Source: Ignavibacterium sp.
GTDB lineage: Bacteria > Bacteroidota > Ignavibacteria > Ignavibacteriales > Ignavibacteriaceae
Length of the DNA stretch: 64,000 nt
Assembly: GCA_032027145.1 (NCBI GenBank)
Contig: JAVSMP010000001.1
Location: forward strand, 3,229,116 to 3,293,115
Direction of reading: 5' to 3'
Below, piece after piece: positions 1-64,000 of this stretch. A program made the translations under genes and the position numbers. The notes beneath the pieces were generated by a model. The model saw nothing but the letters and a program-made list of their open reading frames with translations, was not told where the DNA came from and searched no databases. How positions within the stretch are numbered: position 1 is the first letter of the stretch; each line of letters opens with the position of its first letter.

Positions 1-318
1 ATCTTTTAACAAACCGGCAAATTGATCTTTTGTCATCTTAAAACGAAGATGACTTAACTGATATCTCATAATTGCTTCTTCAACATCAAAATGACCGCAA
101 GTTTGATCCCAGTCAAATACAACATAAGGAGGTTTACTTGCATCATAATACTTTCCTCCAATTCCATAGTCTGTAATAAAATTATTAAGAACTTCATAAT
201 TCTTATCAGACCAGTTCATTCTGGCTAACTTTGTTTTGTCGCCGGCAGAATTAACTGATGAACACCCCAGCACAATAGCACTAAGAATCAGAATATTAAA
301 AACTTTTTTTAATAACAT
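1..318 (-). CDS. HAD-family acid phosphatase-like lipoprotein (3' end missing)
   Basis: The first 106 codons of a minus-strand gene that runs off the left edge. The N-terminus is a lipoprotein signal with lipobox VLGC (Cys19), so the mature protein should be anchored in the periplasm or outer membrane. The motif VVFDWDQT (Asp69, Asp71) is HAD motif I (DxDxT), the nucleophile and acid/base pair of the superfamily. Its context resembles periplasmic HAD phosphatases such as phosphorylcholine/phosphoethanolamine phosphatases, but the substrate cannot be read from this fragment. Nineteen bases separate it from the porin gene upstream in the same direction, so they are probably co-transcribed. The nearby EutH gene makes a phosphoethanolamine substrate an attractive inference only. 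Confidence 0.75.
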   Translation of the reverse strand, partial: MLLKKVFNILILSAIVLGCSSVNSAGDKTKLARMNWSDKNYEVLNNFITDYGIGGKYYDASKPPYVVFDWDQTCGHFDVEEAIMRYQLSHLRFKMTKDQFAGLLKD

Positions 319-336
319 TTTTATACCTCTAATTTT

Positions 337-1440
337 TTAGAAATTAACTAATAATTGGAAATTATATCTCATATTTGATTTTGATTCGCCGCCTACTTTA
401 AAGCTTTCGTTAATCAGGTTGAACATTATGTAGGTATCAGAAACAAATTCATAATTAAAACCGCCAATGATCATCAGCATTTCATCATCACTTGTATCTG
501 TATCATTATCCATCATACCTACCTGCCCAACAAACATCAACTCAGGTAGTGGTGAATAATTAACATATCCCATATATGAAGCAGCTTTAATTTCAGAAAC
601 TGAATTTTTTGCAAAATCAACTTCGCCGCCGACGTCTAACATTTTAGCAAGTTTATATTCTAAACCGCCGCCAAACATGTTGTTATGTGCTTCATTATTA
701 TTTGCTGCATAATAATCAATCATCGTCCAGCCAAATACTGTTATACCGGTTCCTGGAGGTTTTATCCAAATGTCTGATATAAAGTTTTTAGCTTTATTAT
801 TATCTACTGCATTTGTATAACCGTTATAATTAGCAACTGCAGCTCTAACATATCCCCATTTTTCCGGGAAGTTATAAGTTAACATTGCACCGGTAACAGC
901 AGAACTGAAACCATAAGTATAATACCTGTCTAACCAGCTGTTCTCAATTGTGTTATGGTAATCCTGCGGACCTGGCTGCTCGTAATTACCAAAAGTAGCT
1001 GTAAGACCATTTAGCCCAAGAAAATCATCCATTTCCAAATAAGCATATTTTATTCTTCCACGGGTACCATCATTGGCATTAACTGTACTTGTAGTTAAAT
1101 CTCCACCGGAGCCAATAGAAGCAGACCTAAGTGCAACTCGGTTGGTATGATCAAAATCCATTGTGAATCTTGCCCGGATTTTATCATTGAATTTGTACTT
1201 CATAGTGATATAACCACGTTGGAAGTAAAAATAGTTTTGTGTCCTTTTTGTATATGGATCATCAATTAAATATCTGTAACGCAGTGTTGAAGACAAACTG
1301 AAGTTATCAGATATTTTTCCGAAAAAAGGAGTATTTGGGATATATGAATTATCCTCAGAATACTTTTCCGGGTCAGCAGCAAATGTTGCAGGAATCAGCA
1401 TCATAACTGCGACCATAATTAAAAAGAAGTTTTTTATCAT
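337..1440 (-). CDS. Outer-membrane porin-like beta-barrel protein
   Basis: Encodes 367 residues. The ATG at 1440 is preferred over upstream in-frame codons because a good ribosome-binding site (GAGGAGAGC) precedes it and because it opens a typical signal peptide (MIKNFFLIMVAVMML...ATFA). The mature part is rich in alternating aromatic strands and ends in LLVNF, with a terminal Phe as usual for outer-membrane barrels. Overall it resembles phosphate-selective porin O/P-like proteins of Bacteroidota. It lies between eutH (40-base gap) and the HAD lipoprotein gene, so it may be the outer-membrane entry step for the same substrate. The barrel assignment is firm in style; solute specificity is unknown. 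Confidence 0.65.
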   Translation of the reverse strand: MIKNFFLIMVAVMMLIPATFAADPEKYSEDNSYIPNTPFFGKISDNFSLSSTLRYRYLIDDPYTKRTQNYFYFQRGYITMKYKFNDKIRARFTMDFDHTNRVALRSASIGSGGDLTTSTVNANDGTRGRIKYAYLEMDDFLGLNGLTATFGNYEQPGPQDYHNTIENSWLDRYYTYGFSSAVTGAMLTYNFPEKWGYVRAAVANYNGYTNAVDNNKAKNFISDIWIKPPGTGITVFGWTMIDYYAANNNEAHNNMFGGGLEYKLAKMLDVGGEVDFAKNSVSEIKAASYMGYVNYSPLPELMFVGQVGMMDNDTDTSDDEMLMIIGGFNYEFVSDTYIMFNLINESFKVGGESKSNMRYNFQLLVNF

Positions 1441-1480
1441 TGTAGCTCTCCTCTGTTTAGTTGAATTGAAAAAAGAATAT

Positions 1481-2716
1481 TTAATTAGATAATTTATTTT
1501 TGGGTGCAACAATCATTGCAACTAAAATAGCAGTAACTCCTGCTGTTAGTTTTCCAACCATCACCGGAAATATCATATCCGGTTTAACTGCGGCTGTAAA
1601 ACCAAGATGATCTCCTAAAGTAAATGCAGCACTAACTGCAAATGCAATATTAATTACCTTCCCGCGCTCATCCATATTACTTAAGATTTTGAACATTGGA
1701 ATGCAATTAGCAAGCGTGGCAATAAACCCAACAGCTGAAACTTCGCTCACTCCCAGTTTTATTCCCAGTTTTGTAAGTGGTTTTTTAAACCATTTGGAAA
1801 CAAGATAAACCATTGGATAAGCGCCGGCTAGAATCAGTGCAATTCTGCTGACTACTTCGAGTGCCCTGATATCTATCCCGGGTGTATCTCCAATAATAGG
1901 AACAATTGGTTCGAGACCTGGTATCAATGGAATTCCTGTCAATGTTTCAAAAACAATTGAAGCTAATCCTATTGTAATTAATGCCACTAATATTTTTGCG
2001 AAAATCATAAAACCTTTTATCATCAAGTTTGGGATCTTCCATAGTCCGATGGATATCAGAGCAGAAAAAACTACAATAGGAATCAGATTAGTAAACACTA
2101 ATGAATAAGAAAAGATTATCGGAGCTCCTTCCGGAGTTGTAATGGAAGAATAAATGGCAATCAAACCTCCGGCAATACATCCAATTGGTATTGTAACAAT
2201 TCCGGCTAATATTCCAAGTGCTAAAGATGGTCTGTCTTTTTTATCAATTATTCCGATGCCAACAGGAATTGTAAAAACAATCGTTGGACCCATCATAGAG
2301 CCAAGTATTAATCCTGCATACATCCATGATGCATAATCTGTTACTACTCCATTTTCGGTAACTAATTCTTTAGCAAGAAAATATCCGCCCATGTCATTAG
2401 CTAAGAGAGTGGTTCCGAACATTGCAGGACTTGCACCAAGAGCTGAATAAAGAGGTATAATAACAGGGCTTAAAATAGCCGCTAAAACAGGTGCTAAAGC
2501 AATAACTCCAACCATTGCCAGAGCCAGAGCGCCCCACGAATTAAATCCTTCTTCAAACTCTTTACCTACTCCATCAATTGCATTGCCCAAAAAACCTAAT
2601 CCAATTTTTTTTAATACATTTGCTGAACCACCGAATTGATCCAATATTCTGTCCAAAGCACCAATGATTAAAAATCCCACCATTATGTATAAAATTATTT
2701 CATTAATAATCTGCAT
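1481..2716 (-). CDS. eutH: Ethanolamine permease EutH
   Basis: A 411-residue polytopic membrane protein that can be followed against enterobacterial EutH almost end to end. Shared stretches include the N-terminal DRILDQFGGSA, AMVGVIALAPVLA, DMGGYFLAKEL, the GLILGSMMGPTIVF segment, GILAGIVTIPIGCIAGG and the C-terminal FAVSAAFTLGDHLGF. EutH moves ethanolamine across the inner membrane. In enterobacteria it sits in the eut operon with ethanolamine ammonia-lyase, but no lyase or microcompartment shell gene is visible here. It is the first gene of a likely eutH-porin-phosphatase unit reading leftwards. A weak AGGGA ribosome-binding site precedes the ATG. Confidence 0.93.
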   Translation of the reverse strand: MQIINEIILYIMVGFLIIGALDRILDQFGGSANVLKKIGLGFLGNAIDGVGKEFEEGFNSWGALALAMVGVIALAPVLAAILSPVIIPLYSALGASPAMFGTTLLANDMGGYFLAKELVTENGVVTDYASWMYAGLILGSMMGPTIVFTIPVGIGIIDKKDRPSLALGILAGIVTIPIGCIAGGLIAIYSSITTPEGAPIIFSYSLVFTNLIPIVVFSALISIGLWKIPNLMIKGFMIFAKILVALITIGLASIVFETLTGIPLIPGLEPIVPIIGDTPGIDIRALEVVSRIALILAGAYPMVYLVSKWFKKPLTKLGIKLGVSEVSAVGFIATLANCIPMFKILSNMDERGKVINIAFAVSAAFTLGDHLGFTAAVKPDMIFPVMVGKLTAGVTAILVAMIVAPKNKLSN

Positions 2717-3015
2717 ATCAATTTCCCTTAATTATAAAATATGAATTGATTTTCTGAGGTAAACAATTTTGGTCAGATTTCTGCTTGTCTAAAAAGCAAA
2801 AACGATTTAAGAGATTTAGATTTTTATAAGTTATATCTACACGAATAGTATTCATAATCAAAAGCATAACACCATTTTGTTCGATAAATTTTCTGAAATC
2901 CTGAGCAAACATCATTAAAATTGTTATGAATAACATGAAAATGTAATAAGCTTGCTGATTTTTGTAATAAGCTTAGTCTTTTCAGGATAAAAATCTGATG
3001 TGCAAAAAAGAATGT

Positions 3016-3774
3016 TTACTGAAACAACTTTTCTCTTAATCTTCTGCTGAATTTATGACTTGATACAATTGCGCGGTTGAAATCTTTCAAGAAAATCCTA
3101 AAAGTGTGGTTTGGACTTTTTTCAATAGATTTGATATGATTAGTATTTATAATTGCTGTCCGGTGAACTCTAATAAAACACTTTTCCGGTAAAATTTTTT
3201 CCCACTCTTTGATTAATTTTCTTACCAAAAAAACTTCATTATTGATGATATTAATATTTGAGTAAACACCTGCAGAGATAATACATACAATTTCATTTAT
3301 GTTTACTGAGTGTGCTTTCCCATCAGATGATATTAGAATCGAATCTTCAATGGATAATTGCTGGTTTTCGTCCTGTTTTACATCTGCTGCCATTTCACTT
3401 ACTTTAATTTTCTTATCCAATCTCAAACGAATTGCTTTAAGTACTTCTTTGGTTTTTATTGGTTTTGTTAAATAATCATCAGCACCTAAATTCATACCTT
3501 TACGCAGGTCTTCCATCTCAGCTTTGGCAGTAAGAAAAATAAATGGAATGGTCTGAGTTTCTTTTGATTGAGAAAGTTCCTTTAATATCTGATAACCATC
3601 AATGTCAGGCAGCATAATATCACAGATTATCAAATCCGGTATTATCTTTTTTGCCAATCTTAAACCCATCTCTCCGGTTTCTGCTAATATAGGGTAATAA
3701 TTATTTAAGCTTAGGATTTTTCCAAAATTTTCGCGCAGGGCTCTATCATCTTCAATAAAAAGTACTGTTTCCAT
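3016..3774 (-). CDS. Two-component response regulator, REC-LytTR
   Basis: 252 residues. The N-terminal receiver domain has the acidic pocket (Glu8, Asp9, Asp10), phospho-acceptor Asp52 in DLIICDIMLPD and the conserved Lys of LTKP near residue 104. After a linker, residues ~145-250 form a LytTR DNA-binding domain (HRTAIINTNHI is characteristic). It is the last gene of a three-gene operon, four bases after the histidine kinase, so the two are very likely partners. LytTR regulators usually bind paired direct repeats in promoters; the target genes are not evident here. LytTR outputs are most often paired with LytS-type kinases, whereas this kinase is of HisKA type. Confidence 0.92.
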   Translation of the reverse strand: METVLFIEDDRALRENFGKILSLNNYYPILAETGEMGLRLAKKIIPDLIICDIMLPDIDGYQILKELSQSKETQTIPFIFLTAKAEMEDLRKGMNLGADDYLTKPIKTKEVLKAIRLRLDKKIKVSEMAADVKQDENQQLSIEDSILISSDGKAHSVNINEIVCIISAGVYSNINIINNEVFLVRKLIKEWEKILPEKCFIRVHRTAIINTNHIKSIEKSPNHTFRIFLKDFNRAIVSSHKFSRRLREKLFQ

Positions 3775-3778
3775 AGAG

Positions 3779-5797
3779 TTAAATTTTTTCAGTTATGGTT
3801 ACTTTGGGTTTAGTTTGTTTATTAATAATGTTATGCGGAATCTTTACAATAAAAACACTACCGACATTTTCTTTACTGTTAAAGAAAAGTTCGCCGCCTA
3901 AAATCTCAATTGATCTTTTAGTTATCGCTAATCCAAGTCCGGTTCCATGAATCCCTCCAACATTTTTTCCACGAGCAAATAACTCTAAAACATTTTCCTT
4001 ATCTTCATCTTTAATCCCAATACCTTCATCCTTTACTTCAATTATTACTTTTTCCTTATTCAAAGAAACGTGAAAGTAAACTTTTTTATCTTCGTGTGTG
4101 TATTTAAGTGCATTAACAACTAAATTTGAAATTATCTGTCTTAATTCCTTCTTGTCAGAATTAACTTTAATTTCAGTATTGCTGGAAGTAAACACCAACT
4201 CAGGTTTTTTTTCAAATCTTGAAGATAATTCCTCAATAATCTGCTTGCTATAATCAACAATGTTTATTTCTTCTATCTTAAGTTCAACTTTACCGATTTC
4301 AGCTTTATTGATGGAAATAACATCATTAAGCAGTTCCATAATTTCTTCAATTGCATTTTGAATTCTTTTAAATTGTTCAATCTTCTCATCATCTTTAATT
4401 CTGTTGCTATACAATTCCAGAATTTCTGCAGAAGATGATATTGTATATAATGGTGTTCTAAGCTCGTGCGAAATCATTGAAATAAATCTGGATTTCAGTT
4501 CATTCAATTCTTTAGCTTCAACAAGAACTTCCTTTGTTCTCTGATTAACAATTTCTTCAAGTGATCTGTTATATTTTTCTAATTTTGTTTTTGTATCCCT
4601 AATCTCCTGATAAGCTTCATGGAGTTCATTCATTTTTCTTTTAAGCTCATCCCGCATATAACTAAAGGATTTCGCCAGGTAACCTATTTCATCATTCGAA
4701 CTTACTTCAGATAACGGAAAATCCATTTTACCTTTTGCAAAGTGATCAGCAGCTATTGATAATTTGGTTAATGGTCTTGTAATGGATTTTGATATTATCA
4801 TTATAACTGCAAATAAAATAACAATACCAAAAACACTTAATGCAATTATTTTTCTGCTCAAAGAATCCAGCTCGCCTGTCAGTTCATCAAGCGGATACAT
4901 TACTGCTAATGACCAGCCATTGTGTGGAATAGATGCATAATAAATCCAATTAACTATTCCATTTGTTCCGTCTGTGTAATTTATTTTTGCAAAACCAGTT
5001 TGTCCTTTCGTCATCTTGTTTGCAACCTGATCTAACTGCGGTGATTTCAACGATCTTGCTAAATCAAATATTGTATAATTCATGATCTTTTCAATTTCAG
5101 GATAAGTAATCAATCGCCCTTCTTTTGAAATAAGGAAACCATATCCTGTTTCAAGTACTTTAATAGTTGATACTATCTGATCAAGCCACTCCAACGAAAT
5201 GTCCGAAGTAATTATTCCAATAATTTTTCTTTGACCATCAATTGTCCTGAATATCGGGACTGAAAATGTTGACATAATAACATTACCGCCGCCTTTATCG
5301 AAATAAGGTTCACTCCAGACAGCCTTTCCAAGTGATTTAGGTTTAGTGTACCAATCCGCAAAATGATAGTTATATGTTTCTGTTCCTAATGAAACTGCTT
5401 TTAATGATCCAAATGATTTGTACACATAAGGAGCAAAATATTTTCTGTTCTTATCAAACATAAATGGTTCAAAAGCAATCGTAGCTCCGTATATCTCATC
5501 ATTTTCACCAACCATTGTATTTAATATCTCAACAAGCTGCTCTTCAGTATATGAAATCTTTTCGATCAGGTTTGCAATATTTTGAGGCACCTTTTCAACA
5601 GAAATTAATACTTTTTCAACCTGATTAATTTTATTCTGTGCAAGATTTTCAGCATTGTCTTCGATATTCTTTTCAATAATTGTTCTGGTAACATTGTAGT
5701 TATACAAAAATATCACCAATAGTATAAATGAGATACTGAGAAAAATAGAAGTAACTATCTTAAATGATAATCCGGTTTGTGGTTTATAAGTTATCAT
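3779..5797 (-). CDS. Membrane sensor histidine kinase (Cache-HAMP-HisKA-HATPase)
   Basis: 672 residues. A TM helix near residues 13-33 is followed by a ~270-residue extracytoplasmic sensor domain of double-Cache character (WYTKPKSLGKAVWSEPYFD and GYGFLISKEGRLITYP are typical), a second TM near 310-335, HAMP, a coiled coil, HisKA with phospho-acceptor His444 in ISHELRTPL, and an HATPase_c domain with N, G1 (DEGIGIKDED) and G2 (GTGLGLAI) boxes. Double-Cache domains usually bind small ligands such as amino acids or carboxylates. It lies between a lipoprotein gene (4-base gap) and its regulator (4-base gap). Ligand unknown. Confidence 0.92.
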   Translation of the reverse strand: MITYKPQTGLSFKIVTSIFLSISFILLVIFLYNYNVTRTIIEKNIEDNAENLAQNKINQVEKVLISVEKVPQNIANLIEKISYTEEQLVEILNTMVGENDEIYGATIAFEPFMFDKNRKYFAPYVYKSFGSLKAVSLGTETYNYHFADWYTKPKSLGKAVWSEPYFDKGGGNVIMSTFSVPIFRTIDGQRKIIGIITSDISLEWLDQIVSTIKVLETGYGFLISKEGRLITYPEIEKIMNYTIFDLARSLKSPQLDQVANKMTKGQTGFAKINYTDGTNGIVNWIYYASIPHNGWSLAVMYPLDELTGELDSLSRKIIALSVFGIVILFAVIMIISKSITRPLTKLSIAADHFAKGKMDFPLSEVSSNDEIGYLAKSFSYMRDELKRKMNELHEAYQEIRDTKTKLEKYNRSLEEIVNQRTKEVLVEAKELNELKSRFISMISHELRTPLYTISSSAEILELYSNRIKDDEKIEQFKRIQNAIEEIMELLNDVISINKAEIGKVELKIEEINIVDYSKQIIEELSSRFEKKPELVFTSSNTEIKVNSDKKELRQIISNLVVNALKYTHEDKKVYFHVSLNKEKVIIEVKDEGIGIKDEDKENVLELFARGKNVGGIHGTGLGLAITKRSIEILGGELFFNSKENVGSVFIVKIPHNIINKQTKPKVTITEKI

Positions 5798-5801
5798 TAA
5801 G

Positions 5802-6515
5802 TCATTTTCTAAATTCTGTTACCAATGCCTTCAAAGCTTCGTCAACAGCAAGATACATGTCATCTTTACCAAGTGATTTATCTATCATATAACTTTTCTT
5901 TGCTACACCTTGCACAGTACCGGAAATGACAATTTTTTTTCCACTTATATCATAAACTGCATAACTAACAGAAGCTTCAATCCCCGGTTCAACTAAATCT
6001 GCACTTTGATAACGCTCATTAATATTCCGTACATCATCCAATTGAATTGCTAATGGAATTAAGATGTAATCACCATTTTGTGTAAGCTTTTCGTCTATAT
6101 TAAACTCTGTTTTTGATGCAGCTCTGTAAATACCGTCTCTTTTAATTATTGGTATTAAAATTTTTGAGCCTTTGTTATTTTCAAGGACAAAACCTTTATT
6201 CAAAGATTTTGGAATAAACAAATCCAGATTCTCTGAAATTTTTTTCATCATAAGATTTTGTATATCTGTATCAATGCTTTCTCTCTTTGAAAAATCATCG
6301 CCATCAAAAAAAGGTAATTCAGTTGCTTTTGAAACATTGTTTTCTATTACCTGCGGAACAGATATAAGCACCTCTTTGCCCTTCAGCTTATTTAAGTTAA
6401 AATCCGGATCTTCAATCACTAAACCACTATTAACAGTCTGACAACTATATATTCCTGCAATCAGTGGTAAGATTGAGAGTAATAGTTTTATTTGGCTTTT
6501 CATTTGGGTTTTCAT
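5802..6515 (-). CDS. Putative lipoprotein, first gene of a two-component operon
   Basis: 237 residues with a lipoprotein signal (lipobox GIYSC near residue 25). The body has no motif I can name, but segments such as GIEASVSYAVYDISGKKIVISGTV suggest a beta-rich fold like lipoproteins that assemble at the outer membrane. Its stop codon lies four bases before the kinase start, so it is probably made together with the kinase and regulator and may be an accessory sensor or signal modulator; that role is inferred from position only. The 184 bases upstream towards the TonB receptor gene probably contain the operon promoter. Confidence 0.7.
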   Translation of the reverse strand: MKTQMKSQIKLLLSILPLIAGIYSCQTVNSGLVIEDPDFNLNKLKGKEVLISVPQVIENNVSKATELPFFDGDDFSKRESIDTDIQNLMMKKISENLDLFIPKSLNKGFVLENNKGSKILIPIIKRDGIYRAASKTEFNIDEKLTQNGDYILIPLAIQLDDVRNINERYQSADLVEPGIEASVSYAVYDISGKKIVISGTVQGVAKKSYMIDKSLGKDDMYLAVDEALKALVTEFRK

Positions 6516-6699
6516 AATAAAGTATTAGTATATAATATTTCGAATGTAATTTATTGATTTCACCAAATATTCGCAAAGAAACGAATTAGGCATATATATT
6601 TGACGAAAACTAAGGGTTTACTAAAAAGAAACTGATTGCATTACTACTAATTGGTACTAATACCAATGGTTTACTAAATCATTTCTAAAATTTTCAATA

Positions 6700-8673
6700 T
6701 CATATTTTTAGTACCGAGTTAAAATTAACTTCAACTTTCAGAAAGAATGTCAGATCGAAAGTACCGCCGACCGGATGGTACTGAATCCTGTTGTTTAATA
6801 AATTTTTGACCGCTGCTGTAACTTTAATTTTTTCTTTCCAAAAATTTTTTGTTAATGAAAAATCTATCATAAGTTTTTCAGATAATGTGCTTTTATATAA
6901 ATCGTTAGTCATTAATTCTATATTTCTGTATTCAATCCATTCGGCAGATGATAAATATGTAAAAGCAATAGAACCATAAAGATCCTCGACCGGCTGATAT
7001 GTTAATAAATAAAAAGCTTTATGAGCAGGTATTCTTTTTATCAGCATTTTGTAAATCTCACTGCCAGTTAAATAATATCCATAACGATAATAAAATTTTC
7101 CTCCGAATCCTTTTAAAAATTTATGCTCAAAACTCAAATAAAGTTCACCGCGACCGCCCTCAATATCAGTAAACAATTTCTGATTTCTGTTTTCAACAAT
7201 TCTATCCTGATCATTATAAATAAAATCATTAAGGATATAATTCAAACCATTATCCTTAAAGATGGTAATGCCTGAATTTATTTTTTTATTATCAAGTTTA
7301 TATTTGTAATCAAAACTAAAGAGATAGGATACTCCGTTATAAGTTATGTTGTGATTGTTTATCGTGTCGTTGATAAATGATAAGTGATTTATATTTTTTC
7401 GTTGTTCAAGTAGGTTATCTATATTATACATATTACCAACTGAAATTGAAAACATTAAAAGATTTTGATTGTCTATCTCATACAGATTGGCAACATTTGT
7501 AAAAAAAGCTGTATTTCTTTTTTCATTTCTGAAATTGAAATCAATATTATGTTTTAGTTTCTCTGTGGTTCTAAAATTCAATAATGCAAAAAATGAATTT
7601 ATATTTCTGCTGTAATCTACTCTTTCACTTTTTGTCTGCAGATTTTGGTATTCAATGGATAAGCCGGCAAAGTAATTTATTGCCCCAACCGATGACTTAA
7701 GTCCTGCTTTGGTATTAATCAAAAGATTGTCTAATCTGAAATTGAAATCATCTGAAAGCCTTGACTGTTTAGCACTCGAGTGCTTAATATTCAAATCAAG
7801 ACTTATTATATCCGTATCATTTAAGAATATTTCATTACCTGAAACAAAATAAATATTCTGACTTTCATAAGGGATCTCAGAACTTAAATTATCATCAAAA
7901 TATAAATCAGCCCCATAAACATAACCGATTAAAGGCTGACCTGTTTTACTAAATGCTGTAAATAAACTATGGTGGCTTGTGTTATTCTTTAAATATGAAT
8001 TTACCGACAATCCAGAATATCGGACCTGATAATTTTGAAAAATATAATCAGGAGTACGCATTAAAATTGCCTCATCAGTTGCAGGCGATACCTGATCGAC
8101 AAAATTAAGTGAAAGTCCAAAATTTTTATTTCCATAACTTGAGTTAAATGAAGTGTTTGGTCCAAATTGATCTACATTGTTACTAAAATATTTTGTATAT
8201 CTATAGGGACCAGGATCACCTACTTCGTTTCCGGTTGAATAGTTAAATGAAAATGAAATATCCTCTGGCGGCTCTTTTGTAATAAAATCAATTAAAATAC
8301 CTGCAGAGTAATTGCCAAAATAATTAACCGGATAATATTGGATTACAATTGAATCAATTGCATTCGGGTCTAATGGTAATTGACTTAAATTAACTTTATC
8401 CAGAAATCCAAAATTAGTTTTAACCCCGTTTATAAGGATGGATATATCTGCTGGTGTTTGTTCGAATAAATTGTTTTTTAATGAAGTATGACGATATCCA
8501 TCAAGAGTATATAGATCAATTTGAGGCAGAATTGAATAAATGTCTGACAATCTTATTATTGGAAAAAATTTCAAGTCATTTTTTTTTAAAATAATCTCAC
8601 CTGCCGACTGAGAATAAATTGAACAAAAAGTCATTAGAAAAATTATCGTTAAATTTTGTACAATTTTTTTCAT
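6700..8673 (-). CDS. TonB-dependent receptor-like outer-membrane protein
   Basis: 657 residues beginning with a signal peptide (MKKIVQNLTIIFLMTFCSIYSQ). Residues ~35-135 look like a TonB plug domain (ADISILINGVKTNFGFLD; IDSIVIQYYPVNYFGNYSAGILIDF). The rest is a long series of amphipathic aromatic beta strands. It has neither the N-terminal carboxypeptidase-like domain of SusC proteins nor an obvious TonB box, and it is near the lower end of receptor length. Its ATG overlaps the stop of the upstream gene by four bases (ATGA), so the two are translationally coupled. Substrate unknown. Confidence 0.75.
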   Translation of the reverse strand: MKKIVQNLTIIFLMTFCSIYSQSAGEIILKKNDLKFFPIIRLSDIYSILPQIDLYTLDGYRHTSLKNNLFEQTPADISILINGVKTNFGFLDKVNLSQLPLDPNAIDSIVIQYYPVNYFGNYSAGILIDFITKEPPEDISFSFNYSTGNEVGDPGPYRYTKYFSNNVDQFGPNTSFNSSYGNKNFGLSLNFVDQVSPATDEAILMRTPDYIFQNYQVRYSGLSVNSYLKNNTSHHSLFTAFSKTGQPLIGYVYGADLYFDDNLSSEIPYESQNIYFVSGNEIFLNDTDIISLDLNIKHSSAKQSRLSDDFNFRLDNLLINTKAGLKSSVGAINYFAGLSIEYQNLQTKSERVDYSRNINSFFALLNFRTTEKLKHNIDFNFRNEKRNTAFFTNVANLYEIDNQNLLMFSISVGNMYNIDNLLEQRKNINHLSFINDTINNHNITYNGVSYLFSFDYKYKLDNKKINSGITIFKDNGLNYILNDFIYNDQDRIVENRNQKLFTDIEGGRGELYLSFEHKFLKGFGGKFYYRYGYYLTGSEIYKMLIKRIPAHKAFYLLTYQPVEDLYGSIAFTYLSSAEWIEYRNIELMTNDLYKSTLSEKLMIDFSLTKNFWKEKIKVTAAVKNLLNNRIQYHPVGGTFDLTFFLKVEVNFNSVLKI

Positions 8674-9251
8674 TCAAAGAACTCACTAAGCCAGGCTGGC
8701 GCTGTAAATGATTTAACTAATCCAATCCGAAAAGAAAGTAATTCAATTTTCTTTCTGGTATAAATGTAACTGTAACCTAATCCTAACTCTGCACTCCAAG
8801 TATTATAAATCTTAAAGTCAATACCGGAAACAAGTTTAAGAGCAAATTCTCTTTCAATCTGCCCTGCAGGGTTTTCAAAAAGATCTGCATCTTCAAATCG
8901 AAACTCATAAATACCAAAATCAAACCCAGCCATTAAACTAAAATCAGAAAATAATTCAAAGTAATTTCTGTAAAGGAAATAATAATCTATTCCATAAAAT
9001 CCCAGTGTAATATCATTATAACTATCAAATTTCATTAAACTTAACCCAACACCTAATTGACCGACTGGATGCTCAAAACGAAATTCACCCAGAATACCAA
9101 TATCAGAGCTCCAGATATTTTCAAAATCACTTGAACCAAGGGCTTTCATGGGACTGACAGACAGATAAATTTGCTTATCCGGATTTTGAGGATATAAACA
9201 TCTGATAAGCAGAAAAGCTATTACAAGAATTTTAATTATTAATGAGTTCAA
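8670..9251 (-). CDS. Small secreted outer-membrane barrel-like protein
   Basis: 193 residues with a hydrophobic N-terminal signal (IIKILVIAFLLIRCLYPQ) and alternating strands in the mature part (GFYGIDYYFLYRNYFELFSDFSLMAGFDFGI), ending in FFE. The only start that keeps the signal is a TTG at 9251 without a clear ribosome-binding site, so the start is uncertain. It is coupled to the TonB-like receptor gene by a 4-base overlap and may be a partner or periplasmic/outer-membrane accessory. No family recognised. Confidence 0.6.
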   Translation of the reverse strand: MNSLIIKILVIAFLLIRCLYPQNPDKQIYLSVSPMKALGSSDFENIWSSDIGILGEFRFEHPVGQLGVGLSLMKFDSYNDITLGFYGIDYYFLYRNYFELFSDFSLMAGFDFGIYEFRFEDADLFENPAGQIEREFALKLVSGIDFKIYNTWSAELGLGYSYIYTRKKIELLSFRIGLVKSFTAPAWLSEFFE

Positions 9252-9697
9252 GATTTTACTAATTTACTTATTAAAATTATCGAAATAGAAACTTACATAC
9301 ACTAATAAGCTTCAAGAATCTCAAAAGATTAGAAATATTCTCTTCTTCTTTGGAATTGTTATTTTAAATTCAGTTTAGGATTTTTTTTACGTATGAATAA
9401 GGTTTTGAGTTATTGTAATTACAACTTTTAGTCAGCTTATATCAAATAGCTTAAGAATCACAAAAGATTTTTTATTTTCAGTCCAAACCAATTTCGGAAT
9501 CGGAATAAAAAGGTTCTTAAATAATCATTTTATAGTGATCAGAATGATATTCTCCAATTAATAATTTTTTAGGAACAGTATTTCAAAATAATGAATAAGG
9601 AAAATCCATGTTATTTTCTTGTTTCTGTTACATATCACAAATAATTTAGCAGTGTTAATTTTAAATTAATATTATTCACTTAATTAGAGGTTCTTGT
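9252..9697. other. Divergent intergenic region, no gene seen
   Basis: 446 AT-rich bases between two divergent transcripts. It contains two imperfect copies of an AGCTT-(C)AAGAATC-(T/A)CAAAAGATT motif at about 9308-9330 and 9449-9470, both in the same orientation, which could be operator sites. An AGAGG ribosome-binding site precedes the aminotransferase start. No RNA gene or long hairpin was found. Confidence 0.4.
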
Positions 9698-10915
9698 ATG
9701 AGTCTCAGTCTTATAGCAAAATCAATTAAAGCGTCACCAACTTTAAAGCTGAATGAGAAATTTGCAATTCTTAAAGAAAAAGGAGATCCTGTAATTCACC
9801 TTGGTGGAGGTGAACCCAAAAGTAAAGCACCAATGGATGCAATGCTGGCAACTATAGCACATGTAAATACAGGCGAGGTTCGGTATGCTCCGGCAGATGG
9901 TATCCCTGCATTAAAGCAAGCAGTCATCCGTTATACAGAAGAGTTTTATGAAAGAAAAGTAAAACCAGAAAATGTTATCGCTTCCAGTGGTGCAAAACAA
10001 GCGATAATGGTTGCATTACAGGCAGTATTAAATCCGCAGGAAGAAGTATTATTTCCTGCCCCTTATTGGGTAAGCTATCCGGATATGGCAAGATTGATTG
10101 GTGCAATTCCAATTGCAGCTCCGCCTGAAGATGGTTCGTTTTATCCAACTTTAAAAGATATTTCCAGCAGGGTTGGGTCTTACACAAAAGCGATTATCAT
10201 CAACAGTCCGAATAATCCAACCGGTGCTATGTACAGCGCAGACTTTATTGCAGAGATAGTAGAGTTCTGTGAGAAGAAGGATATCTGGCTGATTATGGAT
10301 GATATCTATCATCGTCTTATCTTTGATGGAAAGAAGCCAATTAATGTTTATAAGTTTGCTAAAAAGCTGGATGATAACTCTAAGATCATTGTTATCAACG
10401 GAGTCTCTAAACAGTATGCAATGACTGGTTACAGAATTGGCTGGGCTGTCGGAAATAAAAAAGTTATCGAAGCAATGGCTAATATTCAGGGGCATCAAAC
10501 TTCTGGTCCGTCTGTCCTTTTGCAAAAAGCAGCAGTTGGCGCTATAAACGGGATACAGTCAGGTGTAGAAAGCTTACGAGCAACATTAGAAAATAATAGA
10601 AATGTTATGATTGATCTCTTAAAATCTTTTGAAGGAGTTAAAGTTCATAAACCTGACGGAACGTTTTATTGCTTCGCTGATTTTAGTGCTTATATGAAGG
10701 ATTCAAATAAACTTTCAGAATTTTTAATTGATAAAGTTCAGGTATTAACTGTACCGGGGAAAGAGTTTGGTTTGGATGGTCATTTAAGATTAAGTTATTG
10801 CGGAACAATAAAAGATATTCAGGAAGGTATCGAAAGAATGAAATGGGCTTTAGATCCTAATTCACCAAATGAACTATATATTGGTGATAGAAAACTAGTG
10901 AGGGATTGGGCATGA
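9698..10915 (+). CDS. aspC: Aspartate aminotransferase (PLP fold type I)
   Basis: 405 residues, the usual length for class I/II aminotransferases. PLP-binding features in order: ASSGAKQAIMVALQ near the cofactor phosphate, NSPNNPTGAMY, MDDIYHRL with the pyridine-N Asp, and Schiff-base Lys238 in SKQYAMTGYRIGW, followed by the substrate-carboxylate Arg near the C-terminus (LRLSYC). The reaction interconverts aspartate and 2-oxoglutarate with oxaloacetate and glutamate. Its stop overlaps the start of PEP carboxykinase (ATGA), so oxaloacetate produced here can feed the next enzyme. Confidence 0.9.
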   Translation: MSLSLIAKSIKASPTLKLNEKFAILKEKGDPVIHLGGGEPKSKAPMDAMLATIAHVNTGEVRYAPADGIPALKQAVIRYTEEFYERKVKPENVIASSGAKQAIMVALQAVLNPQEEVLFPAPYWVSYPDMARLIGAIPIAAPPEDGSFYPTLKDISSRVGSYTKAIIINSPNNPTGAMYSADFIAEIVEFCEKKDIWLIMDDIYHRLIFDGKKPINVYKFAKKLDDNSKIIVINGVSKQYAMTGYRIGWAVGNKKVIEAMANIQGHQTSGPSVLLQKAAVGAINGIQSGVESLRATLENNRNVMIDLLKSFEGVKVHKPDGTFYCFADFSAYMKDSNKLSEFLIDKVQVLTVPGKEFGLDGHLRLSYCGTIKDIQEGIERMKWALDPNSPNELYIGDRKLVRDWA

Positions 10916-12564
10916 GTAAATATTTAGAATTCAATACACCTGCAACAAAACAGGCACAAGAGCTTGCTTCAGATTACAGATTAAAGAATCAGGGTTTTAC
11001 AGATCTTGATCGTGTGTTCTGGAATTTACCAGACGAAGCTTTATATGAAGAAGCTATCTTTAGAAATGAGGGTAAACTTTCTAAACACGGACCGCTGATT
11101 GTAAACACCGGTAAACATACAGCTCGTGCCGCAGCAGATAAATTCATTGTACAAGAAGCAAGCACCAAAGATAAAATTTGGTGGGGCGTTTATAACCGTC
11201 CATTCAGTTCTGAAAAGTTTAATCAGCTTATGGGAAGAGTGCAGGCTTATCTTCAGGGAGAGGAATTGTTTGTACAAGATTGTTATGTAGGCGCAGATCC
11301 TGATTATAGAATGCCAATCAGAATTGTAACTGAAAAAGCATGGCATAGCTTGTTTGCAAGAAACATGTTTATTACAACAGAAAACAGAGACGAATTGAAA
11401 AAATTTGTTCCTGACTTTACTGTTCTGACACTTTCTGGTTTTAAAGTTGACCCTTCTGTTGATGGAACAAGAACTGAAACAGGAATAATCCTGAACTTTG
11501 AACAACGAATTGCTGTGATAGCCAATAGCCTTTACGGCGGTGAGATTAAAAAATCAGTGTTTACGCTACTAAACTTTTTATTAACATTTGAAGATGTTCT
11601 GCCGATGCACTGCTCAGCAAATGTTGGTAAAGATGGCGATGTTGCCTTGTTTTTCGGATTAAGCGGTACAGGTAAAACAACTCTTTCTGCTGATCCAAAA
11701 AGAAAACTAATCGGTGATGATGAACATGGCTGGAGCTCGCAGGGCGTTTTCAATTTTGAAGGCGGATGTTATGCAAAAGTAATTCGTCTTTCTGCTGAAC
11801 ATGAACCTGAGATATATGCAACAACCAGAAGATTCGGAACAATATTAGAAAACGTTGTTTATGATCCAGTCAGCAGATACATTGATCTGGATGATGATCA
11901 AATTACTGAAAATACAAGATGCTCGTATCCTTTAGAATTTATTCCGAACGTTGTGCCTGATGGATATGTAAGAACTCATCCAAAGAATATAATCTTCTTA
12001 ACTTGCGATGCATCGGGAGTACTTCCGCCGATTGCCAAATTAAATCCGGCACAGGCACAATATCATTTTATAAGCGGTTATACATCTAAAATTGCCGGAA
12101 CAGAAATCGGGCTGGGAGTCGAACCTCAAATAACTTTCTCTGCCTGCTTTGGTGCACCATTTATGGTTCGTTATCCATTTGAATATGCAGCAATGCTTAA
12201 AGAAAGAATGTTAAAACATAACGCAAATGTCTGGCTGGTAAATACTGGATGGGTTGGCGGAAGGTTTGGAGTTGGTAAAAGAATAAGCATACGACACACA
12301 AGAAATCTTCTTAATGCTGCATTAGATGGAAAACTTGAAAAAGTTAAGTTCAGAAAAGATAAATTATTCGGATTTGAAGTTCCATTAACTTGTCCTGAAG
12401 TTCCTGAAGATGTCTTAGAACCATCAAACTCCTGGGGTAACAAAGACGAGTACTGGAAAAAATATGATGCTCTTGCAGCGCGATTCATAGAAAACTTTAA
12501 ACTCTTCTCTGATGGCTGTTCTGAGGAAGTAAAAGCAGCTGGACCAATCCGGTTTTCGAAATAA
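10912..12564 (+). CDS. pckA: Phosphoenolpyruvate carboxykinase (ATP)
   Basis: 550 residues. I start at the ATG at 10912, which overlaps the aminotransferase stop as ATGA and has GAGGG upstream, rather than at the TTG two codons earlier. The P-loop GLSGTGKT is at residues 249-256. Other hallmarks are GDDEHGW for metal binding, the kinase-2-like LSADPKRKLIGDDEH region, and the adenine-binding FSACFGAPF/NTGWVGG segments. It converts oxaloacetate and ATP to PEP, CO2 and ADP (gluconeogenic direction). Operon with aspC; a strong terminator follows. Confidence 0.97.
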   Translation: MSKYLEFNTPATKQAQELASDYRLKNQGFTDLDRVFWNLPDEALYEEAIFRNEGKLSKHGPLIVNTGKHTARAAADKFIVQEASTKDKIWWGVYNRPFSSEKFNQLMGRVQAYLQGEELFVQDCYVGADPDYRMPIRIVTEKAWHSLFARNMFITTENRDELKKFVPDFTVLTLSGFKVDPSVDGTRTETGIILNFEQRIAVIANSLYGGEIKKSVFTLLNFLLTFEDVLPMHCSANVGKDGDVALFFGLSGTGKTTLSADPKRKLIGDDEHGWSSQGVFNFEGGCYAKVIRLSAEHEPEIYATTRRFGTILENVVYDPVSRYIDLDDDQITENTRCSYPLEFIPNVVPDGYVRTHPKNIIFLTCDASGVLPPIAKLNPAQAQYHFISGYTSKIAGTEIGLGVEPQITFSACFGAPFMVRYPFEYAAMLKERMLKHNANVWLVNTGWVGGRFGVGKRISIRHTRNLLNAALDGKLEKVKFRKDKLFGFEVPLTCPEVPEDVLEPSNSWGNKDEYWKKYDALAARFIENFKLFSDGCSEEVKAAGPIRFSK

Positions 12565-12569
12565 TAAAT

Positions 12570-12596
12570 GGCGGGCTTATGCCCGCCTTTTTTTTT
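12570..12596 (+). terminator. Rho-independent terminator after pckA
   Basis: Seven-base-pair stem GGCGGGC/GCCCGCC with loop TTAT, followed by nine T residues, six bases after the pckA stop. Confidence 0.95.
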
Positions 12597-12716
12597 GACA
12601 TATCTCCGTAAAAAAAATTGACAATTAAATATCAAATTATTAGGTTAAAATCAGTTAATAAATAGTTATTAACAAATCCAACAAATAAGTAACTAACAAA
12701 AACAAAGGAGTGTGTT

Positions 12717-14087
12717 ATGAAAAAAACTTTTTCAATATTTACTATGCTCATCTTCTCTGTCCTTCTTCTAACGGATGGATTTTCTCAAAGTTTCTTTACA
12801 GGAGCAATAGGTGTAAATCAAAGTAATGGAGGAAGACAAAGAGTATTTTCAGACAACTTGTCAACCAGACAAATTGAAAGAATTTCTGTTTTAGTAGGTG
12901 TAAGTACCTCAGCAGTATTTGACTATAATGAAGATCAGAATTCTGAAGTTCCTGCAGCAACAGTTGCTTCACCTTTAATGAGTGATTTTGAAGTTACATC
13001 TACAATTAACAACACATATTCTAATTTGCCGCCAAATGTTAGTGTCAGTTACAATATTTACGGATGGACAAATGATCCTTATCTGTTAGTTAAAACAACT
13101 GTAAAAAATAACGAAACCTCTGCAATCAATGCAGCAATTGGTTTGGAGATTATTCCTCGCATAAATGGAACTTACGAAAACGATACTTTACAATGGGATG
13201 CTACCACACTTTCTTTATCTATACATAAAGGATACTATGTCAATGTAAAGTTCTTATCACACACTCAGAAATCACTTAAACTAGTTCCCTGGACAGATCC
13301 TTATGCCAATGATTCACTTTATTATTCCTGGTTAACACAAAATTCATTTGACCCGGTTTTGGTTGCTAATTCTGCTGGCGATGGTGCAGTAGCTATTATG
13401 GGGCAGGATCCGGTAAGTATAAATCCCGGAGAATCAACTGTTTTCTATTATGGTGTTTCGGTTGGTGCAAATTATAATACTTGCGTTTCAAATATGGCTT
13501 TATGTATTGCAAAATATAATCAGGTTGTTCCTGTTGAATTGACTTCATTTACTGCATCTGCTCAGGATCAGCAGGTTACCTTGAATTGGTCAACGGCAAC
13601 TGAATTGAATAATAATGGTTTTGAGATTCAAAGAAGTTTGAATAATAGTAGTTTTGTAACTGTCGGATATGTTAAAGGTAAAGGAACAACAACTAATCAA
13701 ACGGATTATGTTTATGTTGATAAAAATTTAACTCAGGGAAATTACTCCTACCGGCTAAAACAAATAGATTTCAACGGTCAGTTTGAGTATTCTGATGTAA
13801 TAGAAGTTTTAGTTGCAAGTCTTGATAAATATGCACTAGTTCAAAATTATCCGAACCCATTCAATCCATCAACAACTATAGGATATATTCTTAAAGATAA
13901 TGCTAATGTTAAATTATCAATCTATAATTCGCTTGGAGAAGAAGTAGCAGTTCTTGTAAATGAATTACAGGAACAAGGATATCATCAGATAAATTTTGAT
14001 GCTTCCGGTCTGCCAAGCGGAATTTATTATTATACGATTAATGCAGGCGATTTTGCTCAAACTAAAAAAATGCTCCTCATCAAGTAA
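12717..14087 (+). CDS. T9SS-secreted protein with type A sorting domain
   Basis: 456 residues, ATG preceded by AAAGGAG. It has a signal peptide (residues 1-24), a ~240-residue beta-rich region of unknown function, then a fibronectin-like segment starting VELTSFTASAQDQQVTLNWS with the ATELNNNGFEIQRS motif common in this lineage, and a C-terminal T9SS type A sorting domain with VQNYPNPFNPSTTIGY, GLPSGIYYY and a basic end. The C-terminal signal sends it through the type IX system to the cell surface or medium. Flanked by terminators on both sides, so monocistronic. Confidence 0.85.
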   Translation: MKKTFSIFTMLIFSVLLLTDGFSQSFFTGAIGVNQSNGGRQRVFSDNLSTRQIERISVLVGVSTSAVFDYNEDQNSEVPAATVASPLMSDFEVTSTINNTYSNLPPNVSVSYNIYGWTNDPYLLVKTTVKNNETSAINAAIGLEIIPRINGTYENDTLQWDATTLSLSIHKGYYVNVKFLSHTQKSLKLVPWTDPYANDSLYYSWLTQNSFDPVLVANSAGDGAVAIMGQDPVSINPGESTVFYYGVSVGANYNTCVSNMALCIAKYNQVVPVELTSFTASAQDQQVTLNWSTATELNNNGFEIQRSLNNSSFVTVGYVKGKGTTTNQTDYVYVDKNLTQGNYSYRLKQIDFNGQFEYSDVIEVLVASLDKYALVQNYPNPFNPSTTIGYILKDNANVKLSIYNSLGEEVAVLVNELQEQGYHQINFDASGLPSGIYYYTINAGDFAQTKKMLLIK

Positions 14088-14102
14088 TCATTTTTAATTA
14101 AA

Positions 14103-14137
14103 AGAAACCGCAGTAATTAAGCTGCGGTTTCTTTTTA
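14103..14137 (+). terminator. Rho-independent terminator
   Basis: Eleven-base-pair stem AGAAACCGCAG/CTGCGGTTTCT with loop TAATTAAG, followed by a T-rich tract; it ends the T9SS protein transcript. Confidence 0.93.
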
Positions 14138-14217
14138 TATAGTCACTTAATTTTTAAAATTTGCCTGTCAGTTCATTATAACAAACTATTTCAAATACTA
14201 ATTAGAAGGAAAATACA

Positions 14218-14616
14218 ATGAGTATGATTAAAGAATTCAAAGAATTTGCAATGCGCGGTAATGTTGTTGACATGGCTGTCGGTATCATAATCGGCGGTGC
14301 TTTTGGCAAAATTGTTTCATCTTTTGTTGCTGATGTAATTATGCCGCCAATCGGGATTTTACTTGGCGGAGTGGATTTTTCTAAGCTGGCAATTACAATT
14401 AAAGAAGGCTCGGAAGGTGTTGAACCTGTACTTCTTAAATACGGTATGTTTATAAATACAATTATTGATTTCTTAATAATTGCATTCGCAATCTTTATGG
14501 CAATTAAAGCTATGAATTCATTGAAGAAGAAACAGGAAGAAGCACCTGCAGCACCACCCGAACCACCTGCAGATGTTAAACTGCTTACAGAAATAAGAGA
14601 TTTATTAAAAAAATAA
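14218..14616 (+). CDS. mscL: Large-conductance mechanosensitive channel MscL
   Basis: 132 residues, normal MscL length. The N-terminal amphipathic helix and TM1 read [32 protein letters not shown], followed by [10 protein letters not shown]2 is [21 protein letters not shown] Pro/Glu-rich linker and the C-terminal bundle helix LLTEIRDLL follow. It forms a homopentameric inner-membrane channel that opens under membrane tension to release osmolytes after hypo-osmotic shock. An AGAAGGA site precedes the start; an ATG two codons downstream could also serve. Confidence 0.97.
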
Positions 14617-14625
14617 CAGGTAATT

Positions 14626-14656
14626 AAAAAAGGCCGCGAATTTTGCAGCCTTTTAT
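14626..14656. terminator. Terminator between convergent mscL and dsbD
   Basis: AAAAAAGGC-CGC and GC(A)GCCTTTT arms form a hairpin with A-rich and T-rich flanks, suitable for stopping transcription from both sides. Confidence 0.75.
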
Positions 14657-14664
14657 TTTATTCT

Positions 14665-16458
14665 TTACTCAACATCTTTAATAAAAGTTAAAAATTCATC
14701 TGCATTAACAAAACCTGTAAGCCGTTTTGTTTCATTTCCATTTGCATCAATAATAAGTACAGTTGGCATTCCGACTACATTGAATTTTTTCCTGAGTTGT
14801 TCATTGGTTTCATTATTTTTCGTCATATCAACTTTATAAACTGTAAAGTGATCAAACTTTTCAATAATCCGTTTATCTGAAAATGTAAGTGCATCTAATT
14901 CCTTACACGGAATACACCAATCAGCATAAAAATCAATAACCATTCTTTCTTTATTATTTAATGATGATTGATAACCATGTATAGAGAATGGTTTCCATTC
15001 AGGTTCAAGTTTTTCAGATGGGATAAGCACATAAATTGATAATACAAGTACAACTACTGAAAATATTGTTTTAAAAGTTCTGAATCCCTTGGCATCGTTT
15101 GCTGTTCTATCAATAAATAAAAGTATCAACGCAGCAATAATTCCAAAAGCCGGTAAAACATACCCTTGAGCAACTTTTGGCAAAATAGGATCTAAGAAAT
15201 ATAACGCCATCCCAATTAGTAAAAATCCAAAAATATGTTTAACACCTTCCATCCAAATTCCTGCTCTTGGCAAACTTTTAATTTTACCAGAAAAGATTGC
15301 AAGAATTAAATAAGGAAACCCTAACCCAAGTGCTAGAACAAAGAACATTAAGAATCCATAAAGCGGGTCTCCTTTTGCGGCAACATAAGTAACCAGTCCA
15401 AGTACAAAAGGACCAATGCAGGGTGCAGCAACAATACCCATAGTTAGCCCCATAAAGAAAGCACCAAAAGTTCCACCCTTTGCACCGCCGGCTTTAGCAA
15501 CAAGTGAATCCGGCAATTTAAATTCATAAACACCAAACTGACTAAGTGCTAATGCAACAAACAATAAAACAATTACTATTATCACAATTGGATTTTGCAA
15601 GAGCGAACCGAATACTGCCCCGCTAAGTGAAGTAATTACTCCCACAACAGAATAAGTTAATGCCATACCAAGCATATATAATAAACCAAGCAAAACAAGC
15701 CGACTGGTTTTACCTTCTGCTTGTCCTCCAAAATATCCTATAGTAATCGGTATCAAAGGATAAACACAAGGAGTCAGATTTAATGCAAGACCCGCAAGAA
15801 ATACAAAGATCAGACTCAAAAATATTCCACTGCTCTCAAGTGTAGAAGCAATAGAATTTTCATCAGAAGATTGACTTTGCTGAGAATTCTTCTTTAACAT
15901 CTCAAAATTGCTTTCTTCATCCTGCTCATCAGTATCGGAAGATACTGTAACCTTAGAAGTATCTTCTGACTTATTCTCAATTACTTCAATTTCAAATTCA
16001 GTAGCTGCATCGTTTGGCGGCATACACGTCATATCATTACAAGCCTGATAACCAAGATTTATTTTTACTTTCTGTTTACCAACGGGTGCATTTTTATCAA
16101 CTCTGAAATTTAACTTAGCAGCTGTAGTCCCCTCATAAACTGAGACCAGTTCTTCGGAGAATGCAAGTTTAATATTATGTGCTTCAGGATAGATAACCTT
16201 AGTTAACCTAACACCATTTCCTTTAGCAGTAATTTCGCTTGGTATTAAAAAATCATCATTGGGTTTCTGGGAATTGATATGCCAGGTTTGATCTACGGTA
16301 ATTTCAAGAGTTATTTTAAATTCATCCCCCTGAATTACTCTTGGAACAGACTCTTTTGGAGTAATCTTTACTACATCACTTCCCTGTGCAAAATTAATTT
16401 GCTGAAATGATAACACAATAAAGAATAAAAAAAAGCCAACAAATCGTAATTTTGTCAT
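14665..16458 (-). CDS. dsbD: Thiol:disulfide interchange protein DsbD
   Basis: 597 residues from the ATG at 16458, chosen over one two codons upstream because the AAGGA site overlaps the first ATG but is five bases from the second. Domains: signal peptide; periplasmic alpha domain with the Cys pair in YQACNDMTCMPP; charged linker; about eight TM helices with redox Cys in NLTPCVYPLIP and AAPCIGPF; C-terminal thioredoxin domain with WCIPCK (Cys515, Cys518). It passes electrons from cytoplasmic thioredoxin to periplasmic thiol pathways such as cytochrome c maturation. Monocistronic. Confidence 0.95.
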   Translation of the reverse strand: MTKLRFVGFFLFFIVLSFQQINFAQGSDVVKITPKESVPRVIQGDEFKITLEITVDQTWHINSQKPNDDFLIPSEITAKGNGVRLTKVIYPEAHNIKLAFSEELVSVYEGTTAAKLNFRVDKNAPVGKQKVKINLGYQACNDMTCMPPNDAATEFEIEVIENKSEDTSKVTVSSDTDEQDEESNFEMLKKNSQQSQSSDENSIASTLESSGIFLSLIFVFLAGLALNLTPCVYPLIPITIGYFGGQAEGKTSRLVLLGLLYMLGMALTYSVVGVITSLSGAVFGSLLQNPIVIIVIVLLFVALALSQFGVYEFKLPDSLVAKAGGAKGGTFGAFFMGLTMGIVAAPCIGPFVLGLVTYVAAKGDPLYGFLMFFVLALGLGFPYLILAIFSGKIKSLPRAGIWMEGVKHIFGFLLIGMALYFLDPILPKVAQGYVLPAFGIIAALILLFIDRTANDAKGFRTFKTIFSVVVLVLSIYVLIPSEKLEPEWKPFSIHGYQSSLNNKERMVIDFYADWCIPCKELDALTFSDKRIIEKFDHFTVYKVDMTKNNETNEQLRKKFNVVGMPTVLIIDANGNETKRLTGFVNADEFLTFIKDVE

Positions 16459-16488
16459 TTCCATCCTTAAAAAATTAATTTATTAAGG

Positions 16489-16520
16489 CAAAGATAAAGC
16501 CCTAGTGGAATTATCTACAA
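16489..16520 (-). promoter_or_regulatory. Candidate Bacteroidota-type promoter for dsbD
   Basis: On the minus strand TATCTTTG (16489-16496) matches the TAnnTTTG -7 element; a TTG lies 21 bases upstream, two bases longer than the ideal spacer. It sits about 30 bases before the chosen start. Confidence 0.45.
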
Positions 16521-16658
16521 GCCATTTAAATAAATAGAATAAATATTCATTCATTTAGATTCGGACAACTAATAAAAGATTTAAATTTTTGACGACTTCA
16601 AACCTCTCAACATATCAAAGTTTGATCAGGATTATGTAAGTTTGCACAGAATTTTTTT

Positions 16659-17564
16659 ATGGATAAACCAAACATCAAAGCATACTTTGCCTGGATTGCA
16701 ATCTGTATAATCTGGGGTACGACCTATCTTTTTATCAGAATCGGAGTCGAAACTATACCGCCAATGTTGTTTGCAGGATTTAGATGGGTTGCTGCGGGTA
16801 TATTTTTGATTGCAATTTTAGCTCTTAAAAGAAAGGCATTCCCCAAAAAAAATGATATCAAGCATATTCTGATAATCGGAGTTGCATTGCTTGGCTTAGG
16901 AAATGGACTTGTAGTTGTAGGAGAACAATGGATCGAAAGCGGATTAGCAGCTCTACTTATAACAACTGTGCCTTTTTGGATGGTTGGTGTTGAATCTTTA
17001 CTTCCTAAAGGACCGAAGTTAAACAGATTAACAATCTTAGGCTTAATCGTGGGAGGTTTAGGCGTTGTATTAATTTTTGGCGGTGACTTAAAATACATTT
17101 TTGATTCAAAATATCTGATCGGGGTTATATGTATTCTCGGTGCAGTGGTAGCCTGGTCTTTAGGATCTGTATATTCAAAATATAAAAAAGTAAGTGTTCA
17201 TCCCTTGATGAGCGCTTCAATCCAAATGCTGTTTGCCGGTAGTGTGCAAGTTTTATTAGGGTTTATTCTTGGTGAGTTTAATCAATTACAATTTACTCAA
17301 GATGGTTTTTTGTCTTTAGCATATCTAATTATTTTCGGTTCAATTTTTGGTTATGGTTCATACATATATGCGCTTGAACATTTGCCTCTCTCACTAGTTT
17401 CAACTTATGCTTATATTAATCCAATAATTGCACTCTTTCTCGGTTGGGTTTTTCTAAATGAACAATTGAATATTTTTATAGTTATCGCCTCTATTATAAT
17501 AATTGCTGGAGTAGTACTGGTTAAGATTGGTAATAATAAGAGAACCCTGCTAAAGAGATTTTAA
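16659..17564 (+). CDS. DMT-superfamily permease (EamA family)
   Basis: 301 residues with about ten TM helices in two EamA repeats (starts YFAWIAICIIWGTTYLFIRIGVETIPP and later WSLGSVYSKYKK). This is the drug/metabolite exporter fold, generally exporting amino acids or other metabolites; the substrate cannot be told from sequence. A TAAGTTTG promoter -7 match lies at 16637-16644, but I found no -33 element at the right distance, and the start lacks a clear ribosome-binding site. Monocistronic, convergent with the agmatine genes. Confidence 0.88.
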   Translation: MDKPNIKAYFAWIAICIIWGTTYLFIRIGVETIPPMLFAGFRWVAAGIFLIAILALKRKAFPKKNDIKHILIIGVALLGLGNGLVVVGEQWIESGLAALLITTVPFWMVGVESLLPKGPKLNRLTILGLIVGGLGVVLIFGGDLKYIFDSKYLIGVICILGAVVAWSLGSVYSKYKKVSVHPLMSASIQMLFAGSVQVLLGFILGEFNQLQFTQDGFLSLAYLIIFGSIFGYGSYIYALEHLPLSLVSTYAYINPIIALFLGWVFLNEQLNIFIVIASIIIIAGVVLVKIGNNKRTLLKRF

Positions 17565-17595
17565 TATAAAAATAGAAATAATTTTATAGATGCTG

Positions 17596-18636
17596 CTAGA
17601 AAACCTGCTCGTGAGTAAGACAATGAAGTGTTCCAAGTCCCCAAATCAAATCAACAGCATGAATTCCGATTACAGGACGATCCTGAAACAACTCAGATAA
17701 AATCCCCAATGCATTTTTGTCATTTGGATCATTAAAGGTAGGAACTAATACAGCGTAATTTGAAATATAAAAATTTGCATAACTGGCTGGCAGTCTTTCA
17801 CCTTTAAAAAAAACAGGTAGCGGCATTGGCAATTCAACTATTTCTAAAGCAGTACCATCTTCAAGTCTTGCTGTTTCAAGAATCTCTTTGTTTTCCATCA
17901 AAGGAATATAATTAGGATCATTTGGATGAGTTTCAATAACTGTAACAACTGTATTCTTGTTTACGAATCTTGTTATATCATCGACATGTCCATGAGTATC
18001 ATCACCAGCAATTCCTTTATTGAGCCAGATAACATTGTCTGCTCCAAGATATTCTTCAAAAACTTTTTCATAATCTTTTTTTGTAAATCCAGGATTACGC
18101 ACCTGAGTTACAGAATCCATTAAACATTCTTCTGTAGTTATTATAGTACCAAAGCCGTTGTAATCAATGCTGCCGCCTTCAAGCACAACATTACGATTTT
18201 TGTATAAGGCTTTAACTAGTTTTAACCCAAGCTTATCGGAGATCATCGCCGGAATTTTATCATCAAGTTTGTAATTGTTATACTTTGCCCAGGCATTGAA
18301 ACCGAACTTTATTAAAACAGTTTCATTCTTTTTATTTTTTACAAATTGAGGACCAGAATCACGAAGCCAGTTTCTATCCGTTGAAAGCTTATAGAATTCG
18401 ATATTGAAAAAATCAGCATCAACAGCATTAAGTACTAATTCTGCCTTTCTTTGCTGCTCTTTTGACTGAACAATAATTCTAACTTTTTCTCCGCGTGATA
18501 TATATCTTACAATCTCTCCATAAACCCATTGTATTGGTTGAAATTTACCAGGCCAATCTTGTGTATTTGCAGGCCAGCCTATCCAGGTAGCTTCGTGATA
18601 TTCCCACTCTGCGGGTAATCTAAGTTTTGTTTTCAT
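17596..18636 (-). CDS. aguA: Agmatine deiminase
   Basis: 346 residues, typical length. Family marks: PAEWEYHEATWIGWP at the N-terminus, NWLRDSGPQFV, EGGSIDYNGFGTIITTEECL, DDTHGHVDD, and the catalytic Cys339 in GTLHCLTHEQ. It hydrolyses agmatine to N-carbamoylputrescine and ammonia. The upstream gene in the same direction encodes the next enzyme, N-carbamoylputrescine amidase, so together they form the arginine-decarboxylase route to putrescine. No arginine decarboxylase gene is in the window. Confidence 0.95.
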   Translation of the reverse strand: MKTKLRLPAEWEYHEATWIGWPANTQDWPGKFQPIQWVYGEIVRYISRGEKVRIIVQSKEQQRKAELVLNAVDADFFNIEFYKLSTDRNWLRDSGPQFVKNKKNETVLIKFGFNAWAKYNNYKLDDKIPAMISDKLGLKLVKALYKNRNVVLEGGSIDYNGFGTIITTEECLMDSVTQVRNPGFTKKDYEKVFEEYLGADNVIWLNKGIAGDDTHGHVDDITRFVNKNTVVTVIETHPNDPNYIPLMENKEILETARLEDGTALEIVELPMPLPVFFKGERLPASYANFYISNYAVLVPTFNDPNDKNALGILSELFQDRPVIGIHAVDLIWGLGTLHCLTHEQVF

Positions 18637-18691
18637 CTTTTAATTAATCAAATTTCTTTTTGAACAGATCTGCTAAAGTAATTGCTGAACT

Positions 18692-19594
18692 TTATTTCAG
18701 GAACCTTTCAGTTATATCGCTATAAGCATCAATTCTTCTGTCTCTCAAAAAAGGCCAATTGCGTCTTATATATTCAATTCTATCAATATCAATCTCAGCA
18801 ATCAAAATCTCTTCTTTATCGTGCGACGCTTCTGCTATAATGATACCTTGAGGATCACAGATAAAACTTTTTCCCCAAAATTCTATGCCGGCAGAATCTT
18901 TTGTTTCCTTTTCAAGCCCAATTCTGTTAACTGAAGCAACATAAACTCCATTTGCAATTGCATGTGAGCGCTGTATTGTCTGCCAGCTTTCAAACTGTGG
19001 CTTACCGTGTTTTGCTTTTTCGTGAGGATGCCATCCAATTGCTGTTGGATAAAACAAAACGCTTGCACCTTGCAGCGCAGTTAATCTTGCACCTTCAGGA
19101 TACCATTGGTCCCAACAGATCAATGTTCCGATATTCCCAAATTCAGTATCAAATGACTTAAAGCCTAAATCGCCCGGTGTAAAATAAAACTTTTCATAAA
19201 ATGCAGGATCATCAGGTATGTGCATCTTGCGGTAAACACCAGATATTTCACCCTTTGTGTTTATTACAGCAATTGAGTTATGATAAATACCTGCAGCACG
19301 CTTTTCAAAAAGTGGAACAATTACAACAACCTTAAGTTTTTTTGCAATCTTAGAAATGACATCAGTAGATTGACCCGGAATAGTTTCAGCCAAATCAAAA
19401 AAATCAATGTCTTCTGACTGACAGAAATATTGTGAGCGGAAAAGTTCAGGTAAGCATATAACCTGTGCACCTTTTTTAGCTGCTTTCACTATCCACTCAA
19501 CCGCTTTATTTAAATTATTGTCCAGATTTTTTGAAAGGCTAATTTGAATTAAACCTACTTTAAATTTTTTAGGATGGTTTTTCATATTCATCAT
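18692..19594 (-). CDS. aguB: N-carbamoylputrescine amidase
   Basis: About 300 residues, carbon-nitrogen hydrolase (nitrilase) superfamily. The Glu-Lys-Cys triad is visible in CLPELFRSQYF (Glu), GVYRKMHIPDD (Lys) and LICWDQWYPEGAR (Cys). It converts N-carbamoylputrescine to putrescine, CO2 and ammonia. I place the start at the ATG at 19594: the longer frame begins with a TTG that would lie upstream of the predicted transcription start. ATGs one and three codons further on are also possible. It leads aguA by 55 bases. Confidence 0.92.
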   Translation of the reverse strand: MMNMKNHPKKFKVGLIQISLSKNLDNNLNKAVEWIVKAAKKGAQVICLPELFRSQYFCQSEDIDFFDLAETIPGQSTDVISKIAKKLKVVVIVPLFEKRAAGIYHNSIAVINTKGEISGVYRKMHIPDDPAFYEKFYFTPGDLGFKSFDTEFGNIGTLICWDQWYPEGARLTALQGASVLFYPTAIGWHPHEKAKHGKPQFESWQTIQRSHAIANGVYVASVNRIGLEKETKDSAGIEFWGKSFICDPQGIIIAEASHDKEEILIAEIDIDRIEYIRRNWPFLRDRRIDAYSDITERFLK

Positions 19595-19609
19595 AATTTG
19601 TTTTATGTG

Positions 19610-19617
19610 CAAATATA
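19610..19617 (-). promoter_or_regulatory. Promoter -7 element upstream of aguB
   Basis: TATATTTG on the minus strand fits TAnnTTTG. At the expected -33 position there is TTTT rather than TTTG, so the match is partial. It places the likely transcript start just before the ATG at 19594. Confidence 0.4.
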
Positions 19618-19633
19618 AAGTGATGTGCTGTTA

Positions 19634-19662
19634 AATAAAAAAACCCGGGATGTTAACCCGGG
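19634..19662 (-). terminator. Terminator of the uvrD-PFK transcript
   Basis: On the minus strand a CCCGGG/CCCGGG stem with a TTAACAT loop is followed by a run of T residues, 25 bases after the phosphofructokinase stop. Confidence 0.9.
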
Positions 19663-19686
19663 CTGCTGTATAATTAAAAACAAAAT

Positions 19687-21048
19687 CTATTCGCTATAAT
19701 GATCTTCTTCTCTGTCAGCACTGTACCTGTGAGCCAAATTTGATTCAGTAGCATCAATAGCAAAAATACCCTGTTTAATAAACTGATATAAAAGATCATT
19801 TTCAATCAGATAACCAAATCTTTTTTTGAACTCATCAATTGATATCCCTGCAGTTGCTGCTAATTTAGCCAGCTCATGCGGATCATCAAAATCAGCCTGA
19901 TTTAATCTAAGCATATAATGCCGGGCTATATAAAAACTTTCAGATGCCGGGTCAACCATCCTCACCTTGGTTTTCATAGTTGTCGGATCAATTATATCTT
20001 TAAAATACATAGGCACGAACATACCGTTCTGTATTGAAACCATTGCACCGCTGCCTTCTGATAGGATAAACTGAGCAGCCGAAAAACCAAGGTCTCTGGT
20101 ATATTCCATATCAAAAGGAATCGGGTCAGCGCATCTAAGTTCGTAACCAATATTTTTTGCAACTATTGTGGATTTTAATCCAAATTCTTTTAATCTCTCC
20201 TGAACTTTTGCCTTTAATATTTCGCCAAAATTTATCTCAGCAATCCGGATATTATCATGTGCATCTCTTTCAATTTCCACTAAAGTATCCAAGTCTGAAG
20301 TATCAAGATGTTCGACCAGCCCTTCCGCAATAATAGCAACACCATCAGGCTTACCGTAGCTTAATCTTTTAATGATTGCACCGACAAGAATATCTACGAT
20401 ATGCGATAACTTAATTTTTTTATTTGAAAACTCCTCGGGGATTAAAGTTAAGGTAGCACCGGTTGCTTTGCCAATTCCAAGCGCAAGATGCCCTGCTTTT
20501 CTACCCATTGAAATTACAAAATACCATCTTGAAGTTGTTTGTGCATCTACCATCAGATTTTTAACCAGTTCTACACCTATATGTCTTGCAGTATGAAAAC
20601 CAAAAGTTGGAATTCCATGCGGCAGATCGAGGTCATTATCAATTGTCTTAGGAACATGAACAACTTTTATTCTGCCTGAAGCCATTTCATTTACCTTAAG
20701 TGCGCTGTAAGCAGTATCATCGCCGCCGATTGTAATAAGTTTATCAACATTAAGCCTTAATAAAGATATAACTGTATTTTCTAAGTGTTTAGGATCTTTA
20801 GTTGGATTTGCTCTTGATATTCCGATGTAAGATCCGCCTCTAAAATGGATTCTGCTTACACTATGAATAGTAAGTTCTCTTACATGACTGATATCTCCCT
20901 GCATTATCCATTGAAAGCCATCTTTAATACCAATAACATCAACTCCCTCTACTGCTGCTCTAATAGTTGTAGCACCGATAACACTATTAATGCCTGGTGC
21001 CGGTCCTCCACCTACTAATATTGCAAGTTTCTTAGGTGCATAGGTCAT
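19687..21048 (-). CDS. 6-phosphofructokinase, PPi-dependent type
   Basis: 453 residues, longer than bacterial ATP-PfkA (~320). N-terminal LVGGGPAPGINSVIG and the catalytic VPKTIDNDLDLP are present. The donor-site signature reads TIGGDDTAYSA: Asp where ATP enzymes have Gly (GGDG), together with Lys in PKTIDND, the pair generally found in pyrophosphate-dependent enzymes. The predicted reaction is the reversible fructose-6-phosphate + PPi to fructose-1,6-bisphosphate + Pi. CAGGAG precedes the ATG. It follows a UvrD-type helicase gene by 33 bases. A second phosphofructokinase with a GGDG site is at 59544-60641. Confidence 0.88.
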   Translation of the reverse strand: MTYAPKKLAILVGGGPAPGINSVIGATTIRAAVEGVDVIGIKDGFQWIMQGDISHVRELTIHSVSRIHFRGGSYIGISRANPTKDPKHLENTVISLLRLNVDKLITIGGDDTAYSALKVNEMASGRIKVVHVPKTIDNDLDLPHGIPTFGFHTARHIGVELVKNLMVDAQTTSRWYFVISMGRKAGHLALGIGKATGATLTLIPEEFSNKKIKLSHIVDILVGAIIKRLSYGKPDGVAIIAEGLVEHLDTSDLDTLVEIERDAHDNIRIAEINFGEILKAKVQERLKEFGLKSTIVAKNIGYELRCADPIPFDMEYTRDLGFSAAQFILSEGSGAMVSIQNGMFVPMYFKDIIDPTTMKTKVRMVDPASESFYIARHYMLRLNQADFDDPHELAKLAATAGISIDEFKKRFGYLIENDLLYQFIKQGIFAIDATESNLAHRYSADREEDHYSE

Positions 21049-21081
21049 TTGTAACTACTCCTGTAAAATTTAATCAGATTA

Positions 21082-23262
21082 TTATAATACTTTAAGCTTA
21101 GCAAATTTAAGCATTAATTGTTTAACATTGTTTCCTTCAAAATGAACTGTTGCTTTAGTCATATCTCCAGCTCCGGTAACATCAATAACTTTTCCTAATC
21201 CAAATTTATCATGCATTACTCTGCTTCCAATCTTTAGAGTTGTACCATCATTATCAAAACTTTCGTAATCAACTTTTTCAAAATATTCATAATACATTTC
21301 TTTTTTTGTTTTACGATTAGCTTTTCGGTTAAACCCGCCATTAAGTTCTTTATAGGTCTTAGGATCAAGTTCATCAATAAATCTTGATCTGCTTTGATAA
21401 GCTACTTCGCCAAATCTGTAACGAGATCTTGCATGTGTGATATAAGCTTTTTTCTGTGCACGGGTTAATGCCACATAAAATAATCTTCTTTCTTCACTTA
21501 CTGATGCGTCTGACAAAAATTTGTTTGCAATAGGAAAAACCTCTTCTTCACATCCGCTGACAAACACGATTGGCCACTCTAAACCTTTTGCAGAGTGAAC
21601 AGTTAAAAGTGTAACACAATTTTTATCCTCTTTATAATTATCAACATCTGCAATCAGAGAAACTTCCTCCAGAAATTCTTCCAGTTTAGCTTCTGTATTG
21701 ACTTCAGAAAATTCATTTAAGGAAGCAAGCAGTTGATTAATATTTTCCATACGCTGCAGTGATTCCTGAGTTCCCTCTTCTTTAAACATGCGTATCAGAG
21801 CCAGCTCATCAACCATTGCCCTTGTAAGCTCGCCAACTGATAGTTTATCCTTTAATGAAATGTACTTATCTAAAAGTGTTTTGAATTGTTTTACATTTTT
21901 CTGAATTCTTTCTTTTATATCAATTACTTCAAACACTCTTCCCATAGTCTGAAATAAAGTAATATTATGTTTTCGTGCAAATGCAATCATACGGACAATT
22001 GTAGTACTGCCGATGCCTCTTTGAGGAAAGTTCATAATCCTAAGCAAACTTTCTTCATCATTCTGGTTGGAAATTACTCTTAAATAAGCAACTACATCTT
22101 TAACTTCTTTGCGTTTATAAAACTCCAGACCGCCAATAATCGTATAAGGTATTTTTTCTTTTCGGAAAATATCCTCCATTGCCCGAGATTGAGCATTTGT
22201 GCGATATAAAATTGCAAAATCTTTAAAGGATATTTTTTTCTTTGAAGCATCCTGCTTGATATATTTAGCAATCTGAGATGCTTCATCTTTTTCATCAGCA
22301 CACTTAAGAAGCATTACAGGTTCGCCTTCTTCATTCTCAGTCCATAAAGTTTTAGGAACTTGTTCAGCATTATTTTTAATCACAGAATCAGCAGCTTTCA
22401 GTATCATCTTTGTAGATCTGTAATTCTGCTCAAGTTTAAATAATTTGAACTTTGGAAAATCCTTTCTGAAATCCTGCATATTGCCAATATTAGCACCTCT
22501 CCAGCTATAAATACTTTGTGCATCATCACCAACTACAGAGATCAATCCATTTTTAGATACTAACAGTTTTAACAATTCATACTGGGCTTTATTAGTATCC
22601 TGAAACTCATCAACCAGCAGATATTCAAATCGTGATTTATACTTTTGATGAATACTCTTCTTTTCATTAAAAAGCTCTATTGGTTTCAAAAGCAGATCAT
22701 CAAAATCCATGGCATTAAATTCCACCAAACGCTTCTGATATTCAAAGAATACTTCTGAAATTTTTTCCTCAAGAAATGATTTAACCTGATTTTTCCGGTA
22801 TTCTTCAGGCGTAATCATATAGTTTTTTAGAAAACTTATTCGATGACGTACTGAGTTTGGTGTAAATTTATCCAGATCAATATTCAGATCTGTCATAATA
22901 TTCGATACAAGTGAAAGTGAATCAATAGTATCGTATATAGAAAAGTTACTTTTATAATTGATATGTTTTGCTTCAGTTCGCAATATCTTTGCGAATATTG
23001 AATGAAAAGTCCCCATCCATAAATTATCAGCTTTTTTGCCTATAAGCTCTTTAATCCTGCTCTTCATTTCATTAGCAGCTTTATTTGTAAAGGTAAGAGC
23101 CAATATAGATTCTGGTGAAAAATTCTTCTTTAATAAATAAGCTATTTTATAGGTAAGAACTTTTGTTTTACCGGAACCTGCGCCTGCAACAATAATTTGA
23201 GGTCCCTCAATATATTCTACTGCTTCTAATTGAGCAGAATTTAAATCCTTAAATTGATGCAT
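21082..23262 (-). CDS. UvrD/PcrA-type SF1A DNA helicase
   Basis: 726 residues from the ATG at 23262 (AAAGAG upstream); an earlier in-frame start would overlap the predicted promoter. Helicase motifs in order: Q-motif LNSAQLEAVEY, Walker A AGAGSGKTKVL, ALTFTNKAANEM (Ia), LVDEFQDTNKAQ (II), VVGDDAQSIYSWRGA (III), LEQNYRS (IV), LTVHSAKGLEW (V) and VALTRAQKKAY (VI). The C-terminus ends in a Tudor-like region (GSRVMHDKFGLGKVIDV) as in PcrA. It unwinds 3'-5' in nucleotide excision and mismatch repair and clears recombinase filaments. Symbol pcrA or uvrD would be equally reasonable. Confidence 0.95.
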   Translation of the reverse strand: MHQFKDLNSAQLEAVEYIEGPQIIVAGAGSGKTKVLTYKIAYLLKKNFSPESILALTFTNKAANEMKSRIKELIGKKADNLWMGTFHSIFAKILRTEAKHINYKSNFSIYDTIDSLSLVSNIMTDLNIDLDKFTPNSVRHRISFLKNYMITPEEYRKNQVKSFLEEKISEVFFEYQKRLVEFNAMDFDDLLLKPIELFNEKKSIHQKYKSRFEYLLVDEFQDTNKAQYELLKLLVSKNGLISVVGDDAQSIYSWRGANIGNMQDFRKDFPKFKLFKLEQNYRSTKMILKAADSVIKNNAEQVPKTLWTENEEGEPVMLLKCADEKDEASQIAKYIKQDASKKKISFKDFAILYRTNAQSRAMEDIFRKEKIPYTIIGGLEFYKRKEVKDVVAYLRVISNQNDEESLLRIMNFPQRGIGSTTIVRMIAFARKHNITLFQTMGRVFEVIDIKERIQKNVKQFKTLLDKYISLKDKLSVGELTRAMVDELALIRMFKEEGTQESLQRMENINQLLASLNEFSEVNTEAKLEEFLEEVSLIADVDNYKEDKNCVTLLTVHSAKGLEWPIVFVSGCEEEVFPIANKFLSDASVSEERRLFYVALTRAQKKAYITHARSRYRFGEVAYQSRSRFIDELDPKTYKELNGGFNRKANRKTKKEMYYEYFEKVDYESFDNDGTTLKIGSRVMHDKFGLGKVIDVTGAGDMTKATVHFEGNNVKQLMLKFAKLKVL

Positions 23263-23292
23263 AACTCTTTCTATTTTTTGGAAAAACAGGTG

Positions 23293-23300
23293 CAAATATA
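23293..23300 (-). promoter_or_regulatory. Promoter -7 element upstream of the helicase gene
   Basis: TATATTTG on the minus strand; 19 bases upstream is TTTC, one mismatch to the TTTG -33 element. It supports the 23262 start. Confidence 0.5.
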
Positions 23301-23742
23301 CAAAAAGTGACCTCTAATAGAAAGAAATGAAGCCTCTAAAAAAAAATTAAAATTAATTGATACCTCTGAAAAATTGTTGTAAGGGTTATTCATAACTGGT
23401 TTCGGAACCAAAATAATCAGTTTATTATATAATTCATCATTTTCAGTAAGAATGAAATTATCTGCTTTTTAATTTTTGAAATAAATTTAAGATTCTTTTA
23501 TCCATTATTGTCAGTATCAAAACCTCGGGTAATTAACTAACATTCCAGTTGAAGATAAACTATCACCGAAAATTTTTAATAATCATCATAGCCTTATCAT
23601 AAAATGAAGGAATGCGAAATGTTTTATTCAGATTATTTTTTATGTACTGTTATAGAATATTTATGGTCATTCTATTGGTTATTTTTTAATAATTATTGGA
23701 TAAAAGAATCATTAGAAATTTTTAAGTGTATCTTTCACTTCC
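23301..23742. other. Divergent intergenic region, no gene seen
   Basis: About 440 AT-rich bases between the helicase and lon promoters. No ORF of coding quality, no RNA gene and no strong hairpin was found; it may contain upstream activator sites, for example for heat-responsive control of lon, but I see no named operator. Confidence 0.4.
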
Positions 23743-23773
23743 TTGATAGCCCATTGCATAATAAGTATATTTG
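23743..23773 (+). promoter_or_regulatory. Candidate promoter of lon
   Basis: TTG at 23743-23745, a 20-base spacer, then TATATTTG at 23766-23773, close to TTTG-N19-TAnnTTTG. It lies 31 bases before the lon start. Confidence 0.5.
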
Positions 23774-23804
23774 AATAAATAATGTTTGAAACTAAGGAGA
23801 TAAA

Positions 23805-26243
23805 TTGACAAAAGAGAAGGAACAAATAAAGAAATCAAACAGCGATAATTCACTTGTTGATGATATACCTTCAATATTACCGATTTTACCTTTAAGAGAT
23901 ATAGTAATATTTCCATATATGATTTTCCCGGTTTTAGTGGGTCGTGAGCAATCCATTAAAGCTGCTAATTATGCTTTAGATAATACAAAGTATATTTTCC
24001 TATCGACGCAAAGAAAATCAAGTATAGAAGATCCCTTACCAGCAGATCTTTTTCAGGAAGGAACAATTGCAAAAATTGTTCAGATATTAAAACTGCCAAA
24101 CGGATTACTTAAAATACTTGTTGATGGTTTACTTCAGGGCAGAATAAAAAGATTTACAGATAATAAGAATTTTTTTGAAGCAGAAATTGAAGTAATAATT
24201 CCGCAGATTATTTTGGATCACGAGATGAATGCATTAGTCAGACAAATGACTCAGCTATTCAAGGATTATGTTAAGATAAGCCGTAACCTGCCAAATGAAA
24301 CTATCGCTGCTTTTGATAATATAGAAGAACCGGACAGAAAAATATTTTATGCTGCTGCTAATATCAATCAATCGATAGATGTTAAGCAGAATATGCTTAC
24401 CAAATTTGATCTTAAAGAACAATATTATGAAGTTATTAAAGTACTTAATTCAGAAATTGATATACTGAAAATAGAAAAAGAGATTGATACAAAAGTTCAG
24501 GAAAATATTGCAAAAACCCAGCGTAAGTTTATAATTCAGGAACAAATAAAAATTTTACAAGATGAACTTGGAGATGAAGAAGAAACTTCATCTGATTTTG
24601 CAAAGATAAAAGAAAAGATTGCTAAAGCTAAAATGCCAAAAGATGTGGAGACAAAAGCATTTGAAGAATTTAACAAACTAAAAAAAACTCCACCAATGTC
24701 GCCTGAATCAACAGTAATCAGAAATTATTTAGATTGGCTTGTTGATATCCCCTGGTCAAACAGAACTAAAGATAATCTGAATATAAAACATGTTCAGAAA
24801 ATTCTTGATGAGGATCATTTTGGATTAGAAAAACCAAAAGAAAGGATTATCGAACACATTGCTGTTCTTAATCTTGTAAAAAATATGAAGGGACAAATAT
24901 TATGTTTTGTTGGTCCTCCCGGAGTTGGAAAAACTTCGTTAGGTAAATCTATTGCCAGAGCTATCGGCAGAAACTTTGTCAGAATAAGTCTTGGCGGTGT
25001 TAGAGATGAAGCAGAAATCAGAGGTCATCGGAAAACTTACATTGGATCAATGCCCGGTAAAATAATTCAATCAATGAAAAGAGCAGGCTCAATAAATCCT
25101 GTTATATTACTTGATGAAATAGATAAAATGAGTATGGATTTCAGAGGCGATCCATCTTCGGCAATGCTCGAAGTTCTTGATCCTGAACAAAATAATACCT
25201 TTAATGATCACTACATCGAAGTTGATTACGATCTTAGTCAGGTTATGTTTATAACAACCGCAAATGTCAGATACAATATACCGTTGCCTTTACAGGATAG
25301 AATGGAAATAATTGAACTACCGGGTTACTTGGAATATGATAAACTTGAAATAGCAAAAAGGCATATTCTTCCTAAACAGCTTGCAATCCACGGAATAGAA
25401 AACAAGAATGTTACAATACCTGATGATTCAATTAAAAAAGTAATTTCTGAATATACCCGTGAAGCCGGTGTAAGAAATCTGGAAAGAGAGCTAGCAACGG
25501 TGTGCAGAAAAATCGCCCGCGATATTGTTTTGAAAGAATCAGGCAATGGTACAAAGAAAAAAACTCATAAGTTTTTTATTGATAATATCAAGATCGAAGA
25601 GTATTTAAAAACTCCGAGATTCAGAATTCACAGACACAGCAAGGTAAATAAAGTTGGAAGTGTTACTGGTTTAGCCTGGACAAGTGTTGGCGGCGAAATA
25701 TTAACTGTTGATGTTACAATTATGAACGGCGGCGGTAAACTTACACTGACCGGACAGCTTGGAAATGTAATGAAAGAATCTGCTCACGCTGGATTAAGTT
25801 ATCTAAGATCGAAAGCCAAACACCTTGGATTAAATCCTGATTTTTTCAAAGGAAAAGAAATACATATCCATTTACCTGAAGGCGCAATACCAAAAGATGG
25901 TCCTTCTGCTGGAATAACAATGGCAATGGCTATGCTTTCAGCTATAAGCGGTAAACCTGCCTCAAACAATGTTGCTATGACTGGTGAAATAACTTTGACC
26001 GGTTCTATCTTAGCAATTGGCGGATTAAATGAAAAGCTGCTGGCTGCAAAACGAAATGATATTAAAACTGTCTTAATACCTAAGGATAATGAAATTGATC
26101 TTAAAGAAATTCCGGAAAAAGTTAAAGAAAGTCTTAAGATTATTCCAATTTCAAAACTTGAAGAAGCAATACCATTTGTTTTCCCGGATATGAAATCAAA
26201 AAAAACACCGACTGTTAAAAGTCCTGTAAAAAAGAAAAAGTAA
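23805..26243 (+). CDS. lon: ATP-dependent protease Lon
   Basis: 812 residues, typical for LonA. It starts at TTG (23805) with AAGGAG six bases upstream. Order: N-terminal substrate-binding domain (ILPILPLRDIVIFPYMIFPVLVGR), helical region, AAA+ module with Walker A GPPGVGKT (370-377) and Walker B VILLDEID, then the protease domain with catalytic Ser701 (PKDGPSAG) and Lys744 (LNEKLLAAKR). It degrades misfolded and regulatory proteins in the cytoplasm. The lysine-rich tail (TPTVKSPVKKKK) is lineage-style. The stop overlaps the next ATG (TAATG). Confidence 0.97.
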   Translation: MTKEKEQIKKSNSDNSLVDDIPSILPILPLRDIVIFPYMIFPVLVGREQSIKAANYALDNTKYIFLSTQRKSSIEDPLPADLFQEGTIAKIVQILKLPNGLLKILVDGLLQGRIKRFTDNKNFFEAEIEVIIPQIILDHEMNALVRQMTQLFKDYVKISRNLPNETIAAFDNIEEPDRKIFYAAANINQSIDVKQNMLTKFDLKEQYYEVIKVLNSEIDILKIEKEIDTKVQENIAKTQRKFIIQEQIKILQDELGDEEETSSDFAKIKEKIAKAKMPKDVETKAFEEFNKLKKTPPMSPESTVIRNYLDWLVDIPWSNRTKDNLNIKHVQKILDEDHFGLEKPKERIIEHIAVLNLVKNMKGQILCFVGPPGVGKTSLGKSIARAIGRNFVRISLGGVRDEAEIRGHRKTYIGSMPGKIIQSMKRAGSINPVILLDEIDKMSMDFRGDPSSAMLEVLDPEQNNTFNDHYIEVDYDLSQVMFITTANVRYNIPLPLQDRMEIIELPGYLEYDKLEIAKRHILPKQLAIHGIENKNVTIPDDSIKKVISEYTREAGVRNLERELATVCRKIARDIVLKESGNGTKKKTHKFFIDNIKIEEYLKTPRFRIHRHSKVNKVGSVTGLAWTSVGGEILTVDVTIMNGGGKLTLTGQLGNVMKESAHAGLSYLRSKAKHLGLNPDFFKGKEIHIHLPEGAIPKDGPSAGITMAMAMLSAISGKPASNNVAMTGEITLTGSILAIGGLNEKLLAAKRNDIKTVLIPKDNEIDLKEIPEKVKESLKIIPISKLEEAIPFVFPDMKSKKTPTVKSPVKKKK

Positions 26244-26731
26244 TGGCTGAATCCTTACAGATAAATACTTTAGCCGCATTGGATGAGCAGTATGTTTTAT
26301 TAATAAAACAGATAAAGAGTTTATTAAGCAAGAATGATCATCTTATAACTAATCTTGCTAACCTTGCTGCAGCATTAAAACAAACATTCAGTAAAATCAG
26401 CTGGGTTGGATTCTATTTGTTTGATGGAAATAAACTTTATCTTGGTCCGTTTCAGGGTAAAGTTGCTTGTACTGAAATAGAAATTGGAACAGGTGTTTGC
26501 GGAACAGCAGCACAAAAAAAACAAACTTTAGTAGTTAGTGATGTTGATAAATTTCCAGGTCATATTGCTTGTGATGCTGATTCCAAATCGGAAATTGTTG
26601 TTCCTGTTTTAAAAGATGGTAAGTTATTCGGAGTTTTGGATTTAGACAGCACAGATTACGGTTCATTCAACGAAACAGATAAATATTTTTTAGAAAAGAT
26701 AACTGATTTTTTAAGCAAAGAAATTATCTAA
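26243..26731 (+). CDS. msrC: Free methionine-(R)-sulfoxide reductase (GAF domain)
   Basis: 162 residues, one GAF domain. The fRMsr cysteines are all present: Cys76 (GKVAC), Cys86 (GTGVCG) and Cys110 (HIACD). Their spacings of 10 and 24 equal those of the E. coli enzyme's Cys84/94/118. The LGPFQG and KSEIVVPV segments are also conserved. It reduces free Met-R-sulfoxide using thioredoxin. The start is coupled to the lon stop, and dnaX follows after five bases. Confidence 0.92.
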   Translation: MAESLQINTLAALDEQYVLLIKQIKSLLSKNDHLITNLANLAAALKQTFSKISWVGFYLFDGNKLYLGPFQGKVACTEIEIGTGVCGTAAQKKQTLVVSDVDKFPGHIACDADSKSEIVVPVLKDGKLFGVLDLDSTDYGSFNETDKYFLEKITDFLSKEII

Positions 26732-26736
26732 ATATT

Positions 26737-28413
26737 ATGGAATATCAGGTAACTGCAAGAAAATGGCGACCCCAAAAATTTGAAGATGTTGTAGGTCAGG
26801 AACATATCACTGCTACATTAAAGAATGCACTTAAAAGTAACCGGATCGCACATGCATATATCTTTACCGGACCGAGAGGTGTAGGTAAAACAACAACTGC
26901 AAGAATTCTTGCCAAAGCTTTAAACTGCGAAAACTCAAAAGACTTTGAACCTTGCAATAAATGTGATATGTGCAGAGCTATTAATGAATCTCAAACATTG
27001 GATATAATTGAAATTGATGGTGCTTCAAACAGAGGAATAGATGAAATAAGAACTTTACGCGATTCAGTAAAATATGCACCGACACGCGGTAAATATAAAG
27101 TGTATATAATTGATGAAGTGCATATGTTAACAAAGGAATCATTTAATGCATTTCTTAAAACTCTTGAAGAACCGCCGCCGCACACTATTTTTATTTTTGC
27201 AACAACAGATATTCATAAAGTTCCTTTAACAATCATCTCCAGATGTCAGCGTTTTGATTTTAGAAGAATACAACTTGAAACAATTAAAAAAACTCTTAGC
27301 AGCATTGCACAGCAGGAAAAGATTTCAATTGATGATAAAACTCTTACTTTAATTTCCAAGAAGGCTGATGGTGCGTTAAGAGATGCTCAGAGTTTGTTTG
27401 ATCAGGTTGTATCTTTTTGCGGTGTAAATATCAATGCTGAAACTGTTTCTAAAATGTTAAATCTGATTGACGAGGATTTATTCTTTAATATCTCTGATGC
27501 TGTATTAGAAAAAAACTATAACATTGTATTTGAAACTACAGATAAAATTTTTCAACACGGCTGGGATTTTATTGACTTCACAAATGGCTTGATTGAACAT
27601 TTCAGAAATATCCTAACAGTAATTATTACAGAAAAAACTGAGCTGATCGAAACTGCAGATGTATTCAAAAAGAGATATATAAATTACATTCAGACTTTTT
27701 CCAAAGGTGATCTGCTAAGAATACTTAATTATTTAAATAAACTGCAGCAAGAACTCAGATATTCTAATAATCATAAGCTTAAAATAGAAATTGCACTTAC
27801 AAATTTAGTTGGTTTGGAAAAGTCAGCTACACTGTCAGAGATATTATCACAAATCGAATCTCAAAATATTCCAGAAAAAAAAAGTAATTTCATTGACTCC
27901 GAGCCTGAAAAACAACTGCTAAAAAATAAAACTTCCATTCGTAGTCAATTACAAAAGAATGATACTGCAACCGACGCAAATATTAAAACGGAACCGTTTA
28001 TTCCTCCAACCGTTGAATCCCAAGCCGGAATGCAAACAGATTTTAATCTTGGCAATCTGACTGATAAATGGCAGGATTTTGTGAATGTTGTATGCAATGA
28101 AAAATCGCTGCTATTAAGTCCCTTTTTCAGCAAAATAAAACCTGCAAACTTTGATGGGGTCAATCTTTATCTTGATCTTGAAGATGAAAATATGGAATCA
28201 TCATTATTACTGCATCTTGATTATTTGACTAAGAAATCAAAAGAAATCTTTGGTAAAAAAATCAACTTTAAATTTGGTTCAGATTTAGCAAAAGAAAATA
28301 AATCAAACGAAAAATCCTCTGAAAAACTGAAAAATCGAGATAAATCTCAAAAAATCACCGATCCTTACGAAAAAATTATACTCGAAGAATTAAATGGAAA
28401 ACAAATTCAGTAA
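26737..28413 (+). CDS. dnaX: DNA polymerase III subunit gamma/tau
   Basis: 558 residues. The N-terminal clamp-loader AAA+ module has RKWRPQKFEDVVGQEHI, Walker A GPRGVGKTT, four zinc-binding Cys in CENSKDFEPCNKCDMC, Walker B YIIDEVHML and sensor motifs (TTDIHKVPLTIISRCQRFDFRR). A collar domain follows, then a variable low-complexity linker and a C-terminal tau-like region. It loads the sliding clamp and couples the polymerase at the fork. I saw no obvious slippery A-run with stem that would demand a programmed frameshift for gamma. Last gene of the lon-msrC-dnaX unit. Confidence 0.96.
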   Translation: MEYQVTARKWRPQKFEDVVGQEHITATLKNALKSNRIAHAYIFTGPRGVGKTTTARILAKALNCENSKDFEPCNKCDMCRAINESQTLDIIEIDGASNRGIDEIRTLRDSVKYAPTRGKYKVYIIDEVHMLTKESFNAFLKTLEEPPPHTIFIFATTDIHKVPLTIISRCQRFDFRRIQLETIKKTLSSIAQQEKISIDDKTLTLISKKADGALRDAQSLFDQVVSFCGVNINAETVSKMLNLIDEDLFFNISDAVLEKNYNIVFETTDKIFQHGWDFIDFTNGLIEHFRNILTVIITEKTELIETADVFKKRYINYIQTFSKGDLLRILNYLNKLQQELRYSNNHKLKIEIALTNLVGLEKSATLSEILSQIESQNIPEKKSNFIDSEPEKQLLKNKTSIRSQLQKNDTATDANIKTEPFIPPTVESQAGMQTDFNLGNLTDKWQDFVNVVCNEKSLLLSPFFSKIKPANFDGVNLYLDLEDENMESSLLLHLDYLTKKSKEIFGKKINFKFGSDLAKENKSNEKSSEKLKNRDKSQKITDPYEKIILEELNGKQIQ

Positions 28414-28447
28414 GTATAATTCCTGAGTATTTTGATCTCCATAAACG

Positions 28448-28478
28448 TTTGATTATTAAATAGTTATAACTATTTTTG
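28448..28478 (+). promoter_or_regulatory. Consensus-matching promoter of cmk
   Basis: TTTG (28448-28451), exactly 19 bases, then TATTTTTG (28471-28478): a full match to TTTG-N19-TAnnTTTG. The cmk ATG is only six bases after the -7 element, so the mRNA would be leaderless or nearly so. Confidence 0.65.
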
Positions 28479-28484
28479 ACGCCT

Positions 28485-29156
28485 ATGTCAAAAAAGTTAA
28501 TCATTGCCATAGACGGACCGGCTGGTTCGGGTAAGAGCACAACTGCAAAGCTTGTTGCTCAAAAGCTGAGCTATCTATATATAGATACCGGTGCGATGTA
28601 CAGAGCAGTTACTTTGTTTGCACTAAGGGAAGGTTTAATTGGACAAAGCGATAAAATAATTGAGCTGGCTAAACAATTAGACATTGTTTTAGAATTTGTT
28701 GATGGTGAAACTAAAATTACTGTAAACGGTGAGGATGTTTCAAAAGAAATAAGATCTTTTGAAGTTAACAGTAATGTCAGTGAAATAAGTGCTATCCAAA
28801 GTGTGAGAGAGATACTTGTAGAAAAACAGCAGAAGATGGGAAAAGATGGCGGTGTTGTAATGGAAGGACGTGATATAACAACAGTTGTTTTTCCTAATGC
28901 AGATATTAAAATCTTTTTAACTGCAAGTATTGACCAAAGAGCAATAAGAAGAGCTAAGGAGTTTTCTGAAAAAGGTAATAGTGTTCCTTTAGAGAAAGTA
29001 AAAGAAAATCTTAAATCAAGGGATTACATTGATTCTCATAGAGAAGCAAGCCCTTTAACAAAAACTCCGGACTCAATCGAAGTTGATACATCTGATATTA
29101 CGATTGAACAGCAGGTTCAGAAAATATTGGATTGTGTAAAAGAAAAACTAAAATGA
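28485..29156 (+). CDS. cmk: Cytidylate kinase
   Basis: 223 residues. P-loop DGPAGSGKSTTAK, the NMP-binding YIDTGAMYRAVT, VVMEGRDITTVVFP and the lid region RAIRRAKEF are characteristic. It phosphorylates CMP and dCMP using ATP. I chose the ATG at 28485; a TTG three codons earlier lies inside the predicted promoter and there is no ribosome-binding site, which fits a leaderless transcript. The rpsA gene follows after ~100 bases, the classic cmk-rpsA order seen in many bacteria. Confidence 0.95.
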   Translation: MSKKLIIAIDGPAGSGKSTTAKLVAQKLSYLYIDTGAMYRAVTLFALREGLIGQSDKIIELAKQLDIVLEFVDGETKITVNGEDVSKEIRSFEVNSNVSEISAIQSVREILVEKQQKMGKDGGVVMEGRDITTVVFPNADIKIFLTASIDQRAIRRAKEFSEKGNSVPLEKVKENLKSRDYIDSHREASPLTKTPDSIEVDTSDITIEQQVQKILDCVKEKLK

Positions 29157-29164
29157 TTATAAAT

Positions 29165-29222
29165 TAAGCCGTTTTAACTAATGTTAAACTAAACAATCTG
29201 TTTCTCTAAGTATTACGGCTTA
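29165..29222 (+). promoter_or_regulatory. Inverted repeat in the rpsA leader
   Basis: TAAGCCGT (29165-29172) and ACGGCTTA (29215-29222) are perfect inverted repeats enclosing ~42 bases, just before the rpsA ribosome-binding site (AGGAGG). It could form a leader stem for S1 autoregulation, or be an operator; function is inferred. Confidence 0.4.
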
Positions 29223-29259
29223 GACTTAGAAAAACAGAAAAATATTTTTAGGAGGATTA

Positions 29260-31077
29260 ATGTCCGAAACAAAAGAAACGACTCTAAAAACAGTGACTCC
29301 CGATGAGTATGAAAAAGCAAAAATTAAATTTAACGACGATGAATATTCGCAGGAAGAATTTTTAGCTCTTGCCAAACTTTATTCAGATTCTTTCAGAGAT
29401 GTTAAAGAAGGTGAACTGATAAAGGGGAAAGTAGTACGAATCCAAGGCGATAATGTTATTGTTGATGTTGGATTTAAATCTGAGGGTACAATTCCAAAAA
29501 TTGAATTTGCTAATATAAATGAGATTAAAATTGGACAGGAAATTGAAGTTGTTCTTGAAAGTGTTGAAGATCAGGAAGGAAATCTTGTTCTTAGCAAGCA
29601 GAGAGCTGACTTCTTACGGATCTGGGAAAAAGTACTCAGAGCACATGATACCGGAGAAATTATCGAAGGTAAAATTGTTAAAAGAATCAAAGGTGGAATG
29701 GTTGTTGACCTTTTAGGAATGGAAGCATTCTTGCCTGGTTCACAAATTGATATCAGACCTATCCGTGATTTTGATGCTTTTGTAGGTCAGACAATGGACT
29801 TTAAAGTTGTTAAAGTAAATGTTCCGACCGAAAACGTTGTCGTATCGCATAAAGTACTTGTTGAAGAAGAAATTTCTGATCAAAGAAATGCAGTACTTAA
29901 TAGTTTGGAAAAAGGTCAGATTCTTGAAGGTGTTGTAAAAGCAATAACAGATTTTGGTGTATTCGTAGATCTTGGCGGTGTTGATGGTCTTATACATATT
30001 ACTGACCTAAGCTGGGGCAGAATAAATCATCCAAATGAAGTAGTTAAACTTGATGAAGTAATTAAAGTTGTTGTTACTGAATTTGATGAAGAGAAAAAGA
30101 GAATATCACTTTCACTCAAAAAATTATTACCACATCCCTGGGAAAAAATTGAAGAGAAATATAATCTTGGAGATAAAGTTTCAGGTCGTGTTGTTTCTCT
30201 TACAGATTACGGTGCATTTATCGAAATTGAAAAAGGGATTGAAGGTTTAATTCACAATTCTGAAATGAGCTGGACACAGCATATCAAACATCCATCACAA
30301 ATTGTAGCGATGGGACAAATGGTTGAAGCAATAATTCTTAGCCTTGATAAAGAAGAAAAGAAAATCTCGCTTGGTATTAAACAACTTGAACCAGACCCAT
30401 GGGATACTTTGATGGCTAAATATCCTGTCGGCTCAAAGCATTCAGGTATTGCAAGAAACCTTACAAACTTTGGAGTTTTTGTTGAACTGGAACCGGGTGT
30501 TGATGGATTGGTTCATATCTCTGATCTTTCCTGGACAAAGAAAATACGCCATCCCGGCGAAGTTGTAAAGAAGAACGAAAGAATTGATGTAATTGTTCTT
30601 GGTGTTGATGTTGAACAAAGAAAAATCTCCCTTGGTCATAAGCAAATTATGGATAATCCCTGGGATCTTTTTGAGAAACAGTATTCGGTTGGAAATATTA
30701 CCGACGGCAAAGTTGTGCGTATTATTGAAAAGGGAATTATCGCAGAACTTCCATCTAATGTTGATGGATTTGTTCCAACAACCCAGCTTTCAACTACAAA
30801 GATAAAAAATATTGCAAATCACTTCCCTATTGATTCGACTTTACCACTTAAGGTAATTGAGTTTGATAAAGAAAGTAAGAAGATTGTTCTTAGCGCAATT
30901 GCAGCACTTAAAGAAAAAGATGATGCTGAGATAGAAAAATATCTTACTGCTTTCAAATTGGATAAAGTATCAGTTCAGAGTATTAAAAATGCTGAAATGG
31001 GTACTATTGATTCATCTGAATTCCCGATCTTTGAAGTTGCTGAACCTGAGATGCCGAAGAAAGAAGAGACTGAATAA
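29260..31077 (+). CDS. rpsA: 30S ribosomal protein S1
   Basis: 605 residues with a strong AGGAGG site. Six S1 (OB-fold) repeats follow one another from about residue 45; repeats 3-5 show the best consensus (GVFVDLGGVDGLIHITDLSW, GAFIEIEKGIEGLIHNSEMSW, GVFVELEPGVDGLVHISDLSW). Linkers carry the KKISLGIKQLEPDPW pattern. S1 binds mRNA leaders and helps initiation on structured or weakly matched messages. The N-terminal acidic extension (~45 residues) contacts the small subunit in homologues. Confidence 0.97.
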   Translation: MSETKETTLKTVTPDEYEKAKIKFNDDEYSQEEFLALAKLYSDSFRDVKEGELIKGKVVRIQGDNVIVDVGFKSEGTIPKIEFANINEIKIGQEIEVVLESVEDQEGNLVLSKQRADFLRIWEKVLRAHDTGEIIEGKIVKRIKGGMVVDLLGMEAFLPGSQIDIRPIRDFDAFVGQTMDFKVVKVNVPTENVVVSHKVLVEEEISDQRNAVLNSLEKGQILEGVVKAITDFGVFVDLGGVDGLIHITDLSWGRINHPNEVVKLDEVIKVVVTEFDEEKKRISLSLKKLLPHPWEKIEEKYNLGDKVSGRVVSLTDYGAFIEIEKGIEGLIHNSEMSWTQHIKHPSQIVAMGQMVEAIILSLDKEEKKISLGIKQLEPDPWDTLMAKYPVGSKHSGIARNLTNFGVFVELEPGVDGLVHISDLSWTKKIRHPGEVVKKNERIDVIVLGVDVEQRKISLGHKQIMDNPWDLFEKQYSVGNITDGKVVRIIEKGIIAELPSNVDGFVPTTQLSTTKIKNIANHFPIDSTLPLKVIEFDKESKKIVLSAIAALKEKDDAEIEKYLTAFKLDKVSVQSIKNAEMGTIDSSEFPIFEVAEPEMPKKEETE

Positions 31078-31100
31078 TATTAACTCAATATTCTAAATTC

Positions 31101-31130
31101 AGAGCGGGAAATTATCCCGCTCTTTTTATT
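31101..31130 (+). terminator. Rho-independent terminator after rpsA
   Basis: Nine-base-pair stem AGAGCGGGA/TCCCGCTCT, loop AATTA, then a T-rich run. Confidence 0.95.
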
Positions 31131-31148
31131 TAAAAAAGAAAATAAAAA

Positions 31149-32468
31149 GTGAATCAAAAAGTTGCATTACATACTTTAGGCTGTAAACTTAATTTTTCAG
31201 AAACATCAACAATCGGAAAACAGTTTTTAAAGAAGGGATTTTCAATTGTTGATTTCAACGATAAAGCAGACGTTTATCTTTTCAATACTTGTGCTGTAAC
31301 TGAAGCAGCTGAACGTGAATGCAGACAGCTTGTAAGAAAAGCTCTCAGAATAAATCCGGAAGCTTTTATAATTGTGACAGGATGTTATGCCCAACTTAGA
31401 CCTGAAGAAATTTCTGAAATTGAAGGAGTTGATGCCGTACTTGGAAGCAACGAAAAATTTGAGATATTCTCATTGCTTCAGGATTTTGACAAAAAAGAAC
31501 TTTCGTGCATTTATGTTTCACCCAAAGAAGATCTAAATTTATTTGGACTTGCATCTTCAACGGATGCTGACAGCAGAACACGGGCATATTATAAAATTCA
31601 GGATGGCTGTGATTATAAATGTTCTTTTTGTACTATTCCGCTTGCCAGAGGTAAAAGCAGAAGTATGCCACCTGATTTAGCAGTAAATGAATTTAGGAAT
31701 CTTTTAAAACAGGGCTATAAAGAAATAATTCTTACCGGTGTAAATGTTGGTGATTATGGAAAGTCATTCGATACTTCTTTTTATAATATTCTTAAATCCT
31801 TAATAAGTGTTGAAGGTGATTTCAGATTAAGAATAAGCTCAATCGAACCTAATCTTCTGACTGATGAAATAATCAGTTTAGCCGCTGAATCTGAAAAGAT
31901 ATGTAAACATTTCCACATTCCATTACAAAGCGGATGCAATTCAATTCTAAGGTCTATGCAGAGAAGATATACAGTTGAAGATTATAAAAATGTTGTTGAA
32001 AAAGTGAAAAAAAGGATTCCTGATTGCGGCATTGGTGTAGATGTAATTGTTGGTTATCCCGGAGAAACTGAAAAAGAATTTTTGGAAACTCATAATTTTT
32101 TACTTGAATTACCGGTTTCCTACTTTCATGTTTTTACTTACTCTGAAAGACCGGATACAAAAGCAATAAACATAAATGCTAAGGTTAGTGTAGCTGAAAG
32201 AAAGAAAAGGAATAAAATGCTTAGAATACTTAGCGATAAAAAGAAAAATTCTTTTTACACCTCAATGATAGGAAAAGAACTTGAAGTACTTTTTGAATCT
32301 GGTGATGCAGGTAAAACTATTAAAGGATTTTCATCAAACTATATTAGAGTACAGACAGATTATTACCCTGAACTGGAAAACTCAATTTGTTTTTTTACAG
32401 GAACCGAAATTCACAATGGTATTCTTACAGGAAAGATTAAAGAGATTAAAAAATCAATTGCTTCCTAA
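31149..32468 (+). CDS. mtaB: tRNA t6A37 methylthiotransferase MtaB
   Basis: 439 residues from a GTG start. The N-terminal UPF0004 domain carries three cluster Cys (HTLGCKLNFSE; FNTCAVTE; VTGCYAQ). The radical-SAM domain has CDYKCSFCTIPLARGKSRS and HFHIPLQSG. A C-terminal TRAM domain ends the protein. It adds a methylthio group to N6-threonylcarbamoyladenosine at tRNA position 37, using two [4Fe-4S] clusters. The HTLGCKLN start and IPLARGKSRS distinguish the MtaB branch from MiaB. Confidence 0.93.
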   Translation: MNQKVALHTLGCKLNFSETSTIGKQFLKKGFSIVDFNDKADVYLFNTCAVTEAAERECRQLVRKALRINPEAFIIVTGCYAQLRPEEISEIEGVDAVLGSNEKFEIFSLLQDFDKKELSCIYVSPKEDLNLFGLASSTDADSRTRAYYKIQDGCDYKCSFCTIPLARGKSRSMPPDLAVNEFRNLLKQGYKEIILTGVNVGDYGKSFDTSFYNILKSLISVEGDFRLRISSIEPNLLTDEIISLAAESEKICKHFHIPLQSGCNSILRSMQRRYTVEDYKNVVEKVKKRIPDCGIGVDVIVGYPGETEKEFLETHNFLLELPVSYFHVFTYSERPDTKAININAKVSVAERKKRNKMLRILSDKKKNSFYTSMIGKELEVLFESGDAGKTIKGFSSNYIRVQTDYYPELENSICFFTGTEIHNGILTGKIKEIKKSIAS

Positions 32469-32498
32469 ATTGCATAATTATAATATTGAAATAAAAAA

Positions 32499-33236
32499 AT
32501 GAAAAATATCTTATTTCTGCTCATTATTTTCGCTGTTCAAATTTCTGCACAAGTAAATCAACAATCATTTTACAAACTTAAAAATGATGTAGTAAATCAG
32601 CTTCAAAATGCTGAGACCGAAACTAATTCTGTGTTTAACGATGAAGTTAAGAAAAAGAAAAGCACCGGATTAGCTATTATTTATTCATTTTTGCTGCCGG
32701 GTATGGGTGAGCTTTATGCTGAGGCTTATGATACAGGTGTTTACTTTACTATCGCTGAAGGAGTTCTTTGGGGCACTTATTTAGGAATGAATATGTATGG
32801 AAACTGGCAAAAGGATCGTTATATTTCTTTTGCACAGGTTAATGCAGGAATCACTACTAATGCAAAGGATGAAGATTATTATGCAACTATTGGCGAATAT
32901 CTGAGCATTGAGCAGTACAATAATGACAAAACCTTCGAAAGAAATTTTAGTCAGATGTACAACACCGAAAAGTTTTTTTGGAAATGGAATTCATCTGATG
33001 ATAGAAAAACCTACAGAAGTATGTGGGTATCATCCGAACAAACTTTTAATGATCTAAGATTTGTTGTTGGTGCTATGCTGGTTAACCGGCTTGTCAGCGC
33101 TATAAATGCAGTTAGAATGGTTTCAAAATACAACAAGAATCTTGAACAGGAAATAAGCTGGAATGTTTATCTGGATTTACAAAAGTTACCGGATAATTCT
33201 TCTGTTTATAATCTGAATTTTTCTGCTTCGTTTTAA
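32499..33236 (+). CDS. Secreted or membrane protein of unknown function
   Basis: 245 residues with a signal peptide (MKNILFLLIIFAVQISAQ). Around residues 53-95 it has KKKSTGLAIIYSFLLPGMGELYAEAYDTGVYFT and then a second hydrophobic stretch, resembling the PGxGxxY membrane hairpin found in DUF5683-like proteins of Bacteroidota. The C-terminal part looks beta-rich (WNVYLDLQ...LNFSASF). It starts 30 bases after mtaB and may be co-transcribed with it. Function unknown. Confidence 0.65.
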   Translation: MKNILFLLIIFAVQISAQVNQQSFYKLKNDVVNQLQNAETETNSVFNDEVKKKKSTGLAIIYSFLLPGMGELYAEAYDTGVYFTIAEGVLWGTYLGMNMYGNWQKDRYISFAQVNAGITTNAKDEDYYATIGEYLSIEQYNNDKTFERNFSQMYNTEKFFWKWNSSDDRKTYRSMWVSSEQTFNDLRFVVGAMLVNRLVSAINAVRMVSKYNKNLEQEISWNVYLDLQKLPDNSSVYNLNFSASF

Positions 33237-33280
33237 ACAAAAGAAATAAATAAGATAATCTTCCTTAAAAGACAATTTGG

Positions 33281-34432
33281 TTATCTCATTAATACCATTT
33301 TCTTTGTTTGTATATAATCTACAACCTTGCTGTTAGCGGATTGTATTTTAAGCTGATAGAAATAAATACCGCTCGATAGATTACCTGCATTAAATATTAC
33401 TTCATAAACTCCAACTGGTTTTTCTTCATTAACAAGTGTAGTGATTTCTTGCCCAAGTAAATCATAAACACCAAGAGTAACAAGAAAACTCTCCTTCGTT
33501 CCTTTTCCTTTGTAAATATTAGCTGGAATGCTATAAGATATTTTTGTAACAGGATTAAAAGGGTTTGGAAAGTTCTGTAATAAAGAAAAATCAGTTAACT
33601 GTTCAACTTCAACCTTAACTTCATTTGAATATTTAAATGAGCCGTCATTGTCTGTTTGTTTTAACCTATACCTTATAAATTGAGACTTATCTGTTATGTT
33701 AGAAATATCATCTTTGAAAAAATAAGTATTTGAATTGGTCGTAGTGCCATTGCCTTTTACAAATCCAACAGATTCCCAAATCTCTTTCCGATTAACTTTA
33801 ATTATTGACCGTTCCAGATCAAAACCATAATTATTCAGTTCAGATGAAGTTATCCATTTTAGATTAACAGTATTATTTTCTATCTGTGCTGAAAAAGAAA
33901 CAAGCTCAACTGGAACAGGACTTTGAATAATAGTAACGGGAAACTTCGGTCCAAAATTCCAACGGTCGCGGGCATCAGGTATTGAGTCATAAACAATGCT
34001 CAATCCACAAGAATAAAGTGTATCGGTTAAAACTGAGTCAGGTGCAGTATAAGCAAAAGCCCAATAAATAGTATCCATAGGTGTTGGAAAAACGAGCGGA
34101 AAAGCTTGAGTTAATTCATTCGGCGATCTGTAATCCCAAACAGAAAACGAATCTACCAGAGACATTGTTCCATATCTTCCGGCAACATTGTAACCTCCGG
34201 CTTCTGCGGGACCTTTAGCAAGATACATTTTGAACAAAGCTGTTTCACCAGATATTAAAGTATCAGGTCCTTCAATCCAGACCATTACTGATGTATCAAT
34301 CTCTGTTGTATGACAAACGCAGCCGCTGCCATTTAATTGTGTCCCGCCTAATAATTCATGATCAAACAGACCAGAGTATGCAAACACCACAAAAGAAACG
34401 AATATGACAAATAAAACAGAATAGACTTTCAT
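33281..34432 (-). CDS. T9SS-secreted protein with CxCH motif and sorting domain
   Basis: About 383 residues from the ATG at 34432, which gives a clean signal peptide (KVYSVLFVIFVSFVVFAYS); the upstream in-frame extension is not signal-like. Near residue 37 lies NGSGCVCHTTE, a CxCH variant of a heme c site in a position where related surface proteins often have CxxCH. A beta-rich domain with WIEGPDTLISGETALFKMYL follows, then the VELVSFSAQIENNTVNLKW/FVKGNGTTTN segment and a type A sorting domain (LLQNFPNPFNPVTKISY ... KKMVLMR). Predicted to be exported and attached at the surface. Whether heme binds is uncertain. Confidence 0.75.
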   Translation of the reverse strand: MKVYSVLFVIFVSFVVFAYSGLFDHELLGGTQLNGSGCVCHTTEIDTSVMVWIEGPDTLISGETALFKMYLAKGPAEAGGYNVAGRYGTMSLVDSFSVWDYRSPNELTQAFPLVFPTPMDTIYWAFAYTAPDSVLTDTLYSCGLSIVYDSIPDARDRWNFGPKFPVTIIQSPVPVELVSFSAQIENNTVNLKWITSSELNNYGFDLERSIIKVNRKEIWESVGFVKGNGTTTNSNTYFFKDDISNITDKSQFIRYRLKQTDNDGSFKYSNEVKVEVEQLTDFSLLQNFPNPFNPVTKISYSIPANIYKGKGTKESFLVTLGVYDLLGQEITTLVNEEKPVGVYEVIFNAGNLSSGIYFYQLKIQSANSKVVDYIQTKKMVLMR

Positions 34433-35071
34433 AATTATGTATCTTGGACTAGATGAATAAGTTCTGCAACAATATAAAAAATCTAACCGCAAATTAAAAC
34501 ATTAAGTCGCTAGATCAATCACTCATTTTTTACTAAAATAAATCAACCTTGTAGATGATATTTTGTTTCAAAGCAGTTTCATACAGATTCATTAAAGCTT
34601 GCAAAACTATCCTTCCATTAAAACAAGTTTGATCTCAAGTAACTTATAGAAAGACCCTTATGTGGTTTAGAAAAATTATTCAACCACTATGCAAACAAAT
34701 TTTTGCAAAAAGATTCATATTTAGAAAAGCAATTATAAATGATAAACTCCCTTAGTATTTAAAAATCTATTTTATGTATTTAAATAACAATAAAGTTATC
34801 AACGCTTGCTAAATCTAAACCTGCATTGCACTCTCAATTGTTCTAAAAAAGATATGATTTTAATGTGTTGCTTTGGTTTGTTGAAAAAAAAAAATTCCAA
34901 CCATCACCTATGTATATATAACTCTGCTATTTCTGAAACTGTCCAAGGGAAATTACTAGCAATCATTATTATTCAGCTTTCTTTCTGTTATGTACTCATA
35001 TTTGTACAAAAAACCTGAGCAAACTAAAAAAAAGGAAAAAAGAAAAGCCTTATAAGTTATTCACTTACAAG
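34433..35071. other. Chromosomal flank next to attL, no gene seen
   Basis: About 640 AT-rich bases. Its right end (35036-35077) contains a hairpin AAAAGCCT/AGGCTTTT with an A-rich left flank, which on the minus strand is a terminator. It would have ended the tRNA-Asp transcript before the element integrated. I see no gene in the rest. Confidence 0.5.
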
Positions 35072-35124
35072 GCTTTTAAGAGCGGGGCCGACGAGACTCG
35101 AACTCGCGACCTCCTGCGTGACAG
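35072..35124 (-). repeat. attL: 53-bp copy of the tRNA-Asp 3' part
   Basis: Identical base for base to 58958-59010. It covers the 3' flank, acceptor strand, T arm and anticodon arm to the anticodon, then diverges (ATATTC instead of GCAGGC). No 5' half follows, so it is a remnant, not a gene. Confidence 0.92.
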
Positions 35125-35172
35125 ATATTCGCATTTCTGCTTTCCCGCTGTCAATTTACTGCTTTTTAGCCA

Positions 35173-35191
35173 GTGGGTACACATTGGGTAC
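35173..35191 (+). repeat. Left integrase arm-type sites
   Basis: GTGGGTAC at 35173 and TTGGGTAC at 35184, 11 bases apart, inside attL and just before the integrase gene. Matching sites occur at the right end (58865-58894). Binding by the integrase is inferred from position, phasing and repetition. Confidence 0.6.
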
Positions 35192-35213
35192 ATCCGCGAA
35201 AGGAGTATCTATT

Positions 35214-36251
35214 ATGTTTCTCACACCGCCTAACGCTAAAAGACGCTATTACCAATTAGTCTATTTTATTAATGGTAAACGAACAAAAATTTCTACTAAA
35301 ACCACAGACAAAAAAGAAGCAGAAAAATTTCTAAAGTCTTTTGTGCCTCAAATCAAAGATAAGAAAGTTGAACAAGAAAAACTAAACGAAAATACAACCA
35401 CAATAAAACTAAGCAGCTTCTTTACTGAGTATAAAATATATATTGGTAATACCTACTCTGAAAAGTACCTTAAAAAAGCTGTTATTCCTTCCTTCGCTGC
35501 TTTACAAAAAAATATCCCTGATATGCAACTCGAAACAATATCAACGAGAATCCTCGATCAGTTCATTTCTTCAGTAGCTGCCAGATCAAAATTTTGTGCT
35601 TCACTTTATTATCGTACATTGAAAGCAGCTTTTAATAAAGCTTTAGTTTGGAATTACATTGAAGTGAATCCTTTTAGCAAAATAAAAACTCCTAAGCTGC
35701 CTAAATCATTCCCGTTATTTATTTCTGAATGTGAATTGATTGAGATCCTGAATAACACAACTTCTAATTTGATGAAAGATATTTTCACGACTGCCTTTTA
35801 CACTGGTATGCGTTTGGGTGAGTTGCTAAATATGAAATGGAACTGGATTGACTTCAATCAAAATATAATCACAATCAAAAACTCTAACCAATTTATTTCT
35901 AAGAACAAACGTGAAAGAATTATCCCAATTCATCAAAAAGTTAAGGCAATTTTACAAGCTCGTTTTCTGTTAGGCAAGCCGGAAAATAATCTATTGTTTT
36001 ATAAATATGAAGATGTTAAGCTAAATGAAGATTTTGTTAGTAAGCAATTTAAGAAAGCTGTTAGGGCTGCTAAGCTTAATGAGAAAATTCACTTTCACAC
36101 TCTCCGACATTCATTCGCTTCTGCCTTAGTACAGCGAGGTATTTCTCTTTATGCAGTAAAGGAATTGTTAGGCCACGAGAATATTAAAACAACTCAAATT
36201 TATTCTCATCTGCAGAAGCAGAATTTGATGGAAGCGGTGAATCTCTTATAA
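35214..36251 (+). CDS. int: Tyrosine integrase of the element
   Basis: 345 residues. I start at the ATG at 35214 with AAAGGAG upstream; the longer frame reads back into the attachment site and is not protein-like. The N-terminal segment RRYYQLVYFINGKRTKISTKTTDKKEA is an arm-binding domain, followed by a SAM-like core-binding domain. The catalytic residues are Arg200 (GMRLGE), His295 and Arg298 (HTLRHSFAS), His321 (LLGHENIKTTQIYSH) and nucleophile Tyr330. It catalyses integration and, with a directionality factor, excision at tRNA-Asp. Confidence 0.95.
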   Translation: MFLTPPNAKRRYYQLVYFINGKRTKISTKTTDKKEAEKFLKSFVPQIKDKKVEQEKLNENTTTIKLSSFFTEYKIYIGNTYSEKYLKKAVIPSFAALQKNIPDMQLETISTRILDQFISSVAARSKFCASLYYRTLKAAFNKALVWNYIEVNPFSKIKTPKLPKSFPLFISECELIEILNNTTSNLMKDIFTTAFYTGMRLGELLNMKWNWIDFNQNIITIKNSNQFISKNKRERIIPIHQKVKAILQARFLLGKPENNLLFYKYEDVKLNEDFVSKQFKKAVRAAKLNEKIHFHTLRHSFASALVQRGISLYAVKELLGHENIKTTQIYSHLQKQNLMEAVNLL

Positions 36252-36316
36252 AAAGAATTTGAGTTTTTCATTTTTTAAAGTAAGCTAATTTTTAAAAATC
36301 ACTGGAGGCAATAAAT

Positions 36317-36454
36317 ATGGCTAAAGGTAAGGGTTCCCACTCTGCATACAGAAGTGCAATTTCTGGTAGGTTCGTTACAACTAAGCACGGAAAATCTCAT
36401 CCAAAAAAAACTGTTAAGGAAACAGTTAAAAATCCTTCTCCAAAGAAAAAATGA
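36317..36454 (+). CDS. Small basic conserved protein, 45 residues
   Basis: Starts MAKGKGSHSAYRSAISG with a GGAGG site upstream and ends in PKKK. The SAISGRFVTTKHGKSHPKKTVKETV core resembles short basic proteins common near mobile elements in many bacteria, whose function is unknown to me. It lies 65 bases after the integrase and before a terminator-like inverted repeat, so it is probably expressed with the integrase; a role in nucleoprotein assembly is only a guess. Confidence 0.7.
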   Translation: MAKGKGSHSAYRSAISGRFVTTKHGKSHPKKTVKETVKNPSPKKK

Positions 36455-36461
36455 ATCTTTA

Positions 36462-36515
36462 ACGCAAGGACTGATTTAAATTGAATTTTATTTCCGTCCT
36501 TGCGTCCAATTTTTG
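36462..36515. terminator. Inverted repeat between convergent genes
   Basis: ACGCAAGGAC (36462-36471) and GTCCTTGCGT (36496-36505) pair perfectly over a 24-base loop and are followed by a T-rich tract. The 13-base arm TCCTTGCGTCCAA recurs at about 36899-36911 at the end of the primase gene. Confidence 0.6.
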
Positions 36516-36545
36516 TTTTATTCCCAAAAACTCCCCTCTCAACTC

Positions 36546-36809
36546 TCACTTTTCAAACAAACTGGTTTCAAAAAATGGTTTATGTTCAACTCTATCTATC
36601 TGTTTCTTTTCAATAGGTGAGACGCTGTTTTTAATTCCTTCTTGAGCGGGCGAAATTTTTAGACGAAGCCCCTTCCGGTTAGGGTTTTTCCCCAATCTAA
36701 AAGGATAGAGCGGACAATCCTGGATAATACATTCTCTCACTTCTTTTTTAGAACCACCGGAACAATCAAGACAATGTTTTTTAATTGCTTTTACTGGTGA
36801 CAAGTGCAT
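36546..36809 (-). CDS. Small Cys-rich, probably zinc-binding protein
   Basis: 87 residues. The N-terminal part AIKKHCLDCSGGSKKEVRECIIQDCPLYPFRLGKNP has the spacing C-x2-C-x10-C-x4-C and matches a small protein family common in phages and satellites. The C-terminal half is charged and variable. It is encoded downstream of the replication protein gene in the same direction (67-base gap). Likely nucleic-acid related by context; no defined role. Confidence 0.7.
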   Translation of the reverse strand: MHLSPVKAIKKHCLDCSGGSKKEVRECIIQDCPLYPFRLGKNPNRKGLRLKISPAQEGIKNSVSPIEKKQIDRVEHKPFFETSLFEK

Positions 36810-36876
36810 TTCTATTATTCCTTTATTTATTAATTACAATTTTTTGGTCGGAAATCCTTGGTAAGCTTTTATTCAA

Positions 36877-39303
36877 TTAATTTCTGCCACTATTTCCATC
36901 CTTGCGTCCAAATAAATCAGCTTCACCTGTCCCGATGCGGGGACTCTTTTCTCTTTCCTTAAAGCATATCGTTCTTTTACTTCCGCTCTTTCCTTCAACA
37001 ACTTCATAATTCTTCACCCTTCCCCATACCTTCAGCCAACGAGTAAATTTACTTTGCGTAAGCTTATCAAATTCTTCATACTCTTTCTTAAAGTTTTCAT
37101 AGAGTTCTTTCTTTTCAAACTCTTTCCCTGGCGCAATCGATTCAGCGAATTCCACAAACTCCGGACAAGTTTCATCAATCAGTTTTTTCTTTTCTAAGTT
37201 TATATACTCATAAGCAATCAAACCTTTATTCAGATAGAGCTGCAAGCAGCCAATCATAAAATTATCAAAGTCGCTCCATTCTTCTTCATTCCATCCGCTA
37301 AAGAAGGGATTGCCAAAATCATCAACGGGACGATGAGATTTGTTATAGTAATCCGAAAACTCAATAATAAATTGCCTGTCAATTGTAGAGTCATCAACAC
37401 CGGTGATAGAAAAGTTTGTACTTAAAACAATTTTCGGAGATTCAGTGAATGGAATAAAAATTTCATCTTTATTTTTTCTTTCTACAACGCAGCCGTCTGT
37501 AATAAGAGAGAACAATCTTTCAAAGGGAAATTTTTCCCGGATATCCTCAAAGCCAATTACATTTGTATCTGCCTTAACTCTTTGGAAAGCAAAATTCTTT
37601 GAAGGATTAAAATTCCTTCCATCCTCAATAACAACATTTCTAACTTGTGAAATAGATTTTATAACTAATCCTTTTCCGCTTCGTCCAAACGCACCTTCAC
37701 TCAGCTTCTCATCAATAAACACAACAGCTTTAGCTAATGAAGGATCTTTGTAAGTATGAAGCAGATAGCCAATCCCACTCTTTAACGCATTATATCTTTT
37801 AACATCATTCCGACATACATTAAAAAGAAAATCTTCAAACACACTTCGCTTTGTACTTTCAACAAAGTTTCTGTTTATTATCTGCTTTCGCCAAATATGT
37901 TTATTCAGCTTCTTATAATTGTAAAACTCAATCGAACTGCGGCTTACCTCAACAAATCCGTTCTTAAAATAAAAGTAACCCTTATCGTAAGTGTCTTTGT
38001 TAAATTCAATATTCCTTGTAATTAAGAACTCAAGAAACTGCTGAGTGAAAAGCTGATTCGCGGATTTTATTAACGCATCAATAATCTCATTCCTGTTTGT
38101 TCCCTCAAGTTCTTCAGTAGCCATTCTTTCAATAAAATTCATTACAAACTCTTTTACATCAACATCAGCAATTTCCTCAACAATATTATTTTCAATCCGA
38201 ACGAAGATATGACTCGATTCGATCTTGTATTTGCAAAATCCTTCGCTCTCCAAAAACTTCTTAAAACGTATTCGTGAAATTTTTATTCTGTCATTTTCTC
38301 GATGCCAGAATTTAATTACCGGTTTCTTCCACCCATACATTTCAGCAATATGATAAATCGTTCCTATCGTTACTCTGCCATCATAATCTTTATTAAGCAA
38401 ATCAAATTTTTTCTTTAACTCAAATTCAGTGTCTTTATACTTAGGATTCTTTAAGCTCATCTCCACAAAATATTTCTCACCCTCTGCACCTAAAGGAACT
38501 AAAGCAAAACCTATTTTATACCATTCCTCATAACTTCCATCCGGTAAATTCTGTGAGAGGAAATCAAGCGCACTTTCCAACCTTGCTTTATCATAAAAAA
38601 CTTTTTCACCATTGTTGTTTTGATTCTGGGTTTTCTCCCTCTCGCTTTGGTGAGCCTGTCCGCCTTTGGCGGAGGATGGGGTGAGGGTGCAATACTTCTC
38701 TAAGCAGCAAATCAACTTCTCCAAATCAACATAAACCGGCGGCTCTTTCGGTTCATCATAATAAAAATTATATATGCCACCGCTCTCGTGATTTGAAGGA
38801 GGCAAAGCAGTTTGGCAGTTCATCCATCTCAGTTCAATATGTTTGCAATAACCACTTTCCCTGCCTCGGCTCTCCGAAGGAGAGACGGGTTTTAGCTTAA
38901 ATTTATAAACTGCTTTTTCACCACCAAGTCTATAGAAAGGATTTCCCTCTCCCTCTGGGAGAGGGTTAGGGTGAGGGCTTCTAATATAGATATGAAATCC
39001 TTCACCACTTCCACTTTGAACAACCCAACTATATTTTCCCGGCAGTTCCAATTCTTTTAAGATCAATTCAACAATCTCAAAATCTTCCACCCTATCAAAG
39101 TCAATACATCGCCAATCATTTATTCCTTGAATTCCGCCAAGTCCGGTTGAATTAGTCCATTGCATTTTTTCTATATCTTCAATTGTCTGAATATCATTTT
39201 GCCATCTATCCCAATCGATTATAGGTCTTTTACCTTTCAAAGGCAGCAAATTCATATTCAACTTCTGTTTATACGTTAATGCTATTTGCTTAAATAAACT
39301 CAT
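36877..39303 (-). CDS. Prim-Pol / D5-type SF3 helicase replication protein
   Basis: 808 residues. N-terminal primase-polymerase-like domain (residues ~1-200; LPLKGKRPIIDWDRW, GIQGINDWRCIDFD, SWVVQSGSGEGFHIYIR). A PriCT-2-like segment (~235-330; LPDGSYEEWYKIGFALVPLG) follows, then a helical region and a superfamily 3 helicase with Walker A GRSGKG at 540-545, FEDIREKFPFE and the LSTNFSITGVDDSTIDRQF arginine-finger region. Such proteins prime and unwind at the element's own origin. Three REP-like palindromes are translated in frame within the N-terminal 220 residues (SPHPNPLPEGEG, VSPSESRGRE, LTPSSAKGGQ), so the true domain is shorter than it looks. Confidence 0.85.
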   Translation of the reverse strand: MSLFKQIALTYKQKLNMNLLPLKGKRPIIDWDRWQNDIQTIEDIEKMQWTNSTGLGGIQGINDWRCIDFDRVEDFEIVELILKELELPGKYSWVVQSGSGEGFHIYIRSPHPNPLPEGEGNPFYRLGGEKAVYKFKLKPVSPSESRGRESGYCKHIELRWMNCQTALPPSNHESGGIYNFYYDEPKEPPVYVDLEKLICCLEKYCTLTPSSAKGGQAHQSEREKTQNQNNNGEKVFYDKARLESALDFLSQNLPDGSYEEWYKIGFALVPLGAEGEKYFVEMSLKNPKYKDTEFELKKKFDLLNKDYDGRVTIGTIYHIAEMYGWKKPVIKFWHRENDRIKISRIRFKKFLESEGFCKYKIESSHIFVRIENNIVEEIADVDVKEFVMNFIERMATEELEGTNRNEIIDALIKSANQLFTQQFLEFLITRNIEFNKDTYDKGYFYFKNGFVEVSRSSIEFYNYKKLNKHIWRKQIINRNFVESTKRSVFEDFLFNVCRNDVKRYNALKSGIGYLLHTYKDPSLAKAVVFIDEKLSEGAFGRSGKGLVIKSISQVRNVVIEDGRNFNPSKNFAFQRVKADTNVIGFEDIREKFPFERLFSLITDGCVVERKNKDEIFIPFTESPKIVLSTNFSITGVDDSTIDRQFIIEFSDYYNKSHRPVDDFGNPFFSGWNEEEWSDFDNFMIGCLQLYLNKGLIAYEYINLEKKKLIDETCPEFVEFAESIAPGKEFEKKELYENFKKEYEEFDKLTQSKFTRWLKVWGRVKNYEVVEGKSGSKRTICFKEREKSPRIGTGEADLFGRKDGNSGRN
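38659..38965. repeat. Three REP-like palindromes inside the replication gene
   Basis: TCCGCC-TTT-GGCGGA (38659-38673), CTCTCC-GAA-GGAGAG (38870-38884) and a 9-bp-arm palindrome CCCTCTCCC-TCT-GGGAGAGGG (38945-38965), the last followed by TTAGGGTGAGGGC. All lie in frame. The G+C-rich low-complexity peptides they encode differ from the surrounding Lys/Glu/Ile-rich protein. Confidence 0.8.
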
Positions 39304-39352
39304 ATTGAAAATCCTTTTTTAATAATCTTGAAATCTTTCAATTTTGAAATCT

Positions 39353-40441
39353 TTACAATCTATTCACCGCATCCCTCAACTCTTCCAAATCCACTCCCGC
39401 ATAAAACCTCGTAGTTACATTCACAGTAGAATGACCAAGCAGCTTTGACACAGTGAATATTGGTACCTTATTGCTCGCCCAACGAGTTGCTGCAGTTGCA
39501 CGCAAACAATGCCAGTGAAGTTCATCGGGCAGCCCGGCTTCTTTAATTATTTTCTTCAATGACTTCGACACAGTATCCTTCTTGTATTGCTTTCCGTTTT
39601 TCTGAACGAATACAAACTCTCTCAATATTTTTCCATTCTCAATTTGCCTGTTGGAATTCCTGATTAATATTTGCTCCATTTTCTCATTAAAAGGAATCCG
39701 TCTTATTTTTTTCGATTTAGTTTTAAACAGCTTATTACCGATTGTTATAACCTTGTTTTTAAAATCAACATCACTCCATCGCAGATTATTTTCTTCATCT
39801 AACCTCATTCCTGATTCAACAGCAAACAGAACCATATCTGCAATAACTTCTTTCCCTTTTCTCATTAATCCTTCACAAACAATGTTTATCTGTTCATCAG
39901 TAAAAGCAATTGGATCTTCTTTTTGTCGTTTCGGTAATTTTACTTTTAGGAAGGGATTGATTGAGATGTAATTCCAGTCAACAAAAACATTAAACATTGT
40001 TCGATACACTTTCAGATAATTATAGCAGCCAAGAGGGGCAGATTTAGAAATCTTCATCATTAAATTTTCAGCTTCTTTTCTTTCAATTGTATTTAATGAT
40101 CTGTTTCCGGGAATGAATTCTAAAAATCTTCTCTCAGCAGTCTTTGCAGTATCAACAGACTTTTTCGCAAGGTTAAACTCAATAAGTTTATTATACTCAC
40201 TAAATGCCTGTTCAACTGAAACATCTTTCCTTCCGCCTGTGGAGGACTGCTGTGCTTGTCCCGGTGAAGCGTAAGCGTAGCCGGAACCTATTCCAAACAA
40301 TCCAGCAAGAAGTTTTATCTTTTCAATATCCTCAGCAGTGAAATTTTTAAAAATCTGAAGAACATCACTTTGCGTCGAGTTTATCCCGCTTGCTGGGCTC
40401 TCTGCATTTTGCTGTTTATGTATGTTATTCAAGCTTTCCAT
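39353..40441 (-). CDS. Second tyrosine recombinase
   Basis: 362 residues. Core-binding domain about 85-180, catalytic domain 190-362 with Arg in ESGMRLDEEN, HWHCLRATAA (His-x2-Arg), GHSTVNVTTRFYAG (His and nucleophilic Tyr). It is a different subfamily from the integrase at 35214 and lacks that protein's N-terminal arm domain; instead it has a 75-residue N-terminal extension containing a REP-derived peptide (GYAYASPGQAQQSSTGG, DNA ~40228-40290). It sits between the primase and an excisionase-like gene, so it may belong to an older element absorbed into this one, or act as a resolvase or invertase. Confidence 0.88.
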   Translation of the reverse strand: MESLNNIHKQQNAESPASGINSTQSDVLQIFKNFTAEDIEKIKLLAGLFGIGSGYAYASPGQAQQSSTGGRKDVSVEQAFSEYNKLIEFNLAKKSVDTAKTAERRFLEFIPGNRSLNTIERKEAENLMMKISKSAPLGCYNYLKVYRTMFNVFVDWNYISINPFLKVKLPKRQKEDPIAFTDEQINIVCEGLMRKGKEVIADMVLFAVESGMRLDEENNLRWSDVDFKNKVITIGNKLFKTKSKKIRRIPFNEKMEQILIRNSNRQIENGKILREFVFVQKNGKQYKKDTVSKSLKKIIKEAGLPDELHWHCLRATAATRWASNKVPIFTVSKLLGHSTVNVTTRFYAGVDLEELRDAVNRL

Positions 40442-40486
40442 ATTTCTTATCTGTTTTTAATCCGTTTTATTAGTCTAATCCGTGTT

Positions 40487-40840
40487 CTATTCATAATCCC
40501 ATTTTGAGCAGTCAGCATCACTTGTCGCGGCGTAGCCATTAGGCGAAGCCGGATCTTCCTCATCTTCATCACTGCCTTGCATTTCGTTTGACTTTTCACT
40601 TTTTACTTTTGACTTTTTACTTGAGAATATCCACTCATCTAATTCCACCTTTGAAAAAAACAGCATCTTTCCGGTTGGTCTATGACAAGGAATAATTTTA
40701 CGCGAAGTTAATTTGTAAAGGTAGGAATGAGAGAACCCAAGATATTGTGCAGCTTGTACGAAGTTGAGGGGCTGATCGTTCTGCTTTCTGAGAAGAGTTT
40801 TAATCTCCTCAAGTTGTTTCTTTATTTCTTCCTTTTTCAT
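40487..40840 (-). CDS. Excisionase-like helix-turn-helix protein
   Basis: 117 residues from the ATG at 40840 (GGAAGGA six bases upstream). Residues ~25-75 form an HTH_17/MerR-like DNA-binding domain (NFVQAAQYLGFSHSYLYKLTSRKIIPCHRPTGKMLFF) as in many excisionases. The acidic/low-complexity tail contains another REP-encoded peptide (DPASPNGYAATSD, DNA ~40511-40550). The gene lies 45 bases before the second recombinase in the same direction, a typical xis-int arrangement. It probably controls recombination direction. Confidence 0.78.
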   Translation of the reverse strand: MKKEEIKKQLEEIKTLLRKQNDQPLNFVQAAQYLGFSHSYLYKLTSRKIIPCHRPTGKMLFFSKVELDEWIFSSKKSKVKSEKSNEMQGSDEDEEDPASPNGYAATSDADCSKWDYE

Positions 40841-40861
40841 AGTAAATCCTTCCAACAAAAA

Positions 40862-40967
40862 AGCCGCATTGACTTAACCCGGTTTAATGTCAGTAACCGA
40901 GTGTCAATAACGGCTCTTAATAAAAAAACCGTCAGCTTCCGAGTTATTAACTCGATTACTAACGGTT
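40862..40967 (-). terminator. Two tandem terminator-like hairpins
   Basis: On the minus strand the first hairpin has AACCGT/ACGGTT outer and CGAGTT/AACTCG inner arms (40927-40967), followed by T7. The second has AGCCG/CGGCT with ATTGAC/GTCAAT (40862-40915), followed by T6 that runs into the ribosome-binding site of the excisionase-like gene. They would end the restriction operon transcript; the second could act as an attenuator for the next gene. Confidence 0.75.
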
Positions 40968-41033
40968 CGAAAAATATATTATGGATTAGGATTTTGTTTC
41001 ACGGGTTTTTCACCTTTTTTCCCCATAAAATCC

Positions 41034-41450
41034 CTATTTCTTTTTTACAATATCATAACATTGTTCCTTTGTCCAATCTTTCCAACGAAAATTGTGTTCA
41101 TCATATAATTTATTTGAAGCATCTCTTAAGCTAAGATATTTTTTCTGACCTGTTTTCTGATCTTCCAAATAAGCATCATTAACAAAAGTTGCAAATTCGC
41201 CTTTTGTACCTTTCCAATCTTTTTTCAATTCATCTTTCCCATTATCTAAAAGCTTTATTTCCCTTTTGATCTCTTTATCAAAATTATATGGTGCATAAAG
41301 GCTATGGTCAATTAAAATTTTGTTGTGCTTTTTTAAGAATAGTATATCCTTAAAATATTTTTTTCTTTCTGTTCTATCTTTAATGTTCCTTCCGAAATCT
41401 TTTACCTTTTCTAAGTCAAAGTTAAAATGTTTCAGCTCGTTCTTATCCAT
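41034..41450 (-). CDS. Unknown third protein of the restriction operon
   Basis: 138 residues, highly charged (Lys/Asp/Glu), no signal or membrane segment. Features: FKDILFLKKHNKILIDHSLYAPYNFDKEI and a C-terminal SLRDASNKLYDEHNFRWKDWTKEQCYDIV. Its ATG overlaps the stop of the helicase-nuclease gene (TAATG), so it is translationally coupled and probably part of the system. I do not recognise the family. Confidence 0.65.
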   Translation of the reverse strand: MDKNELKHFNFDLEKVKDFGRNIKDRTERKKYFKDILFLKKHNKILIDHSLYAPYNFDKEIKREIKLLDNGKDELKKDWKGTKGEFATFVNDAYLEDQKTGQKKYLSLRDASNKLYDEHNFRWKDWTKEQCYDIVKKK

Positions 41451-44400
41451 TAGCTGACTATTTTGTTTATAATTTTTTCGATATAATCAGTACTTCCAAT
41501 CTGTAAAACGTTAAACTGTTCTGCTTCTTCACTATTCCTAAAATGCGCAATTTGGTGCAATGGCGTAACCGAAAGTATAAATGAATTTAGAATAAGATTA
41601 TCATCATTTAGCTCTAAATCTTTTATCTTGTTAGACAGTTGTATTTTATCGCTTTGAAATCCATCTGCCTCATTTCTTAAACCGTGTGGATCAATAAATG
41701 TTAAATATTGTTTGTCAGCTTGTTTGATCCATAAAATAAAATCTGGATAAAATCCACCGGAAGATTCAAAGTAAAAACCAAATCCTTTTCTGCTTTGATT
41801 TCTCAATAGATATAATTCCTTATCCTCAAAAAAATCTTTATTCTCTTCAATATAAGTTCTCAAATCTTGAATAAAAGTTCTTTCACCTTTATTCAATCCT
41901 TTTGGTCTAATTGAAGTAATTAATTTCTTCCTGTTGATTGCAAGTGTCTGATTATCCTCATCATCTAATAACGGCTGGTATAAATGTTCCTCAAGCCAAG
42001 TGTTATTAATAACTGTATTGTTTTTAAGATTTATCGGATATGCCGGTTCAGTGCTATTTATAATTTGCTCAATATCATTAAGAATTTGTTCGATGTTGTG
42101 CAGCGGGTTTCCTTCATCGTCAGTTTCTATCAATTCAACAACATAATCAATTCCAGCTAAATTTGGGTGGTTACTGCTTAGTGGCACCGTTTCTAAATGT
42201 TGGCCTTCGTACACATTTAATTTTCTGTTAAAGAATAATGTTATGTATTGTTCAAAAATTAGAAGCACAACTTTATTCACTTTTTTAATATCTTCATAAC
42301 TTTTAACAGCAAGCACATCATCAGTGTATAGTTCAAAATCTATTTCATTCAACAATCCCGGTAATTCAGTTTTTTCTATTCTTAGATTATTAAATCTTTT
42401 CTCTCTTTTAAATTTTAATAGACTTAAATAAATATCGTCCCATTTGATATACTTTTTTATTTTATCTTCTATTGCAGTGGTTTTTAATCTATCTGCACTA
42501 TCATTACTTTGTCCTTCTGCAGTTACCAATAGTCTTTTAGTACTTAGGTCAATAATCACCTTTATGTTTTTATTTACCTCAATCTTCACTTCTTCAGTTT
42601 GATTAAATGGAGTAATATTATCTTTCTTTTTTAGGCTGGTTAATCCAAGGTTACTTAAATTTTCCTTTGGCACAATTCTAAATATTTTCTCACTCTTTCT
42701 TACTTTAACACCTTCCTGGCTCAAATCATCTCTGAATTTTTTCATATAATCAGCATTCAATCCGAATATATTCAGCGTCTCAACAATATCAATATTTTGA
42801 TATTCATTTCGCTCACTTCTTTTAAGCGAATGATTTTTACCCCTTAAACGCACTCCTCTTCCAAATAACTGTATTATTTGAGCTCCCTCTGCACGCCCAA
42901 AATTAATTAGTCCAATTGATGAAACCCTATAGCTGTTCCATCCCTCAATAAATTTCCTCGCACCAATTAATAAGTTTATAGGCTTTTCTTTATTTGCGGA
43001 TATTGTATCAAATAAAGGCTCTGTCAGCTTATCTTGTTCAAAAGTAAATTCATTCTCCAGACTTGTCTTAAAAGTAGATACATCACCAATATTTATTAAA
43101 CCAAAATAATTTTCACTTCCTTTTAGTCTTAGTGCAATTTCCCCATCAGCTTTTGAAATTACCCATAATATAAGTTGGTCTGGTTCAACAGCATTAAATA
43201 CTTCTTTTATTATAAATCTGTATACCCTTTCTGAATCATTCAATCGTTCTTTTATGTAAATCAATTTTGTATAATAATCTTCTTTATATATTCCTTCATT
43301 TGAGAATATATTTTGAATATATCTTTTGTATTTGCTCCCGTTATCAAGAAAATCTTTAATAAACTCCAATAATATTTTAACATCACTAACTGTTACAGTA
43401 TTGTCTTCTTTCTCGCTTTTACTCGTTGCTTTTGGATTCACCGTATGCCCGATAAAAATTAGCAGCGGATTTTCAATATTGTATTCCTCAATTTCATTCT
43501 TATTATTTTTATAAAACAAAACTTGCTGCACAAATAGGAGTAAATTCAGAAGAAGATAATTTTGCTTTCCTTCATTATTCTCAATGTATCTGTTATCGCT
43601 TATATTATGAATCCAATAGTCCTTTCCGTAGCCATCTCTGTGAAATTTACCATACGAATAATCAAATATTATATTTTTTGCGTATTCATCTTGAAGCGAA
43701 CCGCTTATTTGTCCAAACGTTGCACTGTATTCAAAGGTAAAACCATTAAATCCGATTTTTTCTCTTAAAAATCTCCAAACGCTTTCATCTTCACCCGATG
43801 AGCCTTTATGTCCTTCATCTACAAAAAGAGCATTGCTTTGTTCAAATTCATCAACTCCGATTGTTACTCCTTCACCTTTTTTTGATTCTCTTATCTTATG
43901 AATATCAATTACTTTAACCTGGTCACCCATTTTATTATTTAAGTAATAGTCAGCTTCAATAGAATCGGTGGCTAAATCTTCCAAGTGCTGTTTGCTCATC
44001 ATTTCACTGGGTGTAAGCAAAATATAATTATTTGCATTTGTCCCGTAGTAATTGCTGTAGTGTTTGTATTGAAGAATATTGAAATGAAGTATAAATGTTT
44101 TCCCGGAACCCGTTGCATTCCAGTATGAAAGTTTATTTAATTCTTCTGTTTGATAATGCGGTAAGTCTAAACGCCGCGAGTTATTATATCCGTGTAAATA
44201 CTGATTCAGCTTATCACAGAATTCATATTTATCATTAAAATAATTATCCAAATAATATTCAGTAAATATTAGCGAGAAATACTGAAAATACTTTAAACTT
44301 ATTTTTCTTTCACGGCTTCTGTTAATAACTGCCAAATGCTTTATAATATTATCTTCATATCCTTTCAGTTTCAGCAGCCCAAATTGTAAAGTTTCGCGAC

Positions 44401-44542
44401 TAAGCATCTGGTAAAAAATTGAATTTCCCGGAACATCATAACCAAGTTCATAATCCTTATATTTATTCCTCAAGTCATCAAAACTTGAAAAACCAAATTG
44501 CTCCAGTAAGAAATGAAATAAAACAGTCTTGTTAGTAAGCAT
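41450..44542 (-). CDS. Type III-like restriction enzyme, helicase-nuclease (Res)
   Basis: 1030 residues. SF2 helicase with Walker A WNATGSGKT (TGSGKT at 144-149), DEGH box 242-245 (LFVDEGHKGSS), SATFGQ motif III and the C-terminal helicase motif QLFGRGVRLRGK. The C-terminal region has YPDFILWIK (Asp934) and FIDPHG (Asp951), in the place where type III Res subunits have a PD-(D/E)xK nuclease; His replaces the usual Lys. It needs its Mod partner, encoded one base away (stop/start overlap), to recognise DNA, translocate and cut. Confidence 0.88.
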   Translation of the reverse strand: MLTNKTVLFHFLLEQFGFSSFDDLRNKYKDYELGYDVPGNSIFYQMLSRETLQFGLLKLKGYEDNIIKHLAVINRSRERKISLKYFQYFSLIFTEYYLDNYFNDKYEFCDKLNQYLHGYNNSRRLDLPHYQTEELNKLSYWNATGSGKTFILHFNILQYKHYSNYYGTNANNYILLTPSEMMSKQHLEDLATDSIEADYYLNNKMGDQVKVIDIHKIRESKKGEGVTIGVDEFEQSNALFVDEGHKGSSGEDESVWRFLREKIGFNGFTFEYSATFGQISGSLQDEYAKNIIFDYSYGKFHRDGYGKDYWIHNISDNRYIENNEGKQNYLLLNLLLFVQQVLFYKNNKNEIEEYNIENPLLIFIGHTVNPKATSKSEKEDNTVTVSDVKILLEFIKDFLDNGSKYKRYIQNIFSNEGIYKEDYYTKLIYIKERLNDSERVYRFIIKEVFNAVEPDQLILWVISKADGEIALRLKGSENYFGLINIGDVSTFKTSLENEFTFEQDKLTEPLFDTISANKEKPINLLIGARKFIEGWNSYRVSSIGLINFGRAEGAQIIQLFGRGVRLRGKNHSLKRSERNEYQNIDIVETLNIFGLNADYMKKFRDDLSQEGVKVRKSEKIFRIVPKENLSNLGLTSLKKKDNITPFNQTEEVKIEVNKNIKVIIDLSTKRLLVTAEGQSNDSADRLKTTAIEDKIKKYIKWDDIYLSLLKFKREKRFNNLRIEKTELPGLLNEIDFELYTDDVLAVKSYEDIKKVNKVVLLIFEQYITLFFNRKLNVYEGQHLETVPLSSNHPNLAGIDYVVELIETDDEGNPLHNIEQILNDIEQIINSTEPAYPINLKNNTVINNTWLEEHLYQPLLDDEDNQTLAINRKKLITSIRPKGLNKGERTFIQDLRTYIEENKDFFEDKELYLLRNQSRKGFGFYFESSGGFYPDFILWIKQADKQYLTFIDPHGLRNEADGFQSDKIQLSNKIKDLELNDDNLILNSFILSVTPLHQIAHFRNSEEAEQFNVLQIGSTDYIEKIINKIVS

Positions 44543-47500
44543 TATTTCACATCCTCAAACATCAATCTCTTAAACTCTGCCTCAGTACTTTCTGCCCCAA
44601 ATCCGTTATCTGCATTGCAGTACAACTTGGCGTTCATATCAAAATAAGGCAGCGATTTTATCCAATCCCTTTCATCATCTAAACGTAACGAGTCGTCAAA
44701 CTTCCGCCAAACCACAAAATAATTTTGCTGTTTCTTTGTGCCGGTAATTATTCTATAAATTCTGCCGTTATGTTCTTCAGTTTTTATTTTGTCCACATCA
44801 ATACCGAGCAAGAAGTTGAAAGTAGTTACCAAATCTACATTCTGCAGCTTTCTTTCATTCTGCTGTAGTATTTCCATTTTGTAATTAAACGGATCTGCAA
44901 ACCTATCCACCATCATTATTGAAGCGCTGTTTTCCGCTCCTTCCCTAAATCTATATTTTATTCTGTCTTCAAATTCTAATTCAATTTCTTGTTCATCAAA
45001 AACAATGTTGTTTAAGCTGTCTTCGTATTGCTCAAGTTTTTGGTATTGTAATATCGTACTATAACCATCAAGGTTTTCTCTATCCTTTGGTTTGCCGTCT
45101 TTCCATTCAGCAGCAAACATTATTTTTTTTAATCTTTTTAAAAGTACGCTTTCAAAATACTCTCCCATTTCCATTAAAATAAATTTTCTATTCCCGTCAT
45201 CTTCTTTATTTAATTTTATCACTGCGTGACCGGTTGTACCGCTACCAGCAAAGTAATCAATTATTAAACCTTTATCGTTAAAATAAGTCTTACTTTTAAT
45301 AATAGCTTCCAAAAGCGTGATAGGCTTTGGATAATCAAATTTATTTTCATTAAATAATGAGTATAATAGCGCTGAGCCATCTTCATTTGTTCCAACTTTT
45401 ATATCTTCATTAGGCATAGAAGGAAATGGTTTTGAACTTTCACCCTCCCTAAAGAACCTTGGTAACATTTTATCCTTATCCTTTATAATAATTGTTGCTC
45501 CTTTTTCTAATTCTTCTTTAAGAAAATTTTGAGTCCACGTAAAATTTCCCTCAAGTCGTACCGGATTCATATTCATTTTATTTCTTACCCTTATTTTTTC
45601 CAACACCCTTACAATAGATGCTGTAGTTCCATATTCGCCTGGCTGTATTTCAAATTCACCGTTATCCTCATTTATAAATGTTATTTTTCCTATATCAAAA
45701 ATTAATTCTTTAATTGAATTACCATTTTTGTTCAATGGCTGGGATTCTTCTGGATCAGCTTTGCCACCGAATAAAAATTGTTTCGGATAATTTAAATCAG
45801 TAATTAATACATAATCTGATAATTTGTTTACTGTATTACTTAAATGGCCACCCGTTCTTGTTCTTCTCCATACAAAATTGCCTAAAACTCGATAACCGCT
45901 ATTTTCATATAATGAGATTGATCTTGCTAATTCATCATCACCAATGCTTTGGAATTGCAAACCGTCTTTTGCTAAAACTTTTTTTACTTTATTTAATCTA
46001 TCGCTCATCATATCAACCCACGTTGAGTGTTCAAAAGAATCTTTATATACAAATTTTCCTTGTTGTCTGTCTAATTCTGTATTGTAAGGTGGATCAATGT
46101 ATGAGAGGGTTACATTGTTCTTATATTTATTTTCAATTACATTTAATCCTTGCCAATTCTCAGAATTTATCAGTAACCCATTACTTTTTTCATCAATCCT
46201 TTCAATATAATTTAACAGTTTAAATTTTAGCCCATCATTAAAAAACTTTGTATCAATTACTAATCCCTTATTATTTTCAATTTCTTCTTTACATATTTCA
46301 TTGCTTTCGAGAAATCCTAAATCCACCCATTCATTAATTTGCTTTTTCTCTGCATCGTTTACTATTGCTTCAACAACCTCGCTGTAAACCTCTTCCGGTA
46401 TCATAGCCATTGTCATTACATATTCGCTCTGCACAACAAATTTTTTCTTTTCAAAAAGCCGCCGCTGGAAGTTCTCAAGTTCACTTAAGAAGTCTATAAT
46501 TGTGTATGCCGCTTCTCTTATTACTCCGGCTTTAACAACATTTAATTTTATTGCTTCCTGCACATCCTCTTCACGCCAGTCCGGGTCAAGAAAATTTATA
46601 GAAAGAATTTCATTCTTTAGAAAGTAATCCAGCTCTCTCATTAAAAATTTCTTAAGGTCTTTATGTATGAAGTAATCAAATTTATTTAATGAAGTGTAAC
46701 GGTTTAAGTGGTAGTAAAAGACTTTCTGCTGTTTCTTATTTACCTCACGCTCTTTACTAAAAAACAAACTTAGCTGCGGATAGTTTGTTTCGTTTATTTT
46801 TCTCTCTAAAGCAATAATTAATTGTTCATTAATTCCCTTATTATCTTTCTTAACGGACTGCTTGCTTCCCCAAGTTTCTTTTTCGTTTTCATCCGGCACT
46901 TTATAATAAAAATAAATACTTAACTTTTTATCGGCTTCGTTCCATTCATAAAAATCTTCCGCCGGAATAAATAATCTTCCTTTTTGGTTCTGGTTATTAT
47001 TAACGCTTGTTTCCACATCTTTAATTCTAAACTCTACAGTAATTTTGTCTTCGCCTTCTTCACCATTCGTAAAAACATAATTCTTAAAATTCTCTCCGGT
47101 TTTTATATAATACTGGTCGTAATTAGCCCAATAAAGCTTTACCTCCTCGCCGTCATAAGGTATCATATAGGTTTTATCGCCGGCACGCGGCTTTGTCACA
47201 AAATCGCCTTCCTCATAATAACGTTCAAAAAATCTGTAAAGCTCATTATAAACATCCGTCTCGAGTTCCTCGGAAATTCTTGCATTATCTAATTTCTCTT
47301 TTAATAAAGAATACCTGCTATATTTTTCCTTAAACAATTCAATCTGTCCATATTGATCAACTTTAGTTTCAAAGTCATTGCCATAAGTTGTTTTCAATTC
47401 GGTTGTAACGGTTTCCAAATCTCTTTTAACATCTGCGGAAGCTCTATCGGCAAGTTTCTTTTTTACTTCTTCTAACTTTTCCGGCAGCACATTATTGATA

Positions 47501-47625
47501 AATTCCTCAACATCACGGCTTCTTAATTTTAGAATCCGGTAAATACCAAAGTCCAAATCGGTATTATTTAACTGGAAAAGTTCTTTTAATAATTCAATAA
47601 AATTTTCTTTTGGATTTTGCGGCAT
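44542..47625 (-). CDS. Long beta-class DNA methyltransferase (type III-like Mod)
   Basis: 1027 residues, about 350 longer than usual type III Mod proteins. Motif IV DPPYNT is at 511-516 and motif I FAGSGTT at 792-798; this IV-before-I order defines the beta class and adenine or cytosine exocyclic-amine methylation. The first ~480 residues (LDFGIYRILKLRSRDVEEFI, coiled-coil stretches, then WREEDVQEAIKL) are an extra module found in a long-Mod subfamily. It is the first gene of a three-gene coupled operon with res and a small ORF. The target site cannot be predicted. Confidence 0.88.
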   Translation of the reverse strand: MPQNPKENFIELLKELFQLNNTDLDFGIYRILKLRSRDVEEFINNVLPEKLEEVKKKLADRASADVKRDLETVTTELKTTYGNDFETKVDQYGQIELFKEKYSRYSLLKEKLDNARISEELETDVYNELYRFFERYYEEGDFVTKPRAGDKTYMIPYDGEEVKLYWANYDQYYIKTGENFKNYVFTNGEEGEDKITVEFRIKDVETSVNNNQNQKGRLFIPAEDFYEWNEADKKLSIYFYYKVPDENEKETWGSKQSVKKDNKGINEQLIIALERKINETNYPQLSLFFSKEREVNKKQQKVFYYHLNRYTSLNKFDYFIHKDLKKFLMRELDYFLKNEILSINFLDPDWREEDVQEAIKLNVVKAGVIREAAYTIIDFLSELENFQRRLFEKKKFVVQSEYVMTMAMIPEEVYSEVVEAIVNDAEKKQINEWVDLGFLESNEICKEEIENNKGLVIDTKFFNDGLKFKLLNYIERIDEKSNGLLINSENWQGLNVIENKYKNNVTLSYIDPPYNTELDRQQGKFVYKDSFEHSTWVDMMSDRLNKVKKVLAKDGLQFQSIGDDELARSISLYENSGYRVLGNFVWRRTRTGGHLSNTVNKLSDYVLITDLNYPKQFLFGGKADPEESQPLNKNGNSIKELIFDIGKITFINEDNGEFEIQPGEYGTTASIVRVLEKIRVRNKMNMNPVRLEGNFTWTQNFLKEELEKGATIIIKDKDKMLPRFFREGESSKPFPSMPNEDIKVGTNEDGSALLYSLFNENKFDYPKPITLLEAIIKSKTYFNDKGLIIDYFAGSGTTGHAVIKLNKEDDGNRKFILMEMGEYFESVLLKRLKKIMFAAEWKDGKPKDRENLDGYSTILQYQKLEQYEDSLNNIVFDEQEIELEFEDRIKYRFREGAENSASIMMVDRFADPFNYKMEILQQNERKLQNVDLVTTFNFLLGIDVDKIKTEEHNGRIYRIITGTKKQQNYFVVWRKFDDSLRLDDERDWIKSLPYFDMNAKLYCNADNGFGAESTEAEFKRLMFEDVK

Positions 47626-47648
47626 CTGAATTCCTTAATTCTTTTAAT

Positions 47649-47815
47649 TTTGTCATTTTTCTTCCCTTAGATTTCTCCCGGAGTTTATCCCGATTTTTTC
47701 GGGAGTCGAAATGACAACACACACTGTCATTTCGAGTGAGTCCTCGAGCGAGAAATCTTTCATTCACTTCTCACTTTGTCATTTTGAAGAAGCGAAGCGA
47801 CCGAGAAATCTTTTC
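47649..47815. repeat. REP/BIME-like palindrome cluster
   Basis: Between two divergent defence operons. It contains TCCCGA-TTTTT-TCGGGA (47688-47704) and three related TGTCATTT(T/C)GA(A/G)...GAGAAATCTTT units, one inverted (47670-47715) and two direct (47725-47763, 47778-47813). Probably mobile intergenic repeats; they may also bear the promoters. Confidence 0.75.
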
Positions 47816-47893
47816 TTTTTTCTTCTCTTTCTTTCAATTTTTGTAAAAATATCATAATTTGCGTTAAATTACTACAAATTTTCGTTCTTTTTA

Positions 47894-48832
47894 ATGAATA
47901 AACTAAATTATTCAAGCATTGTAGAAGAACATATTAGGTCTCTTGACGACAATGCTTTTCTTGAAGTTTGCAGTAGATTACTGGAAAAATTATTTCCTGA
48001 TCACAAATCATCTGTAAATGGGGAAAGCGCCAAACAAGGGATTGTAATTGAATCGGTTTTGTATAAAGCATTGCCTTCTAATTTAAACTCAAAATCGGTT
48101 CTTAAAAATTTATTGCCCAAAAATAAAATCCAGTTTAATTTTTGCACTTTGTTTGCAAAAGATTCCGGTTCAGTTGATGGTAAAATTAAGGAAAAGTTGA
48201 ACAAATTATACCCCGGAAATGTTTTTAATATTTGGTCGCCTTTGGATATCTCCGCCAAAATCCTTTCCTTTGAAATGAAAGATATTACTTTTATTCTCGG
48301 TTCAAATTCTTTGCTCGCTTCCTATATGTACAACACCTACAGTGAAGAAAGAGACCGCTCGATTCTGAAATCAATTTTTGATTATTTATTTAATGCGCCG
48401 CTTCCAGCTGATTTTAAAACGCTCGCCGAAGATGATATTAAACTAAAAAAAATTGAAGAAAAGATTCCCTTAAATTTTGGGAAATATCAATTCGATATTG
48501 TTAAAGATATGTTTGTTAAATGCTTCTCCAATATATTATTGGCTGAACAATTTTTGAAGTACCAGCTCGAAATAGATTCACGCCAAGTTGATTTTTTAAT
48601 TAAAAGGATTCGGATGTCATTCTGTGAAATCAGAGATATTGCTGATTATCGTGTTATACTATACGATTATAAAATCATAGAAAAGATTGCCAAAACTTTA
48701 GTCCAGCCTGAACATCGCGATGATGATTATTACATTCACAATGCAACTGCAATTGTATTTTTATTTTTTGAAGCTTGTGAATTTGGCGTAAGGACGGAAG
48801 AAGAATTAAAAGAACCTTCTTTTTGGAGCTGA
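47894..48832 (+). CDS. ABC-3C system effector/C-terminal-domain component
   Basis: 312 residues with no TM segment. The N-terminal ~130 residues (FLEVCSRLLEKLFP...KQGIVIESVLYKALPSN ... FNIWSPLDISAKI) look like a degraded restriction-endonuclease-type fold, but I cannot assign catalytic residues. The C-terminal ~170 residues are all-alpha (LNFGKYQFDIVKDMF, IRMSFCEIRDIADYRVILYDYKIIEKIAKTL), as in the shared ABC-3C C-terminal domains. It is the first gene of a three-gene operon with a small middle component and an ABC-type ATPase, the arrangement of ABC-three-component systems. No ribosome-binding site is obvious. Confidence 0.65.
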   Translation: MNKLNYSSIVEEHIRSLDDNAFLEVCSRLLEKLFPDHKSSVNGESAKQGIVIESVLYKALPSNLNSKSVLKNLLPKNKIQFNFCTLFAKDSGSVDGKIKEKLNKLYPGNVFNIWSPLDISAKILSFEMKDITFILGSNSLLASYMYNTYSEERDRSILKSIFDYLFNAPLPADFKTLAEDDIKLKKIEEKIPLNFGKYQFDIVKDMFVKCFSNILLAEQFLKYQLEIDSRQVDFLIKRIRMSFCEIRDIADYRVILYDYKIIEKIAKTLVQPEHRDDDYYIHNATAIVFLFFEACEFGVRTEEELKEPSFWS

Positions 48833-48841
48833 CAAGAATAG

Positions 48842-49078
48842 ATGATTATTCCGAATAAATACGAAGACTTAAACCAGAATCCTTTAATTATTGGGTCATA
48901 TATAATAGAGCATCTAAAAGATAAGCCGTACAATATTGAAAAACTTTTTCAAAGGCTTCGTGAAAAACATTTGCTTAATTTAGAACAATATTATAATGCT
49001 ATAACATTTTTATGGTGGGCTGATATAATTACTTTTTCAAATTCTCAACTAAATTTAACAAAAAATGCTGCTGAATAA
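48842..49078 (+). CDS. ABC-3C system middle component (small wHTH-like)
   Basis: 78 residues. PNKYEDLNQNPLIIGSYIIEHLKDKPYNIEKLFQRL followed by FLWWADIITFSNSQLNLT matches the pattern of ABC-3C middle components: a short winged-helix-like protein with a final beta hairpin. It starts 9 bases after the effector stop and its end overlaps the ATPase gene. It is expected to bridge effector and ATPase. Confidence 0.7.
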   Translation: MIIPNKYEDLNQNPLIIGSYIIEHLKDKPYNIEKLFQRLREKHLLNLEQYYNAITFLWWADIITFSNSQLNLTKNAAE

Positions 49079-50846
49079 ATTATACACCATTGGTAAGGAA
49101 TTTTTTGAACCGATTGAATTTCAACCTGGTGTTAATTTTATATTCGGTAAAAAAGAAGTTGATACAGATACTAAGGAATCACTTAACGGAATCGGCAAAT
49201 CCGCCTTACTTGAATTAATTGATTTTGCTCTTCTGTCCTCATTCAAGAAAAATGAAGGCAAGAGAATTTATGATGCTAAAAAAGCTGGTATACTAAATGG
49301 CATTTCGGTAGTTCTTGAATTTACTGTTGATGATGAGGTTTATAAAATAATTAGGCCATTCGATACACCGGCTCGCATTAAATTTTCACAAATAGATTCC
49401 GCTCCGGTCGAATATTATATTGAAGATTTAAAACCCGTTCTTTGCGATCTTATTTTCAAACGTCCGGACTATCCCGGTTTCTATTCCAATCAATGGTTAA
49501 GAAAACTTTTACCCTTTTATATTAAAATACAATTTGCAAAAGATCATAAGTTCACCAATCCTATAAAATACTTGAAAGGTTCTTCTCTTCCTGAACTTAT
49601 TCAATATCATTTCTATTTACTTAACATCGATAATGAAATATCCCATCTAAATTATGAAGTTCAGCAAGAATTGAAAAAGCTTGGCCCCGCGCTCGATGAA
49701 GTAAGCGCTATTCTTAATGTGACTTATAACCTTAAAGAAATTCCGGCAGCAGAAAATAGAATAAGTAATCTTGAAATTGAAATCGAAGAATTGAACCGTT
49801 CAATCGATGCCTTCAAATTAAAAAAACAGTATAAGGTTGAAGAAAGCAAAGCGGATAAATTAACCTCTGAAATTAAGCAGCTTTGGTTTCAGAATAATAA
49901 TGATCAACAAAAAATTGATAATTACCTTGAAAGTTTTAACCTTGAATTGGGTTTTACTACTTCTAAAGTAAAAAGATTATACGAAGAATTTAATTCTTTA
50001 CTTGCCGATAATATTAAGAAATCTCTCGATGAAGTAATTGCCTTTCGAAAATCTCTCGTTAAATCACGAAGTGAATTTTTAAAAGATGAAATCGAAAGGT
50101 TAAAAGGTGTCATTAGCGAAAGGGAGGCTAAAATAGAAGCGATGGACAAAGAGCGAAGCAGTATTTACAAATTTTTATCAGCCCAAAAAGCCATTAAAGA
50201 TTTAACTTCCGCTTATCGCTCTCTTGATGACCTAAAAACTGAGATGAATGATTTAAAAAGCAAAATCACTATCTATCAAAATCTTTCCCGCAAAAAAATA
50301 TCAATTGAAAAACAAGAAAAAAATATTGAAGCCGACTTGTTGGATTTCAAAGATAAAATTAATCGGCAGCAATTTGAATTTGCTCGTGTATTATCCGGAA
50401 TATACCACAGACTTTATGCAGACATCAAAGCCCCCTCTGAATTTGTTATAAGTACAAATTTCAAAACTGATGCAAAGCTTACGATAAGTATTTTAGAATC
50501 CAGCAAGATGCTTTCAACCGGCAGAAATCAAGGGAGAACACTAATATATGATTTATCCGTTTTATTTTATTCAATAGAAAAAGGTTACAAGGCGCCTCGT
50601 TTTTTAATCCACGATGGAATATTTAATGAGATGGATAAAACACATTTGATTGAACTATACAAATACTTAAATGAACAGAAAGCAGACGGCAAAGAATTTC
50701 AGTACATCCTTACTTTAAATGAAGAAGGAACACTCACAGACAATTTCGGCGAAGCAGACTTGCTCACTCCCGAAAAAATTGCCAATGAATCTATAAAAGT
50801 ACTTACACCAACTAAATTATTATTTGGAGTAGATTACTCTATATGA
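49065..50846 (+). CDS. ABC-3C ATPase (DUF2326 / SMC-Rad50-like)
   Basis: 593 residues. The N-terminal half-ATPase has an atypical P-loop, LNGIGKSALLELI (Gly42, Gly44, Lys45, Ser46), after FIFGKKEVDTDTKE. The middle (~200-430) is coiled coil (IEIEELNRSIDAFKLKKQYKVEESKAD; SDLKTEMNDLKSKITIYQNL-like stretches). The C-terminal half carries the signature-type LSTGRNQGRTLIYDLSVLFY and Walker B RFLIHDGIFNEMD (Asp517). DUF2326 ATPases are part of ABC-3C conflict systems. The gene overlaps the middle component by 14 bases and the next ATG by 4. Confidence 0.82.
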   Translation: MLLNKLYTIGKEFFEPIEFQPGVNFIFGKKEVDTDTKESLNGIGKSALLELIDFALLSSFKKNEGKRIYDAKKAGILNGISVVLEFTVDDEVYKIIRPFDTPARIKFSQIDSAPVEYYIEDLKPVLCDLIFKRPDYPGFYSNQWLRKLLPFYIKIQFAKDHKFTNPIKYLKGSSLPELIQYHFYLLNIDNEISHLNYEVQQELKKLGPALDEVSAILNVTYNLKEIPAAENRISNLEIEIEELNRSIDAFKLKKQYKVEESKADKLTSEIKQLWFQNNNDQQKIDNYLESFNLELGFTTSKVKRLYEEFNSLLADNIKKSLDEVIAFRKSLVKSRSEFLKDEIERLKGVISEREAKIEAMDKERSSIYKFLSAQKAIKDLTSAYRSLDDLKTEMNDLKSKITIYQNLSRKKISIEKQEKNIEADLLDFKDKINRQQFEFARVLSGIYHRLYADIKAPSEFVISTNFKTDAKLTISILESSKMLSTGRNQGRTLIYDLSVLFYSIEKGYKAPRFLIHDGIFNEMDKTHLIELYKYLNEQKADGKEFQYILTLNEEGTLTDNFGEADLLTPEKIANESIKVLTPTKLLFGVDYSI

Positions 50847-51110
50847 AAGATGAAGATTTTAAATATGAACTTCTGAAATCATTTCATCAACAATTTGCCC
50901 AGAACCAGAACCACAATCAAGGATAATATTCTTCAAGATGACAGATAGCTTTACGATTTGGTAGTAAAAGCAATGATGGATGATTATTGCTCAAATTACA
51001 TAATTGATAACTCACCGCATCTTTACGCGAGTTTAACCAAATATGAAATTCAGAACTATATCAATTATACAACTTTTAAGATGATGAAAGAATCATTAAG
51101 AACTTTTTAA
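50843..51110 (+). pseudogene. Probable remnant of a small gene after the ABC-3C ATPase
   Basis: An ATG overlapping the ATPase stop (ATGA) opens 27 codons (MKDEDFKYELLKSFHQQFAQ then stop at 50926). After ~45 bases a second frame (50973-51110, 45 codons, beginning MMDDYCSNYIIDN) continues with similar composition. The first part looks like the start of a longer protein coupled to the operon; frameshifts or a deletion would explain the two pieces. Alternatively both are tiny genes or neither is coding. Confidence 0.4.
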
Positions 51111-51125
51111 CTTTAACAATAACGT

Positions 51126-52085
51126 ATGAATCCTGCTTTACAACAAAATAATTATCTGAAAAAGGATCTTTTTGGACTGATAATCAATGAGCAAATTGAA
51201 GTAAACATTTATGCTGATGAGATAATGTCAAGGAAGTGCCCATATAGCGGTAACTACTGGCATTATATAGGCATTATAGTCGAAGATTGCAGTAATCCAT
51301 TGTTACCGGATATTATTTGTGAAAGATTTTGTAATAACTTTGATAAAAAATCTCCCTACTATAATAAGAACAATTTACCTATTCATTGGGTTGATATATG
51401 TTCTGCTGATGAAAAAAATATTTGTAAAAGATGGTTCCAATACATTCTTAATCCATCCAAAAGTCATAAAAAATTTTATTGCTACATTCTCGGAATAAAT
51501 GATAGCAATCTGAACAAAGAGGAATTCGATCCTAACAGCAATTTCAATTCTAAATATAACCGATTTTTTAGAACCGCGATTAAATATGCACTTAAGTGTT
51601 TCTTCAGAAATAAAAAGATTACTATTAAGAACATCTATCACGAACAAGGACAGCAGCAGCTTCATCACTATTTCCCTTGGCACGTCATTCATAAATTGCA
51701 TTCCGAAGAATCAAATTTCACATTCCAAAAAAATGAAATAGAATTTTTACAAAAAGATCATACAATTGATGAACGCTCGAATATAATTCAACTTATTGAT
51801 TGCGTATTAGGTGCTGTTACAAATGTTATTCACGGAGTAGAAGAAAGCAATAGAGGGAAATACAGAACGGAATTATTAAATCTTATGCTGCCTTTAGTTC
51901 AGCGAATTATTAGAGAACCGCAAAACAAAAACAGTCCTTATTCACATTTTAATAGAATTATGATCAGATTTTTCCCAAAGGAAAAAACAGATTTGAATGA
52001 TCCTCAGAGATATAGAAACCAATTTTATAATGTCAGACCATTGAAATATGAAGATGATATTTCCGGTCAAGGAAAGTTATTTTAA
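51126..52085 (+). CDS. DUF3800-like putative RNase H-fold nuclease
   Basis: 319 residues. The N-terminal IYADEIMSRKCPYSGNYWHYIGIIVE (Asp, Glu after the first strand) and the later DERSNIIQLIDCVLGAVTN follow the DUF3800 pattern of an early acidic residue and a C-terminal QLxDxxxG motif. DUF3800 proteins have a predicted RNase H-like fold and are frequent in defence islands. KNIYHEQGQQQLHHYF lies between. It reads with the small HEPN-like gene 42 bases downstream, so the two may work together. Function inferred from fold and context. Confidence 0.55.
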   Translation: MNPALQQNNYLKKDLFGLIINEQIEVNIYADEIMSRKCPYSGNYWHYIGIIVEDCSNPLLPDIICERFCNNFDKKSPYYNKNNLPIHWVDICSADEKNICKRWFQYILNPSKSHKKFYCYILGINDSNLNKEEFDPNSNFNSKYNRFFRTAIKYALKCFFRNKKITIKNIYHEQGQQQLHHYFPWHVIHKLHSEESNFTFQKNEIEFLQKDHTIDERSNIIQLIDCVLGAVTNVIHGVEESNRGKYRTELLNLMLPLVQRIIREPQNKNSPYSHFNRIMIRFFPKEKTDLNDPQRYRNQFYNVRPLKYEDDISGQGKLF

Positions 52086-52127
52086 AAAATCTTATGCTCT
52101 AACATCATCAAACGTAATACCCAAAAT

Positions 52128-52703
52128 ATGAACGAAAATAAAAAACTTGACGAAGCCAAATATTTTTTAGAAATAATGAAATCTCAAAAAATGAAAAGAA
52201 AGGATTTTGAGAACAATTTAAGTGCTTTTTTAACATCATCACGTTCTGTTTTTCAATATGCCCAGAAAGAATGTAAAACTATTTCTGGTGGTCAAACTTG
52301 GTATGATAAAAAAGTTAATTCCAATCAAGTAATTAAATTCCTTAAAGACAAAAGAGATTTAAACATTCATAGTGAACCGCTCAAAACACAAGCCGAGCAT
52401 TTTATAGAATCAACAGCAACAATTTACGTGAGCGGCACTGCAACAGTTACTGATAAGGATGGAAATATTATATCGCAAAGCGAATTCGGACAAAAAGCCC
52501 CTAAAATAAATTCAAATATAACTAAGGCCTCGATTATTTATAGGTTCAATGATTGGTCTGGCAAAGAAGAAATAATTACTCTTTGCGAATTATATATCGA
52601 AGAAATAGAAAAATTTCTTGATGAAGGGAAAAAATTAAAATTTATTATGGTTAAAATTGTTATACAAATGCTTGTACGGTGCAACAACATAAAAGCATAT
52701 TAA
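52128..52703 (+). CDS. HEPN-like hypothetical protein
   Basis: 191 residues. The N-terminal helical part (EAKYFLEIMKSQKMKRKDFENNLSAFLTSSRSVFQYAQKE) and KFLKDKRDLNIHSEP, with R76-x4-H81, have the look of HEPN domains, whose RxxxxH motif can be an RNase active site. A beta-rich middle (ATIYVSGTATVTDKDGNIIS) and a C-terminal helix follow. It follows the DUF3800-like gene. HEPN assignment is a pattern match by eye and could be wrong. Confidence 0.45.
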   Translation: MNENKKLDEAKYFLEIMKSQKMKRKDFENNLSAFLTSSRSVFQYAQKECKTISGGQTWYDKKVNSNQVIKFLKDKRDLNIHSEPLKTQAEHFIESTATIYVSGTATVTDKDGNIISQSEFGQKAPKINSNITKASIIYRFNDWSGKEEIITLCELYIEEIEKFLDEGKKLKFIMVKIVIQMLVRCNNIKAY

Positions 52704-52705
52704 TT

Positions 52706-52735
52706 TGTCCAGTTTTTTAATTAAAAAACTGGACA
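52706..52735. repeat. 30-bp perfect palindrome
   Basis: Arms TGTCCAGTTTTTTAA and TTAAAAAACTGGACA join without a loop, immediately after the HEPN-like gene. It could be an intrinsic terminator active on both strands or an operator. Confidence 0.6.
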
Positions 52736-52745
52736 TTTCTTGAAC

Positions 52746-52774
52746 CGGCGTAGTCAATGACAGCGCCGTTTTTA
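52746..52774 (+). terminator. Rho-independent terminator
   Basis: Stem CGGCG/CGCCG with a 13-base loop, followed by T5. Confidence 0.65.
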
Positions 52775-52887
52775 TTGATTCTATTTGGAGAATACAAATA
52801 AAACTAAACTTTCCATCCTCTAATTCTTTTCCTAATTTTACTAATATCATTTTAAGTATGTTATTAGCATCAATTCATAATTAAAAT

Positions 52888-54549
52888 ATGACTCAATCTG
52901 AACTATTAAATAAACTAAACAAATTACTTGCTCTTCCTGGAGAGACAGAGCTTGTGGAATTCAAGGAAGCAAGAAACGATTACTCTTTTGAAAAACTGGG
53001 TAAATACTTTTCTGCTTTAAGCAATGAAGCAAATCTTAAAAACAAAAATTGTAGTTGGCTAATCTTTGGTGTAAATAAAAATCACGTTGTTGTAGGAACC
53101 AATTATCGTAACTATCGCCCGGCTTTGGATTCTCTTAAATCTGAAATCGCAAATAAAACTACTAACCGGATTACTTTCGTAGAAATCTTTGAAGTAAATC
53201 ATCAAAACGGTCGCGTTGTTTTATTCCAAATTCCTGCAGCTCCGCCCGGAATTCCGGTAGCGTGGGAAGGTCATTATTACGGACGCGATGGAGAAGATTT
53301 AGGTGCGTTAAACCTTCAAGAGATTGAACAAATTCGCAAGCAAGCTAATCAATTCGATTGGTCTGCTCAAATAATTCCGCAAGCTTCAATCAATGATTTG
53401 GATCCAACAGCAATTCTAAAAGCCCGCGAAGTATACAAAGCAAAAAGTAAGGACAAAGCAATATTCAGTGATATTAATAATTGGAATGATGCTGCATTCC
53501 TTGATAAAGCTAAAATCACTATAAATGGTAATATTACAAATGCAGCAATAATTTTACTTGGCAAACCCGAATCAACTCATTACTTGTCACCGTCAGTTGC
53601 AAGAATAACCTGGAAACTCGAATCAGAAGAATCCGGCTACGAACATTTCGACCCACCGTTCTTCTTAACGATAAATTATCTTTATCAAAAGATTCGTAAC
53701 TATAACTACAAAATACTTCCGGCTGATAGTATTACACCGATTGAAGTCAGCAAATATGAGCAATGGATTATTTTGGAGGCATTAAATAACTGTATAGCTC
53801 ATCAAGTCTATTCACTCAACTCACGGATAAATGTAATAGAAAAAACCGATGAATTGATTTTTACCAATGCCGGAAAATTCTTTGAATGAAATCTTGAAGA
53901 ATATCTTTTCAAAGATAAAACACCGGAAAAATATCGCAACAGTTTTTTAGCACAAGCAATGGTAAACCTTGGAATGATAGATACTGTTGGTCACGGAATA
54001 AAAAAGATGTTCCTTGAGCAGAAGAAAAGATACTTGCCTTTACCCGAATATGATTTTTCTATGCCTGATAGAATAACACTAAAAATCTATGGTCGTATTA
54101 TAAATGAAAACTATTCAAAACTTCTTATTGAAAAAGCAGACTTAGATTTATACACAACATTTCTATTGGACAAAGTTCAAAAAAGTCAGCAGCTAACAAA
54201 AGAAGAATCACAGCATCTTAAGAATCAAAAACTCGTTGAAGGCAGATACCCTAATATTTTTGTAACATCAAAGATTGCATCCATCACTGGTGATAAAACT
54301 ACCTACATTAAGAATAGAGCATTCGATAAAGATTACTATAAAAAATTAATTTTTGAATACTTATCTGAATATCATTCAGCTTCCAGAGAGGACATTGACA
54401 AATTATTATTGAATAAGCTTCCTGATGTTTTGAATGAAAAGCAAAGGTTGAATAAAATAAAAAATCTATTGTCTGAACTTTCTCAAAAAGACAAAAGAAT
54501 AAAAAACGTTGGCACTCGCTCCATTTCTAAATGGATTCTCGTTAAATAA
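52888..54549 (+). pseudogene. AlbA_2/HATPase_c_4 regulator broken by one TGA
   Basis: The frame is open from 52888 to 54549 (553 codons) except for a TGA at 53887-53889 (codon 334). Protein homology continues through the stop: before it ...LIFTNAGKFFE, after it NLEEYLFKDKTPEKYRNSFLAQAM and VDTVGHGIKKMF-like sequence, where relatives read through. Domains: N-terminal AlbA_2 (Schlafen-type DNA/RNA-binding; ETELVEFKEARNDYSFEKLGKYFSALSNEA), then a GHKL-like ATPase segment and a C-terminal wHTH. A GGA-to-TGA change would explain it. TGA ends other genes here, so recoding is unlikely. Confidence 0.75.
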
Positions 54550-54980
54550 TTTAGAAAAGAAAATCGAACATTTTAGAAAAGGATTAGCAGAGGTTATTGC
54601 ATAAATCTTTATAAATCAAAGGATTTCCTTTTCTAAAACCCTCTTTACTTCTTGCACAAAATCTGTTTTTTAGAAAAGAAATTAGACAATCTTTAGACAA
54701 TAATTAGCCAATCATTTAGACAATAAAATCACTAAATATTACGTTTTCATTTAATAATCAAAACATTTTTAGCCAATATTTAACCAATGAATTAGCTGTA
54801 AAACTCATACTTTTAGCTGTAAGTAAGCTGTAAACAATAAGTTTTAAGTTCAGTAAGTCCCTTTTGTTCTTTTCTAACCTTATATAACTCCAGTAAAGAA
54901 ATCGCCCTTTTTAGTAAAGCCCAAGTAAAACTATCCTTATAACTTACCATAGAATAAGAATTTACCTTTTCTAAAAATCC
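54550..54980. other. Repeat-rich AT region, candidate replication origin
   Basis: No coding frame. TTTTAGAAAAG or its complement occurs, exactly or nearly, about six times (54551, 54571, 54627 inverted, 54668, 54869 inverted, 54965 inverted). Between ~54680 and ~54790 there are at least six TTAG(A/C)CAAT-type direct repeats, followed by three (T)TAGCTGTAA-type units. Short iterated sites beside an AT-rich stretch are typical of origins recognised by element-encoded replication proteins; this is inference. Confidence 0.5.
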
Positions 54981-55076
54981 TTTCACTTCTCGCTGGGAAA
55001 CTATTATTTAAGAAATGAACGAACCAAAAGAGGAACATCATCAAGCAACGATACATTTGTGGTCTCAGTTCACCTG

Positions 55077-55240
55077 CCCCGCCAAATTATTTTAATACTT
55101 ACGATCCAGCTATTGTTTAATTTGGCGGGGTCTGACATTGTCAGCCAGATTTACATAAGAAACATTATATAACTGGGTTAAGTAGTTCTATCTGATACTT
55201 TGTAGTTCTATCGAAGTCATATAATGTTGGCTTATGTAAA
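55077..55240. other. Nested inverted repeats, structured non-coding DNA
   Basis: CCCCGCCAAATTA (55077-55089) pairs perfectly with TAATTTGGCGGGG (55118-55130). Next, TTTACATAAG (55150-55159) with CTTATGTAAA (55231-55240), and ACATTATAT (55162-55170) with ATATAATGT (55219-55227), make a long stem whose loop holds two direct copies of GTAGTTCTATC (55182, 55202) 20 bases apart. Could be an origin, transfer or resolution site, or an RNA. Confidence 0.6.
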
Positions 55241-55263
55241 CTCGGCACGTTACCTTGTCAGTT

Positions 55264-55426
55264 CATCATCGCTCATTCCGGGTGGCTCGTTCCTCGCCAC
55301 ACCCTTCATTCGCTTTCATTGGTAGAAAGCATCATTTAATCATAATATTTTTTGTCCTGTCGAAATATTTTAGATTAAACATCGCTTCATTACGGCGGCT
55401 CGTTCCTCGACACGCCTTCATTCCGC
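55264..55426. repeat. Two direct REP-like copies
   Basis: Two ~49-base units, 55264-55313 and 55378-55426, share GGCTCGTTCCTCG(C/A)CAC(A)CCTTCATTC and the preceding CATCGCT(T)CATT. They are dispersed repeats rather than genes. Confidence 0.65.
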
Positions 55427-55565
55427 TCATATAGGCAAGCGACACGCTGGAATTTATCCCGATGCAAATCGGGCTTCAGCTTACACTGGTAAAAAGAAAC
55501 CAACATAAAACATTTCCTTTGTATAATTAACTTTTTCTTTCTTATTGTTCTCTAAAAAACGACCT

Positions 55566-55702
55566 CAAATAAATTCCGTCAAGAAATTATTCGCAATGGA
55601 GCAGCTTGTCCCGATTCATCGGGATTAAACAGAAAAATCTGTTTGAGCGAAGCGAGTTATTTTTCTGTAGCGTAATGAAGAACAATTTTAGGAATTTATT
55701 TG
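55566..55702. repeat. Large compound palindrome
   Basis: Outer 12-bp arms CAAATAAATTCC (55566-55577) and GGAATTTATTTG (55691-55702) enclose a TCCCGA-TTCA-TCGGGA REP palindrome (55609-55624) and a hairpin with 10-bp arms ACAGAAAAAT/ATTTTTCTGT (55629-55668) that includes GAGCGAAGCGAG. It looks like a composite mobile repeat. The rest of 55703-56017 contains only more REP fragments. Confidence 0.65.
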
Positions 55703-56017
55703 CAGTCTTGATCTTTTGGTTCTTTTCTATCAAGAGAAAAGAACGTAAAAGTTTTGGACACTTTGGATACAATTAATGGTACTTTTCATTTGCGATTTAA
55801 AACCTCTGGAATTTGCGTCCAATCTGTCCAAATACAAAAATACACTTTAGAAAATATTTCCGTTTTATCCGCCGTAATGAAATGAAGGCGGACCATTTCG
55901 TCCAAGTTACATTTTTAGAATGAAGTGAAAACAAAGGCAATACAAACATAAACATTGAACGTTGTCTCAAATTCATCCATTCAATAATTTTGATTATGGA
56001 AACAGTAAATAATTACA

Positions 56018-56275
56018 ATGAACGAGAAATTTGATATAAAGCATATTATTTCATCTGATTACTTCAGCCAACTACGTTCATTAAATTTGATTGATGAAAC
56101 AGAACTCCGCAACCTAAAGATTAGAAACGAGTATAAAGAACTTCGTAACAAATTCACCGCTTCAACTTGCATCCAAATCTTAAGTGAGAAATATTCACTC
56201 TCTGATTCTACAATCAATAATATTCTTTTCCGAAAAAGAACTTTGAAGCTAAAGCTTCCAGTTGTCTTTTCTTAA
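56018..56275 (+). CDS. Small helix-turn-helix-like protein
   Basis: 85 residues. YKELRNKFTASTCIQILSEKYSLSDSTINNILFRKR reads as an HTH with the recognition helix at STINNILF. The region upstream lacks a clear ribosome-binding site. It lies right after the structured non-coding region, so it could bind there as an origin or regulatory protein; this is inference from position. Confidence 0.55.
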   Translation: MNEKFDIKHIISSDYFSQLRSLNLIDETELRNLKIRNEYKELRNKFTASTCIQILSEKYSLSDSTINNILFRKRTLKLKLPVVFS

Positions 56276-56483
56276 TAATCTTTTTCAGCCAATCTTGTAA
56301 TCTTGCAATTTTGCAATCCTGCACTCGCTCCAAATGACCGTTGACCAATGACTGTTGCCCAGCCCTGACCAAGTCTCTAACAAGTCTCTAAATAGTCTCA
56401 CTGTCAAATCTCTACAGTGTAAAATTCCTCATCCTTTTTTAGAATTGAGCCATAAATTTTCACTAAACATAAGAGGTAATAAA

Positions 56484-57167
56484 ATGGCTATAGTAAAAGG
56501 TTCAGTAATTGGAAATTTAAGTGGTAAGCTTGGTAACCTTGCTGCCCGAACTGTTAAAGGTAGAACCATACTTGCTTCAAGACCTGCCAGCTTTAATGCA
56601 AGTCAAGATCCTACCGTTGTTGAAATCAGAAAGAAATTTGCTGTAACCGGCAACTTCATTAAGGTTTTGCTCTCTCTTCCATCTTTATATGAGATATGGA
56701 AGAAGGTGAAAACATTTCGTTTATCGGTGTTTAATTATGCATTTAAGAATAACTTTGCTTATTCTTCAACAGAAAGACCAACCGATCAGAACATTTTGAC
56801 ACCTGGTGGTTTCGCACTTCCAGTGCAAGCAGCTACAGTTGAAGCTGATAATGTTTCTGTAGAGCTTTTGGCTCTTAATTCTGCTTCTGTATTCACTCCG
56901 GAAGAAGTTAATCTTTCAGCAAATGGTGTGTTGTGTTACTTCAATCCAACTAATCCTGAAGATCCGGCATATCAAGTTACTTCAATTAATTCTGAATTGG
57001 CTGATTATGATTTCACTCAGCCATCCACAGTTGACATTCCATTGAATGTGTTACAGCAAGCAGTAGCAGCTAAATACCAGAACTCAATTTTGTTCTTTAT
57101 TGTTGCTTCCAAAACTGCTGAAGGTAAGATTGTTCAGTATTCGGCAACCTATACTACAAACAACTAA
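56484..57167 (+). CDS. DUF6266-like protein
   Basis: 227 residues from the ATG at 56484 (AAGAGG upstream); the longer upstream frame runs through repeats and is rejected. The N-terminal MAIVKGSVIGNLSGKLGNLAART and RPASFNASQDPTVVEIRKKFAV match the start of a family common in Bacteroidota (GxxGKxGN...RxxPxxxxNPxTxxQ...RxKF). The C-terminal half is a beta-sandwich-like region (VEADNVSVELLALNSASVFTPEEVNL). The family's role is unknown; it often looks like a secreted or particle component. A terminator follows. Confidence 0.6.
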   Translation: MAIVKGSVIGNLSGKLGNLAARTVKGRTILASRPASFNASQDPTVVEIRKKFAVTGNFIKVLLSLPSLYEIWKKVKTFRLSVFNYAFKNNFAYSSTERPTDQNILTPGGFALPVQAATVEADNVSVELLALNSASVFTPEEVNLSANGVLCYFNPTNPEDPAYQVTSINSELADYDFTQPSTVDIPLNVLQQAVAAKYQNSILFFIVASKTAEGKIVQYSATYTTNN

Positions 57168-57221
57168 TCTTCAGTAAATCAATCCTTCCAGTTCACCTGC
57201 CGGAATAAAATGAAGGTAGGA

Positions 57222-57247
57222 AGCCTCGAGTAATCGGGGCTTTTTTA
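57222..57247 (+). terminator. Rho-independent terminator
   Basis: Stem AGCCTCG/CGGGGCT (one T-G pair), loop AGTAAT, then T6, 54 bases after the DUF6266-like gene. Confidence 0.85.
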
Positions 57248-57729
57248 TTAACAATTACTCATAGTGTTTGTATTTCTTTCTATTCCTTCGCCCTTTATTT
57301 CATCATTTTGCTTAGTGACTCCTATCGGAGACACACGCTTCATTCTTCATAAAAGGCTCTCAGTAAAACCTATTATTATCATTAATAAGGATGTAACTGT
57401 TTCTCCCGATGCTATCGGGATCAACAACTACAAAGAGATTATCACAGAACATTTGAAATTCTATCATTCACTTCGCCCTATTTCCTTCATTTCGCTTGTA
57501 CTACATTTCGTCGCTTTGCTGCCGCAAAACAAAACTCCATTTCGTTCAGCCCTGCCTGCCGGTAGGCAAGTTCATTTCGTCAATAAGGCTCTCATATAAC
57601 TTTGGCATAGCCATCCCTTCGGGAAACCTTTAGCGTCAATTGAGTGTAGCTGTGTCGCTATCGCTCCACAACTACCAGAGGAAACTCATTCTCAGCTTAT
57701 ATTTTAACCATTCTAATAAAGACATTATA
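57248..57729. repeat. REP-rich non-coding stretch
   Basis: Contains TCCCGA-TGCTA-TCGGGA (about 57404-57420), TGCCTGCCGGTAGGCA (about 57547-57562), and other short GC-rich palindromes (for example CCCTTCGGGA near 57615). No gene is supported. Confidence 0.55.
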
Positions 57730-58023
57730 TTAGCCTTTGTTTATGAACAGTGGTATAATCTGCAGAATATAACCAAGGATAATGAACAATAATCCAATAT
57801 ATACCAATCTCTTTGATACCTTAAAAGAAAAGTTTTCTAAGTGTCTGTCCATTCCTGTAAGAACAATCTGATCAAAATTTCTCACGTTACTATCATTTAC
57901 CATTTCCATAATTTTAAACAACCCTTTAATTGATTTGAATACTGGATTCACGCTGAACGCTAATAATATTGTTCCAATAAAACCAGAAATTGCTGAAAAA
58001 ATATTGTATAATGAATTTTCCAT
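57730..58023 (-). CDS. Small two-helix membrane protein
   Basis: 97 residues with AGGAG seven bases before the ATG. Two hydrophobic segments, IFSAISGFIGTILLAFSVNPVF and RLVYIGLLFIILGYILQIIPLF, flank a soluble loop with DSNVRNFDQIVLTGMDRHLENF. Small membrane proteins in defence-rich elements are sometimes toxins or abortive-infection effectors, but nothing here proves that. Confidence 0.6.
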   Translation of the reverse strand: MENSLYNIFSAISGFIGTILLAFSVNPVFKSIKGLFKIMEMVNDSNVRNFDQIVLTGMDRHLENFSFKVSKRLVYIGLLFIILGYILQIIPLFINKG

Positions 58024-58171
58024 TAGCTTTCTCCTAATTAATTTGATAAAAGTTTATTCATATATAAATATAGGATTCAAATTAATTAATACTGTTTTTC
58101 TCTCTTTTTTTATAAATATTTTATTACTGATTATTACAACCGCTTCTTTGAACGGTCTCTACTTCTTTAAA

Positions 58172-58357
58172 ATTTTGCCCCCTTTGAACAATTTGCTATA
58201 AGGCGTTCCAAACATTTCCTTTTTCATTCTCATTTTATTCTCATTCCAAACTGACCTGGCAAGGCAAAAAATACAACCAACCGCTTCGCTATCGGCAGTC
58301 TTTTTCACCTTGCCTTTCTCAGTAAATCAAAAAAAGAGGTTAGTAAGGGGGCAAAAT
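58172..58357. other. Long-range nested inverted repeats upstream of the SymE-like operon
   Basis: ATTTTGCCCCCTT (58172-58184) pairs perfectly with AAGGGGGCAAAAT (58345-58357). Inside, GGCAAGGCAAAAA (near 58258) pairs imperfectly with TTTTTCACCTTGCC (near 58308). The rest of 58024-58418 has no gene. It may be a structured RNA or a site for the element's DNA processing. Confidence 0.5.
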
Positions 58358-58418
58358 GTTTTTTTTCGGGGCGGTGTGCCTCGGCTTGTTTGATTAAGAA
58401 ATAAAAGGAGCATTAATA

Positions 58419-58613
58419 ATGATTGAAGTAAAAATACCTGGTGTTGTCGTTAAATCTGAATTGTTTCCAAAACACAACTGTAAAGAAAATTTACGAGTGA
58501 CTGAAGAAACTCATTCGTTTGTTAATTCCCGTAATGTAGTTATTGGTCGTTATTTCAGATGCAAAATCTGTTCAAGAATTTTTGAACAATATTATCCAAG
58601 GGGGTTAAAATGA
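58419..58613 (+). CDS. Small putative zinc-ribbon protein
   Basis: 64 residues, ATG preceded by AAAGGAG. PKHNC and FRCKICSRIF suggest a Cys/His metal site (HxC...CxxC). The end overlaps the start of the SymE-like gene (ATGA), so the pair is coupled. Function unknown. Confidence 0.6.
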   Translation: MIEVKIPGVVVKSELFPKHNCKENLRVTEETHSFVNSRNVVIGRYFRCKICSRIFEQYYPRGLK

Positions 58614-58789
58614 AAGTTTACGAAAGTAGTCATCCAACAAAGAGGGATTTTACAAAAGTCCCTCAAATTAAAATCAAGAATTCGCAGCTTGTTCGTTCCG
58701 GCTTTGAAGTTGGAAAAGAATTTGCTGTAATCTATCAACCGGGAAAAATTACCCTTGTTTTAGTTGCTAAAGAAGGAAGCAATCAGTAA
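58610..58789 (+). CDS. SymE-like AbrB-fold protein
   Basis: 59 residues. The frame reads MKVYESSHPTKRDFTKVPQI and continues KIKNSQLVRSGFEVGKEFAV then PGKITLVL; the pattern VPxIxxKxxxLxxxGFxxGxxxxVxxxxGKIxL is the SymE family, a SpoVT/AbrB-type swapped hairpin. E. coli SymE is an SOS-induced toxin, later shown to condense nucleoid DNA, and is controlled by an antisense RNA. Many family members may be DNA-binding regulators instead. Coupled to the zinc-ribbon-like gene. Confidence 0.65.
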   Translation: MKVYESSHPTKRDFTKVPQIKIKNSQLVRSGFEVGKEFAVIYQPGKITLVLVAKEGSNQ

Positions 58790-58864
58790 TTTATTTCCGC
58801 AATGTCTATAAATTTAATCAACCATATTAACCAATCAATAATAAACCGGATGTACCTTCGAAAA

Positions 58865-58894
58865 GTGGGTACAAAATGGGTACACAGTGGATAC
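58865..58894 (+). repeat. Right integrase arm-type sites
   Basis: GTGGGTAC (58865), ATGGGTAC (58876) and GTGGATAC (58887), exactly 11 bases apart, same orientation as the left sites at 35173 and 35184. One helical-turn phasing suggests cooperative binding on one DNA face. Confidence 0.6.
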
Positions 58895-58925
58895 AATGAC
58901 AGTGGGATTATAGAAAAGAACAGAA

Positions 58926-58963
58926 ATAAAAAAAGCCTCAAAACTATTCGTTTTGAAGCTTTT
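58926..58963 (-). terminator. Terminator after tRNA-Asp
   Basis: On the minus strand a stem with arms AAAAGC-x-TCAAAAC / GTTTTGA-x-GCTTTT is followed by a T run. It is supplied by the element and replaces the original terminator now next to attL. Confidence 0.8.
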
Positions 58964-59010
58964 AAGAGCGGGGCCGACGAGACTCGAACTCGCGACCTCC
59001 TGCGTGACAG
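58958..59010 (-). repeat. attR: 53-bp direct repeat within tRNA-Asp
   Basis: Perfect copy of 35072-35124. Bases 58969-59010 are the 3' 42 nucleotides of the tRNA gene, ending at the anticodon, so integration restores a complete tRNA. Confidence 0.92.
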
Positions 59011-59042
59011 GCAGGCGTTCTAACCAACTGAACTACGACCCC
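58969..59042 (-). tRNA. tRNA-Asp (anticodon GTC)
   Basis: 74 nucleotides. Acceptor GGGGTCG pairs with CGGCCCC (one T-G pair), discriminator G, CCA not encoded. The D arm is TTCAGTTGGTTAGAA. The anticodon stem CCTGC/GCAGG has loop CTGTCAC with anticodon GTC. The T loop is TTCGAGT. It is the only intact copy in the window and hosts the integrative element. On its own strand it lies directly after five tRNA-like repeats and their promoter. Confidence 0.96.
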
Positions 59043-59492
59043 GTTATACTTTTCTGTTCTAATTTTATTCTTACTGAACTCGAGACCTTCCCGACACAGT
59101 CGGGACGTTCTAACCAACTGAACTACGACCCCGTTATACTTTTCTGTTCTAATTTTATTCTTACTGAACTCGAGACCTTCCCGACACAGTCGGGACGTTC
59201 TAACCAACTGAACTACGACCCCGTTATACTATTCTGATCTAATTTTATTCTTACTTAACTCGAGACCTTCCCGACATAGTCGGGACGTTCTAACCAACTG
59301 AACTACGACCCCGTTATACTTTTCTGTTCTAATTTTATTCTTACTGAACTCGAGACCTTCCCGACACAGTCGGGACGTTCTAACCAACTGAACTACGACC
59401 CCGTTATACTATTCTGATCTAATTTTATTCTTACTTAACTCGAGACCTTCCCGACATAGTCGGGACGTTCTAACCAACTGAACTACGACCCC
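59043..59492 (-). repeat. Five 90-bp tandem repeats derived from the tRNA-Asp 5' half
   Basis: Exactly 5 x 90 bases, adjoining tRNA-Asp. On the minus strand each unit begins with the tRNA-Asp 5' acceptor strand and D arm (GGGGTCGTAGTTCAGTTGG and eight more identical bases). It then has TCCCGA-CTxTG-TCGGGA in place of the anticodon arm, AGGTC and GAGTTC remnants of the variable region and T loop, and ~35 AT-rich bases instead of the 3' acceptor strand. Two variants differ at five positions (TTTCTGTTCT/ACTGAA/CACAG versus ATTCTGATCT/ACTTAA/CATAG); the order in window coordinates is A A B A B. They cannot fold into complete tRNAs. Confidence 0.93.
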
Positions 59493-59508
59493 AATTTTTT
59501 TTGCACGG

Positions 59509-59539
59509 CAAATATATAGTTACTGCTTAATAATTCAAA
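59509..59539 (-). promoter_or_regulatory. Consensus promoter of the repeat array and tRNA-Asp
   Basis: On the minus strand TTTG (59536-59539), exactly 19 bases, then TATATTTG (59509-59516), a full match to TTTG-N19-TAnnTTTG. The transcript would start just before the first tRNA-like unit (59492), so the array is transcribed ahead of the tRNA. Confidence 0.7.
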
Positions 59540-59543
59540 ATAT

Positions 59544-60641
59544 TTAATCTCCAAATGAAATACCAACTGCTCTAGCTGCAAAAACAGCCTGATCGTCCAA
59601 TTGAACAAGCTTTTGTTTGGAGATTGCATCTTCAATTTTTACACTTTTAATTTCATTACCTTTTAATGCAACCATTTTCCCAAACTTTTTATTGGCTACC
59701 AGGTCAATAGCAAATGCACCAAATTTAGTTGATAGAATTCTATCGTAAGGTGTTGGACTTCCACCACGTTGGAGATGCCCCAAAACTGTAACTCTTGTTT
59801 CGCGACCGGTCATTTCTGCAATTTTATTTGCTACTATTTCTCCTATCCCGCCCAATTGAACAGGATCGGTTCTTTTGATGTCATTTCCTTTTGCAACAAT
59901 TTCTCCGCCAATCGGCTTAGCTCCTTCTGCTACACAAACTAATGAAAATCTTTTTCCCTTTAATTCTCTTTCACGAATTTTTTCAGCCACACTATCCCAG
60001 GAAAAAGGAATTTCAGGAATCAAAATAATATCTGCTCCTCCCGATAGTCCACCGTGTAATGCAATCCAGCCGGCATAACGCCCCATTACTTCTGTAACAA
60101 TCACACGATGATGCGATGATGCAGTTGTATGCAGTCTATCTAAAGCTTCAGCTACAACAAAAACTGCAGAATCGTGACCAAAAGTTACATCAGTTGCATC
60201 AAGATCATTATCAATTGTTTTAGGTACTCCGATTACATTTATTCCTTTATGAGAAAGTTTATGAGCAATATGCATAGTTCCATCACCACCAATAGCAATC
60301 AGAGCATCAAGTCCCCAGGTTTTATAATTCTGAACTGCAGCATCTGATTTATCCTGTATTACTATTTTCCCATTTACTTCAACAGGCCAATGATACGGAT
60401 CCCCTTTATTAGATGATCCCAATATAGTTCCACCGCGAGCAAGAATACCGGAAACATCAGAGTTTTTAAGTTCTTTTGCTTTACCTTCAACTAATCCTTC
60501 AAAACCATCAAGGATACCATAAACCGACATTCCATAATCTTCAGCTGGTTTTGTTACACCCCTGATAACTGCATTAAGTCCAGGACAATCACCGCCTCCA
60601 GTCAATATTCCTATTCTTCTTATTCCGTTTTTCTTAGGCAT
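59544..60641 (-). CDS. pfkA: ATP-type 6-phosphofructokinase
   Basis: 365 residues, AGAGG before the ATG. N-terminal ILTGGGDCPGLNAVIRG, catalytic PKTIDNDLDATDVTFGHDSA, MGRYAGWIAL and LGHLQRGGSPTPYDR are typical. The donor site is IAIGGDGTMHIA: Gly at the position where PPi enzymes have Asp, combined with Lys in PKTIDND, as in group III ATP-dependent enzymes. Predicted ATP + fructose-6-phosphate to fructose-1,6-bisphosphate. It follows rnhC by 13 bases. Confidence 0.9.
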   Translation of the reverse strand: MPKKNGIRRIGILTGGGDCPGLNAVIRGVTKPAEDYGMSVYGILDGFEGLVEGKAKELKNSDVSGILARGGTILGSSNKGDPYHWPVEVNGKIVIQDKSDAAVQNYKTWGLDALIAIGGDGTMHIAHKLSHKGINVIGVPKTIDNDLDATDVTFGHDSAVFVVAEALDRLHTTASSHHRVIVTEVMGRYAGWIALHGGLSGGADIILIPEIPFSWDSVAEKIRERELKGKRFSLVCVAEGAKPIGGEIVAKGNDIKRTDPVQLGGIGEIVANKIAEMTGRETRVTVLGHLQRGGSPTPYDRILSTKFGAFAIDLVANKKFGKMVALKGNEIKSVKIEDAISKQKLVQLDDQAVFAARAVGISFGD

Positions 60642-60654
60642 TAAATATTTCCTC

Positions 60655-61578
60655 TCACTTCATAAATATGTTTTTGGAATTTTTAAAATGAAATTTAATC
60701 ATTTTAGATAAATATTCTTTATCTGTTTTTTTTAAAATTTTTTGTGCAATAAGATTCACTTGTCCACCTGCACCTTTGGGAATTTCCACTCCAATCTCTT
60801 TACTTTTGTTCTTAAACCAATCAATTACTTTTGCTCTTGCAAGAATAGAGGCTGCGGCAACACCAATAAATCTTTCTCCCTTTGTTATCTGAAAGATATT
60901 TAACTCAATATCTTTTTTTGATAATTCTGATTTTATCAGATGCTCGTTTCCAAATTTATCACTTATTACATTGTTGCAATTTACAGACTCAATAAGATTT
61001 TGAATTGCTTTAGTATGAGCCCAAGCTAAAATCTTATTCAGATTATTAAACTTTTCAAACAATAAATTATATTTTTCCGGATTTATTACGATTAAATCAA
61101 ATTTATTTTTAATAATTTTTTTAACATCAGCTTCCATTTTCTTTATTTCATTATCGGAAATAAGCTTACTGTCTTTAACCCCTATTTTTCCTAATTCAAT
61201 GCTAATTTGTTTATTTGTATAGACTGCTGCAGTCACCAATGGTCCAAAGTAATCTCCCTTACCTGATTCATCTGTACCAATGTATTCATCAAAGTCTATT
61301 TCATCGGCATTGTTGTTTTCGATAAACAATTCACTTCCAAATAACAATTTACTGATCTGTTTATAGAGTGCTGATTCTCTGTTGCCCTGTAATATAGTTT
61401 TAACTCCTTTTTTTCCGAAATACACTAATATCTTGATATTTTCTTTATTTTTGATTACAATCATTTCGTAATTGAATGCTTTTGTAGTCAGTTCCGAAAT
61501 CTGACAACCAATATTTGTTAGCTTTTGTTCAATTTTTTTAATTTCTGCTAGAGCATCTTTTTGGAATAGAACTTGCAT
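60655..61578 (-). CDS. rnhC: Ribonuclease HIII
   Basis: 307 residues. An N-terminal TBP-like substrate-binding domain (~1-85) precedes the type 2 RNase H domain: YIGTDESGKGDYFGPLVTAAVY with the Asp-Glu-(S)GKG active-site motif that separates HIII from HII, GVKDSKLISD, AWAHTKAIQNLIE and a final Asp in ASILARAKVIDW. It cuts the RNA strand of RNA/DNA hybrids in the cytoplasm. First gene of a pair with the phosphofructokinase. Confidence 0.93.
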   Translation of the reverse strand: MQVLFQKDALAEIKKIEQKLTNIGCQISELTTKAFNYEMIVIKNKENIKILVYFGKKGVKTILQGNRESALYKQISKLLFGSELFIENNNADEIDFDEYIGTDESGKGDYFGPLVTAAVYTNKQISIELGKIGVKDSKLISDNEIKKMEADVKKIIKNKFDLIVINPEKYNLLFEKFNNLNKILAWAHTKAIQNLIESVNCNNVISDKFGNEHLIKSELSKKDIELNIFQITKGERFIGVAAASILARAKVIDWFKNKSKEIGVEIPKGAGGQVNLIAQKILKKTDKEYLSKMIKFHFKNSKNIFMK

Positions 61579-61654
61579 AAGATAGGCTGTAAAGTTTGAT
61601 TATTTTTTTGGTTAAAATTAATTTATATTACCAATAGTTACAAAGGAGAAAACG

Positions 61655-61984
61655 ATGAAAAGAATACAAATAAACTTGATTAAGGTTTTAGTAATCGTAT
61701 TTGCATTTTTTCTTTTTTCAAATAATTACCTTTTTGGCTTCCAGCAGGATGAAAAAAAGACAGATGAAATAACTAATACTTTAAAACAAAAAGTATTACT
61801 TACCAGTGATCAGGAAACCAAGGTAAAAGATATTATATCTGAGTTACAAAATAAAATTGCTGCTAATCCGGCTTCTAAAAGTCAATTTATCAGTCAGGCT
61901 CAAACTAAACTTGAATCTTTACTGGATAAAAAACAGAAACTCAAATACGATATTATTAAGAATGAAATCTGGAAAAAATTCTAA
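61655..61984 (+). CDS. Small exported helical protein
   Basis: 109 residues with AAAGGAG before the ATG. A hydrophobic N-terminal signal (VLVIVFAFFLFSNNYLFGF) precedes a helical mature part (EITNTLKQKVLLTSDQETKVKDIISELQNKI ... LESLLDKKQKLKYDIIKNEIWKKF) resembling Spy/CpxP-type periplasmic proteins in pattern (LTxxQ-like LTSDQE). The function is uncertain, perhaps a chaperone or stress sensor. Divergent from rnhC. Confidence 0.6.
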   Translation: MKRIQINLIKVLVIVFAFFLFSNNYLFGFQQDEKKTDEITNTLKQKVLLTSDQETKVKDIISELQNKIAANPASKSQFISQAQTKLESLLDKKQKLKYDIIKNEIWKKF

Positions 61985-61990
61985 TTTTTA

Positions 61991-62013
61991 AGCCCGGTTT
62001 ATCCGGGTTTTTT
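61991..62013 (+). terminator. Terminator between convergent genes
   Basis: CCCGG/CCGGG stem with loop TTTAT and a following T6 run, at the end of the small exported protein gene. Confidence 0.8.
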
Positions 62014-62437
62014 AATTCCCCCATTTTAATACTTCAATTTTTACTTCCTGAATACCATCTCTAATCATATTTATTTTTTCAGCAGCTTTTAGTGACAAAT
62101 CGATTATTCTGTTTTTAAAGCTGGGCATCCTATCATTTATTCTTACCTTAACACTCTTGTTATTCTTTAGATTAGTAACAATAACAATTGTGTTGAATGG
62201 ATAACTTGGATGTGCTGCAGTAAGTTCATTCATATTATAGATTTCTCCGCTTGCTGTCTTCTTTCCATTAAACTCATCTGCATAAAAAGATGCTGTTCCT
62301 GTTTGGATTTCTAAATAGCCGTAGATTTCATTTCTATTATTATCTTCTGAAGATTTTGTATATCGTGATGTAGAACTGCAGGCAGCAAGGAACAATAAAA
62401 GATTGAGTACTAAAATAAGTTTGATTTTCAATTTCAT
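62012..62437 (-). CDS. rlpA: RlpA-like septal-ring lipoprotein
   Basis: 141 residues. Lipobox LLFLAAC at the N-terminus, then a double-psi beta-barrel: GTASFYADEFNGKKTASGEIYNMNELTAAHPSYPFNT and VKVRINDRMPSFKNRIIDLSLKAAEKI. Conserved catalytic-type residues of RlpA (Asp in NDR, His in AAHPS) are present. Longer RlpA proteins also have a SPOR domain; it is absent here. Lytic transglycosylase activity on peptidoglycan is likely but not certain. Its start overlaps the rsmE stop by 4 bases. Confidence 0.85.
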   Translation of the reverse strand: MKLKIKLILVLNLLLFLAACSSTSRYTKSSEDNNRNEIYGYLEIQTGTASFYADEFNGKKTASGEIYNMNELTAAHPSYPFNTIVIVTNLKNNKSVKVRINDRMPSFKNRIIDLSLKAAEKINMIRDGIQEVKIEVLKWGN

Positions 62438-63132
62438 AAACTTAAAATAGATGCTGCCTTAATAATTGCAGTCTCAGATCTTAATCTGTTTTCAGATAAC
62501 TTAACAATCTTGTCAGGCTTAAGAGTAATTATTTCTTCTTCAGTTAAACCGCCTTCAGGACCGAAGACAAACAAGTATTCTTTGTCTTTATTTATTGATA
62601 AGCTATTTAACTGCATATCAGAATGCTGATCAAAAAGAATAACTATCTTATTAGAAGAATTAATACTTTTTATTTCCTCTGCAGAATTTATCTCAGGTAA
62701 ATAAGTTCTAAGTGATTGCTTTATTGCTGTAAGAACAATCTTGTTTAGTCTAGAGATATTAATATTTTTATTAACCGACCGAGCCGAATTAAAAATAATC
62801 ATCTTTGTGAAACCAAGTTCTGTACATTTTTCAAATGCAAATTTCAGTCGTTCCGGATTTCTGAGATTTGGAATACAAAATGTAATATTGCTATTAGAAT
62901 TCTGATATGTAATAGTATTTAATATTTCTGCCTTTAATGTATTCTTATTTATTTCGGCAATTTCAGCTTTAAATAAATTCCCTGTTCCATCTGTTGCATA
63001 TATTTGCTGTGCTTTTTTATTACGCATTACTTTAATACAATGCTTAAATTCATCATCTTCTAAAAAGAAACAGTTTTGTTCCTTATTGACAATTTTACAA
63101 AAATACAACTCAATATTAGAAAGATATTCCAA
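62434..63132 (-). CDS. rsmE: 16S rRNA m3U1498 methyltransferase RsmE
   Basis: 232 residues of the SPOUT/RsmE family: N-terminal PUA-like part (EDDEFKHCIKVMRNK...ATDGTGNLFKAEI), then the trefoil-knot methyltransferase with KLKFAFEKCTELGFTKMIIF-like helix, FGPEGGLTEEEI and LSENRLRSETAIIKAASIL. It methylates N3 of uridine 1498 in 16S rRNA. The start is a TTG (63132) overlapping the upstream gene by 17 bases; no better start is available. Confidence 0.93.
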   Translation of the reverse strand: MEYLSNIELYFCKIVNKEQNCFFLEDDEFKHCIKVMRNKKAQQIYATDGTGNLFKAEIAEINKNTLKAEILNTITYQNSNSNITFCIPNLRNPERLKFAFEKCTELGFTKMIIFNSARSVNKNINISRLNKIVLTAIKQSLRTYLPEINSAEEIKSINSSNKIVILFDQHSDMQLNSLSINKDKEYLFVFGPEGGLTEEEIITLKPDKIVKLSENRLRSETAIIKAASILSL

Positions 63133-64000
63133 GGTCTAGAACCAATTGTGATTCAAATTTTTCATTAAATGCTATCTCAACTCTTAAGATTTGATAAGGT
63201 AAAACTAATAATGTTATTCCTAATCCATAGCCCGAATTAAATCTATTTAATGCAAAGGGCTGTTCCTTAAATCGTGTCAAAGCTGTTTCTGCAAAAATCT
63301 GTGCAAATAATCCTATTCTATAACTTAATAACTGGTTTGGAATAATCGGTAAAAAAGATAAATCCAGGTTTAATTCTTCAATTATCGGATAATACAATTC
63401 AACTGAACCAAAATAAAATTCCTTACCTTCAATTTTTTCAGAAAGATGACCTCTGACTTTTTCATCCAAACCAATAATTGAGTAATCATAATAAGGCACA
63501 TCATCTCCAAATGTAACTCTGGTAGAAAATCTCCATTTACTGATAAGATTAAAAAGAAGTTTCCGGTATTCGCGGAAATCAATTTTGCCAACGCTGTAAT
63601 TAATGCCATCTATGCCAAGTCCTCTGAAATTAAAACTTACACTTGAGAAAATTCCATTCTTTGGAAATTGCGCGAGGTCTCTTGTATCATGCTCGTATCC
63701 CAAACCTAGTTCAAATAAGTTATCAATTCTGTTATCAGAAGCATTTACACCGGGTATGAAGAATGGAGTTTCAATATAACTATAGCCAGTTAAAGCATAG
63801 ATACGATTAAACAAGCTCAGTCTTTTGCCAACTAAAAAACTTAAACCGATAGATTTTTGAGAAAAACTGCTCCCGTACAATTTTTCTGCTATAGGACTTT
63901 TATTTGAAATAGAAGCATATCTAAAAGAAGTCCTAAAAAAAATATTATTCTTGTATAGGAGATTAGGACTGTAATAGCTTAACGAAAAAGAAGGATCGTA
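63116..64000 (-). CDS. Omp85/BamA-like outer-membrane protein (5' end missing)
   Basis: The frame stays open to the right edge, giving ~295 C-terminal residues; the first in-frame Met-like codon is a TTG inside the frame, so the gene clearly continues. Sequence shows barrel strands (YDPSFSLSYYSPNLLYKNNIFFRTSF, GLGYEHDTRDLAQFPKNG), the surface-antigen motif DRxxxF-like region and a C-terminal barrel signature (GYGLGITLLVLPYQILRVEIAF ... LDLGISF) ending in Phe. It resembles BamA/TamA relatives that insert barrels in the outer membrane. N-terminal POTRA domains would lie outside. Confidence 0.7.
   Translation of the reverse strand, partial: YDPSFSLSYYSPNLLYKNNIFFRTSFRYASISNKSPIAEKLYGSSFSQKSIGLSFLVGKRLSLFNRIYALTGYSYIETPFFIPGVNASDNRIDNLFELGLGYEHDTRDLAQFPKNGIFSSVSFNFRGLGIDGINYSVGKIDFREYRKLLFNLISKWRFSTRVTFGDDVPYYDYSIIGLDEKVRGHLSEKIEGKEFYFGSVELYYPIIEELNLDLSFLPIIPNQLLSYRIGLFAQIFAETALTRFKEQPFALNRFNSGYGLGITLLVLPYQILRVEIAFNEKFESQLVLDLGISF

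What the first reader, a model, noticed from the sequence alone, without database searches (positions are those of the whole stretch)
59043..59516. Five tRNA-Asp-derived 90-bp repeats sharing a promoter with tRNA-Asp
Seen: five exact-length tandem units (variants A A B A B) each begin with the 5' half of the adjoining tRNA-Asp. Each has a TCCCGA/TCGGGA palindrome where the anticodon arm should be and lacks the 3' acceptor strand. A full TTTG-N19-TATATTTG match sits directly upstream, so the array should be transcribed ahead of the real tRNA. Inference: the units could be processed into tRNA-half-like small RNAs, act as RNase P or tRNA-modification decoys, or act as decoy integration targets for elements using this tRNA. 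They may instead be scars of REP insertion followed by slippage. I know of no described system with this design.
Basis: partly seen in the sequence, partly recalled or inferred. Interest (0 to 1): 0.85.

Follow-up and report, generated by a model that had tools for sequence, protein, structure and literature searches.

The report
tRNA-targeting GIY-YIG element footprint array
Five tandem broken copies of the tRNA-Asp gene sit in front of the real one, and they belong to a widespread, apparently undescribed family of tRNA-gene-specific elements built around a small GIY-YIG DNA-cutting enzyme.

Summary
In detail: five exact 90-bp units (A A B A B) lie between the tRNA-Asp promoter and tRNA-Asp. 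Each is a truncated tRNA-Asp copy whose anticodon arm is replaced by a TCCCGA/TCGGGA hairpin.

It is neither a one-off nor an assembly accident. In the same genome, copies with this hairpin sit at tRNA-Asn, Ala, Pro(cgg) and Pro(tgg); Val(tac) copies have a shorter TCCGA/TCGGA stem and Ser(tga) copies other palindromes. Some copies lie downstream and keep the 3' half. The Pro(cgg) and Ser(tga) units each contain a GIY-YIG endonuclease gene. A pattern scan of public genomes found 117 stretches in at least seven phyla, most beside a same-strand tRNA; 46 carry a GIY-YIG domain, always beside the hairpin.

The GIY-YIG tree clusters by target tRNA. Seven relatives carry Asp-clade nucleases at tRNA-Asp, and two of these also carry upstream hairpin units like the window's.

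Best explanation: the array is an ORF-less, tandemly amplified derivative of a tRNA-Asp-specific homing-endonuclease-like element. Cleavage and mobility are inferred, not shown. A decoy for the resident integrase is disfavoured, because the units lack its 43-bp att sequence.

The parts
58968..59042 (-). functional tRNA-Asp(gtc)
   Evidence: ARAGORN; Rfam RF00005 71.2 bits
59043..59132 (-). unit 1 (type A), adjacent to tRNA-Asp: tRNA nt 1-27 (59106-59132), hairpin (59089-59105), variable-loop/T-arm piece (59076-59088), spacer (59043-59075)
   Evidence: hairpin coordinates
59133..59222 (-). unit 2 (type A), hairpin 59179-59195
59223..59312 (-). unit 3 (type B), hairpin 59269-59285
59313..59402 (-). 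unit 4 (type A), hairpin 59359-59375
59403..59492 (-). unit 5 (type B), promoter-proximal, hairpin 59449-59465
59509..59539 (-). Bacteroidota-type promoter TTTG-N19-TATATTTG of the tRNA-Asp unit; array and tRNA both lie downstream of it
   Evidence: sequence; same motif directly before tRNA-Asp in array-free G005
59544..60641 (-). 6-phosphofructokinase-like gene (identified from its sequence, not by a family search) that ends just upstream of the promoter; conserved neighbour of the locus in relatives
   Evidence: ORF; neighbour sequence

Best explanation
The array is an ORF-less, tandemly amplified derivative of a tRNA-gene-specific mobile element. The autonomous form consists of (a) a free-standing, roughly 80-100 aa GIY-YIG endonuclease gene and (b) a partial copy of the target tRNA gene (5' part when upstream, 3' part plus terminator when downstream), in which one or more tRNA arms are replaced by hairpins, mostly of the stem TCCCGA/TCGGGA. 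Proposed working (inferred): the nuclease recognises one particular tRNA gene; break repair against the element-bearing copy installs the element next to the tRNA while an intact tRNA is kept; the stem-swapped partial copy is a displaced, cleavage-resistant remnant; out-of-register repair between the partial copies makes and changes the tandem arrays. At tRNA-Asp in this genome only the partial copy plus spacer remains, five times, inside the tRNA transcription unit. Shown here: anatomy, recurrence, presence/absence and copy-number variation, physical link to GIY-YIG genes, clustering of nuclease clades by tRNA. Not shown: cleavage, mobility, immunity, and that the ORF-less arrays derive from ORF-bearing ones.
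For: (1) Same design at several tRNAs of the genome: Asn 11 units (about 67 bp), Ala 1, Pro(tgg) 4 x 114 bp downstream, Pro(cgg) 3 x 317 bp with a GIY-YIG ORF in each, Val(tac) 4 units downstream with TCCGA/TCGGA stems and a broken GIY-YIG after them, Ser(tga) 3 x 323 bp with other palindromes and a GIY-YIG ORF in each. 24 of 36 genomic TCCCGA..TCGGGA hairpins lie in tRNA arrays. Counting arrays once, 5 of 17 loci are tRNA-adjacent, P about 3e-5 under an assumed 2.3% tRNA-proximal fraction. 46 of 117 carry a GIY-YIG domain, and all those domains lie within about 350 bp of a hairpin. (3) Not selected by tRNA or hairpin: of 29 GIY-YIG loci taken by protein score, 12 lie within 7-420 bp of a tRNA on the same strand, P about 1e-16 under an assumed 1.1% fraction. 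(4) The nuclease tree clusters by tRNA identity: 23 changes against 40.3 +/- 1.6 shuffled (0 of 500 as low); Asp 7 of 8 together, Pro(cgg) across Fidelibacterota and Ignavibacteriota, Ala(ggc) across Bacteroidota families, repeat-flanked ones nearly apart. (5) GIY-YIG genes of the Asp clade lie at tRNA-Asp in seven relatives (G006, G009, G014, G020, G031, G033, G053); G014 and G053 also have upstream 5'-half hairpin units like the window's. (6) Within the genus: G005, G001, G003 no Asp unit, G002 one, G000 five.
Against: The Asp array itself has no ORF, and the genome has no Asp-clade GIY-YIG, so it may be a dead relic or an independent tandem duplication. Upstream units (5' half) and the downstream Asp GIY-YIG units (3' half) differ in architecture. 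The intact tRNA beside the element keeps any target site inside the tRNA, so the basis of self-immunity is unexplained; a site spanning tRNA and flank is only a guess. Homing does not explain why the swapped stem is so often TCCCGA/TCGGGA. The nuclease tree rests on 78 columns and few firm branches, and near relatives contribute to the clustering. Many related nucleases are flanked by other palindromic repeats and not by tRNAs. The sample was chosen with the TCCCGA stem, so it cannot show how dominant that stem is.
Confidence: 0.62

Rival explanations
1. Neutral tRNA debris: tandem duplication of the tRNA 5' part followed by slippage or unequal crossover, with no dedicated element.
For: A/B/A/B order looks like dimer duplication. 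Copy number is unstable between sister species. The Asp array has no ORF.
Against: Arms are replaced by near length-matched perfect hairpins of convergent stem at many tRNAs and phyla. tRNA 5' parts stay identical to the adjacent tRNA. GIY-YIG genes occur beside the hairpins far beyond chance and by tRNA identity.
Confidence: 0.15
2. Functional leader RNA: the units are selected as part of the pre-tRNA (processing signal, regulation of tRNA output, or decoy for tRNA-cutting enzymes).
For: The array lies between promoter and tRNA. In the predicted minimum-energy fold the last unit's 5' acceptor strand pairs with the 3' acceptor strand of the real tRNA, and mean native cloverleaf pair probability drops from 0.73 (tRNA alone) to 0.38 with five units.
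Against: Close relatives do without it. Many units lie downstream of the tRNA, past its terminator. Swapped arms barely protect tRNA folding against a native-arm control (0.376 against 0.355). The anticodon arm, the part an anticodon nuclease would need, is removed.
Confidence: 0.13
3. Hairpin-recognition element: the TCCCGA/TCGGGA hairpin is itself the site on which a structure-specific GIY-YIG enzyme acts, and tRNA genes are hit because they are hairpin-rich; the same enzyme superfamily moves other palindromic repeats.
For: Related nucleases in the same order are flanked by GTCATCCTGAGCG..CGAAGGATGAC palindromes. Several arms of one tRNA copy can carry the same hairpin. Both-side stem changes keep pairing, for example TCCCGA/TCGGGA, TTCCGA/TCGGAA, TCCCGC/GCGGGA.
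Against: Nuclease clades follow tRNA identity, which argues for sequence-specific recognition beyond the shared hairpin. Loops resemble parental anticodon loops, so hairpins were not pasted in as cassettes.
Confidence: 0.1

Closest known systems
SegB, free-standing GIY-YIG homing endonuclease of T-even phages (PMC13096335)
   Same: GIY-YIG enzyme located beside tRNA genes, implicated in breaks within tRNA-containing sequence; needed for tandem amplification of a tRNA segment by recombination.
   Different: Phage-borne. The SegB account in that paper describes full-length tRNA amplification and no partial tRNA copies with swapped arms. Ours are chromosomal, across many bacterial phyla, with nuclease clades per tRNA. 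The Pro-type nuclease had no tblastn match in 50,697 phage records.
Mobile endonuclease ORFs with duplicated gene end in fungal mitochondria (Allomyces atp6; Glomus atp6/atp9/cox2/nad3; PMC3630166)
   Same: An endonuclease element sits next to a host gene together with a duplicated part of that gene; the displaced part stays as a remnant.
   Different: Protein genes and mitochondria; mostly LAGLIDADG; no hairpin-swapped remnants or tandem arrays; there the element brings a divergent gene end, which we could not show here.
E. coli tyrT/rtT repeats (from memory; one search found no open text)
   Same: Tandem repeats next to a tRNA, each holding a piece of that tRNA.
   Different: Downstream, 3' piece, one locus, no nuclease and no swapped arms as far as I recall.
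UPF0213 GIY-YIG proteins (PDB 1zg2, 1ywl)
   Same: Closest solved relatives of the nuclease.
   Different: Structures of hypothetical proteins; no tRNA-gene link described in the entries.

Membership tests
Homing endonuclease element (free-standing) | Encodes an endonuclease of a homing family | tested here: met
   PF01541 at E about 1e-16 to 1e-19 in units at Pro(cgg), Ser(tga) and, in relatives, Asp; not met for the ORF-less Asp array itself
Homing endonuclease element (free-standing) | Patchy presence at one conserved site among relatives | tested here: met
   tRNA-Asp: G005/G001/G003 empty, G002 one, G000 five; tRNA-Pro(cgg): roughly a quarter of about 50 surveyed loci occupied
Homing endonuclease element (free-standing) | Nuclease lineage tied to its target gene | tested here: met
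   clustering of GIY-YIG tree by tRNA identity, 0 of 500 shuffles as low; few columns, weak deep branches
Homing endonuclease element (free-standing) | Site-specific cleavage of the element-free allele and unidirectional conversion | not testable with these tools
   needs biochemistry and crosses
Homing endonuclease element (free-standing) | Insertion or linked change makes the host allele immune | tested here: inconclusive
   partial copy is stem-swapped, but the intact tRNA is unchanged at Asp
Mitochondrial-type mORF with replaced gene end | Element brings a divergent replacement of the host gene part | tested here: inconclusive
   tRNA-Asp identical in filled and empty genomes; the Pro(cgg) difference goes the wrong way
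REP/RAYT element | Prefabricated palindrome inserted with TnpA_REP (Y1) transposase | tested here: inconclusive
   arm-length hairpins with parent-like loops argue against pasted palindromes; presence of a RAYT gene was not searched
Integrase att decoy | Units carry the att core used at this tRNA | tested here: not met
   island att = tRNA nt 33-75, 43 bp, 35082-35124 and within 58968-59010; absent from the units
SegB-like tRNA amplification system | Tandem amplification at a tRNA locus dependent on the adjacent GIY-YIG gene | not tested
   arrays present with and without GIY-YIG gene; dependence not testable here

The most novel reading that the evidence does not exclude
A new class of bacterial mobile element: tRNA-gene-dedicated GIY-YIG elements whose hallmark is a stem-swapped partial tRNA copy, the TCCCGA/TCGGGA hairpin being the functional recognition or immunity site, with ORF-less tandem arrays as non-autonomous forms; related GIY-YIG lineages drive other palindromic repeats of Bacteroidota and allied phyla.
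Probability: 0.35. Interest if true: 0.92.

Novelty: new variant of a known kind. Interest (0 to 1): 0.82.

Why it matters
tRNA genes are the classic landing site of mobile DNA, but through integrases that rebuild the tRNA 3' end. A family in which each nuclease lineage appears to follow one tRNA gene, across at least seven phyla, would be a different way of parasitising tRNA genes, would explain arrays of broken tRNAs that annotation misses or miscalls as tRNA, and suggests a source for palindromic repeats in Bacteroidota. It is testable with small purified proteins and short DNA targets.

Tried and rejected
Element brings a foreign tRNA (as in Allomyces): tRNA-Pro(cgg) differs at 13 positions between occupied G000 and empty G002, while 32 other compared tRNAs differ by 0-1, but a survey of about 50 relatives shows the G000 type is the common one, mostly without an element; the odd tRNA is in the element-free species, so this is a lead only. 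Hairpins as insulators of tRNA folding: counterfactual folding gave no clear benefit. Decoy att site: units lack the att core. Known RNA family: none but sub-threshold tRNA. Phage origin of the Pro-type nuclease: no tblastn match. Plasmids: the listed matches cover about 15% of the query at its tRNA end; 190 of 200 records were not inspected. Literature: no open paper found on GIY-YIG with bacterial tRNA partial copies or palindromes; subscription journals and preprints are not covered.

Full report
OBSERVATION. tRNA-Asp(gtc) is at 58968-59042 on the minus strand. Directly upstream (59043-59492) lie five units of exactly 90 bp, types A A B A B in plus coordinates, A and B differing at four positions. 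A unit reads, on the tRNA strand: tRNA nt 1-27; TCCCGACT[G/A]TGTCGGGA (17 nt, the length of the native anticodon arm CCTGCCTGTCACGCAGG); AGGTCTCGAGTT[C/A]; 33-nt spacer. The 3' T-arm and 3' acceptor strand are missing. TTTG-N19-TATATTTG (59539-59509) precedes the array. In array-free G005 the same promoter directly precedes tRNA-Asp, so the units sit inside the tRNA transcription unit; transcription itself is predicted, not measured.

RELATIVES. The locus pfkA - tRNA-Asp is conserved in many members of the order. Hairpin-bearing partial tRNA-Asp copies occur there in G081, G062, G035, G002, G072, G043, G024, G040 and others, with other spacers and copy numbers. Their 5' part follows the local tRNA (for example GGGGTTGTAG in both tRNA and units of G081). 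G002, the same-genus species with the best match, has one unit; G005, G001 and G003 have none.

SAME DESIGN AT OTHER tRNAs. In this genome TCCCGA-N(1-9)-TCGGGA occurs 36 times (reversed control: 1), 24 of them in arrays next to tRNAs: Asn 11 units of about 67 bp, Pro(cgg) 3 x 317 bp, Ala 1, Pro(tgg) 4 x 114 bp, Asp 5 x 90 bp. Two further tRNAs have related copies with other palindromes: Val(tac), four downstream units with TCCGA..TCGGA; Ser(tga), three units with CCCCGC..GCGGGG and TCCCGCC..GGCGGGA in the D-loop region. At Asn it is the D-arm that is replaced. At Pro(tgg) and Val(tac) the units lie downstream and keep the 3' half. In relatives similar units occur at Val(gac), Ile, Gly and Thr; in some downstream Asp units it is the T-arm that is swapped (L041, L045).

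GIY-YIG LINK. Each Pro(cgg) and Ser(tga) unit contains a GIY-YIG ORF (PF01541), and a broken one follows the Val(tac) array. The other GIY-YIG matches in the genome are two long proteins (614 and 579 aa; UvrC-like by size, my inference) and one broken gene. The closest solved relatives are UPF0213 proteins 1zg2 and 1ywl. Most have a same-strand tRNA close by. A GIY-YIG domain was present in 46 of 117, always within about 350 bp of a hairpin although the loci are up to 8 kb long. In a test not selected by tRNA or hairpin, 12 of 29 GIY-YIG loci picked by protein score lie 7-420 bp from a tRNA on the same strand. Most loci without a tRNA that I inspected are flanked by GTCATCCTGAGCG..CGAAGGATGAC-type palindromic repeats, and 16 of them gave no Rfam match. 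The binomial values rest on rough assumed tRNA-proximal fractions.

TARGET SPECIFICITY. A tree of 90 GIY-YIG domains needs 23 changes of tRNA identity against 40.3 +/- 1.6 for shuffled labels (0 of 500 as low); for the species alone 13 against 18.9 +/- 0.9. Seven of eight Asp-associated nucleases form one group, Pro(cgg) nucleases from Fidelibacterota and Ignavibacteriota group together, Ala(ggc) nucleases group across Bacteroidota families. The alignment has 78 columns, only 9 branches are firmly supported, and near relatives add to the signal, so this is supportive and not proof. The seven Asp-clade genes are at tRNA-Asp of G006, G009, G014, G020, G031, G033 and G053; G014 and G053 also have upstream 5'-half hairpin units. 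That is the most direct link between the window's array and the ORF-bearing form. In G006 the GIY-YIG reading frame runs into the partial tRNA copy and stops in the hairpin loop.

NATURE OF THE HAIRPIN. In the sample the new hairpins are 16-18 nt against a 17-nt native arm, and their loops resemble the anticodon loop of their own parent more than that of other parents (4.65 against 3.90 +/- 0.09 in 2000 shuffles, z = 8.8; one spurious pair included, species not independent). So the stem was changed in place, not pasted in. That sample was chosen with the TCCCGA stem and cannot show its frequency. In Asp units found by BLAST, without a hairpin pattern, most stems are TCCCGA/TCGGGA, with variants changed on both sides: TTCCGA/TCGGAA, TCCCGC/GCGGGA. 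Pairing is kept; whether it matters in DNA or RNA is open.

MECHANISM. I favour a homing-like element specific for one tRNA gene, with the array as an ORF-less amplified derivative (0.62). SegB, a GIY-YIG enzyme of T-even phages, is required for recombination-dependent tandem amplification of a tRNA segment (PMC13096335). Fungal mitochondrial mobile endonuclease ORFs sit beside duplicated gene ends (PMC3630166). These are analogies in working; membership was not shown. Open points: how the intact tRNA escapes cutting, why TCCCGA, and whether the Asp array is dead.

ALTERNATIVES. A functional leader RNA is not excluded: in silico the units compete for the 3' acceptor strand (0.73 to 0.38), but the swapped arms do not clearly relieve this (0.376 against 0.355), and many units lie outside the leader. 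Neutral slippage explains the copy number but not the design. An integrase decoy is disfavoured: the island at 35082-58968 used tRNA nt 33-75, which the units lack.

LIMITS. G002 is probably the Ignavibacteriota isolate IGN3 (contig lengths 3,737,057 and 3,737,157), which would place the window in Ignavibacteriota; this is an inference.

Noticed in passing
35082-58968: An island integrated in tRNA-Asp: a 43-bp copy of tRNA nt 33-75 at 35082-35124, two tyrosine recombinases (35118-36251 +, 39353-40441 -), a DNA methylase plus ResIII pair (41450-47625), a DUF2326 protein and a Schlafen AlbA_2 protein; looks like a defence island.
   Followed up: partly
L255, L256 (G002, G005) against L254 (G000): tRNA-Pro(cgg) was replaced by a different sequence (13 differences) in two congeners without the element, while 32 other compared tRNAs differ by 0-1.
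   Followed up: partly
L296-L304, L308, L310, L312, L317, L320: Stand-alone GIY-YIG genes flanked on one or both sides by CCTGAGCG-NAGTCGAAGG-type palindromic repeats; these nucleases form a nearly separate group.
   Followed up: partly
L115 (G000:C1:2112148-2112370): A broken GIY-YIG gene flanked by GTCATTGCGAG..GAAGCAATC repeats.
   Followed up: no
L123, L211: ARAGORN calls some hairpin-swapped copies as genuine tRNAs (for example 'tRNA-Ser gga', 'tRNA-Leu cag'), so annotations may contain false tRNAs of this kind.
   Followed up: no
57264-57599: ORF containing the peptide LPAGRQ, the translation of a common CCTGCC..GGCAGG palindrome, as in other palindromic repeats of these genomes.
   Followed up: no
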